A stretch of 64,000 nt of DNA, from assembly GCF_002895005.1 (NCBI RefSeq), contig NZ_POWF01000002.1, positions 372,001 through 436,000 on the forward strand, given 5' to 3'. Below are positions 1 to 64,000 of the stretch, one piece after another; position 1 is the first letter of the stretch; each line of letters starts with the position of its first letter. Both the position numbers and the translations under genes were made by a program. The notes under the pieces are model-generated. The model made no database searches. It was not told where the DNA came from and was given only the letters and a program-made list of their open reading frames with translations. The stretch comes from Hanstruepera neustonica (lineage in GTDB: Bacteria; Bacteroidota; Bacteroidia; Flavobacteriales; Flavobacteriaceae).

Positions 1-2496
1 TGGGTCATCCAAATTAAAGAAACTCAATTGCATCTCATCATCTTTTAACGATTTCACCTTATCAGTCAACTCTTCACTGGAATGCGATTTTTCTAATTTC
101 TTTAATATCTTATTTGCGCGATGAATAACCTGTTGCGGCATTCCTGCCATTTTAGCTACGTGAATACCAAAACTGTGTTCACTACCACCTTCCACAAGCT
201 TACGTAAAAAAAGCACATTATCTTTCAATTCTTTAACCGAAACATTGTAATTTTTGATACGCTCAAATGTTTCCGTCATTTCATTAAGTTCATGATAATG
301 TGTTGCAAACAAGGTTTTAGCTTTCGCTGGATGCTCATGTAAATACTCACTTATGGCCCAAGCAATAGAAATCCCATCATATGTACTAGTACCACGACCA
401 ATTTCATCAAGCAAAACCAAGCTACGTTCAGAAATATTGTTTAGAATAGATGCCGTTTCATTCATCTCCACCATAAAAGTCGATTCGCCCATAGAAATAT
501 TGTCACTGGCACCTACACGGGTAAATATTTTATCAACAAGACCAATTCTCGCCGATTTAGCAGGCACAAAACTCCCCGTTTGTGCCAACAGTACAATAAG
601 GGCTGTTTGACGTAATATAGCCGATTTACCAGACATATTGGGACCTGTAATCATAATCATTTGCTGTTTTTCACGGTCTAAATAGACATCATTGGCAATA
701 TAGGCCTCACTGGGTGGCAACTGCTTTTCGATTACAGGATGACGACCATCTTTGATATCTAAATCAAAGGAATCATCAATTGTTGGATAGGTATAATTAT
801 TATCATTGGCCAATTGCGCAAATCCACACAAACAGTCAAGTTGACCAATTACATGCGCATTTTGTTGGACGGGTTTGATGTATTGGGTCATCCATTGAAT
901 CAATTCCGAAAACAATTGTTGTTCAATAGCCAAAATACGTTCTTCTGCACCTAATATTTTTGCTTCGTATTCTTTAAGTTCTTCGGTAATATATCGTTCC
1001 GCACTAACTAAAGTTTGCTTACGTATCCATTCTTGAGGGACTTTATCCTTGTGAGTATTACGTACTTCGATGTAGTAACCAAACACGTTATTAGATGCTA
1101 TTTTTAAAGAAGTTATTCCGGTGCGTTCACTCTCGCGCTCCAGCATTTTATCTAAATAATCCTTTCCTGAAGTAGACAAAGCACGCAGTTCATCCAGTTC
1201 CATGGAAAAACCTTCGGCAATAGTATGCCCTTTTAATACATTTACAGGTGCATCTTCATTTAAAGTTTCTTTTATTTTTTCACGCAGTAGATCGCAACTT
1301 TGTAAGGTATCACCTATAATATTGAGCGCTTCATTATCGGTATTTGTCGCCAAAGCCTTGATCGGAACAATGGCTTCCAAAGAATTTTTTAGTTGAATAA
1401 CTTCTCTGGGGTTCACTTTCGCAGTTGCAATCTTGGAAATCAAACGCTCCAGATCACCAATGTGCTTGATGTGGTTTTGGATTTTTTGAAGAATGGACTT
1501 GTTCTTGCTTAAAAAGTCAACAACCTCATGACGCTGTTTTATTTTTTTGACATCCTTAAGCGGTAAAGCCAGCCAACGTTTGAGCATGCGCCCACCCATG
1601 GGTGAAATAGTTTTATCAATAACATTCAGCAAGGTTACCGCATTGTTATTAGTAGAATGATAAAGCTCTAAATTCCGAATGGTAAACTTATCCATCCACA
1701 CATAATCATCTTCAGCTATGCGACTAATGGATATGATATGTTGCAACTTGTGATGTTGCGTTTCGCTTAAATAATGTAAGATAGCGCCTGAAGCAATGAT
1801 ACCTTCATATAAATCTTCAATACCATACCCTTTGAGCGTTTTGGTATTGAAATGCTTGATTAGAGTTTCATGGGCATAATCGGTTTGATAGACCCAATCT
1901 TCTAAATAAAAGGTATGAAAATCCTGACCGAAGGTTTCATTGAAATGCATTCTTTTTTGCTTGGAAACCAATATTTCACTTGGGCTAAAATTCTGAAGTA
2001 ATTTATCAATATATTCAGCATTTCCTTGGGAGGTGAGAAATTCACCAGTAGAAATATCTAAAAAAGAAATTCCAATAAAGGTTTTACCAAAATAAACCGA
2101 ACATAAAAAATTATTGGACTTTGATTTCAGCACCTCATCATTCAAAGCAACTCCAGGAGTCACCAATTCAGTTACCCCACGTTTTACAATGGTTTTGGTT
2201 TGTTTGGGATCTTCCAGCTGATCACAAATAGCCACGCGTTCACCAGCTTTAACTAATTTAGGCAAATAGGTGTTTAAGGAATGGTGTGGAAAACCTGCTA
2301 GTTCGGTTTCGCTCTCACTGCCAGCGCCACGTTTGGTGAGAATAATATCCAATATTTTGGCTGTACGCACAGCATCTTCACCAAAAGTTTCATAAAAATC
2401 GCCCACACGAAACAGCAACAGGGCATCAGGATACTTGGCCTTGATGGTATTGTACTGCTTCATTAACGGTGTTTCCTTCTTAACTTTTTTAGCCAA
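1..2496 (-). CDS. mutS: DNA mismatch repair ATPase MutS (3' end outside window)
   Basis: MutS recognises mismatched bases and recruits the repair machinery as an ATP-dependent clamp. The visible 832 codons run in frame to base 1, so only a short C-terminal tail (a few dozen residues, judging from family length) is missing. The N-terminal mismatch-binding part has the family sequence around [16 protein letters not shown], with the Phe-x-Glu mismatch-reading motif. The P-loop GPNMSGKS lies at residues 618-625, followed by a [13 protein letters not shown] Walker B/signature segment. I placed the start on a TTG codon because an in-frame stop lies two codons upstream and the resulting [15 protein letters not shown] start matches what I recall of Bacteroidota MutS; a later in-frame ATG (residue 12) is the alternative. 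It is divergent from the RNA methylase gene. Confidence 0.96.
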
Positions 2497-2518
2497 TGAT
2501 TAACTGATTTTTATATGT

Positions 2519-2526
2519 TACTTTTG
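2519..2526 (+). promoter_or_regulatory. Candidate -7 element upstream of the TrmH-family gene
   Basis: TACTTTTG matches the Bacteroidota -7 consensus TANNTTTG. No good TTTG is seen 17-23 bp upstream, so the call rests on one element. It would give a leader of roughly 85 nt that contains a short self-complementary stretch (AGGTTTT/AAAACCT). Confidence 0.4.
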
Positions 2527-2618
2527 CATAAAATGTAGGATTGCTAAAGTACTTATTAATTTAAGGTTTTTAAAACCTGAAACTTATAAGTTATCTACAA
2601 TTATCATAAGAAATTAAC

Positions 2619-3158
2619 ATGCGTAAATTAAAAAATAGCGAGCTGGACCGATTGAGTGTTGATGAGTTTAAAAACACCGAAAAGACGCCTTTAATTATTG
2701 TTTTGGACAATATCCGGAGTTTAAACAACATTGGATCGGTGTTTAGAACTAGCGATGCTTTTTTAATTGAAAAAATTTATCTCTGCGGTATTACAGCCAA
2801 ACCACCTCATAAAGATATCCACAAAACGGCATTGGGCAGTACCGAAACAGTGGCATGGGAATATGTTACAGACACGCTTGAATTGGTTAAAAAACTTCAA
2901 GCTGAAAACATAACCGTTTGTTCCATTGAACAAGCCGAAAACGCCATGATGCTTAATGACTTTACGCCCAAACCCGACCAAAAATACGCTCTAGTATTCG
3001 GCAATGAGGTCAAGGGTGTCCAGCAAGATGTGGTTTCTAATAGTGATGTTGTTCTGGAGATCCCTCAGTTTGGCACCAAGCATTCCTTAAATATTTCTGT
3101 GAGTTGTGGTGTCGTGGTGTGGGATGTGTTTAGTAAACTAGAAAGTTTGTCATCCTGA
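2619..3158 (+). CDS. SpoU/TrmH-family RNA 2'-O-methyltransferase
   Basis: This 179-residue protein has the full SPOUT methyltransferase core and little else, so it is probably a tRNA or rRNA ribose 2'-O-methylase using S-adenosylmethionine. Motif 1 is NNIGSVFRTSDAF (residues 36-48), motif 2 is YALVFGNEVKGV (about 123-134), and motif 3 is IPQFGTKHSLNIS (148-160), which form the knotted SAM site and dimer interface in the family. There is no N-terminal substrate-binding domain, as in TrmL/TrmH-like short forms; the target nucleotide cannot be read from sequence. The last codons and the stop come from a degenerate dispersed repeat that starts at 3149, so the natural C terminus may once have been different. 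Confidence 0.9.
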   Translation: MRKLKNSELDRLSVDEFKNTEKTPLIIVLDNIRSLNNIGSVFRTSDAFLIEKIYLCGITAKPPHKDIHKTALGSTETVAWEYVTDTLELVKKLQAENITVCSIEQAENAMMLNDFTPKPDQKYALVFGNEVKGVQQDVVSNSDVVLEIPQFGTKHSLNISVSCGVVVWDVFSKLESLSS

Positions 3159-3275
3159 ACGAAGAGGCGTCACACTAAACTTGTCGAAATGCACTCGAAA
3201 GATGATTCAGTATCTTATAAACTATTCTCATTTTTCTAAATCTTCTTGTTATTCCTGCGCAGGCAGGTATCCAAG
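3149..3275. repeat. Degenerate dispersed intergenic repeat cluster
   Basis: Three short modules resemble intergenic repeat families that I recall from many Flavobacteriaceae genomes: GTCATCCTGAACGAAG at 3149-3164, GTCACACTAAACTTGTCGAA at 3169-3188, and ATTCCTGCGCAGGCAGG at 3251-3267, which holds the perfect palindrome CCTGCGCAGG (3254-3263). They look decayed and are joined by AT-rich filler. The first module overlaps the stop codon of the upstream gene. Other copies are not visible in this window, so the repeat status rests on memory of related genomes. Confidence 0.5.
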
Positions 3276-3353
3276 ATAATGAATTCCTCACTTGATATGG
3301 AGTGAAATATCGGTATTTATTATTTTTTACAAAATATTTATTGTTTTTCAATA

Positions 3354-3361
3354 TATATTTG
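3354..3361 (+). promoter_or_regulatory. Candidate -7 element for the DUF2975/XRE pair
   Basis: TATATTTG fits TANNTTTG and sits 36 bp before the DUF2975 start. No TTTG is present at the standard upstream distance, so confidence is modest. Confidence 0.4.
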
Positions 3362-3397
3362 CCGTTATTTGTTATTATTATTTAAAATAATACTACT

Positions 3398-3931
3398 ATG
3401 AAAACAAATAATTTCGTATTCAACTTCTTAAAAATTGTTGCTTGGATCATTTTTGTAGGTTTATGCATTGAGGCAGGAGGCCTTATCGTAAACTTTATTT
3501 TCAGTCTTTTCAAACCTGAATTTGTTGAAAATCTGTATCAAAAGTTAGATTTAAGCCAAATGTATGATCGCAGTAAGTGGGCTTACTTTAGCATGTATAG
3601 TTTTATCTTAATTATATCCATTCTTAAAGCTATTTTATTTTACCAAGTCATTGTGCTGGTAACCAAAATTGACCTGTCAAAACCATTCAATGATTTTGTA
3701 TCAAAAAAGATTTCACAAATTAGTTACTACACCTTTTCAATTGGGTTGTTGAGTTATCTAGGTCTTCAGACTGCTAAAAACCTACAACACAAAGGGTATG
3801 ATACCGATATGCTAAATATGTTTTGGGCAGATAGCCAAGCCTTTATTCTGATGGCAGCTATAATCTATGTTATTGCTATCATTTTCAGAAAAGGGATAGA
3901 CATTCAAACTGAAAACGAATTAACTATTTAA
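3398..3931 (+). CDS. DUF2975-family membrane protein
   Basis: The 177-residue protein has four predicted membrane helices (about residues 11-35, 62-90, 107-125 and 145-165) and little soluble sequence. This fits the DUF2975 family, which is usually encoded next to a small XRE/Cro regulator, as in the Bacillus yoaS-yozG arrangement. The next gene is exactly such a regulator, three bases downstream, so the two are surely co-transcribed. By analogy the membrane protein may sense an envelope signal or restrain the regulator, but no function is proven for the family. Confidence 0.75.
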   Translation: MKTNNFVFNFLKIVAWIIFVGLCIEAGGLIVNFIFSLFKPEFVENLYQKLDLSQMYDRSKWAYFSMYSFILIISILKAILFYQVIVLVTKIDLSKPFNDFVSKKISQISYYTFSIGLLSYLGLQTAKNLQHKGYDTDMLNMFWADSQAFILMAAIIYVIAIIFRKGIDIQTENELTI

Positions 3932-3934
3932 GCC

Positions 3935-4138
3935 ATGCCAATCATTGTAAATTTAGACGTCATGATGGCGAAACGAAAAATGTCCCTCAACGAACTCTCG
4001 GAAAGTGTTGGTGTAACGCTCTCCAACCTTTCCATACTCAAAACTGGTAAGGCCAAAGCCGTTCGATTTAGCACTTTGGAAGCCATTTGCAAGGTCTTGG
4101 ATTGTCAGCCTGGTGATATTTTGGAATTTGAAGAATAA
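3935..4138 (+). CDS. Small XRE/Cro-family transcriptional regulator (YozG-like)
   Basis: The 67-residue protein is essentially one helix-turn-helix domain. The scanning helix KMSLNELSESVGVTLSNLS and the following segment ending in CKVLDCQPGDILEFEE are characteristic of the YozG/YvaO-like subgroup of XRE regulators. It has no ligand or oligomerisation domain. It starts three bases after the DUF2975 gene and ends four bases before the methyltransferase start, which suggests one three-gene transcript. Targets are unknown; autoregulation of the operon is the usual expectation. Confidence 0.85.
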   Translation: MPIIVNLDVMMAKRKMSLNELSESVGVTLSNLSILKTGKAKAVRFSTLEAICKVLDCQPGDILEFEE

Positions 4139-4142
4139 AACC

Positions 4143-4802
4143 ATGATCAAAAAGTCCAAAAAACCTTGGCCAACTAAAGCCGTAATGGAGCAAATCTATG
4201 ACCAGCATCTTTGGGGTGGGAAAGACCATGATTTTTATTCGGGAGAAGGTTCGCACAAGGCACATATAGTTAAACCATACATAAAAAGTGTCACATCGTT
4301 TCTAAAAAGTCATAAAAACCCTTTAACTGTTTGCGATTTAGGTTGCGGTGATTTTAATATCAGTAAACAATTAGCACCTTTTACCAAAAGCTATGTAGGT
4401 ATTGATATTGTCGAAGGACTCATTGAAAGAAACCAAAAGCTGTATCAAAATGACAACATAAGCTTTGTGTGTTTAGATATTTCTAAAGACGAACTCCCTA
4501 AAGCAGATTGCATCATTATACGGCAAGTGTTACAACATTTATCCAATGCTGAAATACAAGATATTCTTAATAAGTTAACGACTTACCGATACATTATACT
4601 CACCGAACACCTTCCAATGGGCGACTTTGTACCAAACCGCAATATTATTTCAGGGCAAGGCATCAGATTGAAAAACAACAGTGGTGTTGATATAATGCAA
4701 CCTCCTTTTAATTTTAAAGCCAAATCTCAAAGTATCTTAAGCGAAATTGTTTTGGATGATCATAAAGGGCGGATTGTGACGACATTGTATACCAACTATT
4801 AG
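4143..4802 (+). CDS. Class I SAM-dependent methyltransferase, unknown substrate
   Basis: The 219-residue protein has the class I methyltransferase signature DLGCGD (residues 65-70, SAM glycine loop), an acidic GID after the second strand and a VCLDISKDELP segment where the adenine contact usually lies. The middle region IIIRQVLQHLSNAEI resembles methyltransferase motif IV-V. No substrate-specific domain is recognisable. I chose the ATG at 4143, four bases after the regulator stop, over an in-frame start at 4113 that would overlap the regulator and add ten unlikely residues. It may simply be carried on the DUF2975/XRE transcript. Confidence 0.75.
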   Translation: MIKKSKKPWPTKAVMEQIYDQHLWGGKDHDFYSGEGSHKAHIVKPYIKSVTSFLKSHKNPLTVCDLGCGDFNISKQLAPFTKSYVGIDIVEGLIERNQKLYQNDNISFVCLDISKDELPKADCIIIRQVLQHLSNAEIQDILNKLTTYRYIILTEHLPMGDFVPNRNIISGQGIRLKNNSGVDIMQPPFNFKAKSQSILSEIVLDDHKGRIVTTLYTNY

Positions 4803-4907
4803 TACAGTTTGATTTTAAAAGTTTAATAGATTACTTTCGTTCACATTAGAATTAATTAATATCCACAAGAATCAATCAAAATAACAATCAATAATACAAA
4901 TAAACTA

Positions 4908-5510
4908 ATGAGGCAAATTTTTATTCTAATTTTATGTATCTCAATTTTTAGCTGTAAATCTGATAAAAAAAGAAAAGGTGCTCCAATTATTAAATCAACA
5001 AATAAAGTCGGAATAAAAAAAATCCAGACCACTAACAAGGATAGCATTGTAGAATATATAAACGTAAATGGGGAGGAATATGTTAATCAAATTTGGGTAG
5101 TTAATAAAAAAAATGATACCATTGGGGGTAATTATTTTGAAGCTATTTTTAAAGATACAACTCAACTTGGAGAGGTCACTGAATTTAGATTTATCTTGGA
5201 ACCAAGAATAAGTTATAATTCAGATATGTATATTTTACTTCCAACTTACGACGAAGAATTAAAGGATGACTTCTCAAATCTTTTTGAAATTGAATTAGAT
5301 ACTTTTTATAGTTTAAAAAACGACAAAATACCTCATCCTGAATTAACAGAATTAGATTTACCCCTAAATCTTATTGTGCATTTTGGGCTTATATATGAGG
5401 AATCTGGGAGTAAGAGGGTTCGAGGTGTAATTATTGAGAGAAATAAACTAAATAATAAAAATTTCGGAAGAAGATTATTCTTCGATAAATCACTTTATGT
5501 AAAAGAATGA
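4908..5510 (+). CDS. Hypothetical lipoprotein
   Basis: I do not recognise this 200-residue protein. It has a lipoprotein signal peptide: positive start, hydrophobic core, and a SIFSC lipobox that places the lipidated Cys at residue 16, followed by a Lys-rich stretch. The mature part is mixed alpha/beta and moderately acidic with no cysteine clusters. Low GC and a long spacer on both sides suggest a single-gene unit. Probably surface- or periplasm-facing; no role can be assigned. Confidence 0.6.
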   Translation: MRQIFILILCISIFSCKSDKKRKGAPIIKSTNKVGIKKIQTTNKDSIVEYINVNGEEYVNQIWVVNKKNDTIGGNYFEAIFKDTTQLGEVTEFRFILEPRISYNSDMYILLPTYDEELKDDFSNLFEIELDTFYSLKNDKIPHPELTELDLPLNLIVHFGLIYEESGSKRVRGVIIERNKLNNKNFGRRLFFDKSLYVKE

Positions 5511-5619
5511 GTCAATAATCACTAATCTTATTGTCAATCACGCTTTTAAAAAATGTAGCTTAATGCTAAAACACAAGAAAGCTATCAACTGATTCATCCT
5601 AATTATTTGGACAAAAAAA

Positions 5620-6117
5620 TCAATTCAACCTCACAGGCACCCAAACCTGTTCTTCATTAATTGCGTTTTGCGGATTGTAACTTTCAGGTAACTTTTCAAA
5701 ATGTGGTCTGTTGTCCAGTTCATATTTAGAATTAGGCAACCAATCGGTTAAAATAGTTTGCCAGAGTATTGGGAAATCGGGCAAGCTACCTTTATAATCA
5801 ACCAATAAAAAGTCGCCGCCTTTTAAAATGAAGGGCTGCATGCCTTCAGGAACGTGATTATGATTTTCAACTTCAACAGCTACCCATTTGTCAAATGTGG
5901 TTTGTGGTGTTATCTTATTAAAATCTTTGTTAGCATAATCTTGAATAGAAAAACTATGTGTTCCTACTATGCCTACAATCTCATGTCTTCTGGGCATGAA
6001 CTCTCTGGCCAACTGACCCATTTTCATGGGCATGGTCTGAAAATCTACTTGGGCATTCTTGCCAACAACCAAAATATCGTTTTGGGTGATAATGCTATAC
6101 GCCATTACAAATTTCAT
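5620..6117 (-). CDS. GyrI-like/AraC effector-binding domain protein
   Basis: The 165-residue protein looks like a stand-alone GyrI-like small-molecule-binding domain (the AraC effector-binding fold), ending in the typical aromatic-hydrophobic strand EEQVWVPVRL. No DNA-binding domain is attached. The start overlaps the end of the folK-kinase gene by 23 bp (or 11 bp if the second ATG, at 6105, is used), so translation is probably coupled. Stand-alone members may bind or hydrolyse hydrophobic compounds; the ligand here is unknown. Confidence 0.65.
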   Translation of the reverse strand: MKFVMAYSIITQNDILVVGKNAQVDFQTMPMKMGQLAREFMPRRHEIVGIVGTHSFSIQDYANKDFNKITPQTTFDKWVAVEVENHNHVPEGMQPFILKGGDFLLVDYKGSLPDFPILWQTILTDWLPNSKYELDNRPHFEKLPESYNPQNAINEEQVWVPVRLN

Positions 6118-7228
6118 TTAAAATCCACAGATAGTCTTCACGGTTTTTTACAAAATCCTTATCCGAAATGTTAATGGTTTTGACATTCAAATCCGTTTGA
6201 TTTTTTAGGAATTCCAGATATCCTGCATTGATTTTATCTAAATAGTCATTATCGATATTCTGCTCGTAATCGCGACCTCGTTTTTTAATGTTTTCCTGCA
6301 AACGCTCCGTGTTCTGATAGAGATACACATACAATTCGGGTTTGGCAATATCCTTATACATCAGGTAAAACAAGCGTCGGTACAATCTGAACTCGTCTTC
6401 GGGCAAAGTAATTTTTGAGAAAATTAAAGATTTATAGATGTCATAATCGCTCACTATAAAATCCTTAAACAAATCCAATTGCGATAAATCATCAGAAATT
6501 TGTTGGTAACGGTCGGCCAAAAAACTCATTTCCAAAGTAAAGGCATAGCGCTTCGCATCTTCATAAAACTTGGGCAAAAACGGATTGTCGGCAAATCGTT
6601 CCAAAATGAGTTTGGCATTGTAATCAATTGAGATTTTGGTAGCCAAACTAGTTTTACCGGCACCAATGTTCCCCTCGATGGCTATGTAATTGAATTGCGA
6701 CAAACCATATTGCTTACTTGGGTTCTTCAACCAAATATTAATCGATTCCAAAACACTGTCATCACTACATTGCTTCAACAATTCAGAAATAGGTACTTTC
6801 AATACAGGATGTTCCTGTTTTGGAGCAATTTCATAGAGTGGCTGTAATACAAATCGACGATTTGGAATCTGCGGGTGCGGAATAGTAAGTTCTTTAGTAT
6901 GAACAACCTCATCATTAAACAATAAAATATCTAAATCAATTATTCGCGATTCATAGCCACCAGATTGCGAGCGCTCACGACCCATTTGCGATTCGATTTT
7001 TAATAGACCCTCCAAAACCTCTTGGGCAGATAAATCAGTTAAAAGCATCAAACAGGTATTCAGGAAATCAGGACCTTTAAATCCTAAAGCTGGTGTATTG
7101 TAGACTTTAGCAATTAGCTTCACATTTCCAACTTGTTTAAAAATGGCATCCACTGCCAATTGCAAGTTTTGTAATCGGTCACCTTGATTACTTCCCAGAG
7201 ATATATAAACAGCATTTTGTTGACTCAT
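6095..7228 (-). CDS. folK: Fusion: HPPK (FolK) + deoxynucleoside kinase
   Basis: Two enzymes are fused in one 377-residue chain. Residues 1-150 are 6-hydroxymethyl-7,8-dihydropterin pyrophosphokinase of folate synthesis: YISLGSNQGDR at the start, then RIIDLDILLF (95-104) and HPQIPNRRFVLQPL. Residues 178-377 are a deoxynucleoside (probably deoxyadenosine/deoxyguanosine type) kinase with P-loop GNIGAGKTS (186-194), an ERF motif after the second strand and an Arg-rich lid (KKRGRDYEQ). I recall this fusion from other Bacteroidota. I used the ATG at 7228 (MSQQNAVYIS), because an upstream ATG (7294) would add 22 hydrophobic residues unlike FolK. It is divergent from yhhQ. Confidence 0.92.
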   Translation of the reverse strand: MSQQNAVYISLGSNQGDRLQNLQLAVDAIFKQVGNVKLIAKVYNTPALGFKGPDFLNTCLMLLTDLSAQEVLEGLLKIESQMGRERSQSGGYESRIIDLDILLFNDEVVHTKELTIPHPQIPNRRFVLQPLYEIAPKQEHPVLKVPISELLKQCSDDSVLESINIWLKNPSKQYGLSQFNYIAIEGNIGAGKTSLATKISIDYNAKLILERFADNPFLPKFYEDAKRYAFTLEMSFLADRYQQISDDLSQLDLFKDFIVSDYDIYKSLIFSKITLPEDEFRLYRRLFYLMYKDIAKPELYVYLYQNTERLQENIKKRGRDYEQNIDNDYLDKINAGYLEFLKNQTDLNVKTINISDKDFVKNREDYLWILNEICNGV

Positions 7229-7300
7229 AGCGCATGCCAAAATAACTAAAAGAAAATTTAATAGTTTATATTTACAAAGTCTATTTATCCACAATTTTAA

Positions 7301-8005
7301 ATGACTTTAAAAGACCGATTACTAGCCCATCGTATTTATTTACTCCTAGCGGCACTATTCATTACCTCGTTGGTGGTTTCCAATCTCATCTTTCAAAAGT
7401 TTTTTTATTGGTATCCTATAGATGTTGAGATTTTTGGAACCAAGTTATTTGAAATTTCGGTGGGTATTCTGCCCTATCCCATTACCTTTTTAATAACAGA
7501 CTTAATCAGTGAGATTTATGGCAAAAAAGCCGCCAATCAAGTGGTGGTTACGGGAATTTTTGCATCATTTTTCTCCATGCTTATTGTGTATACAGCCAAT
7601 GCTGTTCCTGCAACAACATGGTCTCCAGTAACAGATGATTTATTTACAACTGTTTTTGGTAGTACGGCTATTGCCGTGTTGGCCAGCATGCTAGCTTACT
7701 TATTTGCACAGTTTGTGGATATACAAATCTATCATTTTTGGAAACGCCTGACGAAAGGCAAACACCTCTGGCTACGCAATAATTTTTCAACCTTTTTCTC
7801 ACAGTTTGTGGATACCTGTACCATTTTATTGCTGCTGTGCTCATTCCATATTATTGAATGGGATAAATTTCTGGGTTTATTGATAGCAGGATTTTTATTT
7901 AAGGTGTTAATTGCCATTCTGGACACCCCATTTCTATATCTAGGTGTTTTTCTGTTCAGAAGGCGATTTAAGCTGAAAATCAATGATGAAATCCCTTTGC
8001 AGTAA
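7301..8005 (+). CDS. yhhQ: Queuosine precursor transporter (YhhQ/VUT family)
   Basis: The 234-residue inner-membrane protein has about six hydrophobic helices and the family hallmarks: VVSNLIFQKF in the first helix, YPITFLITDLISEIYGKK in the second to third helix, and a conserved FVDTCTI segment. E. coli YhhQ takes up queuosine precursors for tRNA queuosine. No queuosine-synthesis genes are nearby, so uptake for salvage is a family-based inference. Start at the first ATG, 72 bp from the divergent folK fusion start. Confidence 0.88.
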   Translation: MTLKDRLLAHRIYLLLAALFITSLVVSNLIFQKFFYWYPIDVEIFGTKLFEISVGILPYPITFLITDLISEIYGKKAANQVVVTGIFASFFSMLIVYTANAVPATTWSPVTDDLFTTVFGSTAIAVLASMLAYLFAQFVDIQIYHFWKRLTKGKHLWLRNNFSTFFSQFVDTCTILLLLCSFHIIEWDKFLGLLIAGFLFKVLIAILDTPFLYLGVFLFRRRFKLKINDEIPLQ

Positions 8006-8095
8006 TTACTAAAGTTTTATTAAAGTTTTGGTTTCAGGCAACCTTTAGGTTATTCTATACGTATATACTGATAGCTAAACACTTAATCACATTTT

Positions 8096-10723
8096 ATGAA
8101 AAAAGTATTCAAAATTATTGGAATTACTTTACTTATCTTCTTACTAATTTTATTCGCAATTCCTTTTGTATTGCAATCCCAAATAGAAACCATTGTACAG
8201 CGTTATGCCGACGAAAACCTGAATGCCAAGGTATCTTTTAGTTCGGTAAACTTAAGCTTAATTAAAAGCTTCCCCAATGCACAGGTTGACATTAACGATC
8301 TGGCCATAACTACTTACAAACCCTTTGAAGGTGAAACTTTGGCAACATCCAAATCCATTTCATTAACCTTGCCAATTGCCGAAGTTTTTAAGACTTCGGG
8401 AGATGAGGCTTTGATTATCAACAAAATTTATGTTGATGAAACCCTTTTAACACTTAAAACCAATAAACTAGGCGATGTTAATTATGACATTTTAAAGCCA
8501 TCCAAAAACAATGATCAAGATCTTTCTGACTCGAATGGCTTTACATTTGATGTTCAAGACTATCGTATTGAAAACAGTGCGCTTACTTATATTGATGAGA
8601 CTAATAATACCACATTTTATATAACAGAGTTCAACCATATTGGTAAAGGGACTTTTTCGGGTGATATCTCTGAATTGGAAACTGAAACCGATGCGCGTTT
8701 GAGTTTAACCATTGATAGTACCAATTACTTAAACAACAACACCTTAAAACTGGATGCGCTAATTGATTTAGATTTAGCGAACAACAAATACACATTTAAA
8801 GAAAACACAGGGTATATCAATGATCTTCTATTGAAATTTGATGGTTTTGTACAACAGGTTGATAATGGCCAGCAATTTGATTTGTCCTTTCAAAATCCTG
8901 GTGCTTCATTTAAAGATTTTCTAGCGGTCATTCCGTCCAATTATTCTAAAAGCATTGCCGATGTAGAAACACAAGGTGATTTTAAGGTGAATGGTATCAT
9001 TAGGGGTCTGCTTTCAGAGGAAACCATCCCAGAATTGGATATTAGTATACTATCAAACAATGCCTCATTTAAATACCCTGATTTACCAAAACGCGTTGAA
9101 AATATTTCAATTGACGCTGCTCTAAAAAACACAACTGGTAATCCCGATGAAACCTTTGTAAATATAAACAGGTTTAATTTTAAGATTGATGCAGATGAAT
9201 TCAAATCGTCTGCAACGCTTAAGAATATTACCGAAAACATGTTGGTGAATGCCAATATAGATGGCACTTTAAATCTTGCCAATATTTCAAAGGCCTACCC
9301 TATTGAACTTGAAAAGGAATTGAGCGGTATCCTAAAAGCCAAACTGAATACCGAATTTGATATGAATGCCATTGAAACCAATGCTTATAATCGAATCAAA
9401 AACAATGGAACGGCCAGTGTTTCTGATTTTGTGTTTTCTTCTGAAGATATTGTCAATCCCATTCATATAAAAACGGCTCAAATGAGTTTTAACCCAGGAA
9501 CCGTATCGTTAAATGCATTCGATGCTATTTCAGGCAACAGTGATATTGCGGCTACAGGGACCATTACCAATTTATTAGGTTTCTTATTGAGTGACAAAAA
9601 CCTTCAAGGAACTTTCAATGTGAATTCCAAACAATTTTTGGTAAGTGATTTTATGGTAGCTGATGACGATTCTATAGAATCGAACAAAACAACTTCCGAA
9701 GGTGAATCACTAAAAATCCCAGCCTTTTTGGATTGCACCATTAATGCCAACGTTCAAACAGTAGTTTATGACAACCTCAATCTAAAAAATGTTACGGGTA
9801 AACTTGTTATAAAAGATCAAATAGCCAGTCTACAAAATATGACCTCAAACATTTTTGATGGTAAAATGACTATTGCTGGTGATGTTAATACCCAAGCGAA
9901 AACACCTTCATTTAATTTAAATTTAGGAGCTGATGGATTTGATATTGCACAATCTTTCACCGATTTAGATTTATTGCACGCTTTAGCACCAATAGCCAAG
10001 GTATTTAATGGTAAGTTAAATTCAACAATCAACTTACAAGGTATGCTGAACGAATCGTTTTCACCCAACTTACAGACTGTTTCTGGAAATGCTTTTGCTG
10101 AATTAATGACTACCCAATTCAATTCGGACAACAGTACTGTTTTAAAAGCATTGGAAGACAAAATAAGTTTTGTTGACTTTGATAAATTAAATCTGAAGGA
10201 TTTAAAAACCTCTTTGACTTTTGAGGATGGTGGTGTGAATGTGAAACCGTTTTATCTTAAATATGACGATATTGATATAGCTGTAGCTGGAAACCATGGA
10301 TTTGACAAAACTATGGACTACGATGTGGTTTTTAATGTCCCAGCAAAATATTTAGGCAGTGACGTAAACAGACTTATAGGACAAATAAACGACCCTGAAG
10401 TCAATAAAATTAGTATTCCCGTTACTGCTAACTTGACAGGGTCATTTACAAATCCGCAGGTGAAAACGGATTTAAGTTCAAGTGTTTCCAACTTAATGAA
10501 TCAATTATTGGAAATACAGAAACAAAAATTATTGAATCAAGGGCAAGACACCGTCAAGGACATTTTGGGAGATATTATTAGTGGGAATTCAGAAAACACC
10601 AATGATTCTTCAAGCACACAAGATTCAACTTCAAGCAACACAACTAGCGGTCAACAAACCATTAAAAATATTTTGGGAGGTATTCTAAATAAGAATAAAA
10701 AGGAAAAGGATACGCTTAATTAA
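8096..10723 (+). CDS. AsmA-family envelope protein
   Basis: The 875-residue protein has one N-terminal membrane anchor (residues 5-27) and a very long beta-rich periplasmic part, as in the AsmA/TamB/YhdP group thought to form hydrophobic bridges moving phospholipid to the outer membrane. The first 100 residues (SQIETIVQRYADENLNAKVSF type) and the C-terminal AsmA_2-like region (about 560-800) support the assignment. The tail after residue about 830 is a low-complexity Ser/Thr/Asn stretch followed by a Lys-rich end. Monocistronic or co-transcribed with rpsU, which follows at 46 bp. Confidence 0.85.
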   Translation: MKKVFKIIGITLLIFLLILFAIPFVLQSQIETIVQRYADENLNAKVSFSSVNLSLIKSFPNAQVDINDLAITTYKPFEGETLATSKSISLTLPIAEVFKTSGDEALIINKIYVDETLLTLKTNKLGDVNYDILKPSKNNDQDLSDSNGFTFDVQDYRIENSALTYIDETNNTTFYITEFNHIGKGTFSGDISELETETDARLSLTIDSTNYLNNNTLKLDALIDLDLANNKYTFKENTGYINDLLLKFDGFVQQVDNGQQFDLSFQNPGASFKDFLAVIPSNYSKSIADVETQGDFKVNGIIRGLLSEETIPELDISILSNNASFKYPDLPKRVENISIDAALKNTTGNPDETFVNINRFNFKIDADEFKSSATLKNITENMLVNANIDGTLNLANISKAYPIELEKELSGILKAKLNTEFDMNAIETNAYNRIKNNGTASVSDFVFSSEDIVNPIHIKTAQMSFNPGTVSLNAFDAISGNSDIAATGTITNLLGFLLSDKNLQGTFNVNSKQFLVSDFMVADDDSIESNKTTSEGESLKIPAFLDCTINANVQTVVYDNLNLKNVTGKLVIKDQIASLQNMTSNIFDGKMTIAGDVNTQAKTPSFNLNLGADGFDIAQSFTDLDLLHALAPIAKVFNGKLNSTINLQGMLNESFSPNLQTVSGNAFAELMTTQFNSDNSTVLKALEDKISFVDFDKLNLKDLKTSLTFEDGGVNVKPFYLKYDDIDIAVAGNHGFDKTMDYDVVFNVPAKYLGSDVNRLIGQINDPEVNKISIPVTANLTGSFTNPQVKTDLSSSVSNLMNQLLEIQKQKLLNQGQDTVKDILGDIISGNSENTNDSSSTQDSTSSNTTSGQQTIKNILGGILNKNKKEKDTLN

Positions 10724-10769
10724 AATAATAGCCGTAACTTATGAGAAATTTAAGAATTAAACAGAATTT

Positions 10770-10964
10770 ATGATTAAAATAGAGATTAAAGAAGGCGAAA
10801 ATATCGAAAGAGCATTAAAACGTTACAAGCGTAAACACAGAAACGTTAAGGTTATGCAAAACTTAAGAGAAAGACAATTTTTTACAAAACCTTCAGTTAA
10901 ACGTAGACGTGAAATTCAAAAAGCATCATACATACAAAGCTTAAGAGATCAAGAAGATATTTAG
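10770..10964 (+). CDS. rpsU: Small ribosomal subunit protein bS21
   Basis: The 64-residue basic protein matches bS21: an acidic start followed by ERALKRYKRKHR, then a Lys/Arg-rich helix with RRREIQKASYIQSLR. bS21 sits on the 30S platform near the 3' end of 16S rRNA, where it affects initiation. In Bacteroidota, bS21 has been linked to sequestration of the anti-Shine-Dalgarno sequence, which fits the lack of clear Shine-Dalgarno sites in this window. A strong hairpin terminator follows. Confidence 0.97.
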   Translation: MIKIEIKEGENIERALKRYKRKHRNVKVMQNLRERQFFTKPSVKRRREIQKASYIQSLRDQEDI

Positions 10965-10987
10965 TCTTTTTAAACTTACACAATTTT

Positions 10988-11021
10988 AAAAAACGCACTA
11001 TATTGAAATAGTGCGTTTTTT
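10988..11021. terminator. Bidirectional terminator between rpsU and the DUF2797 gene
   Basis: ACGCACTAT and ATAGTGCGT form a 9-bp stem with a six-base loop. It is flanked by A-runs on the left and T-runs on the right, so it can end transcripts from both convergent genes. Confidence 0.9.
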
Positions 11022-11024
11022 ATT

Positions 11025-11816
11025 TTATAAACTCAATCCTATCACAAGACCTTCGTTAGATCGAATATTAAAAACCCTATCATCGTCAAAAATCAAATAC
11101 TGCCCTTTAATACCCACCAGTTTTCCTGAATATTGTTTCTCTTTAACCAAGTTTAAGCTTTTAGGTTTTTCAGGATACTTGTCAACAGGAAAAACCAAAT
11201 TGGTTTCCGTATTATTAGCAATATAGTAGTCATGCGCTTCTTCAGGAATGTAAGATTTTAAACGTTCACGCCATGCTACCAAATCTTCATCTTGAATGTC
11301 ATTTTTTAACATGTTGCGCCAATTGGTTTTATCACTAACATGCTCCTTAAGTGCTACCTCCGTTATACCAGCCAAATACCTATTGGGCACCTCAACAATC
11401 TCAATGGCTTCATGAGCACCTTGATCTATCCATCGCGTGGGCACCTGACTTTTTCGGGTTACGCCAACTTTAACATTACTGGAATTTGCTAAATACACAA
11501 TATGGGGTTGCAACTGCACCTTCTTTTCATATTCTAGATCCCGATCTTCTTGATCCAAATGCGCTGTGCTCAATTCAGGTCTCATGATCCAATCGGCAGC
11601 TTGCGGAATATCAAAAAAACAGCTTTTACAGAATCCTTGTCTGAATATGGGCTTGTTTAAGCCGCAGTTTAAACACTGATAAACAACAAACTCTAAAGTT
11701 ATTCGTTTTTCCAATAATTGGTTAATATTGATAAAGTCATTCTCAAACACCAAATAGTATTGAATTGGCTCCAGAAACTCACTCTCCATTTTTGTCAGAA
11801 CACCTTGGTAGGTCAT
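11025..11816 (-). CDS. DUF2797-family protein with zinc-ribbon and GIY-YIG-like core
   Basis: The 263-residue protein has a likely zinc site C48xxC51...C63xxC66. A middle region from about residue 105 reads PHIVYLANSSNVKVGVTRK, then ...RWIDQGA. That order (VYL strand, KVGVTR strand, Arg-Trp-x-x-Gln-Gly-Ala) resembles a degenerate GIY-YIG nuclease fold, which I infer from pattern only. DUF2797 members occur across Bacteroidota and actinobacteria without an established function. Divergent from the GH3-family gene, 44 bp away. Confidence 0.75.
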   Translation of the reverse strand: MTYQGVLTKMESEFLEPIQYYLVFENDFININQLLEKRITLEFVVYQCLNCGLNKPIFRQGFCKSCFFDIPQAADWIMRPELSTAHLDQEDRDLEYEKKVQLQPHIVYLANSSNVKVGVTRKSQVPTRWIDQGAHEAIEIVEVPNRYLAGITEVALKEHVSDKTNWRNMLKNDIQDEDLVAWRERLKSYIPEEAHDYYIANNTETNLVFPVDKYPEKPKSLNLVKEKQYSGKLVGIKGQYLIFDDDRVFNIRSNEGLVIGLSL

Positions 11817-11860
11817 AAAAAAAAGTATTATTTTTAGTTTTTTTTAAAGATAATGCAAAT

Positions 11861-13381
11861 ATGCCAATTCCTATAGTAAATTCAATTGCTTCATGGTTTT
11901 TAAAAAAACGATTTCATCAAATTGAATTGTTTCTAAAATACCCCAATGAAGTACAAACAGAATTACTAAACAACTTGTTGGCTAAAGCAAAAGACACCGA
12001 GCTTGGTAAAAAATACAGCTTTGAATCCATCAATAGTTATCAAGCATTTACAGAGCAGATTCCCATATCAACTTACGAAGACTATCAAGATTATATTGAG
12101 CGATCGCGTTTGGGTGAAGATAATATCTTTTGGCCGCAACCCATAAAATGGTTCGCCAAATCTAGTGGCACTACTAACGCGAAAAGCAAATTTATCCCTG
12201 TTAGTGAAGATTCATTAGAGGATTGTCATTATGCAGCGAGTAAAGATTTGCTTTGCATGTACCTCAACAACAATGAAGACTCTCAATTATTCACTGGAAA
12301 AAGTTTAAGGCTTGGAGGCAGTAAAGAACTATATAAAGAAAACGGAACCGTTTTTGGAGATCTTTCAGCCATACTTATAGATAACATGCCTTTTTGGGCT
12401 GAATTCAGTAGTACACCAAGTAGCAAAGTTTCATTAATGAGTAACTGGGAAGAAAAAATGCAAGCCATTGTAAATGAAACGATTCAAGAAAATGTTACCA
12501 GTTTGGCTGGTGTACCATCTTGGATGCTTGTACTACTTAATAACGTTTTGGAGGAAACGGGCAAAAACAATCTTTTTGATATTTGGCCCAACCTAGAAGT
12601 CTACTTTCATGGAGGCGTGAGTTTTCTGCCCTATGCTGATCAGTATAAAAAAATTCTACCCAAAAAAGATTTCAGATATTACGAAATCTATAATGCCTCT
12701 GAAGGTTTTTTTGCCATACAAGATCAAAATAGATCCAGTGAATTATTGTTGATGTTAGACTACGGCATATTTTATGAATTTATTCCTATGGATACCTATG
12801 GTACCAAAAACGAAAAAGTTATTCCATTGAGTGAGGTAGAAGTCAATAAAAATTATGCTGTAATTATTACTACCAATGCTGGGCTTTGGCGCTATAAAAT
12901 TGGTGACACAGTAAGGTTTACATCTGTTAACCCCTATAGAATTAAAGTTTCAGGAAGAACCAAACATCATATTAACGCATTTGGAGAAGAGTTAATCATT
13001 GAAAATGCCGAAGATGCACTGAAAAAAGTTTGTAAAAAAACTAAAGCAGAGATTGTAGATTATACAGCAGCACCCATTTTTATGGATGGCAAAGAAAAAG
13101 GAGCTCACGAATGGCTCATTGAGTTCAAGACACCTCCCAATGATATTGATTATTTCAACGAACTGCTAGACAATGCTTTAAAAGCCTTGAATTCAGATTA
13201 CGAAGCAAAACGATACAACAACATGACGTTGAATAAACCTAAAATCCATATGGCGCGTGAACGTTTGTTCTATGATTGGCTCAAAGAGAAGAATAAATTA
13301 GGCGGCCAACACAAAGTTCCCAGATTATCAAATTCACGAAATTATTTAGACGATTTATTAAATCTAAACCACAGCATTTAA
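11861..13381 (+). CDS. GH3-family acyl-adenylate/amide synthetase-like protein
   Basis: The 506-residue protein follows the GH3 auxin-responsive promoter family over its whole length: a helical N terminus, the AMP-binding segment WFAKSSGTTNAKSKFIPVS (Ser/Thr-rich P-loop, about residues 102-120), YEIYNASEGFFA in the nucleotide site, LWRYKIGDTVRF, and a C-terminal domain. Plant GH3 enzymes adenylate a carboxylic acid and transfer it to an amino acid. Bacterial members are widespread in Bacteroidota with unknown substrates. It stands alone between a divergent gene and a convergent terminator, so context gives no substrate. Confidence 0.88.
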   Translation: MPIPIVNSIASWFLKKRFHQIELFLKYPNEVQTELLNNLLAKAKDTELGKKYSFESINSYQAFTEQIPISTYEDYQDYIERSRLGEDNIFWPQPIKWFAKSSGTTNAKSKFIPVSEDSLEDCHYAASKDLLCMYLNNNEDSQLFTGKSLRLGGSKELYKENGTVFGDLSAILIDNMPFWAEFSSTPSSKVSLMSNWEEKMQAIVNETIQENVTSLAGVPSWMLVLLNNVLEETGKNNLFDIWPNLEVYFHGGVSFLPYADQYKKILPKKDFRYYEIYNASEGFFAIQDQNRSSELLLMLDYGIFYEFIPMDTYGTKNEKVIPLSEVEVNKNYAVIITTNAGLWRYKIGDTVRFTSVNPYRIKVSGRTKHHINAFGEELIIENAEDALKKVCKKTKAEIVDYTAAPIFMDGKEKGAHEWLIEFKTPPNDIDYFNELLDNALKALNSDYEAKRYNNMTLNKPKIHMARERLFYDWLKEKNKLGGQHKVPRLSNSRNYLDDLLNLNHSI

Positions 13382-13564
13382 ACGAATAAATCAACCAAAA
13401 AAAAACTGTAATCGAATTTAAAAGGTGGTTAATCTAAAAATTAATACGGTCTCTTTATTCTTACAAAAAAAATGATAGTTTTACAAAGCTATTAATCATT
13501 GAACAATATACTTTATCATAATGTATAAGTATTAATTAACAACTATCCATACAACCAAATAAAA

Positions 13565-13594
13565 AACCCACTCAATCGAGTGGGTTCTTTTTTT
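13565..13594. terminator. Bidirectional terminator between the GH3-family gene and the B12 regulator
   Basis: AACCCACTC-AATC-GAGTGGGTT is a 9-bp stem with a tetraloop, followed by a T-run on the + strand and by an A-run on the other side. It serves two convergent genes. Confidence 0.9.
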
Positions 13595-13607
13595 TTGATG
13601 ACATTCA

Positions 13608-14483
13608 TCAATCTTTCTCTTTCAGTTTATCAATAAAATCTTCAGGTGTTGGTAAATAAAAGACCCTTTTATCATTTTTTAATTCATCTATGTTATCAGG
13701 GTTACCTGAAACCCACAATGGTGTGTTTCCAGCATGGGCAAAAAGGTCATCAACTTTAGGTATAATTGTTTTATGAATTGGTGTGACGAACATGGTGAAC
13801 ATGACATCTGGTTTGACATCCTGTAAGACCTGTTTCAAATTGACTATGGGAACATTTTGTCCCAAATAGTAAACTTTCCATCCCATTTTTCTTGCGATAT
13901 AATAAGCAAGTAAAAGACCCAACTCATGGTGCTCATATTCCGTAAGAAACATCACTATTGATGGCGACTCATTTTTTGAATAAGGTAATTGATCAATGGA
14001 CGAGTAAAATCGTTTTTTAATAAGACTTGATATAAAGTGCTCTTGAGCTGGCATCACTTTATCAATTCCCCAAAGCACACCAACCTGATTTAAAAAGGGA
14101 TAGATAATTTGAACGGTAGTAGCTAAAAGACCACGTTTGATTATTTGTTCTTTAAAAATTTGATCAAATGCCCTTTCATCCATATCCAACATGGCTGCAA
14201 TCAGTGCATTTATTTCAGCTTCATGGTGTCCATCTGAAACCTGATTACTAACCGCTTCATGGATTTCAGATTCAGACATTTTATCGATTTTGGAAATCCT
14301 GAAACCGTTTTTTGTCAATAGGCTGATGTTCAAAAGCTTTTTAAGTTGAGCATCTGAATAATACCTAATATTGGTATCAGTCCTTTCGGGTTCTATAATA
14401 TTATATCGTGTTTCCCACTTTCTCAAGGTATGGGCATTGATACCTGTTAAAGTCACGATTTGTGCCATAGTATATTTACTCAT
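13608..14483 (-). CDS. CarH/LitR-like MerR regulator with B12-binding domain
   Basis: The 291-residue protein joins an N-terminal MerR winged helix (residues 4-70, KWETRYNIIEPERT...IRYYSDAQL) to a cobalamin-binding module. The helical cap has W138-x9-E148-H149, the CarH Wx9EH signature that covers the adenosyl group. The B12 loop is E184-x-H186-x-x-G189, the ExHxxG form used by CarH photoreceptors, so H186 is the likely cobalt ligand. In known CarH proteins, adenosyl-B12 in the dark drives tetramer formation and repression of carotenoid genes, and light breaks the complex. The later conserved Gly-Gly is only SGN here. Divergent position next to the crt cluster supports the same role. Confidence 0.9.
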   Translation of the reverse strand: MSKYTMAQIVTLTGINAHTLRKWETRYNIIEPERTDTNIRYYSDAQLKKLLNISLLTKNGFRISKIDKMSESEIHEAVSNQVSDGHHEAEINALIAAMLDMDERAFDQIFKEQIIKRGLLATTVQIIYPFLNQVGVLWGIDKVMPAQEHFISSLIKKRFYSSIDQLPYSKNESPSIVMFLTEYEHHELGLLLAYYIARKMGWKVYYLGQNVPIVNLKQVLQDVKPDVMFTMFVTPIHKTIIPKVDDLFAHAGNTPLWVSGNPDNIDELKNDKRVFYLPTPEDFIDKLKEKD

Positions 14484-14501
14484 GTCTAGCGTTTTACATT
14501 A

Positions 14502-14509
14502 CAAACTTA
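14502..14509 (-). promoter_or_regulatory. Candidate -7 element of the B12-regulator gene
   Basis: On the minus strand this reads TAAGTTTG (TANNTTTG). A minus-strand copy of the TTGTATAA octamer (14507-14514) overlaps it, so the regulator could control its own gene. The matching upstream element is weak (ATTG). Confidence 0.5.
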
Positions 14510-14548
14510 TACAAAAAAATGAAAGCACACAATTAATAAATAAATTTT

Positions 14549-14608
14549 TTGTCTAATTATTTTGTATAATTATTTGACAATTAAAAAATTATTTATACTT
14601 TTGTCTAA
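14549..14608. promoter_or_regulatory. Tandem repeat operator, probable CarH-type binding region
   Basis: Three direct repeats lie end to end: TTGTCTAATTA (14549), TTGTATAATTA (14562) and TTGACAATTAA (14574), at 13- and 12-bp steps. A fourth TTGTCTAA sits at 14601. Read another way, two 32-bp windows (14549-14580 and 14601-14632) each begin with TTGTC and end with GACAA, 52 bp apart. The third repeat covers the -33 box and the fourth covers the end of the -7 box of the downstream promoter. Tandem direct repeats across a promoter are the operator style of CarH proteins. Confidence 0.7.
14573..14603 (+). promoter_or_regulatory. Promoter of the fasciclin-crt genes
   Basis: TTTG (14573-14576), 19 bp, then TACTTTTG (14596-14603) is a full match to the Bacteroidota core promoter. 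The start of transcription would be near 14609, giving a leader of about 25 nt. Confidence 0.8.
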
Positions 14609-14633
14609 CATATAACATAAAACAATTGACAAA

Positions 14634-16064
14634 ATGAAAACTATTAAAATTACTTTACTATTATTCTGCATGACTTTATTGGGTGTGTCATGTAGTAGTG
14701 ACGACGACAATTCAATACCCTTTAATCCAACCCCACAACAACAAAATATTGTTGAGATTGCCCTAGACACTCCTGAATTATCGACTTTAGTAGCCGCCTT
14801 AACCAGAGCAGATGGAAATTTAGTTGATGTATTAAATGGTGACGGACCCTTCACCGTTTTAGCGCCAACTAACGCTGCATTTACTGCATTTTTGAACCAA
14901 AACGGATTTGCTTCACTGGAGGATGTACCTACTGATGTTCTATCACAAATTTTATTAAACCATGTTATCATGGCTGATGTAACATCTAGTGATTTGGTTG
15001 CCATGGGTGCAGGTTATGCTTCAGGTAGTGCTACCGGCGCTGCTGGAATGAATATTAGCATCTTCTTTGATACTACAAGCGGTGTTAGATTCAACAATGC
15101 TGGCACGGTGACAACTCCAGATATTGACGCTTCTAATGGTACTATACACATCATTAATGGTGTGCTAGGACTTCCAGATATCGTTGACCACGCCATTAAC
15201 AATCCTTCTTTTACAAGTTTGGTAACTGCTCTTGGTGCTGCTGATGGTGATTTGGTTTCCGATTTAAGATTAGATGGCCCTTATACAGTTCTTGCTCCTG
15301 ACAATGATGCGTTTGAAACATTTTTGGATGGCACCCCACTAGGAAGTGTTGACACAGCTGTTTTGAGACAGATTTTATTAAATCATGTGTTATCCGCAGC
15401 AGTTAATTCAGAATTTCTTATTAATGCAGGTGCTGGATATACCAATACGCTAGCCAATGGAGCTGGTGGTAATGCCATGAGCTTGTATTTCAATACAGAC
15501 AATGGTGTCATGTTTAACGGTATTTCTTCTGTGTTTGAAGCTGATGTAGTTGGAACTAATGGTATTATTCATGCTGTTGATGCTGTAATTGGCTTACCAA
15601 CTGTGGTGACATTTGCTGCTGCTGACCCAAACTTCAGCACTTTAGTTTCTGCCTTAACAGACTTGACTCCAGGAACCGACTTTGTAGAAATACTTTCCAG
15701 AACATCAGGAAGTAATGCTGATGGTATTAATCCCGATTATACTGTTTTTGCCCCGACCAATGACGCTTTTGATGCCCTAATTGAGGACCTTGGAGGTGTT
15801 CCAGACGAATCTACCCTAACTCAAGTATTATTATACCATGTTGCTAGTGAAGCTAATGTGACATCTGGTGATTTAATGCCAGGAGCTAATCCAGTCACTT
15901 CTTTGCAAGGAGGATCATTTACTCTTAATGTTCCAGGAACTGGAGACAACATTGCTGATATAACTGATGGTTCTGGAGCTACAGATATTGGTGTTGTTGC
16001 TGTTGATGTTCAAGCAGCTAACGGCGTCATACATGTACTCAACAAGGTTATGTTACCAAACTAA
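14634..16064 (+). CDS. Lipoprotein with three fasciclin (FAS1) domains
   Basis: The 476-residue protein has a lipoprotein signal (GVSC, lipid Cys20) and three tandem FAS1 domains at about 38-175, 178-316 and 317-475. Each carries the family H1 block (GPFTVLAPTNAAF, GPYTVLAPDNDAF, DYTVFAPTNDAF) and the H2 block ending in NG(I/T)IH. FAS1 domains mediate adhesion; some bind hydrophobic ligands. The mature N terminus has a Ser-Ser-Asp-Asp-Asp run, often a signal for surface export of Bacteroidota lipoproteins. It is the first gene after the repeat operator and upstream of crtI, so it is probably co-regulated with carotenoid synthesis; a carotenoid-handling role is conjecture. Confidence 0.9.
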   Translation: MKTIKITLLLFCMTLLGVSCSSDDDNSIPFNPTPQQQNIVEIALDTPELSTLVAALTRADGNLVDVLNGDGPFTVLAPTNAAFTAFLNQNGFASLEDVPTDVLSQILLNHVIMADVTSSDLVAMGAGYASGSATGAAGMNISIFFDTTSGVRFNNAGTVTTPDIDASNGTIHIINGVLGLPDIVDHAINNPSFTSLVTALGAADGDLVSDLRLDGPYTVLAPDNDAFETFLDGTPLGSVDTAVLRQILLNHVLSAAVNSEFLINAGAGYTNTLANGAGGNAMSLYFNTDNGVMFNGISSVFEADVVGTNGIIHAVDAVIGLPTVVTFAAADPNFSTLVSALTDLTPGTDFVEILSRTSGSNADGINPDYTVFAPTNDAFDALIEDLGGVPDESTLTQVLLYHVASEANVTSGDLMPGANPVTSLQGGSFTLNVPGTGDNIADITDGSGATDIGVVAVDVQAANGVIHVLNKVMLPN

Positions 16065-16143
16065 TATTGAGATTAGTCTTATTTTAATTATCTAAAATTT
16101 AAAACGAACTAATTTCAGTTGTTTTAAGTTAGTTAGTTAGTGA

Positions 16144-16169
16144 GCCGGTAGCTATTTATGGTTACCGGT
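16144..16169 (+). terminator. Weak hairpin between the fasciclin gene and crtI
   Basis: CCGGTA (16145-16150) pairs with TACCGG (16163-16168) across a 12-base loop. The downstream tail is only partly T-rich, so this could be a leaky terminator that sets crt levels below the fasciclin gene, or an mRNA processing stem. Confidence 0.45.
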
Positions 16170-16199
16170 TTACTTAATTAAAAAAACGTAAATTTAAAG

Positions 16200-17669
16200 A
16201 TGTCTTCTAAAAACATAATCATAATTGGATCGGGATTTTCATCCTTGTCGGCAGCATGTTATCTTGCAAATAGTGGACATCATGTTACTGTTTTAGAAAA
16301 AAACGAAACAGTCGGTGGGCGCGCCCGCCAATTAAAAAAAGATGGTTTTACATTTGATATAGGGCCTACGTTTTATTGGATGCCTGATGTTTTTGAGCGA
16401 TTCTTCAATGATTTTAATAAATCCACAAAAGATTATTATAAATTAGAAAAACTCAATCCAGCCTATCAAATATACTTTGGAAAAGATGATTCAGTTAGTA
16501 TTTCTGATAATCTTGAAAACATTAAAGAAACATTCGAATCCATTGAGCCAGGAAGTGGTAAAAATTTACAAAAGTTTATTGACAAGGCTCAAATAAACTA
16601 TAACATAGCTATAAAAGATTTAGTTTATAAGCCTGGTGAAAATATTTTCGAAATTATCAATGGTAAAACATTTTTGAAACTTCATGAGTTTATTCAAACT
16701 ATCAAAAATCAAGTATCTGGTTATGTGAAAAATGAAAAATTACAAAAGATACTAGAATTTCCAGTTTTATTCCTAGGGGCGAAACCAAGTAACACACCGT
16801 CTTTCTATAATTTCATGAATTATGCAGACTTTAAACTTGGGACTTGGCATCCAAAAGGTGGCATGTATCAAGTTGTTCAAGCCATGACGAATCTAGCAAC
16901 TACTCTAGGCGTCAAGATTCTAACCAATTCGGAAGTAAGAACGATAGAATTATCAGGTGATAAAGTTTCGCATGTAATAACCGATTCAGATTATTTTGAT
17001 TGTGATATTTTGTTAAGCGGTGCAGATTACCATCATACTGAATCGCTTTTACCTCAAAAGTTCAGGCAATATTCGGAATCCTTTTGGGATAAAAAAACGT
17101 TTGCGCCTTCAGCCTTATTATTCTATGTTGGTTTTAATAAAAAGCTCAAGAACGTCTCTCATCACACCTTGTTTTTTGATACCGATTTTGAAGCACATGC
17201 CAAAACCATTTATGATACCAAAGAATGGGCTGAAAAACCATTGTTCTATGCCAGTTTTCCGAGTATAACAGATGATTCATCTGCACCAAAAGATAAAGAA
17301 GCTGGTATTTTCCTTATTCCGATTGCTCCAGATATTGAGGACACTCAAGCCATTAGAGAACGTTATTTTGATCAACTTATAACCAGATTGGAAACTATTA
17401 CAGGAGAAGCCGTTAGAGAACATATTTTGTTCAAAGAATCTTACTGTGTTAAAGATTTTAAAGAAGACTACCATTCCTATAAAGGCAATGCTTATGGTTT
17501 AGCTAACACCTTAATGCAAACGCACATCTTAAGGCCTAAATTAAAAAGTAAAAAAGTATCGAACTTATATTTCTGTGGCCAGTTAACGGTTCCTGGACCA
17601 GGAGTTCCACCTTCTCTTATTTCTGGCAAAATTGTCAGTGACTTAATCAATAAATATCACAAACTATGA
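16200..17669 (+). CDS. crtI: Phytoene desaturase CrtI
   Basis: The 489-residue FAD enzyme desaturates phytoene to lycopene. The dinucleotide-binding fold is at the start (IIIGSGFSSLSAACYLA, residues 7-23, then a Glu ending the second strand and GGRAR). The C-terminal FAD signature FCGQLTVPGPGVPPSLISGK is present near residue 460. Length and sequence fit the bacterial CrtI type, not CrtN or carotenoid ketolases. The stop overlaps the crtB start (ATGA), so the two are translationally coupled. Confidence 0.95.
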   Translation: MSSKNIIIIGSGFSSLSAACYLANSGHHVTVLEKNETVGGRARQLKKDGFTFDIGPTFYWMPDVFERFFNDFNKSTKDYYKLEKLNPAYQIYFGKDDSVSISDNLENIKETFESIEPGSGKNLQKFIDKAQINYNIAIKDLVYKPGENIFEIINGKTFLKLHEFIQTIKNQVSGYVKNEKLQKILEFPVLFLGAKPSNTPSFYNFMNYADFKLGTWHPKGGMYQVVQAMTNLATTLGVKILTNSEVRTIELSGDKVSHVITDSDYFDCDILLSGADYHHTESLLPQKFRQYSESFWDKKTFAPSALLFYVGFNKKLKNVSHHTLFFDTDFEAHAKTIYDTKEWAEKPLFYASFPSITDDSSAPKDKEAGIFLIPIAPDIEDTQAIRERYFDQLITRLETITGEAVREHILFKESYCVKDFKEDYHSYKGNAYGLANTLMQTHILRPKLKSKKVSNLYFCGQLTVPGPGVPPSLISGKIVSDLINKYHKL

Positions 17670-18502
17670 AAGCATTATTTGACAAATCAAGTTTAAAATG
17701 CAGTAAAATTGTAACCAATTCATACAGCACGTCATTTTCACTTGGTATAAAACTATTTGCTCCTTCAATCAGGCCAGCCATTTATGCCATTTATGGTTTT
17801 GTGCGCTATGCTGACGAAATAGTTGATTCATTTGAAAACTACGATCAAAGTGAACTATTCAAAGATTTTGTTGATGAATATCATAAATCTTTGGAACGAA
17901 AAATAAGTCTAAACCCTATTATAAATTCGTTTCAAGAAGTAGCCAGACATTACAAGCTAGAAACCTACGCTGAAGACTTCCTAAAGCGCATGGAAGCTGA
18001 CTTGTATGTTTCAGATTATACTACCCAAGAAGATTATGAGAATTATATTTATGGGTCTGCTGATGTTGTTGGACTCATGTGTTTACGGGTTTTTGTAAAT
18101 AATGATGAAGAAAAATTCAACGATTTGAAACACGCAGCTAAACATTTAGGGTCTGCGTTCCAAAAAGTTAATTTTTTAAGGGATTTTAAAGATGATACTG
18201 AAAAACTTGGCAGATCCTATTTCCCGAACTTATCCAGTAATGCGTTGAATAATGTTTCGAAAAAAGAAATTGTTCAAGATATCGAACAGGATTTGCATAT
18301 AGCCTACAAAGGAATCATTCAACTACCCATGGAAAGCAAGCTTGGCGTTTATATTGCTTATAGATACTATTTAAAGTTACTTAAAAAACTAAAAAAAGCT
18401 GATTCAAAAAAAATTGCAACCGAACGCATCAGAATTTCAAACGGATTGAAATTGTTCATACTAACCAAATCCTACATTAGATATAAATTACATGCTTTTT
18501 AA
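17666..18502 (+). CDS. crtB: Phytoene synthase CrtB
   Basis: The 278-residue prenyl synthase joins two geranylgeranyl diphosphates into phytoene. The first Asp-rich motif is D50-EIV-D54 and the second is in NFLRDFKDD; both bind Mg-diphosphate in the squalene/phytoene synthase family. The protein starts inside the crtI stop. Together with crtI it supplies lycopene to the cyclase two genes downstream. Confidence 0.95.
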   Translation: MKALFDKSSLKCSKIVTNSYSTSFSLGIKLFAPSIRPAIYAIYGFVRYADEIVDSFENYDQSELFKDFVDEYHKSLERKISLNPIINSFQEVARHYKLETYAEDFLKRMEADLYVSDYTTQEDYENYIYGSADVVGLMCLRVFVNNDEEKFNDLKHAAKHLGSAFQKVNFLRDFKDDTEKLGRSYFPNLSSNALNNVSKKEIVQDIEQDLHIAYKGIIQLPMESKLGVYIAYRYYLKLLKKLKKADSKKIATERIRISNGLKLFILTKSYIRYKLHAF

Positions 18503-18529
18503 TAAGCTTAAATTTTCTTACATTACAAT

Positions 18530-18985
18530 ATGCAGATTCTTTTATTTATCATAATAACTTTGGCAACGTTTTTCTTAATGGAACTCATTACATGGTTCAC
18601 TCATAAGTACATTATGCATGGGTTTCTATGGTATTTGCATGAAGATCACCATCAGCCAAAATACCCCCATGTTTTTGAAAAAAACGATGCTTTTTTCGTG
18701 ATTTTTGCCATTCCCAGTATCTTATTGTTCTATTTTGGATTAGTTCCCGAACTTAATTTCATGTTTTTCATTGGTCTTGGTATCTTCTTTTATGGTGTAA
18801 CCTATTTTTTGGTTCATGATGTTTTAATCCATCAGCGCTTTAAGTGGTTTAAACACACTAAAAATAAATTTTTACTAGGTTTGAGAAAAGCCCACAAAGT
18901 TCATCATAAGCATTTAGGAAAAGAAGATGGTGAGTGTTTTGGAATGCTTTATGTTCCAAAAAAATATCATGACCAATACAAATAA
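18530..18985 (+). CDS. crtZ: Beta-carotene hydroxylase CrtZ
   Basis: The 151-residue membrane di-iron hydroxylase converts beta-carotene to zeaxanthin. It has the expected histidine clusters: H25-x4-H30, H37EDHH41, H96-x4-H101 and H122-x2-H125H126. The hydrophobic segments (1-22, 55-92) embed the di-iron site in the membrane. Its stop overlaps the crtY start by one base (TAATG). Confidence 0.94.
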   Translation: MQILLFIIITLATFFLMELITWFTHKYIMHGFLWYLHEDHHQPKYPHVFEKNDAFFVIFAIPSILLFYFGLVPELNFMFFIGLGIFFYGVTYFLVHDVLIHQRFKWFKHTKNKFLLGLRKAHKVHHKHLGKEDGECFGMLYVPKKYHDQYK

Positions 18986-19665
18986 TGAAATCCTTTACTT
19001 ATCTTTTGGTTAATCTGGCATGTATAAGCATACCCTTATTTGCTAGCTTTTATCCAAAAAAACCTTTTTACAGAGAATGGAAATCATTTTTCAAGGCTAA
19101 TATTTTAGTAGCCATAATCTTTTTAATTTGGGACTATTGGTTTACTGAAATTGGGGTTTGGGGATTTAATAATGATTATGTAACTGGAATTTATTTAGGA
19201 GTTATCCCTTTAGAGGAAATCCTATTTTTTATTTGTATTCCTTTTTGTTGTGTTTTCAGTTATTTCGCATTTAAATTCCTAATCAAGAAGAATCCCATTG
19301 AAAAACTACAACATATTATTTCCTATGCTCTAATTGGCATTTTATTAATTACAGCAATCATTTACTACAATAGGCTCTATACGTCCATAACATTTTTTAG
19401 TGCCAGTTTCTATTTGATATATTTGATCATTAAAAAGAAAGATCTTTCTTATCATTATTTGAGTTACTTATTTATTTTCCCATTTTTTATTTTGAGCAAT
19501 GGAGTTCTAACAGGAAGCTTCCTTGTTGAACCTATAGTCTGGTATAATGATCTAGAAAATTTGGGTATCAGGTTGTTCAACATCCCAATTGAAGATACTA
19601 TTTACGGTTTATTGCTGATCCTCATGAATATTGAGGGTTATGAATATTTTAAATCTAAAGCATAA
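18985..19665 (+). CDS. Lycopene beta-cyclase, heterodimer-type domains fused (CrtYcd)
   Basis: The 226-residue polytopic protein contains two copies of the lycopene cyclase domain that actinobacteria encode separately as crtYc and crtYd. The conserved acidic motif occurs twice: PLEE (75-78) in the first half and PIED (201-204) in the second. This fused cyclase is the usual type in Flavobacteriia. Last gene of the cluster, so the predicted end product of the visible genes is zeaxanthin; no ketolase or glycosyltransferase is visible. Confidence 0.9.
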   Translation: MKSFTYLLVNLACISIPLFASFYPKKPFYREWKSFFKANILVAIIFLIWDYWFTEIGVWGFNNDYVTGIYLGVIPLEEILFFICIPFCCVFSYFAFKFLIKKNPIEKLQHIISYALIGILLITAIIYYNRLYTSITFFSASFYLIYLIIKKKDLSYHYLSYLFIFPFFILSNGVLTGSFLVEPIVWYNDLENLGIRLFNIPIEDTIYGLLLILMNIEGYEYFKSKA

Positions 19666-19668
19666 AAA

Positions 19669-19692
19669 ACCACTGCATCTTAATACAGTGGT
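19669..19692. terminator. Convergent terminator of the crt operon and clpX
   Basis: ACCACTG and CAGTGGT form a 7-bp stem with a ten-base loop. The minus-strand side has the stronger T6 tail, so it serves clpX best. Confidence 0.85.
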
Positions 19693-19711
19693 CTTTAATA
19701 AGTCAGTTTAC

Positions 19712-20944
19712 CTAGGATACGGCTTTCAATTTTTTGAGCGTCGTCTTGGTAATTTTATCTTCAGCGTAAGCTTTTGTGACTTTTAATTCCTTTTCGTCAC
19801 TTCCTGGCATTTCAAACATGGCATCGGTTAAAATTTCTTCACATAATGAACGAAGGCCTCTGGCACCGAGTTTGTATTCAATAGCTTTATCAACAATAAA
19901 ATCTAACGCGCCATCCGTAATACTGAAATCAATTTCATCCATTTCAAACAACTTTTTATATTGCTTAATAATAGCGTTTTTAGGCTCTGTTAAAATAGCT
20001 CTTAACGTATGGGCATCTAGCGGATCCATATAAGTCAACACTGGTAATCGCCCAATTATTTCAGGAATTAAACCAAAGTCCTTTAAATCTTTTGGAATGA
20101 TATATTGTAGTAAATTAGCCTGATCAACACGCTCATCAGACATCGAGGCGCTATATCCAACGGCCTGCATGTTCAAACGCTTGGAGATTACTTTTTCAAT
20201 CCCATCAAAAGCGCCGCCAGCAATAAACAAAATATTTTCCGTGTTAACCTCGATAAATTTTTGATCAGGATGCTTTCGACCTCCTTTAGGTGGAACATTC
20301 ACTGTAGTACCCTCCAATAATTTCAACAAAGCTTGCTGCACACCTTCACCAGAGACATCTCGCGTAATTGAAGGGTTATCACTTTTTCGAGCAATTTTGT
20401 CAATTTCATCAATAAATACGATACCTTTTTCTGCTTTTTCCAAATTATAATCAGCAGCCTGTAAAAGTCTTGTCAAAATACTTTCAACATCCTCTCCTAC
20501 ATAACCTGCTTCTGTTAGAACCGTAGCATCAACAATAGCCAAAGGCACATTCAACATTTTAGCAACTGTTTTGGCCATCAGGGTTTTTCCTGTACCCGTT
20601 TGACCAACCATGATAATATTACTTTTTTGAATTTCAATATCATCATCCGATGGTGGTTGCAATAAACGCTTGTAGTGATTATAAACGGCAACAGACATTA
20701 CTTTTTTAGTGGCTTCTTGACCAATGATATACTCATCAAGAAATGATTTTATTTTTTGAGGCTTTCGAAGCATTAATTCAGCAGATAGCTCACTATTATC
20801 ACTTTGTTTAGATTCCTCTAAAACAATTCCATGTGCCTGCTCAATACACCTATCGCAGATATGAGCATCCAATCCGGCAATAAGTAAATTGGTTTCAGGT
20901 TTTTTTCGACCACAAAATGAGCATTCTAAATCTTCCTTTGACAT
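19712..20944 (-). CDS. clpX: ClpXP protease unfoldase subunit ClpX
   Basis: The 410-residue AAA+ unfoldase feeds substrates to ClpP. The N-terminal zinc domain has C8xxC11 and C30xxC33. The Walker A is GQTGTGKT (114-121), followed by a Walker [11 protein letters not shown] and the sensor segments typical of ClpX. Length matches the family. It lies 31 bp after clpP on the same strand, so the two are co-transcribed. Confidence 0.97.
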
Positions 20945-20975
20945 AAATCTAAATTCTGTATTCTTTTAAAAACGA

Positions 20976-21650
20976 TTAACTGCGTACCAATATTTCGTCA
21001 ATCATTCCATATTCTTTGGCTTTATCGGCTTTCATCCAATAATCACGATCACTATCAGAATATACTTTGTCGTAATCCTGACCAGAATGCTTACTGATTA
21101 TTTTATAAAGCTCTTCTTTTAATGTAAGAATTTCTCTAGCTGTAATTTCAATATCACTTGCTTGACCTTGAGCTCCCCCTAAAGGCTGATGTATCATGAC
21201 ACGCGAATGTGTTAATCCACTGCGCTTACCTTTTTCTCCAGCACATAATAGGACAGCACCCATTGATGCAGCCATTCCCGTACAAATTGTTGCCACATCT
21301 GGCTTTATAAATTGCATGGTATCATAAATTCCCAATCCAGCATAAACACTTCCTCCAGGCGAATTAATATAGATTTGAATATCCTTTGAGGAATCTGTGC
21401 TTTCTAAAAACAACAATTGAGCCTGAATGATATTGGCAACTTGATCATTAATGCCTGTGCCAAGAAAAATAATACGATCCATCATCAAGCGCGAAAACAC
21501 GTCAAAAATCGCAATGTTCATTTGGCGTTCTTCAATGATGTTTGGAGTTAAATTAGTAGGATACATACTGCTTATTATCTTGTTGTAATATGTGCTGCTT
21601 ATCCCTTGGTCCTTTATAGCGAATTTTTCAAATTCTTTAGCGTAATCCAT
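20976..21650 (-). CDS. clpP: ClpXP protease peptidase subunit ClpP
   Basis: The 224-residue serine peptidase has the catalytic triad Ser129 (GMAASMGA), His154 (VMIHQPLGG) and an Asp near 201 (SDRD). The N terminus is about 30 residues longer than the mature enzyme, consistent with a processed propeptide. It follows tig after a strong hairpin, so its expression may depend on readthrough. Confidence 0.97.
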
Positions 21651-21677
21651 AGTTATATATAGGGTTTTTTATAAAAA

Positions 21678-21713
21678 TTTAGGCGCTGAACTCTAATAGT
21701 TTCAGCGCCTAAA
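21678..21713 (-). terminator. Intra-operon terminator/attenuator between tig and clpP
   Basis: A 13-bp perfect stem (TTTAGGCGCTGAA with TTCAGCGCCTAAA) and a ten-base loop is followed on the minus strand by TTTTTAT. Only 27 bp separate it from the clpP start and no TANNTTTG is seen there. Confidence 0.85.
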
Positions 21714-21745
21714 TATAATGATTTATTCTTTAAAAGCTTTATGGC

Positions 21746-23074
21746 TTATTTATCACCATATACTTCTTTTACAAAGTCATCATAAGTAATTTCCTTAGTC
21801 TTGATATTGGCTTTTTCTTTATACATGGCCAATAGTCTTTGACTAATAATTTGTTCTGAAATACGACGCGCCTCTTCTTGATTCGATAATACACGTGCAG
21901 CAATATCTTCTAGCTCTTTATCAGTTGGATTCATTTGCCCAAATTGTGCCATTTGAGCTTTAATCATGTTTTTTGCATGATTTTTAATGTCATCCATGGT
22001 TACTTTGATGTCATTGTCCGTAATTAATTTGCCTTCAATTAACTGGTAACGCAAGCTTTTTTCAGACTTCTCGTATTCCTCTTTTGCTTGATCTTCAGAC
22101 AATTCCTGCTCACCTGCCGTTTGCATCCATTTTTGTAAAAATACTGATGGTAAATCAAACTTGGTGTTTTCTACTAAATATTCAGTAACATCATTCAAAA
22201 GTTTTTGATCTGACTGTTGGGTAAATTGCTTTTCAGCATCTTCTTTTATCTTCTCCTTCAATTCAGTCACTGAAGTTACTACACCCTTTCCAAACAACTT
22301 ATCAAATAACTCTTGATCTAAATCCGCCAATACGCGTTCGTTAATTTCAGTAATGGTAAATGTTACATTGATATCCAAACCGTGAACATCGTCATGACCT
22401 AATTTTAACGCATGCATTAACTCGTGCTCATCATCATAAAGACCTTTGGTTTTTAGCTCAATAACATCTCCTGCTTTGGCTCCCACAAATTTCTTTTCAG
22501 TAGCTTTTCCTTTAAATTTATCTAAAGTTAAGGTTACCGTGTTTTCAATTTCACGCTCTTCATTTTTAAAAATACCTGTGATTTCACTGTCTTTAGCTAC
22601 CTCTTTTTGAGAAACCAGTTTACCATACTGCTTTTGGATATTCTCAACCTGATCATTGATCATTTTATCTCCAGCAACAATATTGTAATGAATGAATGCT
22701 TTCTTTGGTTTTAGGTTAACATCAAATTCAGGCGCTAAACCCAATTCGAACTCAAAAGACAATTTATCGGCATCCCAATCCAAATTATCTTGAGGTTTTG
22801 GTAATGGATTACCTAAAACATCTAATTTTTCTTCAGTTAAATATTTGTTTAATGCATCTTGAAGTAATTTATTAACCTCATCAACCAATACAGCTTTACC
22901 ATATTGCTTTTTTACCATTCCCATTGGCACATGTCCTTTTCTAAATCCTGGAATGTTGGCTGTTTTTCGATAATCTGATAAGATTTTTTCGACTTTGTCA
23001 TTATAATCTTCTTTAGCAATATCTACTTTTACTACAGCATTTAATGCATCAATGTTTTCTCTTGTAATATTCAT
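21746..23074 (-). CDS. tig: Trigger factor
   Basis: The 442-residue ribosome-bound chaperone and prolyl isomerase has the ribosome-binding signature G43FRKG47 followed by HVP, and the long helical C-terminal arms. The central isomerase domain (about 160-250) keeps the overall pattern but is divergent. It heads the conserved tig-clpP-clpX order, linking nascent-chain folding with regulated proteolysis. Confidence 0.95.
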   Translation of the reverse strand: MNITRENIDALNAVVKVDIAKEDYNDKVEKILSDYRKTANIPGFRKGHVPMGMVKKQYGKAVLVDEVNKLLQDALNKYLTEEKLDVLGNPLPKPQDNLDWDADKLSFEFELGLAPEFDVNLKPKKAFIHYNIVAGDKMINDQVENIQKQYGKLVSQKEVAKDSEITGIFKNEEREIENTVTLTLDKFKGKATEKKFVGAKAGDVIELKTKGLYDDEHELMHALKLGHDDVHGLDINVTFTITEINERVLADLDQELFDKLFGKGVVTSVTELKEKIKEDAEKQFTQQSDQKLLNDVTEYLVENTKFDLPSVFLQKWMQTAGEQELSEDQAKEEYEKSEKSLRYQLIEGKLITDNDIKVTMDDIKNHAKNMIKAQMAQFGQMNPTDKELEDIAARVLSNQEEARRISEQIISQRLLAMYKEKANIKTKEITYDDFVKEVYGDK

Positions 23075-23082
23075 TTTCTAAC

Positions 23083-23125
23083 TATAAAAATTGGAGTGCA
23101 AAAGTACTACTTTTTCACACTCCAA
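23083..23125 (-). terminator. Terminator of the pdxJ-hydrolase-holin unit, overlapping the tig promoter
   Basis: TTGGAGTG and CACTCCAA form an 8-bp stem. Between them AAAAGTA and TACTTTT can extend the stem to an almost continuous hairpin. On the minus strand the stem is followed by TTTTTAT, a proper terminator tail. Confidence 0.8.
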
Positions 23126-23129
23126 CAAA
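23099..23129 (-). promoter_or_regulatory. Promoter of tig
   Basis: On the minus strand, TTTG (23126-23129), 19 bp, then TACTTTTG (23099-23106) is a perfect match to the Bacteroidota core promoter. The -7 box forms part of the terminator hairpin of the upstream unit. The tig leader would be about 20 nt. Confidence 0.8.
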
Positions 23130-23149
23130 GTATTTTAACGTATTGTATT

Positions 23150-23500
23150 TCAGTCCGTTTTCTCCTCTCCCAAAACGGAGTAAAATATCGATTGTAAAAT
23201 GGTAAGTAGTATGCTAAATAACAGCGCTGTCCAGAAACTACTTACCGCAAAACCATCGACCAATTTATCAGCCAAAAGAATTATGCAGGCATTTATTACA
23301 AATAGGAATAAACCTAGTGTCAGGATAGTTGCTGGCAATGTAAAGAGCACCAACAATGGTTTAACAAAAATATTGAGCAGACCTAAAACCGCAGCAACAA
23401 TTATGGCTGTTGTATAGCCATCCACTGAAACGCCTGATAATAACTTGGATAATAAAACAACGGCAACAGCGGTTAGTAATACCTTTAAAATAATTTTCAT
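23150..23500 (-). CDS. Phage-holin-like 4-TM membrane protein (PF04020 type)
   Basis: The 116-residue protein has four closely spaced hydrophobic helices and the family motif LLNIFVKPLLVLFTLPATILTLG split across helices two and three. These proteins are called holin-like for historic reasons but are ordinary chromosomal membrane proteins. It is the last gene of a minus-strand unit after pdxJ and the hydrolase (37 bp gap). Function unknown. Confidence 0.8.
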   Translation of the reverse strand: MKIILKVLLTAVAVVLLSKLLSGVSVDGYTTAIIVAAVLGLLNIFVKPLLVLFTLPATILTLGLFLFVINACIILLADKLVDGFAVSSFWTALLFSILLTILQSIFYSVLGEEKTD

Positions 23501-23537
23501 AATCTTTAATGTTTAGTTTTTAAAAAGGTACAATTTT

Positions 23538-24305
23538 TTAGTTTAAAAAACTGATTACAGCATTGTAAAAATCTTCGGGATTTTCAGCATGTAACCAGTG
23601 ACCGGCGTTTGAAATAGTTACTAACTTATAATGAGGAAAGTGATTTTTGATGATGGCCTCGTCTTGATGCCCTATATATTCCGATTTATCGCCTCGCAAA
23701 AACAATACATCACCTTCAAACCTAGCATGAACTGGCAAAGCCTCACCAACCTCACTTACTTGCTCACGCAAAACGTCAATATTCATTCGCAACGCTAACT
23801 GACCTTTTTCTTTCCAATACAGATTTTTTAATAAAAACTGACGTATACCAAATTCGGGTACATAATTAGCTAATTGCTTATCGGCAGCACCTCTACTTTT
23901 TATTTTAGAAAAGTCCAAACTGCTCAAACCTTTTAGAATCATATCATGATGCACTGGGTAATATCTTGGTGAAATATCGGCTACAATTAGTTTACTGACA
24001 TATTCTGGATATTTAGCAGCAAATAACATGGCCGTCTTCCCTCCCATGGAATGCCCCAAAAGCACTATTTCTCTTAATGCCTTATCATCTAAATAGCGCT
24101 TTAAATCCTCTACCAAGACATCATAATTAAAAACCTCATCATGGAAACTTCTACCGTGATTGCGTTGGTCAAGCAAATGCACTTCATATCCAGCTTCACT
24201 AAATTGTTGCCCCAATGTTTTCCAATTATCGCCCATACCCAAAAAGCCATGTAAGATTATAAATGGTTTTCCTTCACCTAGAATATTTGAGTATAAATCC
24301 ATCAT
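23538..24305 (-). CDS. Alpha/beta hydrolase (YbfF-like esterase)
   Basis: The 255-residue hydrolase has the oxyanion HGFLGMGDNW near residue 19, the nucleophile elbow GHSMGG with Ser86, and the catalytic His236 in AGHWLHAENP. An Asp in FLRGDKSEYI is the likely third residue. It most resembles small acyl esterases of the YbfF group. Its start overlaps the pdxJ stop (ATGA), so translation is coupled. Substrate unknown. Confidence 0.85.
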   Translation of the reverse strand: MMDLYSNILGEGKPFIILHGFLGMGDNWKTLGQQFSEAGYEVHLLDQRNHGRSFHDEVFNYDVLVEDLKRYLDDKALREIVLLGHSMGGKTAMLFAAKYPEYVSKLIVADISPRYYPVHHDMILKGLSSLDFSKIKSRGAADKQLANYVPEFGIRQFLLKNLYWKEKGQLALRMNIDVLREQVSEVGEALPVHARFEGDVLFLRGDKSEYIGHQDEAIIKNHFPHYKLVTISNAGHWLHAENPEDFYNAVISFLN

Positions 24306-25015
24306 TTTAGTTTATGTAAATACATTTGAATAACATTTTCAGCTCCTAAATACAGGCTTTCAGAAATTAAGGCATGCCCAATAGAAACTTCTAATAGACC
24401 AGGAATGTTTTCCTTAAAAAAACGAATATTATCCAAGGATAAGTCATGACCTGCATTAACACCCAATCCTAGATTATTGGCCAATTCCGCGCATTCAAAA
24501 TAAGGTTGAATGGCGTCTTTATTTCCAAATCCATATTGATGCGCATAAGCCTCGGTGTAAAGTTCTATCCTGTCAGTCCCTGTTTCTTTAGCACCTTCAA
24601 TCTGTTTTAAAACGGGATCCACAAATATAGATGTGCGAATGCCATTGTTTTTAAACTCTTTGATGGTCTCAACTAAAAAATCCCGATGTTTTATAGTATC
24701 CCAGCCCGCATTACTTGTTATGGCATCAACAGCATCGGGAACCAATGTTACTTGAGTTGGTTTTATTTCTAAAACCATGTCCATAAATTTTGCAATAGGA
24801 TTACCCTCAATGTTGTATTCGGTATAAACTTCTGATTTCAAATCATAGGCATCCTGATAGCGGATGTGACGTTCATCTGGCCTAGGATGAATAGTAATAC
24901 CCTCTGCTCCAAAACGTTGAGCATCTTTAGCAAAACGGACCACGTTAGGTTCATTACCTCCTCGGGAATTTCTTAAAGTCGCTATCTTATTTATATTCAC
25001 ACTTAATTTAGTCAT
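24302..25015 (-). CDS. pdxJ: Pyridoxine 5'-phosphate synthase PdxJ
   Basis: The 237-residue TIM-barrel enzyme makes pyridoxine 5'-phosphate from deoxyxylulose phosphate and 3-amino-1-hydroxyacetone phosphate. The family starts with LSVNINKIATLRNSRGG and has AEGITIHPRPDERHI at residues 34-48 and GVNAGHDLSLDN further on, all phosphate- or substrate-binding loops. The rest of the vitamin B6 pathway is not nearby. It is the first gene of the pdxJ-hydrolase-holin unit. Confidence 0.95.
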   Translation of the reverse strand: MTKLSVNINKIATLRNSRGGNEPNVVRFAKDAQRFGAEGITIHPRPDERHIRYQDAYDLKSEVYTEYNIEGNPIAKFMDMVLEIKPTQVTLVPDAVDAITSNAGWDTIKHRDFLVETIKEFKNNGIRTSIFVDPVLKQIEGAKETGTDRIELYTEAYAHQYGFGNKDAIQPYFECAELANNLGLGVNAGHDLSLDNIRFFKENIPGLLEVSIGHALISESLYLGAENVIQMYLHKLK

Positions 25016-25034
25016 TCTCTAGTTTTTTGGAATA

Positions 25035-25042
25035 CAAAAATA
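25035..25042 (-). promoter_or_regulatory. Candidate -7 element of pdxJ
   Basis: Minus-strand TATTTTTG fits TANNTTTG, 20 bp before the pdxJ start codon. No TTTG is found at the standard upstream distance. Confidence 0.4.
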
Positions 25043-25107
25043 CAAACTCATTAAGGCTTAATGTAGTATTTTTTAATTAATTTGCATGTTCATAGCCATA
25101 CTCAAAA

Positions 25108-25767
25108 ATGAATCTTTCAGAATACATTATTAACGACATAAAACCCTTAAACAATACTGATAAAATTGGTGATATTCAGGTATTATTCAATCAGTTGACC
25201 TATTCGCATATTCCCATAAAAAATGCAAGCAATATGTATTTGGGTTGTATGTCTGAAACTGATGCGCATTGTTTTGATAGTAGGAAAGATATTCTGGAGT
25301 ATGCTCATGCCCTTGAAGGTTTTTTTGTTCGGGAAAGTACTAATTGGCTAGATGTACTTGAGGCCTTTGCCATGAACTCAACCAACATTATGCCTGTTCT
25401 TAATGCCAAAAACACGTATCTAGGATATTATGAATTAAATGACATCATTAGCTTGTTTAATGAAACACCGTTTTTCTCCGAGGCAGGTGGCATTTTGGTT
25501 ATTGAAAAAGGACTTGTTGACTATTCCTTTAGTGAGGTTAGTCAAATAGTAGAATCCAATGACGGAAAACTTTTGGGGGCTTTTATTTCAAAAATTGAAA
25601 ATGATATCGTCCAGATAACACTAAAAATTGGAAATACTGGACTAAATGATATCATGCAAACCTTTAGGCGTTACAGTTACAATATTGTTTCAGGACATGA
25701 AGAAGATAGCTATTTACAGAGTCTTAAAGAGCGATCGGAATATTTGAATAAATATTTAAACATGTAA
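25108..25767 (+). CDS. CBS-domain protein upstream of nadK
   Basis: The 219-residue soluble protein has a CBS-pair-like N-terminal half (residues 1-125; FNQLTYSHIPIKN and FAMNSTNIMPVLN are the typical strand-helix pieces) and a C-terminal part that looks like an ACT-type fold (about 125-190). CBS pairs bind adenosine nucleotides. It ends four bases before nadK, so it may report nucleotide state to NAD phosphorylation, which is inference from position only. Confidence 0.75.
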   Translation: MNLSEYIINDIKPLNNTDKIGDIQVLFNQLTYSHIPIKNASNMYLGCMSETDAHCFDSRKDILEYAHALEGFFVRESTNWLDVLEAFAMNSTNIMPVLNAKNTYLGYYELNDIISLFNETPFFSEAGGILVIEKGLVDYSFSEVSQIVESNDGKLLGAFISKIENDIVQITLKIGNTGLNDIMQTFRRYSYNIVSGHEEDSYLQSLKERSEYLNKYLNM

Positions 25768-25771
25768 GGTT

Positions 25772-26656
25772 ATGAAAATTGCTGTTTTTGGTCAATCCTA
25801 TCAAAAAAGTAACGAAGAGTCGCTTCAAATTCTTTTGGATCATTTAAAAAATAAAAATGTGTCAATTTATATTGAACGTCAATTTTTTAATACTGCCAAA
25901 AACTTATTTAACAATCTTTTTGATTCTGAAATCCACAAAACATTTGACATTTTAGATACTAGTTATGATTTACTGATTAGTATTGGTGGCGATGGAACTA
26001 TATTGAGAGCCATTACTTATGTTAAAGATTTTGATATTCCTATTATTGGAATCAACACTGGTCGACTAGGATTTTTAGCTACCATTCAAAATGAAAATAT
26101 CACACATGCTATTGATGCTATTTTGGAAAATAAATACAAAATATCCGAACGCAACTTATTGACCATTGCCACAGAACCAGAGCACGAAGAATTTAAAATT
26201 CTTGATTTTGCTCTAAACGAAATTGCAGTTAGTCGAAAAAATACGACTTCCATGATAACTGTTGAAACACGATTAAATGACGAATATCTCACTTCCTATT
26301 GGAGTGACGGATTAATAGTGTCAACTCCTACGGGTTCAACAGGGTATTCCTTGAGCTGCGGTGGGCCTGTTATAACACCCGACACCAATAGTTTTGTTAT
26401 TACACCAATTGCTCCCCACAATTTGAGTGCTAGGCCACTAGTCATCACTGATTCTACTGAAATTCAATTACGTGTTAGTGGTCGTGAAGACAATTATTTA
26501 GTATCATTAGACTCCCGAATTGCTACATTATCAAATGATACCGTTGTAACTATTAAAAAAGCTCCTTTCACAATAAAAATGATTGAATTATTGGAGGAAA
26601 GTTTTTTGGATACCCTCCGAAAAAAATTACTTTGGGGAGAAGACAAACGCAACTAA
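25772..26656 (+). CDS. nadK: NAD kinase
   Basis: The 294-residue enzyme phosphorylates NAD to NADP. The hallmark GGDGT is at residues 72-76, followed by GINTGRLGFLA, then LNEIAVSRK and TPTGSTGYSLSCGGP. These are the nucleotide and catalytic blocks of the family. Length is normal for a bacterial NadK. Co-transcribed with the CBS gene. Confidence 0.96.
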   Translation: MKIAVFGQSYQKSNEESLQILLDHLKNKNVSIYIERQFFNTAKNLFNNLFDSEIHKTFDILDTSYDLLISIGGDGTILRAITYVKDFDIPIIGINTGRLGFLATIQNENITHAIDAILENKYKISERNLLTIATEPEHEEFKILDFALNEIAVSRKNTTSMITVETRLNDEYLTSYWSDGLIVSTPTGSTGYSLSCGGPVITPDTNSFVITPIAPHNLSARPLVITDSTEIQLRVSGREDNYLVSLDSRIATLSNDTVVTIKKAPFTIKMIELLEESFLDTLRKKLLWGEDKRN

Positions 26657-26705
26657 ACAATAATTTGTACTAAAAACAGTTTAAATCAAATACAATTTGA
26701 TTCAA

Positions 26706-26738
26706 ATTGTCATAGGCTAATCATATTTATTATATTTG
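26706..26738 (+). promoter_or_regulatory. Promoter of the DUF6089-uppS-bamA unit
   Basis: ATTG (26706-26709), 21 bp, then TATATTTG (26731-26738). The -7 box is exact and the -33 box has one mismatch. The leader to the first gene would be about 12 nt. Confidence 0.6.
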
Positions 26739-26755
26739 CAAACTTTTGAACATTT

Positions 26756-27448
26756 ATGAGGGATTTAACCGCTATAGTATTATTATTTTTCGGCTATCAA
26801 CTTTGCCAATCTCAAACTCATGAAATTGGATTGTTTGTTGGTGGAAGCAATTTTATTGGCGATGTTGGATCCACCAAATATATATCTCCAAATAAACCGG
26901 CATTTGGCGGTGTATATAAATGGAATAGAAGTCCACGGCATTCCTTTAGATTCTCGTTAATTTATACTGAATTAGAAGGAAAAGATTCAAAATCTGATGA
27001 CCCAAGACGCCTTGAAAGAAATTATAGTTTTACCAATCAAATAGTTGAAGCTTCTGTTGGATTAGAGTTCACTTTTTTTGATTTTGATTTACATACTGGT
27101 AAAAATGTCGCTACGCCATATTTATATTCTGGTATTACAGTGGCTTATCATGACAACTTTTATTTTAACAATCAAGGTCAGTTAAAATCTGAAAACACAT
27201 CAAGTTATGCTTATGGCATTCCAATGGTTTTAGGCTTTAAAATGAACGTTCTTCAAAGTATTATTGTTTCTGCCGAGATTGGTGCTCGTTATACTTTTTC
27301 TGACGAATTGGATGGCAGTGTTCCTGATTCTGAAAACTTGAAAGATGTTTTTGGTTTTGGAAATACAAATAATAATGACTGGTATATGTTTACTGGTCTA
27401 ACATTAACTTACACGTTTGGTAAAAAACCTTGTTTTTGTATTTTTTAA
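26756..27448 (+). CDS. DUF6089-type outer-membrane barrel protein
   Basis: The 230-residue protein has a signal peptide ending near QLCQSQTHE and alternating polar/aromatic strands that finish in an aromatic-rich C-terminal strand. It begins with HEIGLFVGGSNFIGDVG, which I associate with the DUF6089 family found before uppS in Flavobacteriia. Probably a small beta-barrel. It ends directly at the uppS start (no gap), so it belongs to the envelope operon. Confidence 0.75.
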   Translation: MRDLTAIVLLFFGYQLCQSQTHEIGLFVGGSNFIGDVGSTKYISPNKPAFGGVYKWNRSPRHSFRFSLIYTELEGKDSKSDDPRRLERNYSFTNQIVEASVGLEFTFFDFDLHTGKNVATPYLYSGITVAYHDNFYFNNQGQLKSENTSSYAYGIPMVLGFKMNVLQSIIVSAEIGARYTFSDELDGSVPDSENLKDVFGFGNTNNNDWYMFTGLTLTYTFGKKPCFCIF

Positions 27449-28189
27449 ATGAGCTTAAAAGAATCTATTGACATAAAATCACTCCCAAAACATATTGCCA
27501 TCATCATGGATGGTAATGGTCGTTGGGCTAAACAAAAAGGGCTTTTAAGAACTGTAGGACATGAAAATGGCACGAAATCAGTCAGGGAAACCGTGGAGAG
27601 TTGTGCCGAGTTAGGAATTGAGAATTTAACCCTATATGCCTTTTCTACCGAAAACTGGAATCGGCCAAAATTGGAAGTGCAAACTTTAATGAGGCTATTG
27701 GTATCATCTTTAAAGAAGGAAATAAAAACTTTAAATGACAATGACATCAAACTTTCTGCTATCGGCCGTCTAAATGAACTCCCAAAAAAAGTTCACGAAG
27801 AACTCAATGAAGTCATTCAAAAGACAAAAGACAATAAAAGAATGTGCTTAACATTAGCACTAAGCTACGGCTCGAGGGAAGAAATATTAAATACCGTTAA
27901 AAAAATAAGTGTTAAAGTTAAAAATAATATAATTTCGCCCGAAAAAATTGATGAATCAGTTATAAATGAGCATCTTTACACGCAAAATTTACCGGATGTG
28001 GATTTATTGATTCGCACTAGTGGTGAACAACGTATTAGTAATTTTCTTTTATGGCAAATAGCTTATGCAGAATTGTACTTTACACCTATTCTTTGGCCTG
28101 ATTTTACCAAAGAAAGTTTATATGAAGCTATTATTGAATATCAAAAAAGAGAAAGACGATTTGGGAAAACAAGTGAACAAATTAATTAA
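27449..28189 (+). CDS. uppS: Undecaprenyl diphosphate synthase (isoprenyl transferase)
   Basis: The 246-residue cis-prenyltransferase makes the lipid carrier for peptidoglycan and other wall polymers. Catalytic Asp21 and N23GRW26 are in IIMDGNGRWAKQKG. The later diphosphate-binding segment LLIRTSGEQRISNFLLWQ is complete. Start follows the preceding stop codon immediately. Confidence 0.96.
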   Translation: MSLKESIDIKSLPKHIAIIMDGNGRWAKQKGLLRTVGHENGTKSVRETVESCAELGIENLTLYAFSTENWNRPKLEVQTLMRLLVSSLKKEIKTLNDNDIKLSAIGRLNELPKKVHEELNEVIQKTKDNKRMCLTLALSYGSREEILNTVKKISVKVKNNIISPEKIDESVINEHLYTQNLPDVDLLIRTSGEQRISNFLLWQIAYAELYFTPILWPDFTKESLYEAIIEYQKRERRFGKTSEQIN

Positions 28190-30797
28190 GCCAACATCAT
28201 TGAGAACATATATAGGTCTAACCATTACTTTTTTATTTTTATTAGGTAGTTTCAACACTTTTGCTCAAGAATCTTTCAATACTGAAGGAAAACAATATAC
28301 TTTGGGTGACATTACTGTTTCAGGTAACACCCATTTTAGTCCGCAAACAATAGTTACCTATTCTGGCTTGCGTAAAGGCCAGGAAATTTTGATTCCAGGT
28401 GATAAAATTAGTGACGCTATTAAAAAATTATGGAAATCAAATTTATTTAGTGATATCAACATATATCTCGTGAAAACCGAAGGTGATGTTGCCTATCTTG
28501 AAATCAGGTTGTTTGATCTACCTGAACTTAACGAATTAAAGATCAATGGTATTAAAAAAGGAAAAAAGGACGATTTAATAAAGGAAAACAATCTTCAAAC
28601 GGGTGTAAAAGTTACAGAAAACCTATTGACAACAACCAAAAACTATCTAACTCACAAATACCAAAAAGATGGTTTTTATAATACTAAAGTTTACATCAAT
28701 ACTATAGAGGTTCAAGATTCAACCAATCGACCACAAGTTAATATGGTCATTAATATTGATAAGGGTAAAAAAGTAAAGGTCAAGGATATTGAATTTATTG
28801 GTGACAGTGTTTTAAAGGAGTCTAAATTACGTGGCGCCATGAAAAACACAAAACAAAAAAGTGTTTTTGGGCATCCTTTTAAAAGATCAAAATACATTGA
28901 AGAAGATTACAAAGAAGATTTGGTAAGCCTTATAGATAAATACAAGGAAAATGGTTATCGCGATGCTCGTGTTATATCTGATACTATTGTTTCGGTTGAC
29001 AAAAAGAACATTTCAATACAACTAAAAATTGAAGAGGGTGAGCAATATAGATATGGAAATATAGATTTCATTGGTAATACTGTTTATTCAGATCAGGTAT
29101 TAAAAAACGTTCTTAGAATTAACAAAGGAGATATTTACAACGGTGTAGAATTGGAAAAAAGAATTGCCGACAATTCACGTCCTGACGCTCAGGATATTAC
29201 TAACCTATATCAAAACTCAGGATATTTATTTTCTACAATCAACCCAGTTGAAGTTAACACTGAAGGCAATGTCATTGACATGGAAATCCGTATCACAGAA
29301 GGAAAACCCGTTTATTTTAACAATATATCAGTTACTGGAAATGATGTCACCAATGACAAGGTTATTTACAGGGAATTACATACAAGACCTGGCCAACTTT
29401 ACAGTAAAGAAAATGTCGTACGGACCATTCGTGAACTAAGTCAGCTTGGGTATTTTGATGCAGAACAAATAGCTACCAATTTTCAAAATCCTAATCCTAA
29501 TGAAGGCACTATAGATTTGGAGTATGGTGTTGTAGAAACAGGATCCAGTCAAATAGAATTGCAAGGTGGCTATGGTGGCGGTGGTTTTATTGGAACTTTA
29601 GGTCTCTCTTTTAATAACTTTTCATTACGTAATTTGTTTAATTTAGAAGCCTATAAACCAGTGCCTAGAGGTGATGGCCAAAAATTGGCGCTTCGTTTGC
29701 AAGTAAGTCGCTTTTTTAGAACCTATAGCTTTTCTTTTACAGAACCTTGGATGGGAGGTAAAAAACCGGTGCAATTCTCAACATCATTATCTCATTCACA
29801 ACAATTTTTATATGACCCAGCAACTGGTAATGCTGACAAGGATAAACGATTTAACATCACTGGGGTAACTATAGGATTGGCAAAAAGATTGACCATCCCA
29901 GATGATTTTTTCACCCTATCGCAAGCTATCAGTTTCCAACATTATAATCTTAAAAACTATAATACTGGTCTCTTTACTTTTGGTGATGGATATTCTAACA
30001 ATTTATCCTATACTATCGGCTTGACCAGAAACAACACTTATAATGATCCTATTTTTCCAATGGGTGGATCTAATTTTAGTATTAGTGCCAAATTATCTTT
30101 ACCCTATTCGTTATTCAATGGTGTAGATTATAAAGCATTATCTGAAGAACGTGAAGATTTGGTTGAAGCAAGAGATAACGCTGAAACAATAGTCTTAAGA
30201 AATGAAGCATCTGATGCTATTGCCGCAATAGATCAAGAACGCTTTAAGTGGCTAGAATTTTATAAAATTAAAATGCGAGGTGATTGGTATACGCGATTGG
30301 TTGGAAAACTAATTGTAAAATCTTCAGCTGAATTTGGTTTCCTTGGAGCCTATAATCAATATAGAGGCGTTATTCCATTTGAACGGTTTTTTCTTGGAGG
30401 TGATGGTTTAGGTAATTTCAGCCTAGATGGGCGTGAAGCGGTGGCCTTACGTGGATACCCTAACCAATCGCTTCAACCATTAGATGAAAATGGCAATATA
30501 ACTAACGATGGAGGAAGTATCTATAATAAGTTTTCTATGGAACTTCGGTATCCTATCAGCCTGAAACAACAAGCCAAAATCTTTGTATTAGGTTTTGTTG
30601 AAGGTGGTGTTTCGTATAACGACTTTAAAGATTATAATCCATTTGCGCTTTATAGATCTACTGGAGCAGGTTTACGAATTTTTATGCCAGCATTTGGATT
30701 ATTGGGTATTGATTTTGGTTATGGATTTGACCCGTTACCTGGTCAATCTAAAGCCAATGGTTGGGAAACACATTTCATAATTGGTCAACAATTTTAA
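28173..30797 (+). CDS. bamA: Outer-membrane protein assembly factor BamA
   Basis: The protein folds beta-barrels into the outer membrane. After a signal peptide ending in NTFAQ come POTRA-type repeats (about residues 35-430) and a 16-strand surface-antigen barrel (about 450-874) ending in HFIIGQQF. I used the GTG at 28173 because longer ATG starts (28065, 28122) would add residues read from uppS and bury the signal peptide. The resulting 874-residue protein overlaps uppS by 17 bp. An insertion of charged residues (about 655-690, EEREDLVEARDNAE) sits in a barrel loop. Confidence 0.93.
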   Translation: MNKLIKPTSLRTYIGLTITFLFLLGSFNTFAQESFNTEGKQYTLGDITVSGNTHFSPQTIVTYSGLRKGQEILIPGDKISDAIKKLWKSNLFSDINIYLVKTEGDVAYLEIRLFDLPELNELKINGIKKGKKDDLIKENNLQTGVKVTENLLTTTKNYLTHKYQKDGFYNTKVYINTIEVQDSTNRPQVNMVINIDKGKKVKVKDIEFIGDSVLKESKLRGAMKNTKQKSVFGHPFKRSKYIEEDYKEDLVSLIDKYKENGYRDARVISDTIVSVDKKNISIQLKIEEGEQYRYGNIDFIGNTVYSDQVLKNVLRINKGDIYNGVELEKRIADNSRPDAQDITNLYQNSGYLFSTINPVEVNTEGNVIDMEIRITEGKPVYFNNISVTGNDVTNDKVIYRELHTRPGQLYSKENVVRTIRELSQLGYFDAEQIATNFQNPNPNEGTIDLEYGVVETGSSQIELQGGYGGGGFIGTLGLSFNNFSLRNLFNLEAYKPVPRGDGQKLALRLQVSRFFRTYSFSFTEPWMGGKKPVQFSTSLSHSQQFLYDPATGNADKDKRFNITGVTIGLAKRLTIPDDFFTLSQAISFQHYNLKNYNTGLFTFGDGYSNNLSYTIGLTRNNTYNDPIFPMGGSNFSISAKLSLPYSLFNGVDYKALSEEREDLVEARDNAETIVLRNEASDAIAAIDQERFKWLEFYKIKMRGDWYTRLVGKLIVKSSAEFGFLGAYNQYRGVIPFERFFLGGDGLGNFSLDGREAVALRGYPNQSLQPLDENGNITNDGGSIYNKFSMELRYPISLKQQAKIFVLGFVEGGVSYNDFKDYNPFALYRSTGAGLRIFMPAFGLLGIDFGYGFDPLPGQSKANGWETHFIIGQQF

Positions 30798-30955
30798 TTT
30801 TGGCACGATATTTTCTAGTATCAAATTAGTTATTTAAACCCGAATTAATTTTTTTAAAATTAAATTTCCTTAATTTTGAGAGATAAATTCGAAACAGGTA
30901 GAATAATTATAAAGGTCTGTCGTTTTAGAATTTACATGCCAATAAATTATAAAAT

Positions 30956-32008
30956 ATGAAACAGATGAAATTAAAAGTTCTTTTTTTAGTGACTATAGTA
31001 TTTCTGTTAAGCCTCTCCACATTTGCGCAACGTGGTGTGAGAATCGGTTATATTGATACAGAGTACATACTTGAAAATGTTCCTGAATATCAAGAAGCAA
31101 CTTTACAGCTGGAAAATAAAGTTCAAAAATGGAAAAGTGAAATTGAAACACAATTGAGCGGTATTGAACAGAAACGTAAGGATTTAAGCAACGAAAAAGC
31201 ACTTTTAACAAAAGAGTTGATTGAAGAACGTGAAGAAGATATAGCTTTTGAGGAAAAGGAAATTTTAGATTATCAGCAAAAGCGTTTTGGGCCTAATGGT
31301 GATTTAATGATTCAGAAAAAACAATTGATTCAACCTATTCAGGACCAAATATTTGCAGCAGTTCAAGATATTGCTGAAAAACAAAAATATGATTTTGTTT
31401 TTGATAAATCTGCTGATGTGGTTATGCTGTACTCTGCAAAGCGATTTGATTTTAGCGAACAAGTGATTAGAAGTATCACCAGAAGCGCAAAACGTCAACA
31501 AGCTAGTTCTAAAGCTGAAAGAAAGGCTGCCGAAGAAGAAGATGTTGTGATTGAAATTAATGAGGAATTAGAGGCAAAACAAGCAGCCGATGAAGAGCGT
31601 AGACAAGCTGTTCTCGATGAACGTGAAGCTAGAAAACAGGCTGCTCAAAGACGAAGAGACAGTATTATTGAAGCTCGTAATGCTGCTAGAGAGGCTAAAT
31701 TACAAGAACGCAACCAACAGCAAGATCAAGAATCTGTTGAGGATATACAAGGTGAATCAGAAAGTGTTGAAACAGATTCAGCACCTAATTCTGATGAACA
31801 AGCCAAAACACCTGAACAAATAGCAGAAGAACGAAGACAGGCTAAAATTGCAGATAGAGAACGTAGAAAACAGGAACTTGAAGAACGCAAACAACGAATA
31901 TTAGAAGAAAGACAACGAGCAAAAGAAGAAAGAGAAAATCAACAAAATAATAACAACGAAGACGAACAAGACGAAGCACCCGACGATGAAGGCGGTGGAG
32001 ATAATTAA
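30956..32008 (+). CDS. OmpH/Skp-family chaperone with long charged tail
   Basis: The 350-residue protein starts with a signal peptide (to about residue 24, TFAQ) and an OmpH/Skp domain (about 25-175, RIGYIDTEYIL then long coiled helices). Skp holds unfolded outer-membrane proteins in the periplasm. Unlike normal Skp (about 160 residues), it carries a further 175-residue tail made almost only of Glu, Arg, Gln, Lys and Ala, ending in an acidic Asp/Glu/Gly run. The tail should form a long charged coiled coil. A second, normal-length ompH gene follows. Confidence 0.85.
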   Translation: MKQMKLKVLFLVTIVFLLSLSTFAQRGVRIGYIDTEYILENVPEYQEATLQLENKVQKWKSEIETQLSGIEQKRKDLSNEKALLTKELIEEREEDIAFEEKEILDYQQKRFGPNGDLMIQKKQLIQPIQDQIFAAVQDIAEKQKYDFVFDKSADVVMLYSAKRFDFSEQVIRSITRSAKRQQASSKAERKAAEEEDVVIEINEELEAKQAADEERRQAVLDEREARKQAAQRRRDSIIEARNAAREAKLQERNQQQDQESVEDIQGESESVETDSAPNSDEQAKTPEQIAEERRQAKIADRERRKQELEERKQRILEERQRAKEERENQQNNNNEDEQDEAPDDEGGGDN

Positions 32009-32038
32009 TAATTTATAACACACATTAATACTTTTAAA

Positions 32039-32548
32039 ATGAAACAATTCAAAACCCTATTATTTGCAGCAGCATTATTTATTGGAGCGACTAGTTACAC
32101 GCAAGCTCAAAGCAAAGTTGCTCATATTAATACCCAAGATCTTATTCAGGCCATGCCAGAAATGGCAGCAGCACAGTCTGAAATGGAAAAACTTGGAAAA
32201 ACCTACGAAGCTGATATTAAAGCCATGGCAACTGAATATCAGAACAAAATGAAGCAGTATGAAGCTGAAGCTTCATCAAAAACTGATGAGGAAAATCAAA
32301 AGCGTTTGGTTGAAGTACAAACCATGCAACAAAACATTCAACAATATCAAGGTACTGCGCAACAACAAATGCAACAAAAAGAGCTTGATTTATTGAAGCC
32401 AATCACTGAAAAGGCAAAAGCAGCTATTTTAAAAGTTGCCAGAGCACAAGGGTACCAATATGTTTTAGATTCTACACAAGGCGGTGGTGTTATTATGGCA
32501 GATGGTAAAAACTTATTGGATGATGTTAAAAAAGAATTAGGTATTTAA
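32039..32548 (+). CDS. OmpH/Skp-family periplasmic chaperone
   Basis: The 169-residue protein has a signal peptide (cleavage after TQAQ) and a complete OmpH domain: KVAHINTQDLIQAMPEM at the start, a long Gln/Glu/Lys coiled coil, and a beta hairpin reading YQYVLDSTQGGGVI. This is normal Skp length. It follows the long-tailed paralogue by 30 bp and, with bamA and uppS upstream, forms the conserved barrel-assembly block of Bacteroidota. Confidence 0.92.
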   Translation: MKQFKTLLFAAALFIGATSYTQAQSKVAHINTQDLIQAMPEMAAAQSEMEKLGKTYEADIKAMATEYQNKMKQYEAEASSKTDEENQKRLVEVQTMQQNIQQYQGTAQQQMQQKELDLLKPITEKAKAAILKVARAQGYQYVLDSTQGGGVIMADGKNLLDDVKKELGI

Positions 32549-32571
32549 TTTTTTTAAAATATAAATTCTAG

Positions 32572-32598
32572 AGCCACTTTATAAAGTGGCTTTTTTTA
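32572..32598 (+). terminator. Terminator after the ompH genes
   Basis: AGCCACTTT-AT-AAAGTGGCT, then T7. It separates the assembly operon from murI, which begins 12 bp later. Confidence 0.9.
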
Positions 32599-32610
32599 TT
32601 TTTATACTGT

Positions 32611-33390
32611 ATGAATACAAATCCTATCGGCATATTTGATTCTGGTGTTGGAGGCACCTCCATTTGGAAGGAAATCCATGCGTTAATGCCTTTTGAAAAT
32701 ACCATATATTTAGCCGACAGTAAAAATGCCCCATATGGTAATAAACCCAAAGAGAAAATATTAGAGTTGAGTATTAAGAACACCGAACTTTTGATTGAAA
32801 AAGGTTGTAAACTGATTGTGGTAGCTTGTAATACGGCTACAACTAATGCCATTAAAACACTCCGAAATAATTATAACATCCCGTTCATTGGTATAGAACC
32901 TGCTATTAAACCAGCAGCACTTAAAACACAAACCAAAGCCATTGGTATTTTAGCTACAAAAGGAACACTATCCAGTGACTTGTTTCACCAAACCACAGAC
33001 CTTTATAGTAATGGCATTCATGTAATAGAACAAGAAGGTGAAGGTATTGTTCCTCTAATTGAATCTGGAAAATTGTATTCACCTGAAATGAAAGCATTAT
33101 TGCAGGAATACTTAAATCCTATGATTAAGGCAAATATTGATTATTTGGTTTTAGGTTGTACTCATTACCCATACCTTTTGCCTCAACTTTTGGAGTTGCT
33201 TCCTAAGCACATTAAAATAATTGATTCAGGTGAGGCTGTCGCGAAACAAACGTTATCTATTTTAAAACAAAATGATTTAGTTAATACGTCCAACAGAGAA
33301 CCAAACATAAAGTTTTACAGTAATGCTAATCCTGAAGTAATGGCTTCTCTTCTGGGAAATAGACATGAAGTTCTCCCATTGGATTTTTAA
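32611..33390 (+). CDS. murI: Glutamate racemase
   Basis: The 259-residue enzyme supplies D-glutamate for peptidoglycan. Asp10-Ser11 (IGIFDSGVGG), Cys73 (VACNTATT) and Cys183/His185 (GCTHYPYL) are the catalytic residues of the family. The C-terminal 4 bp overlap the 3' end of a convergent, frameshifted gene. Confidence 0.96.
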   Translation: MNTNPIGIFDSGVGGTSIWKEIHALMPFENTIYLADSKNAPYGNKPKEKILELSIKNTELLIEKGCKLIVVACNTATTNAIKTLRNNYNIPFIGIEPAIKPAALKTQTKAIGILATKGTLSSDLFHQTTDLYSNGIHVIEQEGEGIVPLIESGKLYSPEMKALLQEYLNPMIKANIDYLVLGCTHYPYLLPQLLELLPKHIKIIDSGEAVAKQTLSILKQNDLVNTSNREPNIKFYSNANPEVMASLLGNRHEVLPLDF

Positions 33391-33883
33391 TTGGACCGCT
33401 TAAATAGGAAATCAATTTTTTGAAATTCACCAGCCGTATAGCCTTCTATCCATGCATGAATGGAATCTTTTGTAGGATTTGAATAAGAAATACGCGTTGG
33501 AAAATCATGTTCTGGATTATCAAATGAAAAAATACCCGCTTCCACTGATGACAGTTTAAAGGTTACTGGTTTATCATCATTTTGCTGATAGGCAATGACT
33601 GTGAAAAACACCTCATCACCTAATTGTTTTAAAGTTACCCTTTCTGCAAAAACCGTATCAGTCCCTATTAAAGTAAAACTATGTCCCAAAAGGGTACTAT
33701 CGTTTTTTTGGGTCCAATTTTCATAGGACTTTTCTAGTTCAGTTAAATTCTCCCATTTACCAACTAACCAGTGTAATTGTTCAATTTTAGCATAAGTTTT
33801 TGAATCGACCGTTTTCAGTTTGGGTCATTTTTACAGGCCAATAAAAGAATACCTAATATTACTATGCAACCAATATTTTTCAT
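33387..33883 (-). pseudogene. Frameshifted small lipoprotein gene (DUF6265-like)
   Basis: An ATG at 33883 opens a lipoprotein signal peptide (MKNIGCIVILGILLLACK, lipobox LLAC) that stops at 33815 after 22 codons. Another frame, open from 33824 to 33387, continues the protein: LHWLVGKWENL, then HSFTLIGTDTVFAE and NPEHDFPTRISY, the pattern of DUF6265-type beta proteins. One missing or two extra bases within about 33815-33827 would rejoin the frames into roughly 165 residues. Either a recent loss of function or a sequencing error near AAAAATGACCCAAAC. The gene lies one base after the gamma-carbonic anhydrase gene on the same strand. Confidence 0.75.
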
Positions 33884-33884
33884 G

Positions 33885-34403
33885 CTATTCGTTTTTAAAC
33901 CAACTGGAATATTTCACATAATTATTGGCTATACGATCAATTTCACCAGATATTAAGTCCTTACTTATATCCTTAACTTTTTTGGCGGGAACGCCCGCAT
34001 AAATACTCCCTGCTTCTACTCTAGTGTTTTGAGTTACAACTGCACCTGCTGCAATAATACTATTGCTTTCTACCACACAATCATCCATGACAATACTGCC
34101 CATGCCAATCAATACATTATCATGAATGGTGCAACCATGTACAATGGCGTTATGTCCAATAGAAACATTATTACCAATAGTTGTTGGCGATTTTTGATAA
34201 GTGGCATGAATTACCGCGCCATCCTGAACATTAACCTTGTTCCCCATTTTTATAAAATGCACATCACCTCTTATAACGGCATTGAACCAGACACTACAGT
34301 CATTGCCCATGCTCACTTCCCCAACAATGGTAGCGTTATCAGCTATAAAACAATCATTAGGTATTTCAGGGTGTTTCCCGTTAACAGGTTTAATTATTGG
34401 CAT
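33885..34403 (-). CDS. Gamma-class carbonic anhydrase family protein
   Basis: The 172-residue left-handed beta-helix protein has hexapeptide repeats throughout (IGNNVSIGHNAIVHG and similar) and the three metal-binding histidines of the gamma-carbonic anhydrase group: His66, His84 and His89. The classic acidic loop of the archaeal enzyme is short, as in YrdA/PaaY-like homologues whose hydratase activity varies. The start overlaps the end of the upstream hypothetical gene by 14 bp. Confidence 0.88.
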   Translation of the reverse strand: MPIIKPVNGKHPEIPNDCFIADNATIVGEVSMGNDCSVWFNAVIRGDVHFIKMGNKVNVQDGAVIHATYQKSPTTIGNNVSIGHNAIVHGCTIHDNVLIGMGSIVMDDCVVESNSIIAAGAVVTQNTRVEAGSIYAGVPAKKVKDISKDLISGEIDRIANNYVKYSSWFKNE

Positions 34404-34800
34404 ATTTTATATTTTTTCTTATCAGACTAAACTTCAAAGCCTTTTTTTGATTATAAATTGGTATAATTCTTCTTCTTTTCATTAAAAACACATCTTCTCT
34501 AGTAAAATCCTTCCATTTACTTTCCGGAAATTCAGGAAAAGCAATTAATCTTTCCAATTGTAAATACAGGGTATCTCCTTTCTTATACCATTTCCCATTT
34601 TCCTCATAAGACTCCAATTGATGTCCAGAGTTTAATATTTTTTTATGATAAGTTCCATCTGAACTCAATTTCAATTTATTATATATTTTAATCCCATTAT
34701 GGAATTTATCCAATTCAAAAATTTCATCGAAAGTTTGTGTAAAACTACCTATAGGCAGAAAAATAAAAATTAGGTATAATTTACAATAATTAAAAATCAA
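34390..34800 (-). CDS. Hypothetical exported protein
   Basis: The 136-residue protein has a signal peptide ending near SFTQT. The mature part contains LSSDGTYHKK and ENGKWYKKGDTLYLQL, the short-strand pattern of lipocalin/META-like small beta proteins common in Flavobacteriia. The C-terminal 30 residues are strongly basic (LMKRRRIIPIYNQKK). Function unknown. It lies between the LytTR regulator (3 bp upstream) and the carbonic anhydrase homologue. Confidence 0.6.
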   Translation of the reverse strand: MIFNYCKLYLIFIFLPIGSFTQTFDEIFELDKFHNGIKIYNKLKLSSDGTYHKKILNSGHQLESYEENGKWYKKGDTLYLQLERLIAFPEFPESKWKDFTREDVFLMKRRRIIPIYNQKKALKFSLIRKNIKYANN

Positions 34801-34803
34801 TTG

Positions 34804-35538
34804 TTACTTAAAATAAGATAATAAATCTGACTTTTTTGAAGCCGATACCATAATTTGTTTACCATTTCTTAAAACCACGCTGCCTCCTTTGCCCTTGACA
34901 TACTTCACGATTTCATTAACATTGACCAAATAAGATTTGTGAACTCTGGCAAAGCCACCATCATTTAGTGCGTCTTCAAAATACTTAAGGGTTTTGCTGA
35001 CCAACTTCTTTTTGTTATTGTTTAAATATATTTCGGTGTAATTATCATCGGCTTTACAGAACAAAATATCGGCTGTATTAATAACTTCAAAACCATCTTG
35101 CTGCGGTATGGTAATCTTACCATTTACTGGATTGGTTTTAGGAATAAGTACTTCTTCATGCAATGCATTTTCTTTAGTTTTTATTTCTGTAACATAATCG
35201 ACTGCCTTAATGAGTTCTTCAATAGATATGGGTTTCATCAAGTAATAGGATGCATGTGCATTTAAGGCATCCATGGCATACTGATTATAGGCCGTTACAA
35301 ATATGGTCTCGAAATTGATATCACCTACTTGTTCCAAAAGATCAAAGGCGTTACCATAAGGCATTTCAACATCCAAAAAAACCAAGTCCAATTCATTATT
35401 TCTGATTAATTCCAGAGCTTGGTCAATATTTTCAGCTTCTCCAAGTACTTGCACATTGGGGCAATATTTGTTTAAATAATTCTTTAAAATATCGCGACTT
35501 GTTTTTTCGTCTTCTACGATTAATGCTTTTAGTTCCAT
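34804..35538 (-). CDS. LytTR-family response regulator
   Basis: The 244-residue protein has a receiver domain (1-125) with Glu9-Asp10-Glu11 in the acidic pocket, phospho-acceptor Asp56 (FLDVEMP) and a Lys in YLMKPI, then a LytTR DNA-binding domain (about 140-244; FCKADDNYTEIYL, FARVHKSYLVNVN). It is the partner of the histidine kinase encoded upstream on the same strand. A small lipoprotein gene lies between them. Confidence 0.92.
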   Translation of the reverse strand: MELKALIVEDEKTSRDILKNYLNKYCPNVQVLGEAENIDQALELIRNNELDLVFLDVEMPYGNAFDLLEQVGDINFETIFVTAYNQYAMDALNAHASYYLMKPISIEELIKAVDYVTEIKTKENALHEEVLIPKTNPVNGKITIPQQDGFEVINTADILFCKADDNYTEIYLNNNKKKLVSKTLKYFEDALNDGGFARVHKSYLVNVNEIVKYVKGKGGSVVLRNGKQIMVSASKKSDLLSYFK

Positions 35539-35894
35539 GATTTATATTTTTCTAGACATTTGTTTGTTGTAATAATTAGAGCTCTATCTACGTTTGGCCC
35601 GTCCAAAGTTGAACCATCTGCTCCTTTTATTAAATCTATTGTTAGTAGTTTATATCTTTTATTATTAATTATATTTTTAACATTCTCAGGTGAAGAAATA
35701 ATACCATCAACTACCCAAATAGTAATATTCTCCAATTTATCTATGCCAACATATTCAATAAATTCTTCATAATTTTTTAATGTAATTGGTGAATTATTCT
35801 CAACCAATTCAAAACAACTTTTTTTCTGTTTTGCTGATTTACAATTAAAGATCAACATTAAAAAAAACGACAATAGAGTTAACCTAAGTTTCAC
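35529..35894 (-). CDS. Small lipoprotein inside a kinase/regulator operon
   Basis: A short protein of about 121 residues starting at GTG 35894 (MKLRLTLLSFFLMLIFNCK), with a signal peptide and a Cys in an unusual lipobox (IFNC). A TTG at 35900 is an alternative start. The mature part has no motif I know. It begins within a few bases of the kinase stop and overlaps the response-regulator start by 10 bp, so the three are translated as one chain. It could sense or buffer the kinase signal, but nothing in its sequence shows this. Confidence 0.65.
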   Translation of the reverse strand: MKLRLTLLSFFLMLIFNCKSAKQKKSCFELVENNSPITLKNYEEFIEYVGIDKLENITIWVVDGIISSPENVKNIINNKRYKLLTIDLIKGADGSTLDGPNVDRALIITTNKCLEKYKSWN

Positions 35895-35896
35895 AA

Positions 35897-38050
35897 TCAA
35901 TCCTTTTTTAATGTTACAATTACTGTTGTTCCTACATCTCCTTCTGATTGAAAATCATCGATGGTGACATCTACCTTATCATGGTACATATCATTCAAAA
36001 TAGCAACCCGTTTTTTAATATTACTCATGCCTTTGGAATTGTGTTTTTTCTGGTTCTCCGTTTTTAGTTGCCTCGAGCGTTCACGACCAATGCCATCATC
36101 AATTATGGAAATGGTTATTTCATTTTCACTCTTTTTTTGTAAACTAATCTTCAGGTGTCCTTTTTCGGTTTTGTATCGCAAGCCATGCCACACAGCATTT
36201 TCAATATAAGGCTGTAATAACATAGGAGGTATTTTGTATGACGAAACATCTATGTCCTCATCAATATCAATTGTGTAATCAAATTTTTCCTGAAATCTAA
36301 AATGTTCCAATTGTGTATAGCGTTCTAACAATTCTATTTCCTTTTCTAATGGAATGAAATCTTCTTCGCTGTTTTCTAAAACCGCACGCATTAAGAATGA
36401 AAAATCGGTAAGGTATTTGTTGGCCGTACGCTCGTCGCTTTTTGCTATAAAATCGTTTACAGAATTCAAGGCATTAAAAATAAAATGCGGATTCATTTGA
36501 CTTCTTAGGGACTTCAATGCTAGTAAATTATTGGCTAAGCGTTGTTGTTTGATATATTTATACATAAAATAGGCTGTCACTAACAATAGAGCCAATCCTC
36601 CAATCAAAGAATAGATCCATAACTGCTGACGTTTATTGCGTTCCGTAGTTAGTTGGTATTTACTCTCAGACAACTGTCTATCGGTTTCCAAACTGGCTAT
36701 ACGACTCTGCTTATTAGCAATCTCACGGCTAAATCGTGCTGCCCGAATGATTTCCTGTTCCTTTTTGACATATAACGCTTCAACCAGATTTGTATATTCT
36801 TTATAGGTCTCCAAAGCCTTATTATAGTCTCCAGAACTACTATAAACTTCAGACAATTTTCTAGTAGCATCTTTTTCAACTACCAAATCATTTTTTGATT
36901 TGGCCTCTACTATACTTTTGTCTAAATAGGTTATGGCATTTTCAAAATCATTTTTCAGAAAATATGCATTACCTATTTTATAATTTTGTTTTTGAGTGGT
37001 TAGAGCACTTTCAATTCCAATTACGGAATCTCTTTCAATTTCTCTAATATTTTCAATGGCCTCCTTACGCAATTCAATTTCATCATTAAAGTTTTGTTTA
37101 GTTGCTTTAAAATCTGCGACTTTAACTTTCTCTTCTAAAGCTCTTTTTTTATCCTCTTGAGCAGCTAAATTCAATGAACTTTCAAAATATTCTTCAGCTT
37201 CAACCACATCTCCTTTAGCATCGTAAGTTTGTGCAATTTTTGAGTTTAAATCAATAACCTTTGGTTTTATATCATGCTTTTTTGCAACTTGAAGACCCTT
37301 ATTAAATTCCTCTAAAGCTTTAGAAAAATCTTGCATACTATAATACGTATCACCTTTGCCCTGATATAAAACTGCCAATTGCCAATTTGATAGTTCTTCT
37401 TTGTTTATGTCATTATAAACACTTAAACTTTCTTGATAATTTTTATTATGCCAGTAGGCTTTAGCTAATTTTAATTTAACCTCATTTGCCTGAACACTTT
37501 GCAAACTAATTCGGTAGTTAGTTACGGCTAAATCGTATTGCTTCCAGTGTAAATAAATATCACCCAGAATTTCATAAACTTCCGAATTTTCTTTAACTGA
37601 ACGACTTTCTGCAAGTGCTTGTGTCACAAAACGGATACTCTTTTCAAAATCGGTTTTCAAATAAATACTGGCTGAATCAATTAATGAATTAAATGGCATA
37701 TCGGGTTCATCACTAATTTCTCCTTCACTCGAATAGCGATAGGGAAATACTTCAACCCGTATGCGCTCTTGATTTTTGATAGTATAATAAACGGTTTCAA
37801 AATCCTTATGTTTAATAACAATCTCATCCCCTTTTTTTACTTGTATTCTAAATTCTCCTGAAGCATTAGATGTTGTATAAGCTCCTCCATTCACTTCAAT
37901 ATTGGCATTGGAAACAGGTTTTTGAAATTCACTATCAAAAATAACTCCACGAACAGTGAATGTTTGAGCCGATTGAGAGTTTTGAGCATAAAAACCTTGG
38001 CTGTAACAAACAGCAACCAATAGAACTAATAACTTCAAACCTGCTTTCAT
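35897..38050 (-). CDS. Sensor histidine kinase with TPR sensor domain (LytS/YehU-type)
   Basis: The 717-residue kinase has a signal peptide (1-22), a carboxypeptidase-D regulatory-like beta sandwich (about 28-105), a run of TPR helices (about 145-440), a coiled coil, one membrane helix (about 480-500), and a His_kinase domain with phospho-acceptor His522 in QMNPHFIFNALN. The ATPase domain follows (about 615-715). The layout puts the TPR sensor in the periplasm. It signals to the LytTR regulator downstream. Confidence 0.9.
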   Translation of the reverse strand: MKAGLKLLVLLVAVCYSQGFYAQNSQSAQTFTVRGVIFDSEFQKPVSNANIEVNGGAYTTSNASGEFRIQVKKGDEIVIKHKDFETVYYTIKNQERIRVEVFPYRYSSEGEISDEPDMPFNSLIDSASIYLKTDFEKSIRFVTQALAESRSVKENSEVYEILGDIYLHWKQYDLAVTNYRISLQSVQANEVKLKLAKAYWHNKNYQESLSVYNDINKEELSNWQLAVLYQGKGDTYYSMQDFSKALEEFNKGLQVAKKHDIKPKVIDLNSKIAQTYDAKGDVVEAEEYFESSLNLAAQEDKKRALEEKVKVADFKATKQNFNDEIELRKEAIENIREIERDSVIGIESALTTQKQNYKIGNAYFLKNDFENAITYLDKSIVEAKSKNDLVVEKDATRKLSEVYSSSGDYNKALETYKEYTNLVEALYVKKEQEIIRAARFSREIANKQSRIASLETDRQLSESKYQLTTERNKRQQLWIYSLIGGLALLLVTAYFMYKYIKQQRLANNLLALKSLRSQMNPHFIFNALNSVNDFIAKSDERTANKYLTDFSFLMRAVLENSEEDFIPLEKEIELLERYTQLEHFRFQEKFDYTIDIDEDIDVSSYKIPPMLLQPYIENAVWHGLRYKTEKGHLKISLQKKSENEITISIIDDGIGRERSRQLKTENQKKHNSKGMSNIKKRVAILNDMYHDKVDVTIDDFQSEGDVGTTVIVTLKKD

Positions 38051-38349
38051 GATTTAAGAAATGAATTGTATAAACATACATACTTTCAAGTTTAAAATAA
38101 AATGCTCAACCTTTATTTTAAGTGCTTTGCTCAACAAAATAGACCCAATGACAAATTGAAAGTAGGGTTTAACTCAATTAAATAACCTATTGACTCATTA
38201 TAGGTTTTATAAAAAATAGTTTCATCATAAATTAGTCTGGCATTCAAACATTATATGAAATAGAAAATTTAGAAATTACTGCGGAGAAAATTGCAATAAA
38301 AAACGCCTTGAAAATCAAGGCGTTTTTTTATTTTTTTAAAGACTCATTG
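38051..38349. other. Intergenic spacer between the PorP/SprF-like and kinase genes
   Basis: AT-rich DNA with no open frame above 30 codons that looks like a gene. Apart from the terminator at 38298-38327, no promoter with both core boxes was found for the kinase gene. Confidence 0.5.
38298..38327 (-). terminator. Terminator of the PorP/SprF-like gene
   Basis: AAAAAACGCCTTG-AAAAT-CAAGGCGTTTTTT (7-bp GC-rich core extended by A/T pairs). The T-run on the minus strand follows the stem, so it ends transcription of the gene at 38350. Confidence 0.85.
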
Positions 38350-39351
38350 TTAATTAACAGCAGGACAGTTACAGTGATAACGTTCTTTCTTACAACTAAA
38401 ATTATAGCCTAATGTTATTTGATGAAAGCCACCATTGTTAAATACAATAGAATTTGCTTGATAGGCATAAGTATATGCAAACATAAATTGATTATAGTTA
38501 ATACCTACAAGAGGCGAAATTAATTGTAATTTTTGACTGCTTACACTACCATTATCATAGTATTCGGCTCCATCAAAACTTCTACGATAAGATAGTCCCG
38601 CCCAAAGTTTTCCAAAGTCCATTTCTTTGTATGCTTTAAAATTGACATCAATAGACGATTCTTTAGTAGCATCTCTGTATTGATACATTAACGATGGCTC
38701 AAAACTCCATTCACTACCAAACTTACCAAAAACATAACCTGCTGATAATAAATAACGTCTTAAATTACTGGTAATCTCCAAATCGTTATTGATACCTTCA
38801 TTTTTAAGTATATTTTTCACAGTAGCGTGGGCATAAAAATTATATAAATGATAGGAAAATCCGAAGTCAATGTTGAAGTTAGTTGAACTTTGTTCAATAC
38901 CAGAAATTAATCTATCAGGTAATTCATTTATAAATTGAGTTTCATCTAACTTATACTGAATGGCACCAACACTTAATCCAAATGACAACATATTCAAGTC
39001 TATCTCATTTCTCGAAAATAAAATATGGTGCGCATAGGTAATATATCCTCCAGTTTGTGAATGAAATCCATTTTGGTCAGTATAAAACATAGCACCAATA
39101 CCCGAATCTGACTCACCAATTCTTCCATTAGCGCTTAACGTTAATAATTTTGGTGCATTTTCATGACCAAACCACTGCTGACGACCAGTCATTCTAATTT
39201 TGGCACAATTGGCCGCACCAGCCATTGAGGGGTGAATTAAGTAATAATTATCCGTAAGGTAGTCCGTATATATTGGAAGTCCTTCTTGCCCGTTAACTAA
39301 CTGGGCAAATAGGGTAATGATTGCTATTAAACAAAACCTTTTAAATCTCAT
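38350..39351 (-). CDS. PorP/SprF-family T9SS outer-membrane protein
   Basis: The protein (333 residues from ATG 39351) has a signal peptide ending in VNGQEG and the PorP/SprF hallmark near the N terminus: PIYTDYLTDNYYLIHPSMAG, then RQQWFGH. The rest is a beta-barrel of about 14 strands. Family members anchor T9SS substrates (such as SprB-type adhesins) at the outer membrane. No large adhesin gene is adjacent, so its partner is unknown. An ATG nine codons upstream lies in the probable leader. Confidence 0.88.
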   Translation of the reverse strand: MRFKRFCLIAIITLFAQLVNGQEGLPIYTDYLTDNYYLIHPSMAGAANCAKIRMTGRQQWFGHENAPKLLTLSANGRIGESDSGIGAMFYTDQNGFHSQTGGYITYAHHILFSRNEIDLNMLSFGLSVGAIQYKLDETQFINELPDRLISGIEQSSTNFNIDFGFSYHLYNFYAHATVKNILKNEGINNDLEITSNLRRYLLSAGYVFGKFGSEWSFEPSLMYQYRDATKESSIDVNFKAYKEMDFGKLWAGLSYRRSFDGAEYYDNGSVSSQKLQLISPLVGINYNQFMFAYTYAYQANSIVFNNGGFHQITLGYNFSCKKERYHCNCPAVN

Positions 39352-39440
39352 AGTCTTTTTTTCAAGGTAGATTGGCATACATAAATGGCTTTTAACCTAT
39401 ATAAACTCCATTTTTTTGATAAAATTATAAATCAAAACTC

Positions 39441-39469
39441 CAAATATATAAAATTACTTTTTATCCAAA
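39441..39469 (-). promoter_or_regulatory. Promoter of the PorP/SprF-like gene
   Basis: On the minus strand TTTG (39466-39469), 17 bp, then TATATTTG (39441-39448), an exact match at the short end of the spacing range. The leader would be about 85 nt. Confidence 0.6.
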
Positions 39470-39560
39470 GCATTTAGAATAGTTAAAGCCTTTTAATATT
39501 CCGAAATATTAAAACAATCTTTAATCTCAAAATTCAAATGTTTAGATGCTTATCTTTTAG

Positions 39561-39568
39561 TATTTTTG
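39561..39568 (+). promoter_or_regulatory. Candidate -7 element of the nfu gene
   Basis: TATTTTTG fits TANNTTTG. It ends only 15 bp before the ATG, so the mRNA would have a leader of about 10 nt. The box also rules out the longer in-frame TTG start at 39566. Confidence 0.5.
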
Positions 39569-39583
39569 CAAAAAATAATTATT

Positions 39584-40486
39584 ATGAATTCCTACATAGT
39601 TTCAATTAAAGAGACTTCCAACGATACTATTATAAAATTTGAACTTAACAAGTTCATCACAAACCATCAAAGTTTTGAGTACAACAACATTGACGAGGCT
39701 AAAAATTCGCCCTTAGCACAACAATTATTCTATTTGCCTTTTGTTAAAAAAGTTTATATAACCAGTCATTTTATTGCCATTGAACGTTTCAGCATTGCGG
39801 AGTGGCAAGATGTGCAAGAAGAGGTTGCCACACAAATACAAGATTATCTTAATTCTGGAGGTATTGTGATCAATGAGACCGAAACAACTAAAAAAGTTCC
39901 TGTAACGGTTTATGCTGAAAGTACACCTAATCCAGCAGTTCTCAAGTTTGTTGCCAACAAAAAATTGGTTACAGCCACTTACGAATTCACCTCTATTGAT
40001 GAAGCTAAATTATCACCGCTTGCTAAAGAATTATTCCATTTTCCTTTTGTTAAAAGTGTTTTTATTGAGGACAATTATATATCTGTTACTAAATATGATA
40101 TTGCGGAATGGGAAACCATTACCATGGAAATACGTGAGTTTATAAGGGCTTATATTGAACAAGGCAAAGATGTTGTTGATGCACATGCTCCTGAAGTTTT
40201 AAAAACCACAACCGAAGCTTTGGATAAATCTTTTGAAGCATTAGACGACACTTCTAAAGAAATAGTCAATATCATTGAAGAATTTATTAAACCAGCTGTG
40301 GCTAGTGATGGCGGCAATATTAAATTCGAATCCTATAACCCTTCCAGCAAACTGGTTAAAGTTATTTTACAAGGTGCTTGCAGTGGTTGTCCATCCTCAA
40401 CTTTTACTCTTAAAAATGGCATTGAAAACATGCTTAAGGAAATGCTCAATGGAAAAGTAGAAACCGTTGAAGCTATCAATGGTTAG
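39584..40486 (+). CDS. Nfu-type Fe-S cluster scaffold with duplicated N-terminal domain
   Basis: The 300-residue protein carries two copies of the Nfu N-terminal domain (about 5-95 and 108-195; each has a SPLA(Q/K)(Q/E)LF-FPFVK segment), and a C-terminal NifU domain with C266xxC269 (GACSGCPS). The CxxC pair binds and delivers a [4Fe-4S] cluster between two monomers. The N-terminal duplication is a Bacteroidota variant. No isc/suf genes are nearby; it is a single unit. Confidence 0.9.
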   Translation: MNSYIVSIKETSNDTIIKFELNKFITNHQSFEYNNIDEAKNSPLAQQLFYLPFVKKVYITSHFIAIERFSIAEWQDVQEEVATQIQDYLNSGGIVINETETTKKVPVTVYAESTPNPAVLKFVANKKLVTATYEFTSIDEAKLSPLAKELFHFPFVKSVFIEDNYISVTKYDIAEWETITMEIREFIRAYIEQGKDVVDAHAPEVLKTTTEALDKSFEALDDTSKEIVNIIEEFIKPAVASDGGNIKFESYNPSSKLVKVILQGACSGCPSSTFTLKNGIENMLKEMLNGKVETVEAING

Positions 40487-40566
40487 AATCGTGACTTTTT
40501 ACTTTTTTATGTGTCAGAAAAAATAGTTAACTTTAAGTAATCTCAAATTAAAATTTAAAAACTATT

Positions 40567-40767
40567 ATGGCAGTATTAAAAGTAATTGAAGTATTATCAA
40601 ATTCTGATAAAAGTTGGGAAGATGCAACTAAAAAAGCAGTTAAGGAAGCTTCTAAAACAGTCAAAAATATCAAATCCGTTTATGTAAAAGAACAAAGTGC
40701 GATAGTAAACGGCAATGACGTTACCGAGTTTAGAGTAAATCTAAAATTGACTTTTGAAGTAAAATAA
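40567..40767 (+). CDS. Dodecin family flavin-binding protein
   Basis: The 66-residue protein matches dodecin: VLKVIEVLSNSDKSWEDATKKAV, then a TVKNI and a C-terminal strand VTEFRVNLKLTFEV. Dodecins form hollow dodecamers that store flavin or CoA. Trp17 (SW motif) stacks on the flavin. A terminator follows directly. Confidence 0.93.
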   Translation: MAVLKVIEVLSNSDKSWEDATKKAVKEASKTVKNIKSVYVKEQSAIVNGNDVTEFRVNLKLTFEVK

Positions 40768-40777
40768 ATTATATTGG

Positions 40778-40803
40778 AAGCGCCACAAAAAGGCGCTTTT
40801 TTA
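40778..40803 (+). terminator. Terminator after the dodecin gene
   Basis: AAGCGCC-ACAAAAA-GGCGCTT followed by T5, within ten bases of the dodecin stop and ending four bases before the next start codon. Confidence 0.85.
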
Positions 40804-40807
40804 TTTG

Positions 40808-41164
40808 ATGAATAACATTATTACCATTCTTATTTTTTTTGTGGCTTTAGAACATTTCTACTTTTTAACTTTGGAAATGTTCTTGTGGACCAAGCCAAAG
40901 GGTATTAAAACTTTTGGTTTAAAATCAAAATCATATGCCGAAGAAACCAAAGTATTGGCAGCTAATCAAGGCCTATATAATGGGTTTTTGGCACTAGGTC
41001 TCCTATTTGCACATTTTATTGAAAGCTTACCTTTTATTTGCTTCTTTTTAGGCTGTGTTATTGTTGCTGGAGTTTATGGCGCATTTTCCACAAAAAAAAT
41101 AAAACTGTTTTATGTGCAATCCCTACCTGCTATTCTGGCGCTTCTGTTAATAATGTTTAATTAA
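40808..41164 (+). CDS. DUF1304-family membrane protein
   Basis: The 118-residue protein has four predicted helices and the DUF1304 pattern: an N-terminal ALEHFYFLTLEMFLW, NQGLYNGFLALGL in the middle and GVYGAFSTKK. The family is small, membrane-embedded and uncharacterised. I used the ATG at 40808; a TTG one codon earlier is in frame. It starts four bases after a strong terminator. Confidence 0.82.
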   Translation: MNNIITILIFFVALEHFYFLTLEMFLWTKPKGIKTFGLKSKSYAEETKVLAANQGLYNGFLALGLLFAHFIESLPFICFFLGCVIVAGVYGAFSTKKIKLFYVQSLPAILALLLIMFN

Positions 41165-41174
41165 CATCTAATCA

Positions 41175-41205
41175 TTTATAAAGTTTAATCTGATTGCTAA
41201 ATTTG
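41175..41205 (+). promoter_or_regulatory. Promoter of the MscS gene
   Basis: TTTA (41175-41178), 19 bp, then TAAATTTG (41198-41205). One mismatch in the upstream box; leader about 20 nt. Confidence 0.6.
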
Positions 41206-41231
41206 TAAATCAATAAATTAACAACAAAAAC

Positions 41232-42050
41232 ATGGAAAACATCGATTTAAGTAAATGGACTGAAATGGGTATGAATATCATAACTACCTATGGAATAAAA
41301 ATAATAGGCGCTATAATCATATGGATTATAGGTTCATGGATCATTAAAAAAATGATCAAAGCTGTAAAAAGAGTCATGACTAAAAGTAATTATGAGGAAA
41401 GTCTTCAAAAATTCCTCTTAAATCTGATAGGCTGGGCGTTAAAAATCCTGCTTATTTTGGCTATTTTATCCCAATTGGGTATTGAAACCACTTCATTTGC
41501 TGCAATACTAGCAGCGGCTGGTTTAGCCGTTGGTATGGCATTACAGGGTTCACTGGGCAATTTTGCTGGAGGTGTATTATTGATGATTTTTAAGCCTATA
41601 AAAATTGGTGATTTGATTGAAGCTCAAGGCGAAATTGGCGTTGTCAAAGAAATAGAAATTTTCACAACCAAACTGACAGGCTTATCTAACAAGGAAATCA
41701 TTATCCCTAACGGTGCATTGTCCAATGGTAATATTGTAAACTACACAACTGAAGGAACCCGAAGAGTGGATTTGGTATTTGGCGTGAGTTATGATGCTGA
41801 TATCAAACAAACCAAGAATGTTATCATGAATGTATTAACATCACATCCAATGATATTAAAGGACCCTGCTCCCGCAGTTACAGTTTTAGAATTAGCAGAT
41901 AGCTCTGTAAACTTTGCAACAAGACCTTGGTGTAAGACGGAAGATTACTGGACCGTATATTTTGATGTAACCGAACAAGTCAAAGAAGCTCTAGATGCGG
42001 CCGGTATTGAAATTCCTTACCCACACCAAGTTGAAATACACAAAGAATAA
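41232..42050 (+). CDS. Small-conductance mechanosensitive channel (MscS)
   Basis: The 272-residue channel has N-terminal helices (18-40, 65-85) and the pore helix AAAGLAVGMALQGSLGNFAGG (about 93-113) with the Gly/Ala spacing that MscS needs for gating. Then come the beta domain (IGDLIEAQGEIGVVKEI) and a C-terminal vestibule domain. It releases solutes on osmotic downshock. The length is that of the minimal MscS type. Confidence 0.93.
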   Translation: MENIDLSKWTEMGMNIITTYGIKIIGAIIIWIIGSWIIKKMIKAVKRVMTKSNYEESLQKFLLNLIGWALKILLILAILSQLGIETTSFAAILAAAGLAVGMALQGSLGNFAGGVLLMIFKPIKIGDLIEAQGEIGVVKEIEIFTTKLTGLSNKEIIIPNGALSNGNIVNYTTEGTRRVDLVFGVSYDADIKQTKNVIMNVLTSHPMILKDPAPAVTVLELADSSVNFATRPWCKTEDYWTVYFDVTEQVKEALDAAGIEIPYPHQVEIHKE

Positions 42051-42055
42051 GTAAG

Positions 42056-42730
42056 TTATTTTGATTTAGGCTTTAAGGCCACAAAGTCTTTTAAATAATA
42101 AGGTTCAAAATAAGCGACATCTTCAGTGTCGCTTATTTGATATTTGGCATAAGCCAAAGCACTCATTTGATCAGCAGATGGTAGTTTGTCTTCAATAAAA
42201 ATGGCATTATCACTCGATAGCAATGATTTGGTTTTTCCAACACCGCTTCCAATAAAGTGTACTAAATCATTTTTCAAAAATTCCTCATAAGAAGACTCCT
42301 CAAGAATTTCAGCTTCAATCCCTCTCATAGAGACATGATTAAAATCGAATATTTCTGAATAAACTTCCATACGCCTAGCATCTAACATCGGGACAATAAG
42401 CCCTCTTTTAGCATGGACTTGATGTGCTAAAGATTCTAAAGTAGAAACACTAATTAACGGAATATTCAATGCAAAACAAAGACCTTTAGCAGCCGAAACA
42501 CCTATTCTTAATCCTGTGTAAGAACCTGGTCCTTTACTCACGGCTATGGCGTCAATATCGGTTTTCTTAATATCGTTCTCTACTAAGATATCCTCAATAA
42601 AAACATGGAGCTTTTCAGCATGGGAAAAACCATCCTTATAATCTTCCTTTAAAGCAAAAGTCTCTCCATTCTTAGAAAGAGAGACCGAGCAGTTTGTTGT
42701 AGCTGTTTCTATGCTTAATATTATAGCCAA
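42056..42730 (-). CDS. tsaB: tRNA t6A synthesis protein TsaB
   Basis: The 224-residue ASKHA-fold protein is the TsaB partner of TsaD in threonylcarbamoyl-A37 tRNA modification. Hallmarks: LSIETATTNCSVSL at the N terminus and KGPGSYTGLRIGVSAAKGL at about 68-86. The start is a TTG one base after the tolC-family stop (no ATG fits the domain start), so its translation is probably coupled to the efflux operon. Confidence 0.9.
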   Translation of the reverse strand: MAIILSIETATTNCSVSLSKNGETFALKEDYKDGFSHAEKLHVFIEDILVENDIKKTDIDAIAVSKGPGSYTGLRIGVSAAKGLCFALNIPLISVSTLESLAHQVHAKRGLIVPMLDARRMEVYSEIFDFNHVSMRGIEAEILEESSYEEFLKNDLVHFIGSGVGKTKSLLSSDNAIFIEDKLPSADQMSALAYAKYQISDTEDVAYFEPYYLKDFVALKPKSK

Positions 42731-42731
42731 G

Positions 42732-44075
42732 TTATTGGGTTATTGGTTTACCAAGATAGAAATCTAACACTTTTGTTTTAAACACAAAATCATATTTAGC
42801 ATTTATTAATCGGGATTGTGCATTTATAAGCTGAATTCTAGACTGCTCCAAATCAAAGGAGTTCATTGAACCCAAGTTATAACGTTCTTGAGAATTTTGA
42901 AATGCCAACTGTTGCGCCTCTCTAGACTTTTTTGCTGCTTCATAAGCCTTTAAAGCCGCTTGGGCATCCGTAAAAGCCCTTTGAATGTTACTTTCTAAAT
43001 CTAATTTAGCTTGTTCTAAATTTAGTTTTGCATTGTCTTCTCGAATTTGAGCTTGGGCAACAGCAGTTTTATTTTGGTATTGAGAAAAAATGGGTATACT
43101 TACATTCAAGTTTAAAGTATGACCTTTGTTTATATCCAACTCTTTAAAAAATGCATCTTTTCTTAAATCGTTTTTTGATTCACTCCAAACTGACCCAAAA
43201 CCATAACTAAATCCAACCGAAGGGTAATATCCTGATTTCGATATTTCTCTACCAAGTATAGCATTTTCAATGTCTTTTTCGGCAACTTTTATTTCATATC
43301 GATTTGAATAAGCATAGTCCAGTATAGAACTAATATCATTGTACATCAATGCTGCAGACGGACTGTCTATCTCAATTATTTCCACTTCAAAACCATCAAA
43401 TGGTAGTTGTAATAATTGCGACAAGCTCAATAATGCTAAATTATAGTTGTTTTCTGCAATAGTCAAGTTTTGTTCATCACTGCTTAAGGTCGCCTCAACG
43501 TCATAAATATTAGCCCGTGGCTGCACTCCAGCATCAACCAATTCTCTTACCTGATCTAATTGTTTTTGCGAAAAATCTACTTGGGCTTCAGCTGTTTCTA
43601 GGTTTTCCTTGTTAAATAATACATTTAAATATGTATTAACAACATTCAACGAAATATCATCTTTAATACGTTTTAACTCTAGTTCATTTCTCTCAAGAGT
43701 TATTAGAGATTGTTTATAGATATTAAGCGTTCTAAAACCATTAAAAACGTTTTGATTAACACTAAAATTATAGCTAAATGAGTTAGTTGTTTGATTACTA
43801 ACTCTTCTATTAGACACAGGATCAAAACCAGAACCAATAGTTAACCTTTCTCCTAAACCACCAGAAACCGAAGGAAGAAAACCTCCTTTATTAGCAATTA
43901 CATCTTGCTCATTAATTAAAAGTGTGTTCTCGCCTTGCTGAACTGATATATTATTTTCCAACGCATAATTTACACATTCCTCCAAGGTCCAGACTTTTTT
44001 GTCTTGCGCTTGTGTAAAAGCTGAAAACAGTATTGTAAAAACTAATATTAAACCTTTTCTATTATTCATCTTCAT
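42732..44075 (-). CDS. TolC-family outer-membrane efflux protein
   Basis: The protein (447 residues from the ATG at 44075) has a signal peptide (to AFTQAQ) and the TolC duplicated pattern: WTLEECVNYALENN at the start, then repeated long coiled helices with NTYLNVLFNKENLETAEAQ and (later half) EQSRIQLINAQSRL. It forms the outer-membrane exit duct for the MacAB-like pump encoded upstream. It overlaps the adaptor gene by 14 bp; the longer ORF start at 44120 lies inside the adaptor gene. Confidence 0.9.
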   Translation of the reverse strand: MKMNNRKGLILVFTILFSAFTQAQDKKVWTLEECVNYALENNISVQQGENTLLINEQDVIANKGGFLPSVSGGLGERLTIGSGFDPVSNRRVSNQTTNSFSYNFSVNQNVFNGFRTLNIYKQSLITLERNELELKRIKDDISLNVVNTYLNVLFNKENLETAEAQVDFSQKQLDQVRELVDAGVQPRANIYDVEATLSSDEQNLTIAENNYNLALLSLSQLLQLPFDGFEVEIIEIDSPSAALMYNDISSILDYAYSNRYEIKVAEKDIENAILGREISKSGYYPSVGFSYGFGSVWSESKNDLRKDAFFKELDINKGHTLNLNVSIPIFSQYQNKTAVAQAQIREDNAKLNLEQAKLDLESNIQRAFTDAQAALKAYEAAKKSREAQQLAFQNSQERYNLGSMNSFDLEQSRIQLINAQSRLINAKYDFVFKTKVLDFYLGKPITQ

Positions 44076-45171
44076 TATCTTTTGATGCTTTATTCCAAAT
44101 CTTAATTTTATCACCTTCACTCACACCTTCGGTAATTTCAACATTTATACCATCCGAAATACCCAATTCAACATACTTTTCCTCAAAAGAACCATCTTCT
44201 TTTTGAATTTCAACATAAGGCTTTTCAGTAATTCTATTGAATTGTAATAAGGCTTCTTTTACAACCAAGATGCTGTCTTTACTTTCTAGTTCAATTTCGG
44301 CGTTGGCACTGTAGCCTGCTCTAATTTTTGTAGACTGTTCTACATTGACATCAGCTTTTATAGTAAATTGCACAGCACCATTTTCTTCAACTCCTTTTGG
44401 TGCCACAAAAGTTAATTTTGCTGGAAACTCCTTTTGGTTAATGGCACCTAATACGACTATGATTTCCTTACCTTCTTCCAATTTACCAACCTCTGCTTCA
44501 TCAACCTTTCCTTCAAAAATCATTTTACTCATATCAGCTACAGACGCAATGGTTGTACCTTCGTTAAAGTTGTTACTCTCTATAACTTGGTCTCCTTCTC
44601 TTACTGGAATCTCTAAAATAGTTCCTGAAATTTGCGCAACAATATTGGTATTGGCTGAGCTACCACCAGAAAGTGACCCTTGTCTAATGATTTGAAAATC
44701 ATTTTGCGCTTGTCTTAAGGATTCTTTAGCTTGGTTAAGTGATAACTCACTGTTTTCAAAATCCTGTTTAGAAATAACTCCTTTTTCAAATAGGGCCTTG
44801 TTTCTATCATATAGGGTTTTGGCATTATCATAGGATAATTGCGCTGTATTGATACGGCTTCTGGCACTTACCAGATTTTGCTCATTTGGCACCACGCGAA
44901 TCTTGGCAATAAGATCTCCCTTACTCACTATATCCCCTTCTTCAACAAGTATCTTATCTACAATACCTGATATTTGCGGCTTTAATTCAATTTCTTCTTC
45001 AGGGTTTAATTTACCAGTTGCAACAACTTTTGTTTTGATAGACGTGTAAAAAGGCTCTTCTACTTTAAATTCTTCAATTTCCTTTGAGTTGGAGTCTTTA
45101 AAATATTTAATTACCCAAACAAATAGCACCAACACTATTATTCCAACGATTATTTTAATTGTTTTGTTCAT
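44062..45171 (-). CDS. Periplasmic adaptor (MacA/HlyD family)
   Basis: The 369-residue protein has an N-terminal membrane helix (5-22), a lipoyl-type barrel half (KLNPEEEIELKPQISGIV), a coiled-coil hairpin (about 95-165, LVSARSRINTAQLSYDNAK), the second lipoyl half (ISGTILEIPVREGDQV) and a beta-barrel domain. This is the MacA layout that links an inner-membrane ABC pump to TolC. It lies between the permease and tolC genes. Confidence 0.9.
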   Translation of the reverse strand: MNKTIKIIVGIIVLVLFVWVIKYFKDSNSKEIEEFKVEEPFYTSIKTKVVATGKLNPEEEIELKPQISGIVDKILVEEGDIVSKGDLIAKIRVVPNEQNLVSARSRINTAQLSYDNAKTLYDRNKALFEKGVISKQDFENSELSLNQAKESLRQAQNDFQIIRQGSLSGGSSANTNIVAQISGTILEIPVREGDQVIESNNFNEGTTIASVADMSKMIFEGKVDEAEVGKLEEGKEIIVVLGAINQKEFPAKLTFVAPKGVEENGAVQFTIKADVNVEQSTKIRAGYSANAEIELESKDSILVVKEALLQFNRITEKPYVEIQKEDGSFEEKYVELGISDGINVEITEGVSEGDKIKIWNKASKDNEDE

Positions 45172-45193
45172 TTTTAAATTATGATTGATTATT

Positions 45194-46438
45194 CTATTCT
45201 TCTCTTAATGCTTCTATAGGCTTGATACTTGTGGCCTTAAATGCAGGTATTAAACCAATTAACGTACCTAAAACCACCAATATAATTAAGGCTATAAATA
45301 CTACGGCTATTGAAACGGATGCATTCACAATGGCTGCATCTTCACCTTGACCAAATGCCCAATCCAATAAAATTAATATCCAACCTCCACTAATAATTCC
45401 CATGAATCCTGCCAATAATGTGATAAAGACAGCTTCAACTAATATTTGTCTCTTTATTTCAAACGGTGTTGCACCCAAAGCACGTCTCACCCCAATTTCC
45501 TTGGTGCGTTCCTTAACGGTAATCAATAATATATTACCAATAGCAAAGACACCTGCTATAAGGGTTGCGATACCCACAAACCAAGTTAAAAATTGCATAC
45601 CCGTTAAAAAGCCTGTCATTTTTGCAAACTCGTTACCCAAGTTAAAGCTACCAAAGGCACGATTATCTTTGGGGTGAATGCGATTTAGGTTCTTTAACAA
45701 TAATTTGGCATCTTCCTCAATTTGCTTGATATCGTAATCTGGTTTTCCAGTTATCATCATCCAACCAATTCGGTCACCACGATTATAAATTTGCTGAAAA
45801 GTAGTAAATGGTATATGCATATCTGATGATGGCCCCATATTGATATTACCGTCTTCAAAAATGCCTATTACCTGAAAATTCATGCCATTTATTTGAATCA
45901 ACTCTCCAATGGCTTGTTCATCTTTCTCAAAGAGCTGCTTGTAAACATTTTCTGAAATTACAGCTACCTTTTTGTTATCATCAATATCATTCTGGTTGAT
46001 AAAACGTCCATGAATGAGTTTCTTTTTCTGAACTTTATCTAGTAAAGGGTAGTCACCGTTAATTCCAAAAGTTCCCGACAAAAAGTTACGCACTACAGTG
46101 GCTTGGCTTTGATTTCTTGGCACTACAAATTCAATACCCTCAATATTTTCTTCAACTTTTTTGGCATCAGTTAAAGTAAGTTGAACCTGCTTACCCTCTT
46201 GAAAACCTTTGAATGGTTTACTCGTGCTTTGTCCCCAAATAAACACACTATTGGTGGCAAAGTCTCCAAAAAGTCTGTTAAATGCATTCTCCAATCCTCT
46301 TGCAGAACCCAACAAACCTATTAACAATAAAATTCCCCACCAGACACCAACCATGGTTAATATGGAGCGCAACTTATTTTTGCTTAAACTGTCAAAAACC
46401 TCTTGCCAAGTATCTCTATCTGTTAAAAATTTAAACAT
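45194..46438 (-). CDS. MacB/FtsX-type ABC permease (second)
   Basis: The 414-residue permease has an N-terminal helix (about 22-46), a large periplasmic domain (MacB_PCD, about 50-270), and three C-terminal helices with TVKERTKEIGVRRALGATP (FtsX domain). No ATPase is fused. It is separated by one base from another such permease, so the pump is probably a heterodimer. Ends in LREE, like its neighbour's LRDD. Confidence 0.92.
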   Translation of the reverse strand: MFKFLTDRDTWQEVFDSLSKNKLRSILTMVGVWWGILLLIGLLGSARGLENAFNRLFGDFATNSVFIWGQSTSKPFKGFQEGKQVQLTLTDAKKVEENIEGIEFVVPRNQSQATVVRNFLSGTFGINGDYPLLDKVQKKKLIHGRFINQNDIDDNKKVAVISENVYKQLFEKDEQAIGELIQINGMNFQVIGIFEDGNINMGPSSDMHIPFTTFQQIYNRGDRIGWMMITGKPDYDIKQIEEDAKLLLKNLNRIHPKDNRAFGSFNLGNEFAKMTGFLTGMQFLTWFVGIATLIAGVFAIGNILLITVKERTKEIGVRRALGATPFEIKRQILVEAVFITLLAGFMGIISGGWILILLDWAFGQGEDAAIVNASVSIAVVFIALIILVVLGTLIGLIPAFKATSIKPIEALREE

Positions 46439-46439
46439 A

Positions 46440-47669
46440 TTAGTCGTCTCTTAATGCTACAATTGGTTTTATTTTCGATGCTTTTTTAGCAGGTAAATAC
46501 CCTGCAATGGCGCCAGCAAATATTAGTGTTATGGTTGCTCCGATGATTAATGATGGCTTAACACTTGGGTCTTTAATAAAATAAGTTTCCAACATGGGTC
46601 CTGCCCATTCCAAAACGCCCATACCAATTAATAATCCAAAATAACCCGCTATGGCAGTAATTAAGATAGATTCTATTAAAATAATGGAAACTATGGAGCG
46701 TGGCGTGGCTCCCAAAGCCTTACGAATGCCAATTTCTTTGGTGCGTTCTTTTACAATAAAAATCATAATGTTACTGATACCCACTACACCAGCTATAAGT
46801 GTTCCAAAGCCTATTATTAAAATAATGATGCCTAAAGCTCCCGTCATTTGCCCAACATTTTTATTGGCTTCGGCCATGTTTTGTATTCTAATAGCTCTTT
46901 GGTCAGAAGCAGCAACATCAAAACGATTCTTTAGCTTATCTGTGAGTGACCTGCCAAAACCAATGGCCTGGTCATAATCCATATCTGGATTATAGGTCAG
47001 GTTTATTTGATCGATGTAATCATTATTACCATAAATTCTTTGAGCAGTAGTAATGGGCATGTAAATAATACGCTCTTCATTATCATTTCCCTCATCTGTA
47101 AATATGCCCACAACTTTATACTGAATACCGTCTAGGTTAATGTACTTTCCTAATGCTGTAGTTTTTAAGAACAAATCTTCTTCAACCAATCTACCTATGA
47201 CAACTACTTTGGTATGATTCTCTATATCATTTTGATTGACATAACGACCTTCTTTCATGAGTGTCATCTCAAGGTATTGATGATCTGGATGAACCGCTCT
47301 TACATTGTAGGTGTTTTTTTCATTTCTGAATGTTGCGGTTACATTTCTATAAATTCTAGCGGTAATGTATTGTACTTTGTCTGAAAATTCATCTTTAACA
47401 TAATCTAAATCTTCATTTTTAAATTGAATGCGTCTTCCTGCCTGTAACCCTTTGTTGGCTTTTGCCGTTCTTCCTGCGTAAATAAAAATGGCATTGTTGG
47501 CATCATCATTAAAAGCTTCAGAAAAAGTGTTTTGTAAACCATTGGCTAAACCAAATAATATAGCAAACAACAAAATAGCAAATGCTACCGTAAAACCTGA
47601 CAACAGGCTACGGGTTCTGTTTTTGTTTATACTTTGAAATATTTCGCGCCAAAGATCTATATCAAACAT
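46440..47669 (-). CDS. MacB/FtsX-type ABC permease (first)
   Basis: The 409-residue permease has the same four-helix layout as its downstream paralogue: helix at 20-47, periplasmic domain 50-265, and FtsX domain with IVKERTKEIGIRKALGATP. Sequence between the two is clearly related but far from identical. The start overlaps the ATPase stop by 8 bp, so the ATPase and this permease are coupled. Confidence 0.92.
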   Translation of the reverse strand: MFDIDLWREIFQSINKNRTRSLLSGFTVAFAILLFAILFGLANGLQNTFSEAFNDDANNAIFIYAGRTAKANKGLQAGRRIQFKNEDLDYVKDEFSDKVQYITARIYRNVTATFRNEKNTYNVRAVHPDHQYLEMTLMKEGRYVNQNDIENHTKVVVIGRLVEEDLFLKTTALGKYINLDGIQYKVVGIFTDEGNDNEERIIYMPITTAQRIYGNNDYIDQINLTYNPDMDYDQAIGFGRSLTDKLKNRFDVAASDQRAIRIQNMAEANKNVGQMTGALGIIILIIGFGTLIAGVVGISNIMIFIVKERTKEIGIRKALGATPRSIVSIILIESILITAIAGYFGLLIGMGVLEWAGPMLETYFIKDPSVKPSLIIGATITLIFAGAIAGYLPAKKASKIKPIVALRDD

Positions 47670-48363
47670 ACTCTCCTGCTCTTACTTGTTCTACAAACGT
47701 GTCTTCCATGATAACACCATCACGAAGTCTTACAATTCGTTTACACATATTGGCAATGTCTTCTTCATGAGTTACCATTAAAATGGTTTTACCTTCGTCA
47801 TTAAGTTGTTGAATAAACTCCATGATCTCGTAGGATGTCTTGGTATCCAAAGCTCCCGTAGGTTCATCAGCCAAAAGCAATTTAGGATTTGCTGCCAATG
47901 CCCTTGCAATGGCCACACGTTGCTTTTGACCTCCAGACAATTCATTAGGTAAGTGATGCGCCCAATCCTTCAAACCTACTTTCCCTAAATGGAACATAGC
48001 TTTTTCTTGACGCTCTTTGCGTTTCATACCTTGATAATATAACGGCAAGGCTACATTTTCAAGGGCATTTTTATAATTAATCAGGTTAAAAGATTGGAAA
48101 ATAAACCCCAAAAATTTATTTCTGTAAATAGCTGCTTTCTTTTCTGTTAAGTTCTTAATGGGAACACCATCTAAAATGTATTCACCTTCATCAGCTTCAT
48201 CTAACATCCCAATGATATTGAGCAAAGTAGACTTTCCCGAACCAGAAGAGCCCATAATGGCCACCATTTCACCTTCTTTTACCGAAAGATCAATACCTTT
48301 TAAAACATGTAAGCTGGAATCGCCAATTGGATAAGACTTGTGTAGTTTATTGATGGTTAGCAT
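47662..48363 (-). CDS. MacB/LolD-type ABC transporter ATPase
   Basis: The 233-residue ATPase has Walker A G38SSGSGKST46, signature LSGGQ (142-146), Walker B LLLADEP (162-168) and the switch His in MVTHEEDIAN. It is the energy subunit for the two permeases downstream. First gene of the ATPase-permease-permease-adaptor-TolC-tsaB unit. Confidence 0.95.
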   Translation of the reverse strand: MLTINKLHKSYPIGDSSLHVLKGIDLSVKEGEMVAIMGSSGSGKSTLLNIIGMLDEADEGEYILDGVPIKNLTEKKAAIYRNKFLGFIFQSFNLINYKNALENVALPLYYQGMKRKERQEKAMFHLGKVGLKDWAHHLPNELSGGQKQRVAIARALAANPKLLLADEPTGALDTKTSYEIMEFIQQLNDEGKTILMVTHEEDIANMCKRIVRLRDGVIMEDTFVEQVRAGEYV

Positions 48364-48426
48364 AATTTACTTATTGTTTATTCCTACAGTTATTAGTTAG
48401 ACTACTGAACCGAAAAATTGTTACAA

Positions 48427-48434
48427 CAAAAGTA
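48427..48434 (-). promoter_or_regulatory. Candidate -7 element of the MacAB-like operon
   Basis: Minus-strand TACTTTTG fits TANNTTTG, 64 bp before the ATPase start. The -33 box is not recognisable. Confidence 0.4.
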
Positions 48435-48442
48435 AATATTAA

Positions 48443-48670
48443 TTAAGCCTTACCTTTTTTTGGCTTGTTAAACTTTTTATAAATTAGAAACCCTATACCA
48501 CCTATTAACAGGTAGGGTATAGCCATTAAATATACAATTCCATCATTGATTCCTTTGGCTGCACCTTGCCCTTCTTCACTCTCCAATACGGCACGACACA
48601 TGGCACATTGCGCCTCTGCCGGAACAGTTACCAACAACACCAAGAGCAATATGACGATATACTTTTTCAA
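48443..48670 (-). CDS. 75-residue membrane protein with CxxC motif, oxidase cluster
   Basis: The protein has a signal-like first helix (1-18), a CxxC motif C22-A-M-C25 just after it, and a second helix (about 44-64) followed by a Lys-rich tail. It starts with TTG, one base after the DUF420 stop, and is the last gene of the cytochrome oxidase assembly run. The CxxC would face the periplasm, next to a copper chaperone system, so a role in copper or thiol handling for the oxidase is plausible but unproven. I know no named family for it. Confidence 0.7.
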   Translation of the reverse strand: MKKYIVILLLVLLVTVPAEAQCAMCRAVLESEEGQGAAKGINDGIVYLMAIPYLLIGGIGFLIYKKFNKPKKGKA

Positions 48671-48671
48671 G

Positions 48672-49196
48672 TTAATAATAGGGTGAAATCATAATATAAA
48701 CCACAACGCCAGAAATTGCTACAAACAACCAGATAGGGAAAGTAACTTTGGCTATTTTTTTATGTTTTTCAAAATCATTGGTTATGGCTCTCACATAGGT
48801 GATCAAAACAAAAGGAATAACCACTACTGACAATACAATATGTAATACCAAGATCGTAAAATATACATACCGCATCATACCCTCTCCTCCATATTTTGTA
48901 GAGTCACTGGTCATATGGTAGGCAACATACATAACCAAAAATAATACCGATAATACAATAGCAAACTTCATGAGGCGTTCATGCAAGGTTCTTTTGCCAT
49001 TAGTGATTGCTACAAAAGCCAAAACCAAAACCAAAGCAGTTATGGCATTAATGGTAGCGTAAATGGGTGGCAGAAAAACAGGTAATTCCACATCCAGCTT
49101 TACTCCAAACAAGGCAGCTACAACCAATGGAATGGCAATGGATAAAACTACAATCCATTTATTATACTTCTTACTTTCTAAATTTGTGTTCTCCAT
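48672..49196 (-). CDS. DUF420-family membrane protein
   Basis: The 174-residue protein has five hydrophobic helices and the DUF420 pattern: a conserved histidine after ITNGKRTLHERLMKFA, then HMTSDSTKYGG and a LHIVLSVVVIPFVLITYVRA helix. Family members are found in oxidase assembly clusters (CtaM-like in Bacillus). It overlaps the SCO gene by one base (TAATG). Confidence 0.82.
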   Translation of the reverse strand: MENTNLESKKYNKWIVVLSIAIPLVVAALFGVKLDVELPVFLPPIYATINAITALVLVLAFVAITNGKRTLHERLMKFAIVLSVLFLVMYVAYHMTSDSTKYGGEGMMRYVYFTILVLHIVLSVVVIPFVLITYVRAITNDFEKHKKIAKVTFPIWLFVAISGVVVYIMISPYY

Positions 49197-49951
49197 TATT
49201 CCCTTAATAGTTTAGCAATATCTTCTTTTAGCATACTAATCTCTTCTTTCATACCTTCATCATCAACCTTTTCAGCTTCACTAATGATCCCTGAATAGAA
49301 AATTTTGGGATTACCAAAGTCGTCTTTTCTAGAACGGATAAATCCATTCTTATCAATTAATGCAAAATTTCCAGAGTGTTCAAATCCAGCCGCTACTGAA
49401 TCATCTTTACCTACATAAATATTAAACCCAACGTTGGCCAAATCATAAATTTTATCTTCGTCACCCGTCATTAAATGCCAATTAGGGTTGGTAATCCCAT
49501 AATTGTCAGCATAGGTTTTCAACACTTCAGGGGTATCTATTTCTGGAGTAATCGTGAAAGATGCGACTCCAAAATTATCAAACTCTTCAAATTCATTTTG
49601 TATTTCAACCAGATTACGATTCATTCTAGGACAGATAGTAGGACATGTTGTAAAAAAGAATTCCACTACATAAACTTTACCTAAATAATCATTTTGGGTT
49701 ATGGTATCCCGATTCTGGTCCACAAAACTAAATGCAGGTACTTTTTTTGGAGCACCATTTATTTCCAAAAACATCAAATCTGAAGCAGCATTGGTATCAT
49801 TTACATTGGTGGAAACCTGCTGACTTCTGCTATCATTCCTTACGGTATCATCATTGGATATTCTATCAATGATTTTAGGAATAAAAATAATTCCGAAAAC
49901 CAAAATGATAAATGCTATTCCAACAAAAGAGTAATTTGTTTTCTTATTCAT
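49196..49951 (-). CDS. SCO1/SenC copper chaperone for cytochrome oxidase
   Basis: The 251-residue protein has one N-terminal membrane helix (10-27) and a thioredoxin-like domain with the copper site C103-x3-C107 (TTCPTICPRM) and His192 (FEHSGNFALID). SCO proteins deliver copper to the CuA site of subunit II. It overlaps the upstream SCO-like gene by 8 bp. Confidence 0.93.
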   Translation of the reverse strand: MNKKTNYSFVGIAFIILVFGIIFIPKIIDRISNDDTVRNDSRSQQVSTNVNDTNAASDLMFLEINGAPKKVPAFSFVDQNRDTITQNDYLGKVYVVEFFFTTCPTICPRMNRNLVEIQNEFEEFDNFGVASFTITPEIDTPEVLKTYADNYGITNPNWHLMTGDEDKIYDLANVGFNIYVGKDDSVAAGFEHSGNFALIDKNGFIRSRKDDFGNPKIFYSGIISEAEKVDDEGMKEEISMLKEDIAKLLRE

Positions 49952-50651
49952 CTTTTCTGTTTAAATCTTCTGCTCGCCTCGTAGTCGAGTCAAAATTTCC
50001 TTTGCGTTTTTGACGATATTCTGTAAACAAAACTCGTAAATCTTCTGAACCCATTTTGTTTTTCAAGACGGCTACTTCAATGCAGTCATAGGAAAACAAG
50101 CCATAAATTGGTTTGTCCTTTTCAATTTCATTATCAGTTCGGTCATCCAATCGACCACGTTGATTCAAATCTGTATCAATAATAAAAACATGATCTGTTG
50201 CCAGATTTTCATCTAACTCAATATCCGAATTCAGCCCTTTAAACGTACTTAATATCTCATAGTCGTTGGCATACACAAAATGCCAAAACCGCAAATCTTC
50301 ATAGGTTGCTATTTCGCGAAACAGCTCTTGTGCTTCTGCCCTAGCTGATTCATTTACCAGAACAACTATCTGGAATTTCTTAAATCCCTTGAATTTGTCA
50401 TAAATCAACTCCTTTAAATTGGAAGCCGCAATAACGTTGTCCATTGGTTTATTACCTAAAAAAGCCAATACAGTAATATGATCCTTTAAAGTTATATTCG
50501 CTTCGTTTTTTGGTAACTCAACAACACCTTCCTTGACGATATCCAGTGTGTTATAATTGTCCTTGGAAAGCGACAAAATCAGTACAAAAAAAACAGGCAA
50601 TAAGAATAAAATTCCCAGAATCAGGTTTCTTTTTATCAGATTTTTGTTCAT
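49944..50651 (-). CDS. SCO-like membrane protein lacking the copper cysteines
   Basis: The 235-residue protein has an N-terminal membrane helix (8-26) and a domain with the same strand order as its SCO neighbour: ITVLAFLGNKPMDN where SCO has the TCPxxxC loop, and HVFIIDTDLNQRGRLDD where SCO has ALIDKNGFIRSRKDD. No CxxxC is present and no histidine sits in the metal-ligand position. I infer a degenerate or repurposed SCO fold. It is co-transcribed with the real SCO gene. Confidence 0.7.
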   Translation of the reverse strand: MNKNLIKRNLILGILFLLPVFFVLILSLSKDNYNTLDIVKEGVVELPKNEANITLKDHITVLAFLGNKPMDNVIAASNLKELIYDKFKGFKKFQIVVLVNESARAEAQELFREIATYEDLRFWHFVYANDYEILSTFKGLNSDIELDENLATDHVFIIDTDLNQRGRLDDRTDNEIEKDKPIYGLFSYDCIEVAVLKNKMGSEDLRVLFTEYRQKRKGNFDSTTRRAEDLNRKDE

Positions 50652-50690
50652 AGTGCAAAAATAAAAAAAGGCGGTTTAATAACCGCCTTT
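50643..50690 (-). terminator. Terminator between the oxidase structural and assembly genes
   Basis: On the minus strand AAAGGCGGTT-ATTA-AACCGCCTTT is followed by TTTTATTTTTG. The 10-bp stem is strong. The tail holds TATTTTTG, a match to the -7 consensus, five bases before the next start codon. Confidence 0.8.
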
Positions 50691-50716
50691 AATACTGTAT
50701 ATTTCTAAATGGTAAA

Positions 50717-51097
50717 TTAAAAATCGCGCTTCACAAATCCTGTTGAGTAAACACCTTCAATATAACCACCTTCTTGTAGTAAAATAAATATTAAGTAACA
50801 TATTAAAAATACGGCTGTCCATACTACCATACGTCTTAAAGCTTTGGTTTCATCACGCATGTGCATGAAGTCCCAAGTAATATAATAAGCTTTTACAATG
50901 GTCAAGATGATGAAAATCCAGTTTAATATTTTCATGCCTAATACTTTTGCCATCAAAGCTTCTGGCTTGTAAATACCTAAAACAACCTCAACAGCGGTAA
51001 CAATTGACAGTAGTACCAGGACGCCCCAAATTTTTTGGGTGTTGGATTTAAACTTAACAAGTCCTCTTAATATTTCTAATTTATGTGCGTGTGCCAT
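50717..51097 (-). CDS. Cytochrome c oxidase subunit IV
   Basis: The 126-residue protein has three membrane helices and the prokaryotic COX4 pattern, with KAYYITWDFMHMRDE between helices two and three. It stabilises the oxidase complex. It lies 22 bp after subunit III. Confidence 0.85.
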   Translation of the reverse strand: MAHAHKLEILRGLVKFKSNTQKIWGVLVLLSIVTAVEVVLGIYKPEALMAKVLGMKILNWIFIILTIVKAYYITWDFMHMRDETKALRRMVVWTAVFLICYLIFILLQEGGYIEGVYSTGFVKRDF

Positions 51098-51119
51098 TTT
51101 TAAATTGTATTATCTGAAA

Positions 51120-52100
51120 TTAAACAAGGTAGAAGAATGTGAATACAAATACCCAAACTAAATCTACAAAGTGCCAATAAAGACCAACTTTTTCAACCAT
51201 TTCATAACTCTTGCGTCTTTCATAAGTTCCCAATATCACATTGAAAAATATGATGATATTGATTACTACTCCCGAAAACACGTGGAATCCATGGAATCCT
51301 GTGATAAAGAAAAAGAAATCAGCAAATAATGGTGATCCATATTCATTGACGTGCAGGTTTGCTCCTTCAACCACAAGCTTTCCATTATCTTTTAATTGTT
51401 TCAAAGACTCTTCTCTAGATAAAACCGTTTTCTCACCATGCTCATTAATCATTTGTGTTCTTACCAACACATTTTCATGAGATTCCAACCCATGAATAAC
51501 TTCATCCACAGTATAGGTTGGTAATGTACCTTCATCAACAAACCAAAGACCATTTTTACGTTCGTGAGCTGTTCTATCTTTGTGTTCTGCAACAACAAAA
51601 TCGCTTAAAGCCACACGGTGTCCATCAGTATCCACAAACTGTAAAATATTGCCACCTTTTGTTTGAACAGCACCGTAATCTCCTTTTATAAACGTAGCCC
51701 ATTCCCATGCTTGAGAACCAACGAAAATTAAACCACCTATGATTGTCAAAAACATATACCAAGTTACTTTGGTCTTTTGCATTTTATGTCCAGCATCAAC
51801 CGCTAATACCATAGTCACCGATGACATAATCAGTATGAACGTCATGAACGCCACATAGATCATGGGCAATTCTTGACCATGCAGAAATGGCACGTGGGTA
51901 AAAACTTCATCGGCAATTGGCCATGATTCAATAAATTTAAATCTTGAAAATCCGTAGGCTGCTAAAAACCCAGAAAACGTCAAGGCATCCGATACGATAA
52001 AAAACCACATCATCATTTTACCGTAACTCGCTTTTAGAGGCTCATTTCCGCCTCCCCAAGTTTTACCTTCCGTTCCAGTATTTACAACTGTAGTATTCAT
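51120..52100 (-). CDS. Cytochrome c oxidase subunit III with soluble insertion
   Basis: The 326-residue protein has the subunit III helices: 28-50, 78-103, 112-135, 258-285 and a C-terminal WHFVDLVWVFVFTFFYL helix. The family Glu (QAWEWATFI) and FFITGFHGFHVFSG are present. Between residues about 141 and 255 lies a hydrophilic insertion of around 95-115 residues that standard subunit III lacks. It should sit on one face of the membrane. Paired with a shorter subunit III gene just upstream. Confidence 0.9.
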   Translation of the reverse strand: MNTTVVNTGTEGKTWGGGNEPLKASYGKMMMWFFIVSDALTFSGFLAAYGFSRFKFIESWPIADEVFTHVPFLHGQELPMIYVAFMTFILIMSSVTMVLAVDAGHKMQKTKVTWYMFLTIIGGLIFVGSQAWEWATFIKGDYGAVQTKGGNILQFVDTDGHRVALSDFVVAEHKDRTAHERKNGLWFVDEGTLPTYTVDEVIHGLESHENVLVRTQMINEHGEKTVLSREESLKQLKDNGKLVVEGANLHVNEYGSPLFADFFFFITGFHGFHVFSGVVINIIIFFNVILGTYERRKSYEMVEKVGLYWHFVDLVWVFVFTFFYLV

Positions 52101-52225
52101 ATTTAAGGTTTAGTTTATAAAAGTTGCACAAAAATAATCATTTTATTTATCTAACGAAACTAACAAGCTAAATTTTAAACACTCTAAATAAGGCTTAACT
52201 TCTGCATGATTTAAGCTTCCTGTTT

Positions 52226-52807
52226 CTATTTCACATAGTATAGAAACAAGAAGAGAAAAACCCATAGAATATCAACAAAGTGCCAAAAAGTAGCCGCCAA
52301 TTCAAAGCCCAACATGTTATTAGATGTATATTTATTTCTAAAATGATTGATCATCACCACCAATAAACATATTAACCCAACGACCACATGCAAGATATGT
52401 ACAACGGCAATGACATATATAAATGATGTTTTGGGATTGCTTGTTGGCCCAGTAAAATTATATCCAAGACCAACAATATCGCCAAAACCTACAAACTGAA
52501 ATGAGATGAATAGAATTCCCAAAACAACCGTTGCCAAAACCCCTATAGTTGTTAATTGTCTATTGCCATTTTGCAAGGCTCTTTTGGCTAAAATAACCGT
52601 CACACTACTCAATATAATGAGCACTGTACTTACAATAAAAGCCTGTGGCAAATCAAAATCATGTAACCAATCTGGTCTTGTTCTACTTACTATGTAAGCA
52701 CTTGTCCAACCTGCAAAAGACATGATTAAAGAAACAATACCAAACCACAGCATCATTTTTTTGGCTCTGTTGTTTTTTTCTTCCTGGGTTCCTTGGGTTA
52801 AATCCAT
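52226..52807 (-). CDS. Cytochrome c oxidase subunit III-like protein
   Basis: The 193-residue protein has five helices of the heme-copper oxidase subunit III family without the insertion: FGIVSLIMSFAGWTSAYIV, QAFIVSTVLIILSSV, the VVHILHVVVGLICL helix and a final ATFWHFVDILWVFLFL. Two consecutive subunit III genes are usual in Bacteroidota caa3-type oxidase operons. It follows ctaB by 2 bp. Confidence 0.9.
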   Translation of the reverse strand: MDLTQGTQEEKNNRAKKMMLWFGIVSLIMSFAGWTSAYIVSRTRPDWLHDFDLPQAFIVSTVLIILSSVTVILAKRALQNGNRQLTTIGVLATVVLGILFISFQFVGFGDIVGLGYNFTGPTSNPKTSFIYVIAVVHILHVVVGLICLLVVMINHFRNKYTSNNMLGFELAATFWHFVDILWVFLFLFLYYVK

Positions 52808-52809
52808 GG

Positions 52810-53703
52810 TTATCTTAAAAATTTATCTAAAACGTAAACTATTTGTAAAAGGGTTATATACGATACACTTGCCAACATGAGTTGTTTAGCAGCTTTAACC
52901 GTCATTTTTTTATACAGTTGAATGGCAAAATAAACCATTCCCAAGCCCAACAAGGCTACCACTATAGCCGAAAGCGGAGTTAAATATAAACGCCCTGTAA
53001 ATCCAAAAACTGGTATAAGTGAGACCAATAAGGTCCAAATGGAATACATCAAGGTTTGTAAAGCCGTGGCTTTATCCTGTTTGCCAGTTGGTAACATAAA
53101 AAACCCACCTTTTTTGTAATCGTCATACAAAAACCATCCTATAGCCCAAAAATGTGGGAACTGCCAAAAAAACTGAATCGCAAACAAGGTTCCTGGCTCA
53201 ATACCAAAATCGTCGGTTGCTGCAACCCACCCTAACATAAAAGGGATGGCTCCAGGAATGGCGCCAACAAATACCGCTAATGGTGTTTTGGTTTTTAAAG
53301 GCGTGTATATACAAGTATAAAGAAATATGGAAATAGCTCCAAACATAGCCGTTTGTGGATTGATGATATACAAAATCACAATACCTAAAATGGCAAAAAT
53401 AGTGGCAATAATAAATGCAGTGGTCACCGACATACGTCCCGCAGGAATGGGCCTGTTTTTGGTGCGATCCATTAAGGCGTCCAGATCCTTTTCAATAATC
53501 TGGTTGTAAGCATTGGATGCACCCACCATAAAATAACCGCCCAACGCTAGCAGCAGTAAAGTTTGAAAATCGACAATCTCGGCACCTAACAAGTATCCAG
53601 CTAATGATGAAAACACCACGCTTAACGCCAAACGCATTTTGGTAATTTCCTTAAAATCTGAAATTAGGGAATGGGATGTTTTAGACGTAACCGATTTACT
53701 CAA
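52810..53703 (-). CDS. ctaB: Heme o synthase (protoheme IX farnesyltransferase)
   Basis: The 297-residue UbiA-family enzyme farnesylates heme b to heme o for the oxidase. It has the first Asp-rich motif in NAYNQIIEKDLDALMDRTKNR and the second in YDDYKKGGFFMLP, with about nine membrane helices. First gene of the oxidase unit. Confidence 0.95.
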   Translation of the reverse strand: MSKSVTSKTSHSLISDFKEITKMRLALSVVFSSLAGYLLGAEIVDFQTLLLLALGGYFMVGASNAYNQIIEKDLDALMDRTKNRPIPAGRMSVTTAFIIATIFAILGIVILYIINPQTAMFGAISIFLYTCIYTPLKTKTPLAVFVGAIPGAIPFMLGWVAATDDFGIEPGTLFAIQFFWQFPHFWAIGWFLYDDYKKGGFFMLPTGKQDKATALQTLMYSIWTLLVSLIPVFGFTGRLYLTPLSAIVVALLGLGMVYFAIQLYKKMTVKAAKQLMLASVSYITLLQIVYVLDKFLR

Positions 53704-53738
53704 AGTAATACTTGCTTATTTGCTTGTTTATTGCCGTG

Positions 53739-53773
53739 CAAAGATACTTTGAAAAGTTAAATTAACCACCAAA
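53739..53773 (-). promoter_or_regulatory. Candidate promoter of the oxidase operon
   Basis: Minus-strand TTTG (53770-53773), 23 bp, then TATCTTTG (53739-53746). Both boxes are exact; the spacing is at the long end of the range. Confidence 0.5.
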
Positions 53774-53822
53774 TACTGATAAAAACTCCATAGTCTTTAT
53801 TGAACCAAGGACCTTTAAGTTT

Positions 53823-54434
53823 TTATTGCTTAACCAATAAGTAATTACCAAACGGAACATTGGGCTCAAGTGGTGCACCATCCTCAATGATAATAGTTCC
53901 AATTTTCCCAAAACTAATTTGCAATTTTTCTGGGTTGTCATTAATATAACGGAGTCCCATAAACATAATACCATTTAAGTGCTTCATATTTGGGCTAGGG
54001 TCAGTAAATTCTATTTTTACACGTTTCTCACTAGGGTCACATTCAGGGCAGCCTGGAAATTCATATTTAAGGAGAATTGAACTGCCAACTAAATTATGTT
54101 CATATGGACTTTCTAAATTTGCTTGGTTCTGTAAAATAGACAGCGTATTTATCTTTTCTACACCATCCTCTATATATTGATATTCACCAATTAATAAATC
54201 TCTGAAATATCTACTTTGCACTTGAACTTTCTTCTGAAATGTAATTGTTAATGACGTATTTCCATGGCGATATACCCAAGTACCAACAAACTTGTCAAGC
54301 TCATTATGGACATCTTTAATATAAGCACCATCAACCAATTCTGTCTCCTTATCTGCTATATCGATAATAGGGCTTTGTGCCTTGCAGAATAAAACGGATA
54401 GGGTTATTATAATTATTAAAAGTGTCTGTTTCAT
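53823..54434 (-). CDS. DUF6705-like exported protein
   Basis: The protein (203 residues from ATG 54434, or 205 from 54440) has a signal peptide ending near FCKAQS. The mature part opens with LDKFVGTWVYRHGNTSLTITF, a lipocalin-like strand pair that I associate with the DUF6705 family of Bacteroidota. It has a C-P-E-C pair (GCPECDPSEKR). Function unknown; single gene. Confidence 0.6.
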   Translation of the reverse strand: MKQTLLIIIITLSVLFCKAQSPIIDIADKETELVDGAYIKDVHNELDKFVGTWVYRHGNTSLTITFQKKVQVQSRYFRDLLIGEYQYIEDGVEKINTLSILQNQANLESPYEHNLVGSSILLKYEFPGCPECDPSEKRVKIEFTDPSPNMKHLNGIMFMGLRYINDNPEKLQISFGKIGTIIIEDGAPLEPNVPFGNYLLVKQ

Positions 54435-54510
54435 AGTCAAAACTAATAAAACTTAATAAGCTAAAATACTTATAATACGTGAACGAGACTTTTGATTAAT
54501 TGTGTGAATT

Positions 54511-56616
54511 TTACAAATCAAAATACCAGTTGAACAAGTCTGTTCTGATACCCAAATTAAACCAAACGGTATTACTCTTAATGGCCGTGTTGGTTATGGT
54601 GTTGGGGTTAAAGTCTCTAAAGGTCAGATCAGCAAAAATCTTAAGATTGGTAGCTGGATTAATTAAATATCCAGCTTGGACGTTGGTAAAAAACGTGGTA
54701 GTTTTATTTCCCTGACCCAACTCTATACCATTATCGCTAGGTCTGTCATTATAATTACGATAAATATCACCACCATAACTAAAATTATCTCCTGTAGTGT
54801 TAAAATCCAATCCACGTTCACCAACTACCATCTTGGCATTGGCAAACCAGCGTTTAAAATGATAGCGGCCAATTAATACAAACTCACTAAAATTGGCTCC
54901 CCATAAATGCGCCATAGACTGGTTGTTATGCCCATAATTTAGTACAATGGTATTATGGGAATAAGTATAAGGTCTTACTCTATTGTATTCTGCTTGAACC
55001 ATCAAGTTTTTAACCTTAAAGGCATTAAAATATTTTACGCCCAATTGATAGCCATATTTGTTTTTCCAACTTTTATTGCCACCTGTTATATCATCTAGAG
55101 AAAATTCGTCTAATATAAATTGCCCATAGCTGTAGATATTATCGGTAAATTTATACTTAGCTGATAGTCCCATCACCGCATTTCCCGCATCCTGTCCCGT
55201 TTGGAACTCAATAGCGCGATAAAAAATAATAGGATTTAAATAGCTGACATCAAAACCACGATTATCAGATTTTGCCCAAATAACCGATTCAAACATTCCA
55301 ATATTCAAACGTTTGGTGGCATTCCAACTTAAAAAATGGGTTGCCATGTACTTACTTAAATAGGCGCCTTCAGGATCGGTTGCTTCAGGTCTAGAATCTT
55401 TTAACCACATCCAAGTACTGGTGTATTTAATTTTCCAAAATTTAGTGTTTAGCTTTAAAAAAGGATAAGGGCTGGCAACATCACTAGTAAATAATGAACG
55501 GTAACCATCGCCTATAAAGTTTTTCCCTTGTCCAAACTGGACATTGAAAAATTTAACTGGGGAATAGGAAAGATAAGCTTCTGCAACAGGATAATCATAA
55601 GCGTCTTTCTTGAATTCTTTTGCTATACCTCGTCCAGGAATAATAGCAATTTCATCGGCTGCCCTTATAGATTCTGCGTATTGGTTGAAGTACTGTGGAA
55701 AACGTCCTTGACTCTCAAAAACCGAAGTGTAGAAAGTTAACTTTTTACCCAAGCCACCTTGAAACATAATACCTCTAGTATTATTAAATGTGCTATTGAA
55801 TTCAGCTTCTGTATCTTTACCAACTTCAAAATCAAAAATGGGGTCTACAGTAAACCAATAATCCTTCCCTTCTACCCTGACAAAACGCTCATTCCATAAT
55901 TTTCTGCCGGCAAAAGATGATTTTTCCTTGGCTAGTTTGGCTTGTTCAGCTTCAAAATCATAATACTTGGCAACATCTTCATACATATAAGGTTTTGAAC
56001 CTGTATGGCTATTAGTTCCAACTAAATTGATGTTTCTATCAAACTGGGCATAATAACTATGGGTAAACGGAATATTTAATGTACTGGAATATTCTCTATT
56101 TGAAAATGGTTTCAAATTTTGATTGACACTATCGTACTCTGATTTGGCAGCGTTTTCTAATTCTGCTAATTCTTCATCTTCGGAAAGATCCTTGGTAGTT
56201 ACCGATTGGTCAACTAATGGGATTTGAATTCCCATAGAGTATTGCTTGAAGGTCGAATTACCATTATAAGTGGCAGGCTGAATTTTAGGAAAGCTTTCAA
56301 AAATGCGCCTGGCTTCTTCCTTTAATTCTCTATACATGGCATCTACATAAATTACGCGAAATTCCCCTTCAACATCTACTTCAAAAAGAATAACGACTTC
56401 ACCTTTGTAATTGTCTTTAGTTACCTTTTCAGGAACCTGAAATTCATTAAATATTTTAGTATAAACTTGCTTGTCAAAACAGGCTTGAAGCGAATCGACC
56501 GACACGCTCTCACATTCAGGAAAAACAGGGGGCTTTTCAAAAAATAAATCATCCTGTGAATACAGATTGTATTGTATAGCACACAACACTATTACCAAAA
56601 GTGGTTTCCAATTCAT
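54511..56616 (-). CDS. remB: RemB-like protein: TonB-C-type domain fused to an outer-membrane barrel
   Basis: The 701-residue protein has a signal peptide (to YLYSQ-type end), an N-terminal domain (about 25-140) like the TonB C-terminal domain, with PVFPECESV, a second Cys in LQACFDKQ and the GEVVILFEVDVEGEF strand, and then a large barrel (about 170-701) ending in the aromatic strand NWYFDL. The barrel resembles the Wzi/RemB group; RemB is a gliding motility protein of Flavobacterium. Downstream of two tonB genes on the same strand. Confidence 0.8.
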   Translation of the reverse strand: MNWKPLLVIVLCAIQYNLYSQDDLFFEKPPVFPECESVSVDSLQACFDKQVYTKIFNEFQVPEKVTKDNYKGEVVILFEVDVEGEFRVIYVDAMYRELKEEARRIFESFPKIQPATYNGNSTFKQYSMGIQIPLVDQSVTTKDLSEDEELAELENAAKSEYDSVNQNLKPFSNREYSSTLNIPFTHSYYAQFDRNINLVGTNSHTGSKPYMYEDVAKYYDFEAEQAKLAKEKSSFAGRKLWNERFVRVEGKDYWFTVDPIFDFEVGKDTEAEFNSTFNNTRGIMFQGGLGKKLTFYTSVFESQGRFPQYFNQYAESIRAADEIAIIPGRGIAKEFKKDAYDYPVAEAYLSYSPVKFFNVQFGQGKNFIGDGYRSLFTSDVASPYPFLKLNTKFWKIKYTSTWMWLKDSRPEATDPEGAYLSKYMATHFLSWNATKRLNIGMFESVIWAKSDNRGFDVSYLNPIIFYRAIEFQTGQDAGNAVMGLSAKYKFTDNIYSYGQFILDEFSLDDITGGNKSWKNKYGYQLGVKYFNAFKVKNLMVQAEYNRVRPYTYSHNTIVLNYGHNNQSMAHLWGANFSEFVLIGRYHFKRWFANAKMVVGERGLDFNTTGDNFSYGGDIYRNYNDRPSDNGIELGQGNKTTTFFTNVQAGYLINPATNLKIFADLTFRDFNPNTITNTAIKSNTVWFNLGIRTDLFNWYFDL

Positions 56617-56672
56617 TGATACAATTTTTATGAGTGCAGAAAGATACTATTTTTTTAATAATGTCATAAAAA

Positions 56673-56705
56673 ATACCGCTATCAAAAAGGTGTTAATAGC
56701 GGTAT
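56673..56705 (-). terminator. Terminator of the first tonB gene
   Basis: ATACCGCTAT and ATAGCGGTAT form a 10-bp stem with a 13-base loop, followed on the minus strand by TTTTTTATG. Confidence 0.88.
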
Positions 56706-56724
56706 GATACTTAAAAAGTATGAC

Positions 56725-57519
56725 TTAATTTTGAATGGTAAACGCTATAGGTAATGTATATAAAACATCAACAGTTTTATTCCCATGCTTACCCGGAGTC
56801 ATTCGAGGCAGCTTATTAACGACTCGATTAGCCTCTTCACCCAACTTATCATGAGTGGCTTGGGTTTGTAAAATTTCTACCTCGCCTTGTCTGTTAATTT
56901 TAAAGTTTACATAGATTTTCTGTTTACCCTTAAGTCCTAATTCAGACCCTAAATCTGTATCAAACTTTTTCTGAATGAACTTGGTCAATTTGGAAGACAT
57001 GCAGTCACGTCTTTCTTGATTAGAATTCAATTTTTCACAACCTGGAAACACAGGAACTGTTTCAACCAGCATAATATTCATAAGACCTTCAGGTTCTTTA
57101 TCCACAACAATCTTCTCTGGTTTAATAGGCTCGTCCGTTGTTGGTAAATTCTCATCAAAGATTTCGTCTGTATTCTCCTCGACATCATCAGTGTTTTTGG
57201 CGACCTCAATCTTGTTGGAATACTTTATTTGCTTTTTAATGGTCTTCTCAATCTTTTCAACTGGCTCTCTGTAAATTTCATACTTGTCCATTGAGAATTC
57301 TGTTGGCACATCGTCAACATAAGCCATATCAGGAATAGTTGTTTCAGTTTTTAGAAATTTCATTTCTAAAAGACCATAGGCAAAGAGCAAACAAAGAATA
57401 AGTCCTATTTGAAAATAGAGCGTTGAGTTTTTTTGTAAATTTACATCATGCTTTTGCGATTTTTTCACGTTTACCTCATTTTGCCGAATGAGTTCGTGGT
57501 TTTTTCTTGAAAAATTCAT
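56725..57519 (-). CDS. TonB energy transducer
   Basis: The 264-residue protein has one membrane helix (about 34-52), an acidic/Lys linker with few prolines, and a C-terminal TonB domain (about 160-264) that opens with PVFPGCEKLNSNQ and a second Cys (RRDCMS), ending in VLYTLPIAFTIQN. TonB couples the proton gradient to outer-membrane receptors. No exbB/exbD is nearby. Separated from the other tonB gene by a strong terminator. Confidence 0.9.
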   Translation of the reverse strand: MNFSRKNHELIRQNEVNVKKSQKHDVNLQKNSTLYFQIGLILCLLFAYGLLEMKFLKTETTIPDMAYVDDVPTEFSMDKYEIYREPVEKIEKTIKKQIKYSNKIEVAKNTDDVEENTDEIFDENLPTTDEPIKPEKIVVDKEPEGLMNIMLVETVPVFPGCEKLNSNQERRDCMSSKLTKFIQKKFDTDLGSELGLKGKQKIYVNFKINRQGEVEILQTQATHDKLGEEANRVVNKLPRMTPGKHGNKTVDVLYTLPIAFTIQN

Positions 57520-57578
57520 AATACTATAGTTTAAATTGTTAATATTATGATAAAATCACAATAAGCATACCAAAAAAG

Positions 57579-57609
57579 AAATCCCGTTACAAAATTTGTA
57601 ACGGGATTT
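57579..57609 (-). terminator. Terminator between the two tonB genes
   Basis: AAATCCCGTTACAAA and TTTGTAACGGGATTT give a 15-bp perfect stem with a one-base centre. A T6 run follows on the minus strand. Confidence 0.9.
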
Positions 57610-57635
57610 TAATTTATAAATGAATCTTATACTAC

Positions 57636-58355
57636 TTAATCTTGTACTTGGAATTTAATTGGTAAGTAATACGGTACTCTTACAGCTTTACCGCGTTGTC
57701 TTCCAGGTTGCATTTGTGGCAATAAACCAATTACACGTCTAGCCTCTTTTTCCAAACTTGGGTGAGGTGCTCTAACTTGAACATCAACGATTTCACCTGT
57801 TTTGTCAATTTTAAAGAATACACGAATTTGTTGAATTCCTGATAGTCCTAATTCTTGAGCCAATTCAGTGTTAAACTTCTTTCTAATGAAATCGTTCATT
57901 TTTTGGTTCATACAAGCTTTTTTAGCATCGTTATTTCCTTTTTCGCATCCAGGGAAAACTGGCACGTTTTCAATAACAGCGAAAGGAACTTCAACATCTT
58001 CTTCAACTTCCTCTACCTCAACTTCCTCAACCTCAACAATCTCTTCCTCTTGGCTAGTTTCTGTTGATTCGATTACTGTTTCCTCTACCTCTTCCTCATC
58101 TTCAACTACCTCAATAACTTCTGGAGCTGCTGGTGGTGGCGGTGGTGGCGGTGGTGTCGCAATCTGTTCAGTAATTGGAACTTCTTCTTCCAGTTCTTCA
58201 TCTAAATTCAACTGTCCTATGTCGATATCTGACTTATCGTATGTTTTGTAGTTTATGGCATAATTGGTTAAAAACAGCATAAGTGCTAAACCAATCGCAA
58301 AAAACAGGGAACTGTTTCTACCTACATTTGATTCTGGATTTTTTTTAGGTTCCAT
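57636..58355 (-). CDS. TonB energy transducer with Pro- and Glu/Val-rich linker
   Basis: The protein (239 residues from ATG 58355) has a membrane helix (about 14-32), a linker with eight consecutive prolines and a Glu/Val repeat (EVEEVEVEEVEED), and a C-terminal TonB domain with NVPVFPGCEKGNND, a second Cys (KKACMN) and a VPYYLPIKF end. An ATG twelve codons upstream would place extra residues before the cytoplasmic tail; I prefer MEPKKN. The poly-Pro and Glu/Val codons are simple repeats that may vary in length. Confidence 0.9.
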   Translation of the reverse strand: MEPKKNPESNVGRNSSLFFAIGLALMLFLTNYAINYKTYDKSDIDIGQLNLDEELEEEVPITEQIATPPPPPPPPAAPEVIEVVEDEEEVEETVIESTETSQEEEIVEVEEVEVEEVEEDVEVPFAVIENVPVFPGCEKGNNDAKKACMNQKMNDFIRKKFNTELAQELGLSGIQQIRVFFKIDKTGEIVDVQVRAPHPSLEKEARRVIGLLPQMQPGRQRGKAVRVPYYLPIKFQVQD

Positions 58356-58414
58356 AATTTTAAGTTTATTACTGTTCGCTAAAATAACCAAATTAATGGT
58401 AAATAAGCAAACGA

Positions 58415-58819
58415 TTAATATATTTTAACGTCTGTTTTTTTGACCAACAGTATCAAAATACTCATGAGCATGACACCTGCTATATTCGATATAATATCGG
58501 CTTCGTCATATGAGCGTGAAATGGTCAATACTTTTTGTAATACTTCAACAACTGTACCAAATGCTATACAGGATCCAGCTACCACTATTAAAGTTTTAAT
58601 TTTTGAAGTATTAAATTGCCATTTTATGGCAATAAACCACAACAGGGTTAATAAGCCGTAGGCTAAAAAATGGAAAATCTTGTCACCGTAAGAGGGCACA
58701 AGAGAGTCCAAGCCACCAAAATCGATTGTAATTAAACTTACAATTAGCAATAAGATGGTATATAATATGGCTATTTGTAATGATTTTTCTTTAAGCACCA
58801 ATGAGTTCCTTGTATTCAT
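58415..58819 (-). CDS. VanZ-family membrane protein
   Basis: The 134-residue protein has four helices and the VanZ pattern: [18 protein letters not shown] in the middle and a [12 protein letters not shown]-type helix, then a [15 protein letters not shown] end. The VanZ name is structural; its link to teicoplanin resistance does not apply here. Start at ATG 58819 overlaps gcvH by 29 bp; a GTG at 58798 (8-bp overlap) is an alternative. Confidence 0.8.
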
Positions 58820-59171
58820 CCGGAGACATTAAGTTGTCTATTTGTGAAACATCAGAACATTTTACTTTAATCATCCAGCCTTCGCCATAAGGATCGGAAT
58901 TCACCTTTTCTGGTTCATCTTCCAAAGATTCATTAAACTCAATGATTTCACCCGAAACCGGTAGAAAGAGATCTGAAACTGTTTTAACAGCTTCAACGGT
59001 TCCAAAAACCTCATCAGCTTCCAAAGTGTCATCAACGGTTTCCACTTCTACATAAACAATGTCGCCCAACTCACTTTGAGCAAAATCTGTAATGCCTACA
59101 GTGGCTATGTCACCTTCAATTTTAACCCATTCGTGATCTTTTGTATACTTTAATTCTGATGGTATATTCAT
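58791..59171 (-). CDS. gcvH: Glycine cleavage system H protein
   Basis: The 126-residue lipoyl carrier shuttles the aminomethyl group in glycine cleavage. The lipoylated Lys63 lies in [14 protein letters not shown]. Start is the ATG at 59171 ([10 protein letters not shown]); an ATG two codons earlier is in frame. The other gcv genes are not in the window. It has its own promoter just after sprA. Confidence 0.95.
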
Positions 59172-59189
59172 GGTCAATTAAATTTTTTA

Positions 59190-59220
59190 CAAATGTATTT
59201 ATTCGGTTTTTAAAATCAAA
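59190..59220 (-). promoter_or_regulatory. Promoter of gcvH
   Basis: Minus-strand TTTG (59217-59220), 19 bp, then TACATTTG (59190-59197): exact Bacteroidota core. The leader would be only about 12 nt. The -33 box lies 11 bp after the sprA stop codon. Confidence 0.8.
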
Positions 59221-59230
59221 CAAATAGTTT

Positions 59231-62200
59231 TTAATTACCGAAATTATATCGCAATGTTATTCCAGAACGAATAGTAGTTTGTGGAAATGCAGTAGAAATG
59301 GCATACTCTGAAAAGGCATAATCAAAATAAAATATACCTGTTAAATTTTTACTAAAGGCATAATCGGCAGTAAATTTAGCTGACCAAATGGTTTGTCCAG
59401 ACGTAATCTGGTTGTTATCCAAATCAAGATACCTGATAATGGTTTTATTATCACGTACTGAAACATCTGCTTTCATATTCAAATCACTGACAATCATCCG
59501 TCGTGGACCTGCCAATTTCGATTTTATTCTAACATCTTTAACTCGATAACCCAGTCCTAAAATGTATTCATTGCCTTGTATTTCGGTCATGAGATTATTG
59601 TCAAAACTTAAGGAAAGCAGCCTATCCTTTTTCATTTCGGCTAATATCTTTATGGAGTTATTCATTTCCATATCCACCCTGAAAAGTGGCGTAAACATTT
59701 CAGCTAAATTGATATTGCTATATATTGTCTCGTTCTTAAAGTTTCCACTTTGGTCTACTTCCGTAGGGTTATCTGGATCGTAATCTAAATTAGAACGAAA
59801 TTGATTAATGGTATAATTTGAACGGTACCCATGAATAATTGAAAATCGCTTAAATCTATCCTTAAACCATTTAAAATTCATTAACCCTGTATATTTGATG
59901 TCCCAGTTTGGAATTGGTATATCCCTAAACGCATCTAGAGACACTTTTCCTGCATCTTGTCCAGAATAAGCCGATAGAAATGAAGGGAGTAAAACAGCCT
60001 GACTGTTTTTACCAAATCCTACAGGGTAACCTTCGGCATCAACCGGAAAGGCTGTGGTGCCATAAAATTGTGTCGCGAGCCTATTGGCTACCTTAATTCT
60101 GTTATTTCTAAATTCAGTGAATGCTTCCGATTGTCTTTCGTCACTTTTACTAAAGGCTGTCTTGATTAAAATGGTTGAAATATTAAAGTTCCCAAATGAA
60201 TTTGGCGTCAAAGACTCATATTCTAATTCATCTCCCAAATCATTAACTCGATAGTTTTCCGTATAGTTTTCAGCATAAATTCTATTCCCAACCAAATCAA
60301 TTTTCAAGTCCTTGAAAGGCTCTACAGTGGCCGTATAATCCAATTGCCTTGTTTTATTGACACGATACTGGTCATTAAATTCTGGATAAAGGGTTAACCA
60401 ACCTCTTCGTGCTGCCAACTCCCTTACATCATTTTGGCTACCAAATGTAAAACCAACAGTTGGTTTTAAAGTCCCAATGAAACCGGGTGTTTGCAAATAT
60501 CCTGGCAAGTAGGTTCCATTAGTCTCCGAATAATTAAGTGTCATTCGTTTAACGCTGGTCAAAATTCCAATTCCTGTATTTAATAACTTTGTGCCTGCAC
60601 TATTGGATGCTTTCTTTTTCGGTTTTTTGTCGTCTTTGGAGTCCTCTCCATCTTTAGATGAAGGTGGCTCTGATTTACTATCTCGACTTATCGGTCCAGA
60701 TGTTCTGCTTCTTCTAACCGGTTTCTTTTTCAATCCTATATAATTATAGAATTTGTTCATGTTGAAGGTTGTATTCAATGTATGCTGGTTGGCGTTAGAA
60801 ACAGTATTTCCCAAATCATACGTTTGTCCATCTACTTGTAAATCACCAAATAAATCAGATCCCTTTTGCCATTGAAATTCACCACTGTAAGAATAGTTGG
60901 CATCTATAAATGCGAAGGTGGGTATTTTATTTAGAGGAATTTCATAGTTTACCCCTAATTGTTGATACTGCGTATTGGGGTCTCCAAAATCAAACATGCC
61001 ATCCCAAATGTCCAATTCAGGGTCTTGTTCTCCGTTTAAGATGTCGTTCTTAAAATAATTTCGAACAATATTGACATTGGAAGCTGTGAAATTTACACTT
61101 AAGGAATTTGTCAAGTTGTAATTTATAGTATAACCAAAATCAAAGGTGTAATTTCTTCTAAACAACTCCTCGAGGCCAATATTTGCTCCGGTTAAATCCA
61201 CTTCTCGAAATTTTTGCCTGTTGAATTGTCTATTGATATTTGTGTTAACAACAAAACTCGCTGGCAACGGGTTAACATTAAAATCCTTTAATATTTTCCA
61301 ATACTTACCAGTAAATAGAGAATCATTTTTTTTGAATGGTTCTATAACTAATGGGTTGAAATTATAAGCATAATTGACACCTGTTGATAAATTTTTATCT
61401 ACAGATCGTTCAATTTCAAAATCCCGGTGCTCTATTTTGTTGTAAGAATAATTGAACGTAAAGTTCTCCACATCGTAAAAACGTGGAGCTGATTCACCTG
61501 TTCGAACCTTACGAACACCTATGAAATTAATACTTTTTCTTTTAGTATAATTTTCATTGACATTTAATATCGAGTCTTTGTTGCTATTGTTATCTAATTG
61601 AGTTTCCAATTCAATGTCTCTGTAGAATTCATCAAACTTTGGTGTAATTTTTTCTTCACCAACACCGTAATTAAACGGTATTTCCACTCCCCATTTTTGT
61701 GGCAGTAGCTGCCCTATATTAACATTGGTAACAACATCATATTGAACAACATCTTCAATACTTCTTTCCAAGGGTCCTTGTTCTATGGTTCCAAATCCTG
61801 ATGTACTTTGTCTACCAGTAGCACTGATGCTTGCAAAGTCCGCAATATTAGAATCCATACTTAATACAGCAGCCCAACCACCTTTATTTTCCATATCGGA
61901 TAGGCGTAGTTCATTAAACCAAAGTACACCACATTGATCAATATCTGTTCGGTTTTTAACCCCAACCATCAATGTTCTAATATCACCAAAATTCGGATTA
62001 CCGACAATGGCAACACGATGGTACCCATCTCCAAGACCAGCTCCAGTAGGCAGAGGGTCATATTCTAAAACTGGATTCTCACTAACCTGTTCACTGATTA
62101 CATCATAAAATGTTGGATCTGGACTACTGATGTTTCCAGAAGCAATTGATTTAGCTTTAATTTCTTGAAGGACTTTTAATGGTAAATTAATTTGGTTAGC

Positions 62201-64000
62201 TTCTGGCCATAATGCCGCTTGTGAGGTTCCTTGAGACACTTTTAACGGCACTTCTATTTGATAGTAGTTTTGTGTTAAGTCATTACCCATTCTAATAAAG
62301 CCCACCAAATCATCATCAGCTAAACCTGGAACACTTCCTGGTTCAGCGTGCATAAACATTCGTAAACGTTTATATTGGCGCATGTCAACGTTAATGTTTT
62401 TAAATACCGCTCTTCCATCATGAGATTCTAAATCACAAACATCCAATAATAGTGATTGCTCATTTTGCCTAATTACTGTATTATTATTAAATAACTCTTC
62501 AGGAACCACACCTGGTGGTGACTGGTAACTACCATCATTTCTTAAAGTACTGATTACTCCTACAGAAAATTCCGTATTATCCAATGATGGATCTCCTTCA
62601 TCTTCATCTAGAGTTTGCGTATAACGTCTCCATTCACTTCTTACAAGATCTAATGTCCCAAAACGAAAAACGGTCTTTTCAGAAAACTCCTTAAGATACA
62701 TTCGGGCAAAACGAATAGATCTTAAATCTGTTATGCCGCCTTCAGCATTTGTGTATTCAGAAACTGGAATTCTAAATTGGTACCAAACAGGTGTTACTGT
62801 TGTACCATTAGGAAGACTTCTTATTTGAGTATTTTTAATATCTACAATATACGGGTTGTTCAGGTTCAGAGTTGCAGGAGATAGTTCCACTTCATACTCA
62901 AAATAACTATCAATAGTATTCATGGTATTATCGCGGTTTACATCTTCTACATCAGGCTGTGGGTTTGCGCCTCGATTAGTATCTGAAAACGTATCAGGAG
63001 AATTTCCCTCAACGCCATTATAACGCTTATAGCGTTCAAAAATATCGCCTTCTGCATTTAAAAAATAAGCGTAATTATCATTTGCTGGATCATTCAATGT
63101 CGCAAACGAGGAAAATTTGATGCGTTCTTCTGCATCATCATACCCGTCATATCCAACATCTTGGTTGGTTCGTTCTTGTCCAGTAGTATCAAATGCATAA
63201 ATCAGCGATTGATTTTGAGGGTAAACCGTTCCCCAAGATGGAGATTCTGGAAGTACACCTATGACATTTCCATCAGCTGGAAGACCATTTTCGTATAATT
63301 TTCTTCCATCCTTAATAATATCTTCCGAAATATTACCCAAATTGAATACTAATTTACCCCCTGTATTAGTCGGGTTGTCTTGAAAAGGATCTTGTAACCA
63401 AAATTCTATATACTCGACATTGGCCTGTTCGAAATCTGTTGATGTTATTTGACGTGTTATACCAGCCCAACTATCTTCAGGGTTTGTTAGCGTGTTGGTG
63501 TTTATATCGATGTTGGTCGTTTGAAAATTGTATGGCCCCCTTTCTTCGGGATAGAAGGCTAGATCTAATGTGTTGAGAATGGTTGTTTGTCCTTGCGCGA
63601 TATCTTGTTGCGGAAATAATTCATTAATAAACACGCGACTGGTAAACAAATCAGAAATATCTTCATCAGTTATTCCACTTGGTGCTCTATTACTGTAGAA
63701 AATTGGGTCAATAAAATACCAATTCAGCATGGCTCTATTAAACCCTTGCTCGATACCGTTTTGATCATCATCATTATTATTAATACCTCTTGGCCTAGTT
63801 GACAGAAACCAAGATTGTGGTGATTTAAGATCGATATTATTCTGTGTCCCTTCAAAATCGTCAACATAAGCAGTTGCTTCGCCTTGAAAATCGGTTCCTT
63901 TAGGCGATCCAGGAGCCAGATAGGCAAATTCTCCCCTTAAGGATACATTTGAAGGCACATCGGTATCAATATTTGGTAATTTATTAACCATTCTTGTTAG
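59231..64000 (-). CDS. sprA: T9SS translocon protein SprA (5' end outside window)
   Basis: The visible 1589 codons are open to the window edge (reading LTRMVNKLPNID at the start), so the N-terminal third is missing; family members have roughly 2400 residues. SprA (Sov) forms the giant 36-strand outer-membrane channel of type IX secretion. Recognisable parts are the GSPKGTDFQGEATAYVDDF segment, the WFNELRLSDM motif in the middle and a barrel of many aromatic strands ending in LRYNFGN. A cytoplasm-unlike Lys/Pro/Ser stretch (KKPVRRSRTSGP to KKPKKKAS) sits in one loop. Confidence 0.93.
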   Translation of the reverse strand, partial: LTRMVNKLPNIDTDVPSNVSLRGEFAYLAPGSPKGTDFQGEATAYVDDFEGTQNNIDLKSPQSWFLSTRPRGINNNDDDQNGIEQGFNRAMLNWYFIDPIFYSNRAPSGITDEDISDLFTSRVFINELFPQQDIAQGQTTILNTLDLAFYPEERGPYNFQTTNIDINTNTLTNPEDSWAGITRQITSTDFEQANVEYIEFWLQDPFQDNPTNTGGKLVFNLGNISEDIIKDGRKLYENGLPADGNVIGVLPESPSWGTVYPQNQSLIYAFDTTGQERTNQDVGYDGYDDAEERIKFSSFATLNDPANDNYAYFLNAEGDIFERYKRYNGVEGNSPDTFSDTNRGANPQPDVEDVNRDNTMNTIDSYFEYEVELSPATLNLNNPYIVDIKNTQIRSLPNGTTVTPVWYQFRIPVSEYTNAEGGITDLRSIRFARMYLKEFSEKTVFRFGTLDLVRSEWRRYTQTLDEDEGDPSLDNTEFSVGVISTLRNDGSYQSPPGVVPEELFNNNTVIRQNEQSLLLDVCDLESHDGRAVFKNINVDMRQYKRLRMFMHAEPGSVPGLADDDLVGFIRMGNDLTQNYYQIEVPLKVSQGTSQAALWPEANQINLPLKVLQEIKAKSIASGNISSPDPTFYDVISEQVSENPVLEYDPLPTGAGLGDGYHRVAIVGNPNFGDIRTLMVGVKNRTDIDQCGVLWFNELRLSDMENKGGWAAVLSMDSNIADFASISATGRQSTSGFGTIEQGPLERSIEDVVQYDVVTNVNIGQLLPQKWGVEIPFNYGVGEEKITPKFDEFYRDIELETQLDNNSNKDSILNVNENYTKRKSINFIGVRKVRTGESAPRFYDVENFTFNYSYNKIEHRDFEIERSVDKNLSTGVNYAYNFNPLVIEPFKKNDSLFTGKYWKILKDFNVNPLPASFVVNTNINRQFNRQKFREVDLTGANIGLEELFRRNYTFDFGYTINYNLTNSLSVNFTASNVNIVRNYFKNDILNGEQDPELDIWDGMFDFGDPNTQYQQLGVNYEIPLNKIPTFAFIDANYSYSGEFQWQKGSDLFGDLQVDGQTYDLGNTVSNANQHTLNTTFNMNKFYNYIGLKKKPVRRSRTSGPISRDSKSEPPSSKDGEDSKDDKKPKKKASNSAGTKLLNTGIGILTSVKRMTLNYSETNGTYLPGYLQTPGFIGTLKPTVGFTFGSQNDVRELAARRGWLTLYPEFNDQYRVNKTRQLDYTATVEPFKDLKIDLVGNRIYAENYTENYRVNDLGDELEYESLTPNSFGNFNISTILIKTAFSKSDERQSEAFTEFRNNRIKVANRLATQFYGTTAFPVDAEGYPVGFGKNSQAVLLPSFLSAYSGQDAGKVSLDAFRDIPIPNWDIKYTGLMNFKWFKDRFKRFSIIHGYRSNYTINQFRSNLDYDPDNPTEVDQSGNFKNETIYSNINLAEMFTPLFRVDMEMNNSIKILAEMKKDRLLSLSFDNNLMTEIQGNEYILGLGYRVKDVRIKSKLAGPRRMIVSDLNMKADVSVRDNKTIIRYLDLDNNQITSGQTIWSAKFTADYAFSKNLTGIFYFDYAFSEYAISTAFPQTTIRSGITLRYNFGN

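Follow-up and report, generated by a model that had tools for sequence, protein, structure and literature searches.

Inverted-pair operators predicted for a CarH/LitR-like regulator at a divergent fasciclin-carotenoid promoter region in Bacteroidota

How would a CarH/LitR-like regulator recognise its DNA in Bacteroidota? CarH is a model B12 photoreceptor, and its signature is binding to tandem direct repeats. In Hanstruepera neustonica, a gene for a CarH/LitR-like protein stands back to back with a fasciclin gene and a block of carotenoid (crt) genes, and the spacer between them contains several similar short repeats. We analysed a 64,000-nucleotide stretch of this genome (3.05 Mb; G000), referred to here as the window, together with homologous loci from related genomes. 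The original prediction read the repeats in the spacer as a tandem operator across the fasciclin-crt promoter. The features that bear on this reading are listed below, with O1, O2 and O3 denoting putative operators.

13608-14483, minus strand: CarH/LitR-like regulator, 291 aa
14482-14514: O3, ATGTCTAG-N17-TTATACAA, a weaker inverted pair of 33 bp that reaches from the start codon of the carH-like gene (14481-14483) to the -7 box of that gene
14502-14532, minus strand: carH-like promoter TTG-N20-TAAGTTTG, predicted from sequence
14549-14559: first repeat of the original prediction, TTGTCTAATTA
14549-14580: O1, inverted pair TTGTCTAA-N16-TTTGACAA, span 32 bp, its right half (14573-14580) containing the -33 TTTG
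14562-14572, plus strand: second repeat, TTGTATAATTA, judged accidental (TTGT present here in 2 of 31 spacers)
14573-14603, plus strand: fasciclin-crt promoter TTTG-N19-TACTTTTG, Bacteroidota type, predicted from sequence
14574-14584: third repeat, TTGACAATTAA
14601-14608: fourth repeat, TTGTCTAA
14601-14632: O2, inverted pair TTGTCTAA-N16-ATTGACAA, span 32 bp
14634-16064, plus strand: three-domain fasciclin lipoprotein-like gene, first under the promoter
16200-19665, plus strand: carotenoid genes, whole block
16200-17669, plus strand: crtI-like
17666-18502, plus strand: crtB (SQS_PSY)
18530-18985, plus strand: crtZ-like, so called by position alone, with no Pfam or NCBIfam match
18985-19665, plus strand: lycopene cyclase

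All repeat strings and coordinates of the original prediction proved correct when the window sequence was rechecked. The repeats it called end-to-end are not contiguous: successive starts are spaced by 13 and 12 bp, which leaves 2 and 1 bases between neighbouring repeats. Tandem Repeats Finder returned a weak 13-bp array in the spacer (2.6 copies, score 52). An alternative reading had also been offered, in which two 32-bp windows (14549-14580 and 14601-14632, starts 52 bp apart) each read TTGTC...GACAA; these pairs are present as described, and in 30 of 31 loci. A third pair, O3, had been overlooked. The half-site unit is 8 bp (TTGTCTAA/TTAGACAA) with a TnnACA core, the core centres of a pair are ~24 bp apart, and the pair spans 32-33 bp. 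This core, a known feature of CarH operators, is present in the halves of O1, O2 and O3.

Bacteroidota promoters have a consensus of TTTG ~19 bp ahead of TAnnTTTG, and a 19-bp spacer is ordinary among them. The fasciclin-crt promoter fits this pattern and is exactly as predicted: TTTG at 14573-14576, N19 at 14577-14595 and TACTTTTG at 14596-14603. Overlap with promoter elements is another known CarH operator feature, and here O1 holds the -33 TTTG while O2 holds the end of the -7 box, the inner halves of the two pairs thus having TTG in common with both boxes. The left half of O2 starts with the TTG of the -7 box, and its right half stops one base before the fasciclin ATG (14634).

We compared 31 spacers beside regulators of the same close type, from 29 genomes of 19 genera (the window genome among them) and two named contigs (L003, L004). 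Apart from the window itself, the regulators are 45-84% identical to the window protein; L001 and L002 were excluded as duplicates of G003 and G001, and a distant locus with no site (G055_L012) was counted in the 32-locus spectra below and left out of the 31-locus counts. Requiring at least 12 of 16 consensus bases per pair and at least 5 of 8 per half, we found the O1+O2 pair of pairs in 30/31 loci, against 0/980 random 230-bp windows of the same loci, although the relatives are not independent samples in this or the covariation counts below. The original prediction of an operator-like element that spans a promoter of the Bacteroidota type next to a CarH-like gene is borne out, and the element is kept in relatives. 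Comparison of homologous spacers, proposed there as a check with lack of conservation as the refuting outcome, does away with its three tandem direct repeats and upholds its inverted-pair reading: the middle repeat (14562) is kept in 2 of the 31 spacers; likewise, TTGT occurs 11-15 bp past the start of the first repeat in 2/31. The consensus kept is approximately TTGTCYAA-N16/17-TTNGACAA. O2 starts 51-54 bp after O1, and exactly 52 bp after it in 18 of 30 loci. A TAnnTTTG box whose TTG opens a half-site is present in 28/31 spacers (with a TTG 18-21 bp upstream in 24), and a pair at the O3 position, over the regulator's start codon and -7 box, in 23/31.

The span of the pairs emerged when it was left free. 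In distance spectra compared with dinucleotide shuffles, inward-facing pairs were found at 32 bp in 23/32 loci (shuffle 0.00) and at 33 bp in 18/32 (shuffle 0.05), while direct copies of the half-site lay 52 bp apart in 19/32 loci and 13 bp apart in 2/32. Inward pairs with the exact core at exactly 32 bp were present in 22/31 close-type loci (shuffle 0.12). An outward pair of 36 bp, formed by the inner halves in 20/32 loci, was considered as the unit and rejected: single sites elsewhere are the 32-bp inward pair, and the outward pair is explained by the fixed spacing of the two promoter boxes. Because O1 lies on the upstream side of the promoter's -7 box, a leader RNA element was set aside.

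Two sets of more distant loci were then available for comparison. In 22 loci with regulators 34-42% identical to the window protein, exact-core inward pairs at 32 bp were found in 13 (shuffle 0.02); their half-sites are mostly TTGTTCAW/TTAAACAA and mostly placed at the regulator start codon. A second set of 60 loci came from 69 CarH matches in a search of 296 Bacteroidota genomes, nine matches being left out (G000, G036 and G005, already in the first set; G484, G579, G343, G187, G650; and one of two in G583). Here the pair was present at 32 bp in 30/60 loci (shuffle 0.03) and at 33 bp in 7/60 (shuffle 0.10); 24/60 had no exact-core 32- or 33-bp pair near the CarH-like gene. Pairs of 33 bp are also seen on two Persicobacter plasmids (Cytophagales). 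The fixed span of 32-33 bp stands out against dinucleotide shuffles, and there was no peak at 21-22 bp in the close, distant or second-set loci.

The same loci speak to whether the spacer carries a classical CarH operator, with at least three tandem direct repeats bound head to tail by a tetramer. Two TnnACA cores at an 11-bp step were found in 0/31, 1/22 and 6/60 loci (shuffle means 0.8, 0.37 and 2.6, so that the last is slightly above chance), and three at 11-bp steps in 0/31, 0/22 and 0/60. As a positive control, the same test recovered three 11-bp repeats in T. thermophilus HB8 and two in T. brockianus.

Whole genomes were searched for TTGTCTAA-N16-TTAGACAA with at most one mismatch. The 29 genomes with a close-type regulator had 50 sites, compared with 6 for the reversed pattern; 24 genomes lacking such a regulator had 8, compared with 3. 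The crt spacer holds 17 of the 50. Of the other 33, by our assignment, three fall in coding sequence and five at miscellaneous intergenic positions. Seven go with ABC1 kinase genes, six of which follow a TetR_C_23-like gene, five with fasciclin genes, four with folE operons and three with photolyase operons whose first gene is small and SRPBCC-like. An SDR/DUF2867 protein and a small gene without a name account for two each, and a CIA30-SDR-SRPBCC-like operon and a GLPGLI-type (Porph_ging) gene for one each. Pfam, run on 30 proteins from these loci, confirmed the fasciclin (5/5), photolyase (3/3), folE (4/4) and DUF2867 (2/2) assignments and 3/7 of the ABC1 assignments, the other ABC1 genes being assigned from near-identical gene starts. 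A 165-aa protein at target loci, which we take to be of the SRPBCC type, had no NCBIfam match; in Pfam, one SRPBCC-like protein matched Polyketide_cyc below the cut-off and another (L128) had no match. A small gene at target loci, presumably TIGR03643, likewise had no NCBIfam match. Of the eight sites in genomes without the close type, four are in coding sequence, one coincides with a gene start and one is upstream of a gene of unknown kind; the remaining two, ahead of photolyase-like and fasciclin-like genes (L082, L084), count against the operator model below. The window genome has three further sites, ahead of a fasciclin gene (C12:56106), ahead of a small gene followed by SDR and TspO (C13:129759), and ahead of a TetR_C_23-ABC1 pair (C14:132586).

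Genomes with the distant regulator type gave a similar picture with their own half-site. TTGTTYAW-N16-TTRAACAA had 50 forward matches in 24 such genomes and one in the control. At the 20 loci that were read, sites precede crtI-like genes (5), fasciclin genes (4), photolyase, SDR/DUF2867 and TspO genes and the regulator itself, among others; this reading covered one strand, with Pfam run on 10 proteins and without rows for L134, L136 and L143. With the gap left free between 8 and 24 bp, span 32 accounted for 43/70 matches in the distant-type genomes, and spans 32 and 33 for 34/67 and 8/67 in the 29 close-type genomes. Forward matches exceeded the reversed control by 70 to 8 in the distant type and by 56 to 29 in the close type; since the latter total is only about twice its control, the close-type excess lies in the 32-33-bp spans. 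Of the 296 Bacteroidota genomes, 43 contain both the motif and a CarH-like gene, 11 only the motif, 18 only the gene and 224 neither (Fisher p 4.5e-27, without kinship correction); the exact motif is thus missing in 18 of the 61 genomes that have the gene. At sites outside the crt spacer, the TTG of a -7 box is common to the site in 10/29 close-type and 7/19 distant-type cases (L087 omitted), compared with 45/743 background TTGTNNA words, which makes promoter sharing common but not general.

Several loci among these sites deserve mention on their own. In G162, a second cobalamin-adenosyltransferase-like gene (L101, G162:C3:512400-516500; 2132-2707, minus strand) lies beside a perfect 32-bp site; it was considered as a target and rejected, as the site precedes the next small unnamed gene and the PF01923 match is weak (28.9 bits). 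Elsewhere in this genome (L103, G162:C5:430100-434200), a distant-type MerR gene stands directly ahead of crtI and crtB, from which it is separated by a 32-bp site of the TTGTC type, and a close-type regulator is encoded at C5:107006, so two CarH-like regulators possibly act on one regulon in this genome. Sites at L041/L113 (G001:C6:161933-161965) and L121 lie ahead of GLPGLI-type (Porph_ging) genes, for which a link to light is not obvious; one of these sites, a 33-bp pair without mismatch, has such a gene on either side. For both regulator types, the predicted targets repeatedly include fasciclin genes, one of which heads the carotenoid cluster.

Which protein reads these sites? Residue 22 of the regulator (query position 21 without the Met; helix LR[x]WE; Lys22 in the window protein) tracks base 5 of the half-site, TTGT[x]. 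In loci with exact-core pairs, Lys goes with C in 23/23 and other residues go with C in 1/51; the lone non-Lys locus with C (L066) is a tie, as is L014, which was counted as T. The association is strong by Fisher's test (2.9e-18, without kinship correction), and the signal is mostly one split between the two regulator types. Looser matching adds three close-type loci with Ile or Val that shift towards T, one of them evenly split, and two distant loci with Thr whose half-site base is A. A Lys protein from another family of the class (L201) also has C. O3 departs from this rule: in Lys loci, its right half often reads TTAAACAA. In metal-sensing MerR proteins, Lys in the recognition helix goes with C/G (excerpt of PMC5045206). 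Chiefly from this covariation, the CarH-like protein itself is likely the reader of the paired sites. Thr at the helix position together with TTGTA half-sites, seen at L022 and L028, may represent a third specificity class.

By domains and ligand residues, the window protein belongs with CarH/LitR, below NCBI's cut-off for the CarH equivalog: NF052513 is its best NCBIfam match, at 101.5 bits where 400 are required. Pfam finds MerR_1 (59.5 bits) and B12-binding_2 (37.8 bits) above cut-off, and the best solved relatives are T. thermophilus CarH structures (E ~1e-17). The C-terminal Rossmann B12-binding domain gave no Pfam match at 0.001, yet the CarH alignment passes the ligand His and GxxxP to residue 220. 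The residues for AdoCbl light sensing in CarH/LitR are described as GxxWx9EH, ExH and GxxxP (excerpts of PMC11796333 and PMC8156234), and the window protein carries GVLW-x9-EH, EHH and GQNVP. W, E and H of Wx9EH are present in 29/29 close-type sequences and in 22, 22 and 21 of 22 distant-type sequences, respectively, and the ligand His in 29/29 and 21/22. All 29 genomes with a close regulator encode a member of the adenosyltransferase family PF01923. In the DNA-binding domain, the Bacteroidota proteins have TNIR (Asn and Arg in 51/51 sequences) where T. thermophilus CarH has GGHR. MliR of Bizionia argentinensis was considered as the same regulator and rejected; as described in the excerpt available, it has 109 residues and no effector domain.

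On these grounds we think it quite probable that the spacer controls the genes on both sides through three inverted-pair operators for the adjacent CarH/LitR-like B12-type regulator, which would act as a dark repressor released by light. At the fasciclin-crt promoter, O1 would cover the -33 box and the DNA upstream of it, and O2 the stretch that holds the -7 box, start region and leader; O3 would cover the -7 box and start codon of the regulator gene itself. AdoCbl-bound regulator sitting on O1-O3 in the dark would keep RNA polymerase from the shared TTG elements. In the light, AdoCbl would be broken and the regulator released, switching on the fasciclin-crt genes, the regulator gene and photoprotection genes elsewhere that have the same site. 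Such occlusion and release is the likeliest use of O1 and O2, because they flank the promoter spacer and are not centred in it. With an offset of 52 bp, about five turns, the two operators would lie on the same side of the helix; the geometry of the promoter fixes this offset too. A more detailed model, to which we give about an even chance, is that one AdoCbl-bound dimer clamps two inverted TnnACA halves with centres 24 bp (~2.3 turns) apart, that a second clamp, some five turns from the first, helps it to hold the -33 and -7 boxes on the same side of the DNA, that Lys, Ile/Val or Thr sets base 5 as C, T or A, and that a class-wide light regulon comprises carotenoid, photolyase, pterin, ABC1-kinase, TspO and fasciclin genes.

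Other explanations fare less well. That the same inverted pairs serve a regulator that activates, in light or in dark, is unlikely: occlusion better suits operators that flank the spacer, are not centred in it, and extend over the -7 box, leader and start codons, and N19 is an ordinary spacer for Bacteroidota promoters. In its favour, MerR proteins are often activators at promoters with 19-20-bp spacers (excerpt of PMC5045206), and the window promoter has N19. A tandem operator of the CarH kind would explain the three similar 11-mers in a row in the window genome, and known CarH operators are tandem 11-bp repeats (excerpt of PMC9304148). The steps in the window are 13 and 12 bp, however, the middle repeat is confined to 2/31 spacers, and two TnnACA cores at 11 bp are as scarce as given above (0/31, 1/22, 6/60) with three found nowhere, though the test finds them in T. 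thermophilus HB8; this explanation is highly improbable.

We regard it as improbable, too, that the palindromes are read by a different regulator, such as the TetR_C_23 protein encoded with the ABC1 kinase, with the CarH-like gene merely a target. The TetR_C_23-ABC1 pair is indeed a recurrent target, but base 5 of the half-site follows the recognition-helix residue of the CarH-like protein, the motif co-occurs with the CarH-like gene, and the half-site has CarH's TnnACA core. Finally, TTG belongs to both promoter boxes and the spacer is A+T rich, so the pairs might reflect conserved promoter elements and no operator at all. This is hardly credible given that conservation extends beyond the boxes to the outer halves of O1 and O2, that the span is fixed at 32-33 bp relative to dinucleotide shuffles, and that sites exceed reversed patterns genome-wide.

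The repressor model with inverted-pair operators would have consequences for the CarH family. The Bacteroidota branch seems to put the same half-site core into inverted 32-bp pairs, which implies either that the known CarH assembly is more flexible than thought or that the Bacteroidota proteins assemble differently. Among the literature matches listed (titles and starts of abstracts), we found no account of a Bacteroidota CarH/LitR operator or regulon, and we judge the operator arrangement, with its predicted Bacteroidota light regulon, to be new within CarH/LitR photoregulation. The clamp mode suggested for the Bacteroidota proteins may be one not described for the CarH family in the literature examined. 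Light-induced carotenoids are reported in a flavobacterial species, the regulator of which is given as unknown in the available excerpt of PMC7064467. The analysis supplies a candidate regulator, together with its putative site, its predicted targets and a proposed specificity rule that hinges on one residue.

How does this system compare with known ones? The operators of the MerR-family activators CueR, MerR and CadR (excerpt of PMC5045206) also have inverted half-sites, with a recognition-helix Lys that goes with C/G. Those sites are 21-22 bp long and keep a constant position with respect to the -35 box, whereas the window sites are 32-33 bp and flank the spacer; O1 and O2 do not have the activator form of a 21-22-bp palindrome next to -35 within a 19-20-bp-spacer promoter. 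The class II LitR proteins of Pseudomonas (PplR1, PmlR2) offer a parallel in their targets, as photolyase and GTP cyclohydrolase I (folE) are light-induced in a LitR-dependent manner (excerpt of PMC9758184). The Bacteroidota system resembles theirs in its MerR/LitR regulator, in photolyase and folE as predicted targets and in the broad stretch of promoter covered, seen in Pseudomonas as a footprint; class II LitR differs in its consensus, T(G/A)TACA and TGTACA, and is described in the same excerpt as lacking full B12 binding and working with a LOV protein.

Inversion as such has precedent in CarA of Myxococcus xanthus, for which two inverted repeats, upstream of and overlapping -35, are reported to bind two dimers over ~55 bp (excerpt of PMC9304148). 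The window likewise has two inverted repeats at the promoter, but these are pairs of 32 bp that together extend over 84 bp, O2 covers the -7 box and leader, and the half-site is TTGTCTAA. The CarA repeats are reported to be degenerate in most relatives (same excerpt), in contrast to the pairs kept in 30/31 spacers here. The CarH operators of Thermus thermophilus, Bacillus megaterium and myxobacteria are tandem 11-bp direct repeats with a TnnACA core (excerpts of PMC9304148 and PMC8156234), and the tandem feature is absent from the Bacteroidota loci, with three such repeats in 0/31, 0/22 and 0/60. What the two have in common is the core, the overlap with promoter elements, and a divergent regulator beside carotenoid or photolyase genes (in Thermus). 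The original prediction drew on the tandem CarH operators found elsewhere; set against those of Thermus and myxobacteria, the likeness holds for the half-site core and not for the arrangement, since the conserved unit here is an inverted pair with a 32-33-bp span and core centres 24 bp apart.
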